Below, piece after piece: positions 1 to 5,236 of a DNA stretch of 5,236 bases (position 1 is the stretch's first letter; each line of letters begins with the position of its first letter). The stretch covers positions 1 to 5,236 of the forward strand of contig JAFUDW010000177.1 of the NCBI GenBank assembly GCA_017464225.1, read 5' to 3'. A model generated the notes under the pieces. The model worked only from the letters and a program-made list of their open reading frames with translations, was not told the DNA's origin and made no database searches. The stretch comes from Clostridia bacterium. GTDB lineage: Bacteria > Bacillota_A > Clostridia > Christensenellales > Aristaeellaceae. The position numbers were made by a program, and so were the translations under genes.

Positions 1-778
1 CGCCAGGGATGGCGAACACGTTTTCAATGATCACGGTGCCGCCCAGCATCATGCCCATACCGTTGCCCACGATGGTGATGATAGGGATCAGGGCGTTGGG
101 CAGAGCGTGCTTGAAGAGCACGGTCTTGCTGGAAAGGCCCTTGGCCTTGGCAGTGACGATGTAATCGGAGCGGATAACCTCCAGCATGGAGGAGCGGGTG
201 TGGCGCGCCTGGGAGGCGATGCCCGCGAAGGAGTTGGCGATGCAGGGCAGGATGAAGGAGGCGATGCCGTTGGCCACGCCGCTGGTGGGCAGCCAGCCCA
301 GGTTGACGGCGAAGATCAGCACCAGCATCAGCGCCAGCCAGAAGGCCGGGATACTGACGCCCACCAGCGCCAGGAACATGCTGACGCGGTCCCACAGGCC
401 GTTATGATGCGTGGCGGCCATAATGCCCAGGGGCGTGCCCACAAACACCTGCAGCGCCATGCACAGCAGCGCCACCACCAGGGTGTACTGCATGCGCTCC
501 ATCAGGCCGGCGAACACCGAGGTGCCGAATTTGTAGGAGGTGCCCAGGTCGAACTTGATGAAGGTTTCGTAGAGATAGCGGCCCAGCCGCACGATGTAGG
601 GATCATTGAGGCCCATTTCCTCGCGCTTGGCGGCCAATTCCACCGCCGAGGCGCTGGGGCCCAGCAGGCTCTGCGCCGGGTCGCCGGGGCAGATGTACAT
701 GATGGAGAAGATCAGGATCGCGATGCCCAGCATGACCGGGATCATCCACAGCAATCGCTTTCCGATGTATCGGATCAT
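1..778 (-). CDS. ABC importer permease, DppB/OppB family (C-terminus cut off by window edge)
   Basis: Inner-membrane permease subunit of a dipeptide/oligopeptide/nickel-type ABC importer. I translated it by hand from the minus strand: 259 residues are present and the reading frame is open to the left edge. It begins MIRYIGKRLLWMIPVMLG, the usual N-terminal transmembrane helix (about residues 10-30), followed by CPGDPA at 30-35. Further hydrophobic segments lie near 98-120, 133-160, 172-190 and 228-252. The cytoplasmic EAA-type loop that contacts the ATPase is clear at about 206-232 (YIVTAKAKGLSSKTV followed by HALPNALIP). Family members usually have 300-340 residues, so roughly 50-70 C-terminal residues lie outside. 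The ATG at 776-778 has an AGGAG 9 nt upstream. It lies downstream of the binding-protein gene on the same strand and probably belongs to the same operon. The second permease and the ATPases are expected further left. Family assignment is firm; the transported compound is unknown. Confidence 0.93.
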   Translation of the reverse strand, partial: MIRYIGKRLLWMIPVMLGIAILIFSIMYICPGDPAQSLLGPSASAVELAAKREEMGLNDPYIVRLGRYLYETFIKFDLGTSYKFGTSVFAGLMERMQYTLVVALLCMALQVFVGTPLGIMAATHHNGLWDRVSMFLALVGVSIPAFWLALMLVLIFAVNLGWLPTSGVANGIASFILPCIANSFAGIASQARHTRSSMLEVIRSDYIVTAKAKGLSSKTVLFKHALPNALIPIITIVGNGMGMMLGGTVIIENVFAIPG

Positions 779-786
779 AGAGCGTA

Positions 787-793
787 TCTCCTC
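787..793 (-). promoter_or_regulatory. Ribosome binding site of the permease gene
   Basis: The minus strand reads GAGGAGA here. Its AGGAG core ends 9 nt before the ATG at 776-778, which fixes the start of the permease. The adjoining bases (AAGAGAGG on the minus strand, 790-797) are complementary to the CCTCTCTT within the neighbouring hairpin at 810-856. Confidence 0.7.
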
Positions 794-809
794 TCTTGAT
801 AAGACGAAT

Positions 810-856
810 TGTGGGGGGAACCTCTCTTTGGAGTCCAAAGAGAGGTTCCCCCCACA
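810..856. repeat. Perfect 23-bp inverted repeat (long hairpin)
   Basis: The arms 810-832 and 834-856 are exact reverse complements around a single central G at 833, giving a very stable hairpin of G-run plus AACCTCTCTTTGG. No T-tract follows on either strand, so it is not a standard intrinsic terminator. On the minus-strand transcript it would sit between the binding-protein and permease cistrons, just upstream of the permease ribosome binding site. It is the left copy of a pair; the related copy is at 1002-1039. Confidence 0.85.
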
Positions 857-1001
857 CCCCCTTCCGAGAAAGACAGTAAGGGATTTTACGGATTCTCTCT
901 TAACGGCTTTTCGGGTTACTTTTTTTCATTTACAATTGGCCAATCTTCTAAGAAAACCGGTGTTTTTTTCAACTCCTATTCGGCTTTCTCGGAAGGAGCC
1001 T

Positions 1002-1039
1002 GGGGAAACCGCTCTTTGGCCCCCAAAGAGCGGCTCCCC
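1002..1039. repeat. Second, related hairpin after the binding-protein gene
   Basis: The arms CCGCTCTTTGG (1009-1019) and CCAAAGAGCGG (1023-1033) pair perfectly around a CCC loop. With one mismatch and a bulge the stem extends into GGGG (1002-1005) against CCCC (1036-1039). It shares the CTCTTTGG...CCAAAGAG core and flanking sequence with the 810-856 hairpin in inverted orientation. It starts about 20 nt after the binding-protein stop codon on the minus strand. The bases following the stem there are TTT and then C's, which is at best a weak terminator. It could protect the upstream mRNA against 3' exonucleases. Confidence 0.75.
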
Positions 1040-1058
1040 CGGCGTTCCCTATTCGTTC

Positions 1059-2567
1059 TTAATATTCGCAGGCGCCGGGCAGGATCTGGCCGCGGAAGCA
1101 GGTCACAGCCTTGGAAACCACGGTGGTGTGGGCCAGGTTGTTCACAGCGGCCAGCAGGCCGTACTCGTAGCACTGTTCCTTCAGATACTGATGGAAGGCA
1201 TCCATGTTCTCGGGGGTGTTGTCGGCCATAGCAGCTTCCAGCAAGCTCTGCAGGGTGTCGTCCACCACGTAGCCCACGGTCTTGCCATAGGTCTGGTCGC
1301 GGCGGTCCAGGCTCAGCTTCCACACGTTGGTCAGCAGGTTGGAGGAGCCGCCCTCATCCAGCATCAGGTCCCATTCGTCGTTCTCGGTGTACTTGTAGTC
1401 GCCAAACAGCGCGGAATCGTAGGGGATCAGCTCCAGGTTGATGCCAAAGTCCATCAGGTCGGCCTGCATGGCGGTGGCCATGGCGGTGTTCTGGTCGCTG
1501 ACGGCGTAGATCAGGCGATAGGTGGCGTTGCTGACGCCCGCTTCGGCGAAGAGCGCGTTGGCCTTATCGGCGTCATATTCGTAGTATTCCTCATCGTCCC
1601 AGGCGGAGACGTAGTCGGGATACTTGTTGTTGCCGATGGTCTTGCAGTGCAGGGCTACGCCATCATAGGCGAAGAGGATCAAATCTTCCACGTCGATGCC
1701 GTAGGCGATGGCCTGGCGCAGCTTGACATCCTGGAACACGTGGGTGTTGAAGATCAGGTACTTGGAGGTGTTATCGGGGATCTGGGTCACGCTGTAGCCG
1801 CCCTCGGCGGTGAAATCGGCGATGTAGGCGGAATCGATGAAGGCGGAGATATCGATTTCCTTGGTCTTGAGGGCGTTGGTCATCTGCACGGCGTCGGGGA
1901 TGATCTTGAAGGTGACCTTATCCACGTTGTGCTTGGAGGTGGAGGGAGACAGGCTTTCATCTTTCTGCCAGTAATTGCCGGTGTACTCGTACACGATGTT
2001 GGAGCCGGTCTGGTAGCTGGTCACGCGATAGGGGGTGGTGGTGACAGGGTCGGTGGCCATCTGGTCGGGAGAGGCTTCATAGGCGGCCTGAGTGACGATG
2101 GGGCATTCCATCAGCAGGCTCTCCAGATCGCCGGAAGCCAGCGCGGTGAAATGGAACCGGGCCACGTAATCGCTCAGCACTTCCACGTTGTCCACAGCGC
2201 TCAGCTTGGGCAGGTTGCCCAGGCTCTTGGCGGTGTCAAAGCAGAATTTGATGTCATTGGCGGTCAGGGGGTTGCCATCCTGATCCTTGATGTAGTCGTA
2301 GATTTCCACATCGTAGGTCAGGTCGTCCACGGGGGTCAGTTCCTTCATCAGGCAGCCGACGAACTTATCGCCGTCTTTGACCATCAGCATTTCATAGGTG
2401 GTAAACAGGATACCGATGCGGCCCAGGCCCATGCCCTGGAAGGGGCCGATGTTGCCGGGATCGCCCATCAGGCCAACCACGATGGAAGCGCCCTGTTCGG
2501 CGGAAGCGAAGCTCGCCATGGAGAGAACCATGATCAGAGCCAGGATGAGAGCCAGAAACTTCTTCAT
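1059..2567 (-). CDS. ABC transporter substrate-binding protein, family 5 (peptide/nickel type)
   Basis: Extracytoplasmic binding protein of an oligopeptide/dipeptide/nickel-type importer; it presumably delivers ligand to the permease encoded next to it. It has 502 residues, normal for SBP_bac_5. Residues 1-23 form a signal peptide (KK, hydrophobic core, then ASA before E24). There is no lipobox cysteine, unlike most Gram-positive binding proteins. Family landmarks are GNPLTANDIKFCFD (98-111), TPYRVTSYQTGSNIV (178-192), and the hinge-region signature DVKLRQAIAYGIDVEDLI (280-297). The ATG at 2565-2567 has AAAGGAGG 8 nt upstream. A promoter and dyad operator lie 110-190 bp upstream. The stop codon falls at the edge of the inverted-repeat element that follows, so the C-terminus (GACEY) may have been set by that insertion. 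Ligand is not predictable; the broad family also binds heme, sugars and opines. Confidence 0.94.
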   Translation of the reverse strand: MKKFLALILALIMVLSMASFASAEQGASIVVGLMGDPGNIGPFQGMGLGRIGILFTTYEMLMVKDGDKFVGCLMKELTPVDDLTYDVEIYDYIKDQDGNPLTANDIKFCFDTAKSLGNLPKLSAVDNVEVLSDYVARFHFTALASGDLESLLMECPIVTQAAYEASPDQMATDPVTTTPYRVTSYQTGSNIVYEYTGNYWQKDESLSPSTSKHNVDKVTFKIIPDAVQMTNALKTKEIDISAFIDSAYIADFTAEGGYSVTQIPDNTSKYLIFNTHVFQDVKLRQAIAYGIDVEDLILFAYDGVALHCKTIGNNKYPDYVSAWDDEEYYEYDADKANALFAEAGVSNATYRLIYAVSDQNTAMATAMQADLMDFGINLELIPYDSALFGDYKYTENDEWDLMLDEGGSSNLLTNVWKLSLDRRDQTYGKTVGYVVDDTLQSLLEAAMADNTPENMDAFHQYLKEQCYEYGLLAAVNNLAHTTVVSKAVTCFRGQILPGACEY

Positions 2568-2647
2568 TTGGATTTCCTCCTTTAATAATGTTCCTTGGAT
2601 ACTTATAGCGAAGCGCCTGATCCTTGACGCTTATGCTCTTGGGGATT

Positions 2648-2660
2648 CGTTTGGCAAACG
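2648..2660. promoter_or_regulatory. Short palindrome in the binding-protein 5' leader
   Basis: CGTTTG and CAAACG (2648-2653, 2655-2660) are perfect reverse complements around one base. It lies about 20-30 nt downstream of the inferred transcription start of the binding-protein gene. It could be an operator or a small leader hairpin; a chance palindrome of this size is possible. The rest of the 110-nt leader shows nothing I can name. Confidence 0.3.
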
Positions 2661-2684
2661 GGTTCAAGTGCTATCTACACCCTG

Positions 2685-2713
2685 AGTATAATGAATCTTT
2701 TGGCCGGAATCAA
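2685..2713 (-). promoter_or_regulatory. Sigma-A-type promoter of the binding-protein gene
   Basis: On the minus strand a -35 box TTGATT (2713-2708) is followed after 17 nt by the -10 box TATACT (2690-2685). The inferred start is near 2678, leaving a leader of about 110 nt. The -35 box is part of the 46-bp module shared with the hydrolase promoter, and a dyad lies directly upstream of it, which is an activator-like position. Confidence 0.75.
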
Positions 2714-2753
2714 ACCGTTTTTCGCGGTTATTGTCGCGAAAAATGGGATAATC
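2708..2753. promoter_or_regulatory. Operator module 1: 26-bp dyad next to the binding-protein promoter
   Basis: The core dyad is TTTTTCGCG-N8-CGCGAAAAA (2718-2743) with perfect 9-bp arms. Its centre lies about 52 bp upstream of the inferred start. The flanks AATCAAACCG and TGGGATAATC are also conserved in module 2 at 4083-4128: 41 of 46 positions agree. The LysR-family regulator encoded at 4245 is the obvious candidate ligand (inference); the dyad contains a T-N11-A pattern. No T-tract follows on the minus strand, so it is not a terminator for the gene ending at 2765. Confidence 0.75.
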
Positions 2754-2764
2754 ACAGCTGATCG

Positions 2765-3997
2765 TTACCGCTTCATCATAGCGGCGGCCTCTTTGACCAG
2801 CATCTCCGCTGCCCCCGGCGCGAAGGGGGAATTGATGGCTTCGTACATGCAGCGGTCATAGGCGCTTTGGTCCGCCATGTATTTCGCGCCGCCGTTGATC
2901 ATGGTGGCGGCCAGGGTGATGGGATAGGGGCTGTGGTCCTGAAGCTGCTTCAGCGTGGGATAGGTCAGTTCCGGCTTGACGCCGATGATGGCCAGATCGC
3001 CCAGGGCAAACAGCTCGATGGTCTGCTCCTTCTCTCCATCCAATTCCCATTCGCAGGAATGGGTGGGTTTCAGCTCCCGCAGGTTGCGGTTCATTTTCTT
3101 GGCCGGGGCATAGAAGGAACGGAAAGCGGTTTTAACTTGTCCGTTTAATGCTGCGCCGTCATTCCGCAAAGCGGATATAACTTCGGTCGCCAGCTTCTGC
3201 CCCTGCGTTTCGGCCAGGGGGATGCCGTCCTCGTGCAGGTCGATTTCCTGATAGCCGCCCTGCCCATCCGGGGCATATCCCTTGGCCCGCTTGACGGGGG
3301 CCTGATCGCCCGCCGCGCCGATCATGAACATGACCGTTGCGCCGGGATAGCGCTTTTCCAGCTCCGCGCAGGCAATGCCCGTCAGGTCGCCGGATACGCA
3401 TTTGCCGTCCGCCGCTCCGGTGCCGTCCAGGACAGAGGATTGCACATTCGCGTGAACCAGCAGCGCCTTGACCTGATCCTGCCGGGTCACCTTGAGCACC
3501 GTCAGCGTTTTGTCGCTGGGGCCCTTGCCGCCGCAGCCGATCCACCAACCGTCGGGCAATTCGATATCCCGGCTGGCCATGACGCTGGTTTCTCCCTGAT
3601 GCAGGGTCAATTCGCTGTCCTGCGCTTCCTGCTTAGCCTGCCATACCGCCGCGCGGATGGCGTCGCCCAGGGCGCGCTGCAAAAGCGTGCGCTTTTCCTT
3701 TTCTTCCTCCGTTTTCAGAACGAAATCCGGCAGGATGTGGGGCGCGGAGAAGGTATGCGTCGCCGCCACCCAGACCTGGTTCTTCTCGATCCCCAGCAGG
3801 ATGGCCGTTTCCTTTTTGATGCGCGCGCATTCCTCATCCGACAGGGAGGTCATTTCGATGGACACCAGGGCGAAGGGGGTTTCTTCGTCGATAAAAAATA
3901 CCCGTACATATAAAGGATGCGCCTGCTTCACGAATCCTTCCGTGGGCAAGAAACCCGCGGGGAATTCCATTTCGCAGCGGCCAATTCCGATTTTCAT
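2765..3997 (-). CDS. Neutral/alkaline ceramidase-like N-terminal domain protein (putative metal-dependent hydrolase)
   Basis: Protein of 410 residues matching the neutral/alkaline non-lysosomal ceramidase-like family by motif. These are ATHTFSAPH (79-87), LLVHAN with H183, SGDLTG (202-207), GAAGDQAP (227-234), GDLAIIGVKPELTYPT (333-348), NGGAKYM (368-374) and SPFAPGAAE (390-398). By comparison with characterised bacterial neutral ceramidase, H81, H183, E343 and Y373 are the likely zinc ligands. The GDVSPN hexapeptide that carries the nucleophilic serine reads GDQAPV here, with alanine, so true ceramidase activity is doubtful. It has no signal peptide and lacks the C-terminal domain of secreted ceramidases, suggesting a cytoplasmic enzyme. 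The start at 3997 is chosen because AAGGAGG lies 8 nt upstream. A longer frame to 4084 would begin upstream of the -10 box. It lies upstream of the importer genes on the same strand. Substrate unknown. Confidence 0.82.
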   Translation of the reverse strand: MKIGIGRCEMEFPAGFLPTEGFVKQAHPLYVRVFFIDEETPFALVSIEMTSLSDEECARIKKETAILLGIEKNQVWVAATHTFSAPHILPDFVLKTEEEKEKRTLLQRALGDAIRAAVWQAKQEAQDSELTLHQGETSVMASRDIELPDGWWIGCGGKGPSDKTLTVLKVTRQDQVKALLVHANVQSSVLDGTGAADGKCVSGDLTGIACAELEKRYPGATVMFMIGAAGDQAPVKRAKGYAPDGQGGYQEIDLHEDGIPLAETQGQKLATEVISALRNDGAALNGQVKTAFRSFYAPAKKMNRNLRELKPTHSCEWELDGEKEQTIELFALGDLAIIGVKPELTYPTLKQLQDHSPYPITLAATMINGGAKYMADQSAYDRCMYEAINSPFAPGAAEMLVKEAAAMMKR

Positions 3998-4005
3998 ATT
4001 CGTCG

Positions 4006-4012
4006 CCTCCTT
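4006..4012 (-). promoter_or_regulatory. Ribosome binding site fixing the hydrolase start
   Basis: The minus strand reads AAGGAGG 8 nt before the ATG at 3995-3997. This site, together with the promoter at 4059-4088, argues against the in-frame upstream ATG at 4084. Confidence 0.85.
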
Positions 4013-4058
4013 CAATTTTGTTTGATCCGGTACACATTTTATCATTTCTGACAGCATC

Positions 4059-4088
4059 ATTATAGCGGGAATGCTTGGCAGCAATCAA
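4059..4088 (-). promoter_or_regulatory. Sigma-A-type promoter of the hydrolase gene
   Basis: On the minus strand the -35 box TTGATT (4088-4083) is followed after 18 nt by a perfect TATAAT (4064-4059). The inferred start is near 4052, giving a leader of about 55 nt to the ATG at 3997. The -35 box and operator have the same arrangement as in front of the binding-protein gene. Confidence 0.78.
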
Positions 4089-4128
4089 ACCGTTTTTCGC
4101 AGGTATTGTTGCGAGAAATGGGACAATC
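4083..4128. promoter_or_regulatory. Operator module 2: second copy of the 26-bp dyad
   Basis: The core is TTTTTCGCA-N8-TGCGAGAAA (4093-4118), the same length and spacing as module 1. Relative to module 1 the innermost arm bases changed on both sides (G to A and C to T), which preserves the symmetry; one arm position is mismatched. The flanks AATCAAACCG and TGGGACAATC match module 1 almost exactly. Centre is about 53 bp upstream of the hydrolase start site, and about 70 bp from the LysR promoter -35 box, so it could serve the divergent regulator too. Confidence 0.75.
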
Positions 4129-4138
4129 CATTTTCTCC

Positions 4139-4160
4139 TTGCCGCATGATCATCTGGCAA
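4139..4160. promoter_or_regulatory. Additional dyad upstream of the LysR-type gene promoter
   Basis: TTGCC-N2-ATGATCAT-N2-GGCAA is symmetric around 4149/4150, with 18 of 22 positions paired. It ends about 15 bp before the -35 box of the regulator gene. It differs in sequence from the two modules above, so it may be a site for another factor or a chance symmetry. No T-run follows that would make it a good terminator. Confidence 0.4.
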
Positions 4161-4174
4161 TTATTTCTCCGTGA

Positions 4175-4203
4175 TTGACATTTTTTCACTTTAGCGCTAT
4201 AAT
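4175..4203 (+). promoter_or_regulatory. Consensus sigma-A promoter of the LysR-type gene
   Basis: TTGACA (4175-4180), a 17-nt spacer, and TATAAT (4198-4203) match both consensus hexamers exactly. The inferred start is near 4210, about 35 nt before the TTG start codon at 4245. Confidence 0.85.
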
Positions 4204-4244
4204 TATTGCAGAAACCAGAATAATGAACGTAAAGAGGGATATAC

Positions 4245-5135
4245 TTGGAACTGAAATACATCCGTGAATTTGTATCGTTAGCGGAAACAGGCAGCTATTT
4301 TGAAACAGCGGAACGGTTGTTTATCACCACATCTTCCCTCTCCCGCCACATCAAGGCGCTGGAAGAGGAACTGGGCATGCCGCTGTTTGACCGCACGACC
4401 CGGAAAGTGGAACTGAACCGCCACGGCCGGCTGTTTTTGCCTTATGCCAAGCAGTTCGTCAAGATCGACGACGAGTGCGCTATGGCCTTTGACGAGGAAG
4501 TGATGTACTCCAAAGGGGCCATCGGCATCGGCTCCATTCCCATGATGAAAGCGTACAATATCAGCCGGATTTTACAGCAATACCGACAGAATAACAAAAA
4601 CGTGATCATCAACATCCATGAAGCCGATTCCACCCCGCTGGCCGAAATTCTGCGCAAAAGCGAAATCGACTTTGCTTTCCTGCGCAACAAGCACATTTCC
4701 GTGGAAGAGTTTGAAACCATCCCCATCTCCCAGGATCACCTGGTGGCGGTTCTGCCCAAAAATCACCCCTTGGCCCGGCAAAAAAAGATCACCATCGACC
4801 AGCTTGAAAACGAATCCCTGCTGCTGATCAGCAAGAATTCCTATATGTACCGGCTGTGCACCGACCTGTGCCGATCAGCGGGATTTCAGCCGAAGGTAGT
4901 TTTCACCAGCCAGCGGGCGGAAAACCTGGTGGAATTGATCGGCCAGGGCACCGGCATCGCCCTGCTCATGAGCAAACCCGTAGCGCCTATTCTGCCGGAC
5001 AACCTGACCCTGGTGGATATCGAGCCCCGGGTCACCCCCACCGTTTTCCTGGCTTACCTGAAAGACCGGAAATTCAACACCGCCTGTAAGCGATTCCTGG
5101 TATTGGTGAAAACGGTACCCTTTGAAGAAGGATAA
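4245..5135 (+). CDS. LysR-family transcriptional regulator
   Basis: DNA-binding regulator of 296 residues, normal LysR length. The N-terminal winged helix-turn-helix covers about 1-60 (MELKYIREFVSLAETGSYFE, then AERLFITTSSLSRHIKALEEELGMPLFDR), followed by a linker helix to about 88. The effector-binding domain (about 90-292) contains GAIGIGSIP (91-99), EIDFAFLR (140-147), HLVAVLPKNHPLA (165-177) and GTGIALLMSKPVAP (235-248). Translation starts at TTG: GAGGG lies 6 nt upstream, an in-frame stop at 4230-4232 excludes a longer form, and the TTG codes for the expected first residue of the HTH. The gene is divergent from the hydrolase gene, the classical LysR layout, so hydrolase and importer are the likely targets (inference). 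Effector unknown; effector-binding sequence alone does not reveal it. Confidence 0.95.
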   Translation: MELKYIREFVSLAETGSYFETAERLFITTSSLSRHIKALEEELGMPLFDRTTRKVELNRHGRLFLPYAKQFVKIDDECAMAFDEEVMYSKGAIGIGSIPMMKAYNISRILQQYRQNNKNVIINIHEADSTPLAEILRKSEIDFAFLRNKHISVEEFETIPISQDHLVAVLPKNHPLARQKKITIDQLENESLLLISKNSYMYRLCTDLCRSAGFQPKVVFTSQRAENLVELIGQGTGIALLMSKPVAPILPDNLTLVDIEPRVTPTVFLAYLKDRKFNTACKRFLVLVKTVPFEEG

Positions 5136-5142
5136 ATAAAGA

Positions 5143-5174
5143 GGCGCTGACAAATTGCCAGCGCCAAGATTTTT
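5143..5174 (+). terminator. Rho-independent terminator after the LysR-type gene, probably bidirectional
   Basis: GGCGCTG (5143-5149) and CAGCGCC (5159-5165) form a 7-bp GC-rich stem with a 9-nt loop, followed by AAGA and five T's (5170-5174). It begins 7 nt after the stop codon. Read on the minus strand the stem is followed by TCTTTATTTA, so it can also serve the convergent gene ending at 5184. Confidence 0.82.
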
Positions 5175-5183
5175 GCCAAACGG

Positions 5184-5236
5184 TTATTCCGCCGCTGCCA
5201 TGGCGTCCAGGTAGGCTTCCACATCCAGGAAGCAGA
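5184..5236 (-). CDS. C-terminal end of an unidentified protein (cut off by window edge)
   Basis: One minus-strand frame reads CFLDVEAYLDAMAAAE and then stops at 5184-5186. Only 16 residues are visible, too few for a family assignment. It is supported as a gene end by the acceptable alanine- and acid-rich helical tail, the codon choice like its neighbours, and the shared terminator just beyond the stop in a convergent arrangement with the LysR-type gene. A chance open frame cannot be excluded at this length. Confidence 0.5.
   Translation of the reverse strand, partial: CFLDVEAYLDAMAAAE

Follow-up and report, generated by a model that had tools for sequence, protein, structure and literature searches.

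Two genes of the 5,236-nt window (the whole stretch of DNA analysed here), which comes from a relative of rumen clostridia, are preceded by nearly the same sequence, which raises the question of whether that sequence is an operator, where its centre lies and which protein reads it. The comparisons below make it quite likely that the product of the LysR-type gene at 4245-5135 recognises a 23-bp dyad, that an inducer would let it activate both operons, and that a third box would repress its own gene. The regulator (4245..5135, plus strand, 296 aa) carries HTH_1 and LysR_substrate domains (67.4 bits against a cut-off of 26.6 and 125.7 bits against 28, respectively), and its gene has a predicted promoter with a 12/12 match to TTGACA-N17-TATAAT (4175..4203, plus strand). 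It diverges from a putative target, a hydrolase gene (2765..3997, minus strand, 410 aa), in an arrangement kept in relatives. Also on the minus strand are an ABC transporter substrate-binding protein (SBP) gene, assigned to SBP_bac_5 by domain and family profiles (1059..2567), and an ABC transporter permease gene of the DppB/NikB kind (2..799), which runs off the window end. The hydrolase scores 15.5 bits against Pfam PF04734 (Ceramidase_alk), below the cut-off of 32.1. The best PDB matches of its structural model (pLDDT 93.7) are neutral ceramidases (4wgk, 2zws and 2zxc; TMq 0.74-0.76), and on this model the protein has a neutral-ceramidase fold and is predicted to be a ceramidase-like enzyme.

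A shared module before the hydrolase and SBP genes

The segments 2708-2753 and 4083-4128 are identical at 41 of 46 positions, whereas the best 46-mer pair per shuffle agreed at 27-33 positions in 20 Markov shuffles of the window; the likeness of the two copies reaches 54 bp at 87%. Read on the minus strand, both copies end in TTGATT, with TATACT 17 bp on for the SBP gene (promoter 2685..2713; TTGATT 2708-2713, N17, TATACT 2685-2690) and TATAAT 18 bp on for the hydrolase gene (promoter 4059..4088; TTGATT 4083-4088, N18, TATAAT 4059-4064). The first-pass annotation had taken this duplication for an operator-promoter module serving both genes, and its retention in relatives bears this out. Alignment of 44 hydrolases led to 33 loci in named genomes (L denotes a locus, G a genome), and 29 module sites from 19 sources (not 19 genomes, since L005 and L007 share one) aligned without gaps. 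The module occupies both gaps in 10/19 sources (L001, L002, L004-L010 and the window) and also in G089, the single assembled gap in L003 and L014, and only the regulator-hydrolase gap in L012, L013, L015, L017 and L025.

The first site of L004 (CGATTTG) fell outside the search word and was added to the 29 by hand, while one chance match in L017 and an autoregulatory match in L056 were left out, as was L011, a weak match whose nearby regulator is 28% identical. Sixteen of the 33 loci (L016, L018-L024, L026-L033) gave no site to the 29; none has a regulator homologue close to its hydrolase, and their upstream regions lay outside the module scan. Regulator searches of the families of G002 and G008 matched 9/250 and 8/200 genomes and added only L056 and L057, and a search of the genus of G002 (1/29 genomes matched) gave no new locus.

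A 23-bp box at a fixed distance from the promoter

Across the 29 sites the lasting element is a 23-bp box, roughly ATTRTYNCR-N5-YGCAAYAAT (alignment columns 4-26), whose centre lies 28 bp before the start of the -35 element and about -63/-64 from the predicted start. The invariant columns are T6, C11, G19, C20, A24-T26, A36, G40, T42-G45 and T47. In the window, box 1 (ATTATCCCA-TTTTT-CGCGACAAT; 2730..2752, minus strand; PWM 34.6) is centred at about -63 from the predicted start of the SBP gene and box 2 (ATTGTCCCA-TTTCT-CGCAACAAT; 4105..4127, minus strand; PWM 33.3) at about -64 from that of the hydrolase gene, both being themselves among the 29 PWM sites. A LysR recognition site is expected near -65, and on the predicted starts boxes 1 and 2 stand at this recognition position. 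A conserved AAAAACGG (columns 34-41) lies upstream of the -35 box of the SBP gene (2715..2722, minus strand) and, in the same alignment, of the hydrolase gene (4090..4097, minus strand), and is presumed to be an activation-site or A-tract element. Near -35, AAAACGG-TTTG is nearly invariant across the aligned sites and a dyad is unclear. A -10 element (at least 4/6 matches, with A2 and T6) follows the module at 17-18 nt in 29/29 sites, against 12% in shuffled downstream sequence.

In the 11 distant sites the box pairs at 68/99 positions, more than any other centre with 9-bp arms and a spacer of 3-9. Covariation within it is weak because the best-paired columns are nearly invariant, and what the box shows is less covariation than the conservation of a sequence with partial symmetry. 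A fairly strict word, ATTRTYNCR-N5-NGCAWNAAT, fits 18/29 sites, box 1 not among them, and strict T-N11-A fits 9/29; within the window only a third box has the latter, box 2 reading C-N11-A and box 1 C-N11-G.

A third box over the regulator's own promoter

Run along the window, the box profile returned scores of 34.6, 33.3 and 23.9, against a best of 10.5 in 30 shuffled windows. The last belongs to box 3 (ATTATTCTG-GTTTC-TGCAATAAT; 4202..4224, minus strand; PWM 23.9), which played no part in making the PWM and was absent from the first-pass account; the profile built with the relatives revealed the site. Centred at about +3 from the regulator's predicted start, it covers that start and the end of the regulator's TATAAT, is without the AAAACGG-TTGATT part, and is presumed to be an autorepression site. 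A box lies within 25 nt of the regulator start in 8/18 loci (the window and seven others), and one shared box stands 41-52 nt from it in 5/18; no box was found near the regulator start in 5/18 (L004, L009, L012, L017 and L048). The centres of boxes 2 and 3 are separated by 97 bp; this spacing is 96-97 bp in the window and five loci and 109 bp in L007. These loci are too few to judge helical phasing between the two boxes, and none is claimed.

Regulator and boxes across genomes

The LysR-type protein at 4245 had been named as the natural candidate to bind the module, and we retain it as the predicted binder. Among 250 genomes of the family of G002, a regulator was found in 9 (E 1e-70) and a site in at least 14 (E 1e-3), the scan having scored up to 24 candidates per genome under stricter filters, so that weak sites may be missed. 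A test on all sites (9/9 against 5/241) is circular because the model was trained on the home sites of those genomes, and only sites outside the two home gaps were therefore used; these occur in at least 5/9 genomes with the regulator and at least 3/241 without (Fisher p 8.7e-7, a value that is too small because the genomes are related). The three genomes with an outside site that were counted as lacking the regulator are G013, which has a regulator fragment, G170, where a search at E 1e-20 found no homologue of the regulator, and G208, where the only homologue is 34% identical. In a set of 30 genomes, the box pattern with at most one mismatch gave 67 matches against 3 for the reversed pattern, palindromes being counted on both strands; five of the 67 fell in three of the 12 genomes (G021-G032) that lack a match to the regulator at E 1e-70.

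Residue 29 of the recognition helix varies with the box: T accompanies A in box column 22 (23 sites) and Q accompanies T (6 sites). The residue was read from the regulator for 25/29 sites, and for the four sites of L001, L003 and L014, where the regulator lies outside the locus, the clade was assumed by kinship; because the match rests on two clades, it perhaps reflects one change. Of three further sites in G089 (Q29), two fit the rule and the weak L134 site does not. Residue 29 adjoins the residue-30 position, which touches the thymine of T-N11-A according to the accessible part of one report (PMC12609908).

The boxes could instead be real and have another LysR-type protein of the same genome as their main binder, such as the paralogue beside the box in G002 and G006. 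A second LysR-type gene does lie near boxes (L117:4874-5848 and L120:10188-11105), and G170 and G208 have sites without a close regulator orthologue. However, it is the window's regulator that adjoins the home sites, a box stands in that regulator's own promoter, and its residue 29 varies in step with the box; we consider a different main binder unlikely.

The centre of symmetry

The first-pass annotation had placed the operator on another dyad, TTTTTCGCG-N8-CGCGAAAAA (2718-2743). On this rival reading a protein would grip its arms directly, or the dyad would at least be a real extra contact in the close clade. This dyad exists, with 9/9 pairs in 2708-2753 and 8/9 in 4083-4128, and it is the best-paired centre in the 18 close sites (129/162, against 112/162 for the 23-bp box). 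However, its pairs number only 34/99 in the 11 distant sites, 30/72 in eight autoregulatory boxes and 43/126 in 14 further sites, and its pattern, TTTTTCGYR-N8-YRCGARAAA, proposed as conserved, matches 5/29 sites only. In the same 14 sites the 23-bp box pairs at 95/126, a count not wholly independent because these sites were picked by a model scoring these columns (the sites of L119 and L121 are orthologues and almost identical, and those of L125 and L126 score weakly as full modules, at 33.7 and 29.7). The paired change of the inner arm bases is seen between the window copies, whose five differences comprise the two of this pair, one that breaks an arm pair, one in the spacer and one outside; it is no rule in relatives, where columns 21/30 are complementary in 11/29 sites against 6.5 expected from the columns, a slight excess. 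The described overlap with the -35 box holds for the 46-bp segment, which contains TTGATT, but not for the dyad, which ends 4 bases before it.

Single boxes between divergent genes place the centre in the same way. In G004, G005, G006 and G007, CGGTTTG (once CGATTTG) is equidistant on both sides of the box, with promoter-like elements on both sides (L118:3664-3730, L119:18339-18405, L121:1774-1840 and L123:12807-12873), and the symmetry centre of these back-to-back sites therefore falls on the 23-bp box and not on the earlier centre. Some single boxes thus appear to face two divergent promoters; in G007 one of the two flanking open frames, if begun at its first start codon, extends into the site. 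The arms of the earlier dyad correspond to two stretches: the central spacer of the box together with the first bases of its right half, and the region ahead of -35 that contains the A-run. In the close clade the beginning of the right half, CGCGACAAT, is repeated as CGCGAAAAA 12 bp farther on, within the A-run region (CGCGA), and may be a third half-site, as proposed for the activation site of GalR in the accessible text of PMC9942251. As the operator itself the earlier dyad is rejected, the lasting centre lying 10.5 bp farther from the promoter, and direct gripping of its arms or a real extra contact is quite improbable. A dyad read from two copies alone can mislead: here comparison with relatives shifted the centre of symmetry by some ten bases.

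Age of the module pair

We assessed how the two modules relate to their counterparts elsewhere. The order of regulator, divergent hydrolase, SBP and permease is kept in L002, L004-L009, L012, L013, L015, L017 and L025, and in L010 as far as the contig reaches; six of the ten nearest loci (L001-L010) are recorded as coming from samples of the rumen or gut of deer, sheep or goats. Between the window and L002 the hydrolase sites agree at 45/48 and the SBP sites at 47/48, whereas the window's own two sites agree at 41/48. Orthologous sites are thus closer than the window's own pair, so the pair predates the split from L002 and is no fresh duplication. Over ten loci the contrast is slight, mean identity being 35.1 and 37.0 for the same gap between genomes, 36.3 between the two gaps of one locus and 34.3 across both. 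The two copies appear to have been maintained as distinct orthologous sites from a time before the split of the nearest relatives, and their 46-bp likeness would arise because both promoters carry the same box-to-35 module. To read the pair as a dispersed repeat, or as a recent duplication, of no regulatory meaning is scarcely credible, even though the window does carry a dispersed palindromic repeat (805-1045): a sequence-only model of the 29 sites, run on 12 genomes, found few strong module matches per genome, all 29 sites precede a -10 element and the nearest module copies are orthologous across genomes, which refutes the repeat reading at the sequence level in these genomes.

Further sites and a candidate regulon

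Further sites of the same geometry stand before other genes in related genomes. In G007 a subtype-B tannase-family esterase lies directly downstream of a site (L123:12896-14581; NCBIfam NF041556, 355.3 against a cut-off of 300, best stretch residues 44-312; E 3e-67 to a PDB tannase). Its relatives belong to the same operon or adjoin a site in G002, G004, G005, G006 and G008, the scored module pointing away from the tannase-family gene in G002 and G008. Other genes beside sites encode DUF554, GH3 and GH31 proteins, LysR paralogues, proteins without a Pfam match and two alpha/beta-hydrolase-like proteins with Pfam scores just below the cut-off. The G170 site accompanies a dihydroxy-acid-dehydratase-like enzyme and the strong G208 site a flavocytochrome-c-like reductase (L136:3247-5115), the second gene in its row.

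The likely regulon points to ester and amide hydrolysis, linking a ceramidase-like enzyme of no assigned substrate with tannase-family esterases under an apparent single switch. We propose tentatively, with more doubt than confidence, that gut clostridia have a LysR regulon not described before. In it a single regulator, acting through one box, would respond to a plant ester by turning on a peptide-type importer, glycosidases and a set of ester and amide hydrolases (the ceramidase-fold enzyme, the subtype-B tannase-family esterase and the alpha/beta-hydrolase-like proteins); single symmetric boxes would fire two promoters, and the residue-29/base-22 change would have altered the regulator's DNA specificity between two clades. 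A literature search, covering few subscription papers and thus no proof of absence, found no LysR-controlled tannase regulon of this kind.

Proposed mechanism and known LysR-type systems

From the boxes, their fixed geometry, their conservation and the further sites in regulator-bearing genomes, all read from the sequence, we infer binding by this regulator, the direction of control, a tetramer mechanism and an inducer. The boxes near -63/-64 of the hydrolase and SBP promoters would be recognition sites for the LysR-type protein, and the conserved AAAAACGG beside TTGATT would be the meeting place of the tetramer's second DNA-binding pair and polymerase. With inducer, the protein would activate the hydrolase and SBP operons together; at box 3, over the -10 and start of its own gene, it would repress that gene. 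In the standard LysR model, as given in the accessible parts of three reports (PMC12609908, PMC11739112, PMC6628147), a tetramer sits on the recognition site and its other half shifts toward -35 on inducer, a scheme that box centres at -63/-64 and an A-run beside -35 appear to fit. The circuit would be of a long-known kind, the operator and wider gene set being newly mapped by comparison. The analysis thereby gives a regulator of uncultured rumen-type bacteria an operator that is precise in sequence and spacing and open to test.

The CutR/cutB1-cutB2 system of Mycobacterium sp. JC1 is alike in its divergent LysR-type gene, identical promoters before two targets, inverted repeat near -60 and second related repeat upstream of the regulator gene. 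However, in the accessible part of that report (PMC12609908) CutR has T-N12-A, a dimer and other genes, its activation site was not found, and its two repeats lie about 180 bp apart, against 97 bp for boxes 2 and 3 here. At PbenA and PcatB, the BenM/CatM tetramer shifts on inducer between an upstream Site 1 with T-N11-A and a Site 2 whose A-run overlaps -35, a similar layout; in the portion of PMC6628147 available the half-sites are ATAC-N7-GTAT, whereas the second site here is only a nearly invariant AAAACGG-TTTG without a clear dyad. GalR of Pseudomonas putida, a gallate-induced LysR-type activator, resembles the present case in that one protein activates two promoters, its recognition site is predicted to be of the T-N11-A type, and the right half of that site recurs in an activation site close to -35; it differs in its CTATA-N9-TATAG-like half-sites, gallate ring-cleavage genes and pseudomonad host (PMC9942251, available text). 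The Gram-positive LysR-type proteins CidR, GltC and AlsR are three of the regulator's top four NCBIfam matches, and the regulator is no member of these equivalogs (162, 157 and 146 against cut-offs of 415, 350 and 430).

Minor observations

At L009:1242-3093, next to the hydrolase locus, stands a tandem pair of LysR-type genes whose identity to the window's regulator is 67% and 49%. The nested palindromic element at 805-1045, which separates the SBP and permease genes, contains a 23-nt perfect inverted repeat (810-856) and a second hairpin (1002-1040). It is a REP-like dispersed repeat, with 75 matched pieces in G001, 22 in G002 and 2 in G006 (palindromes counted on both strands) and zero matches in G003, G004, G005, G007 and G013, which suggests that the window's organism is nearest G001/G002.
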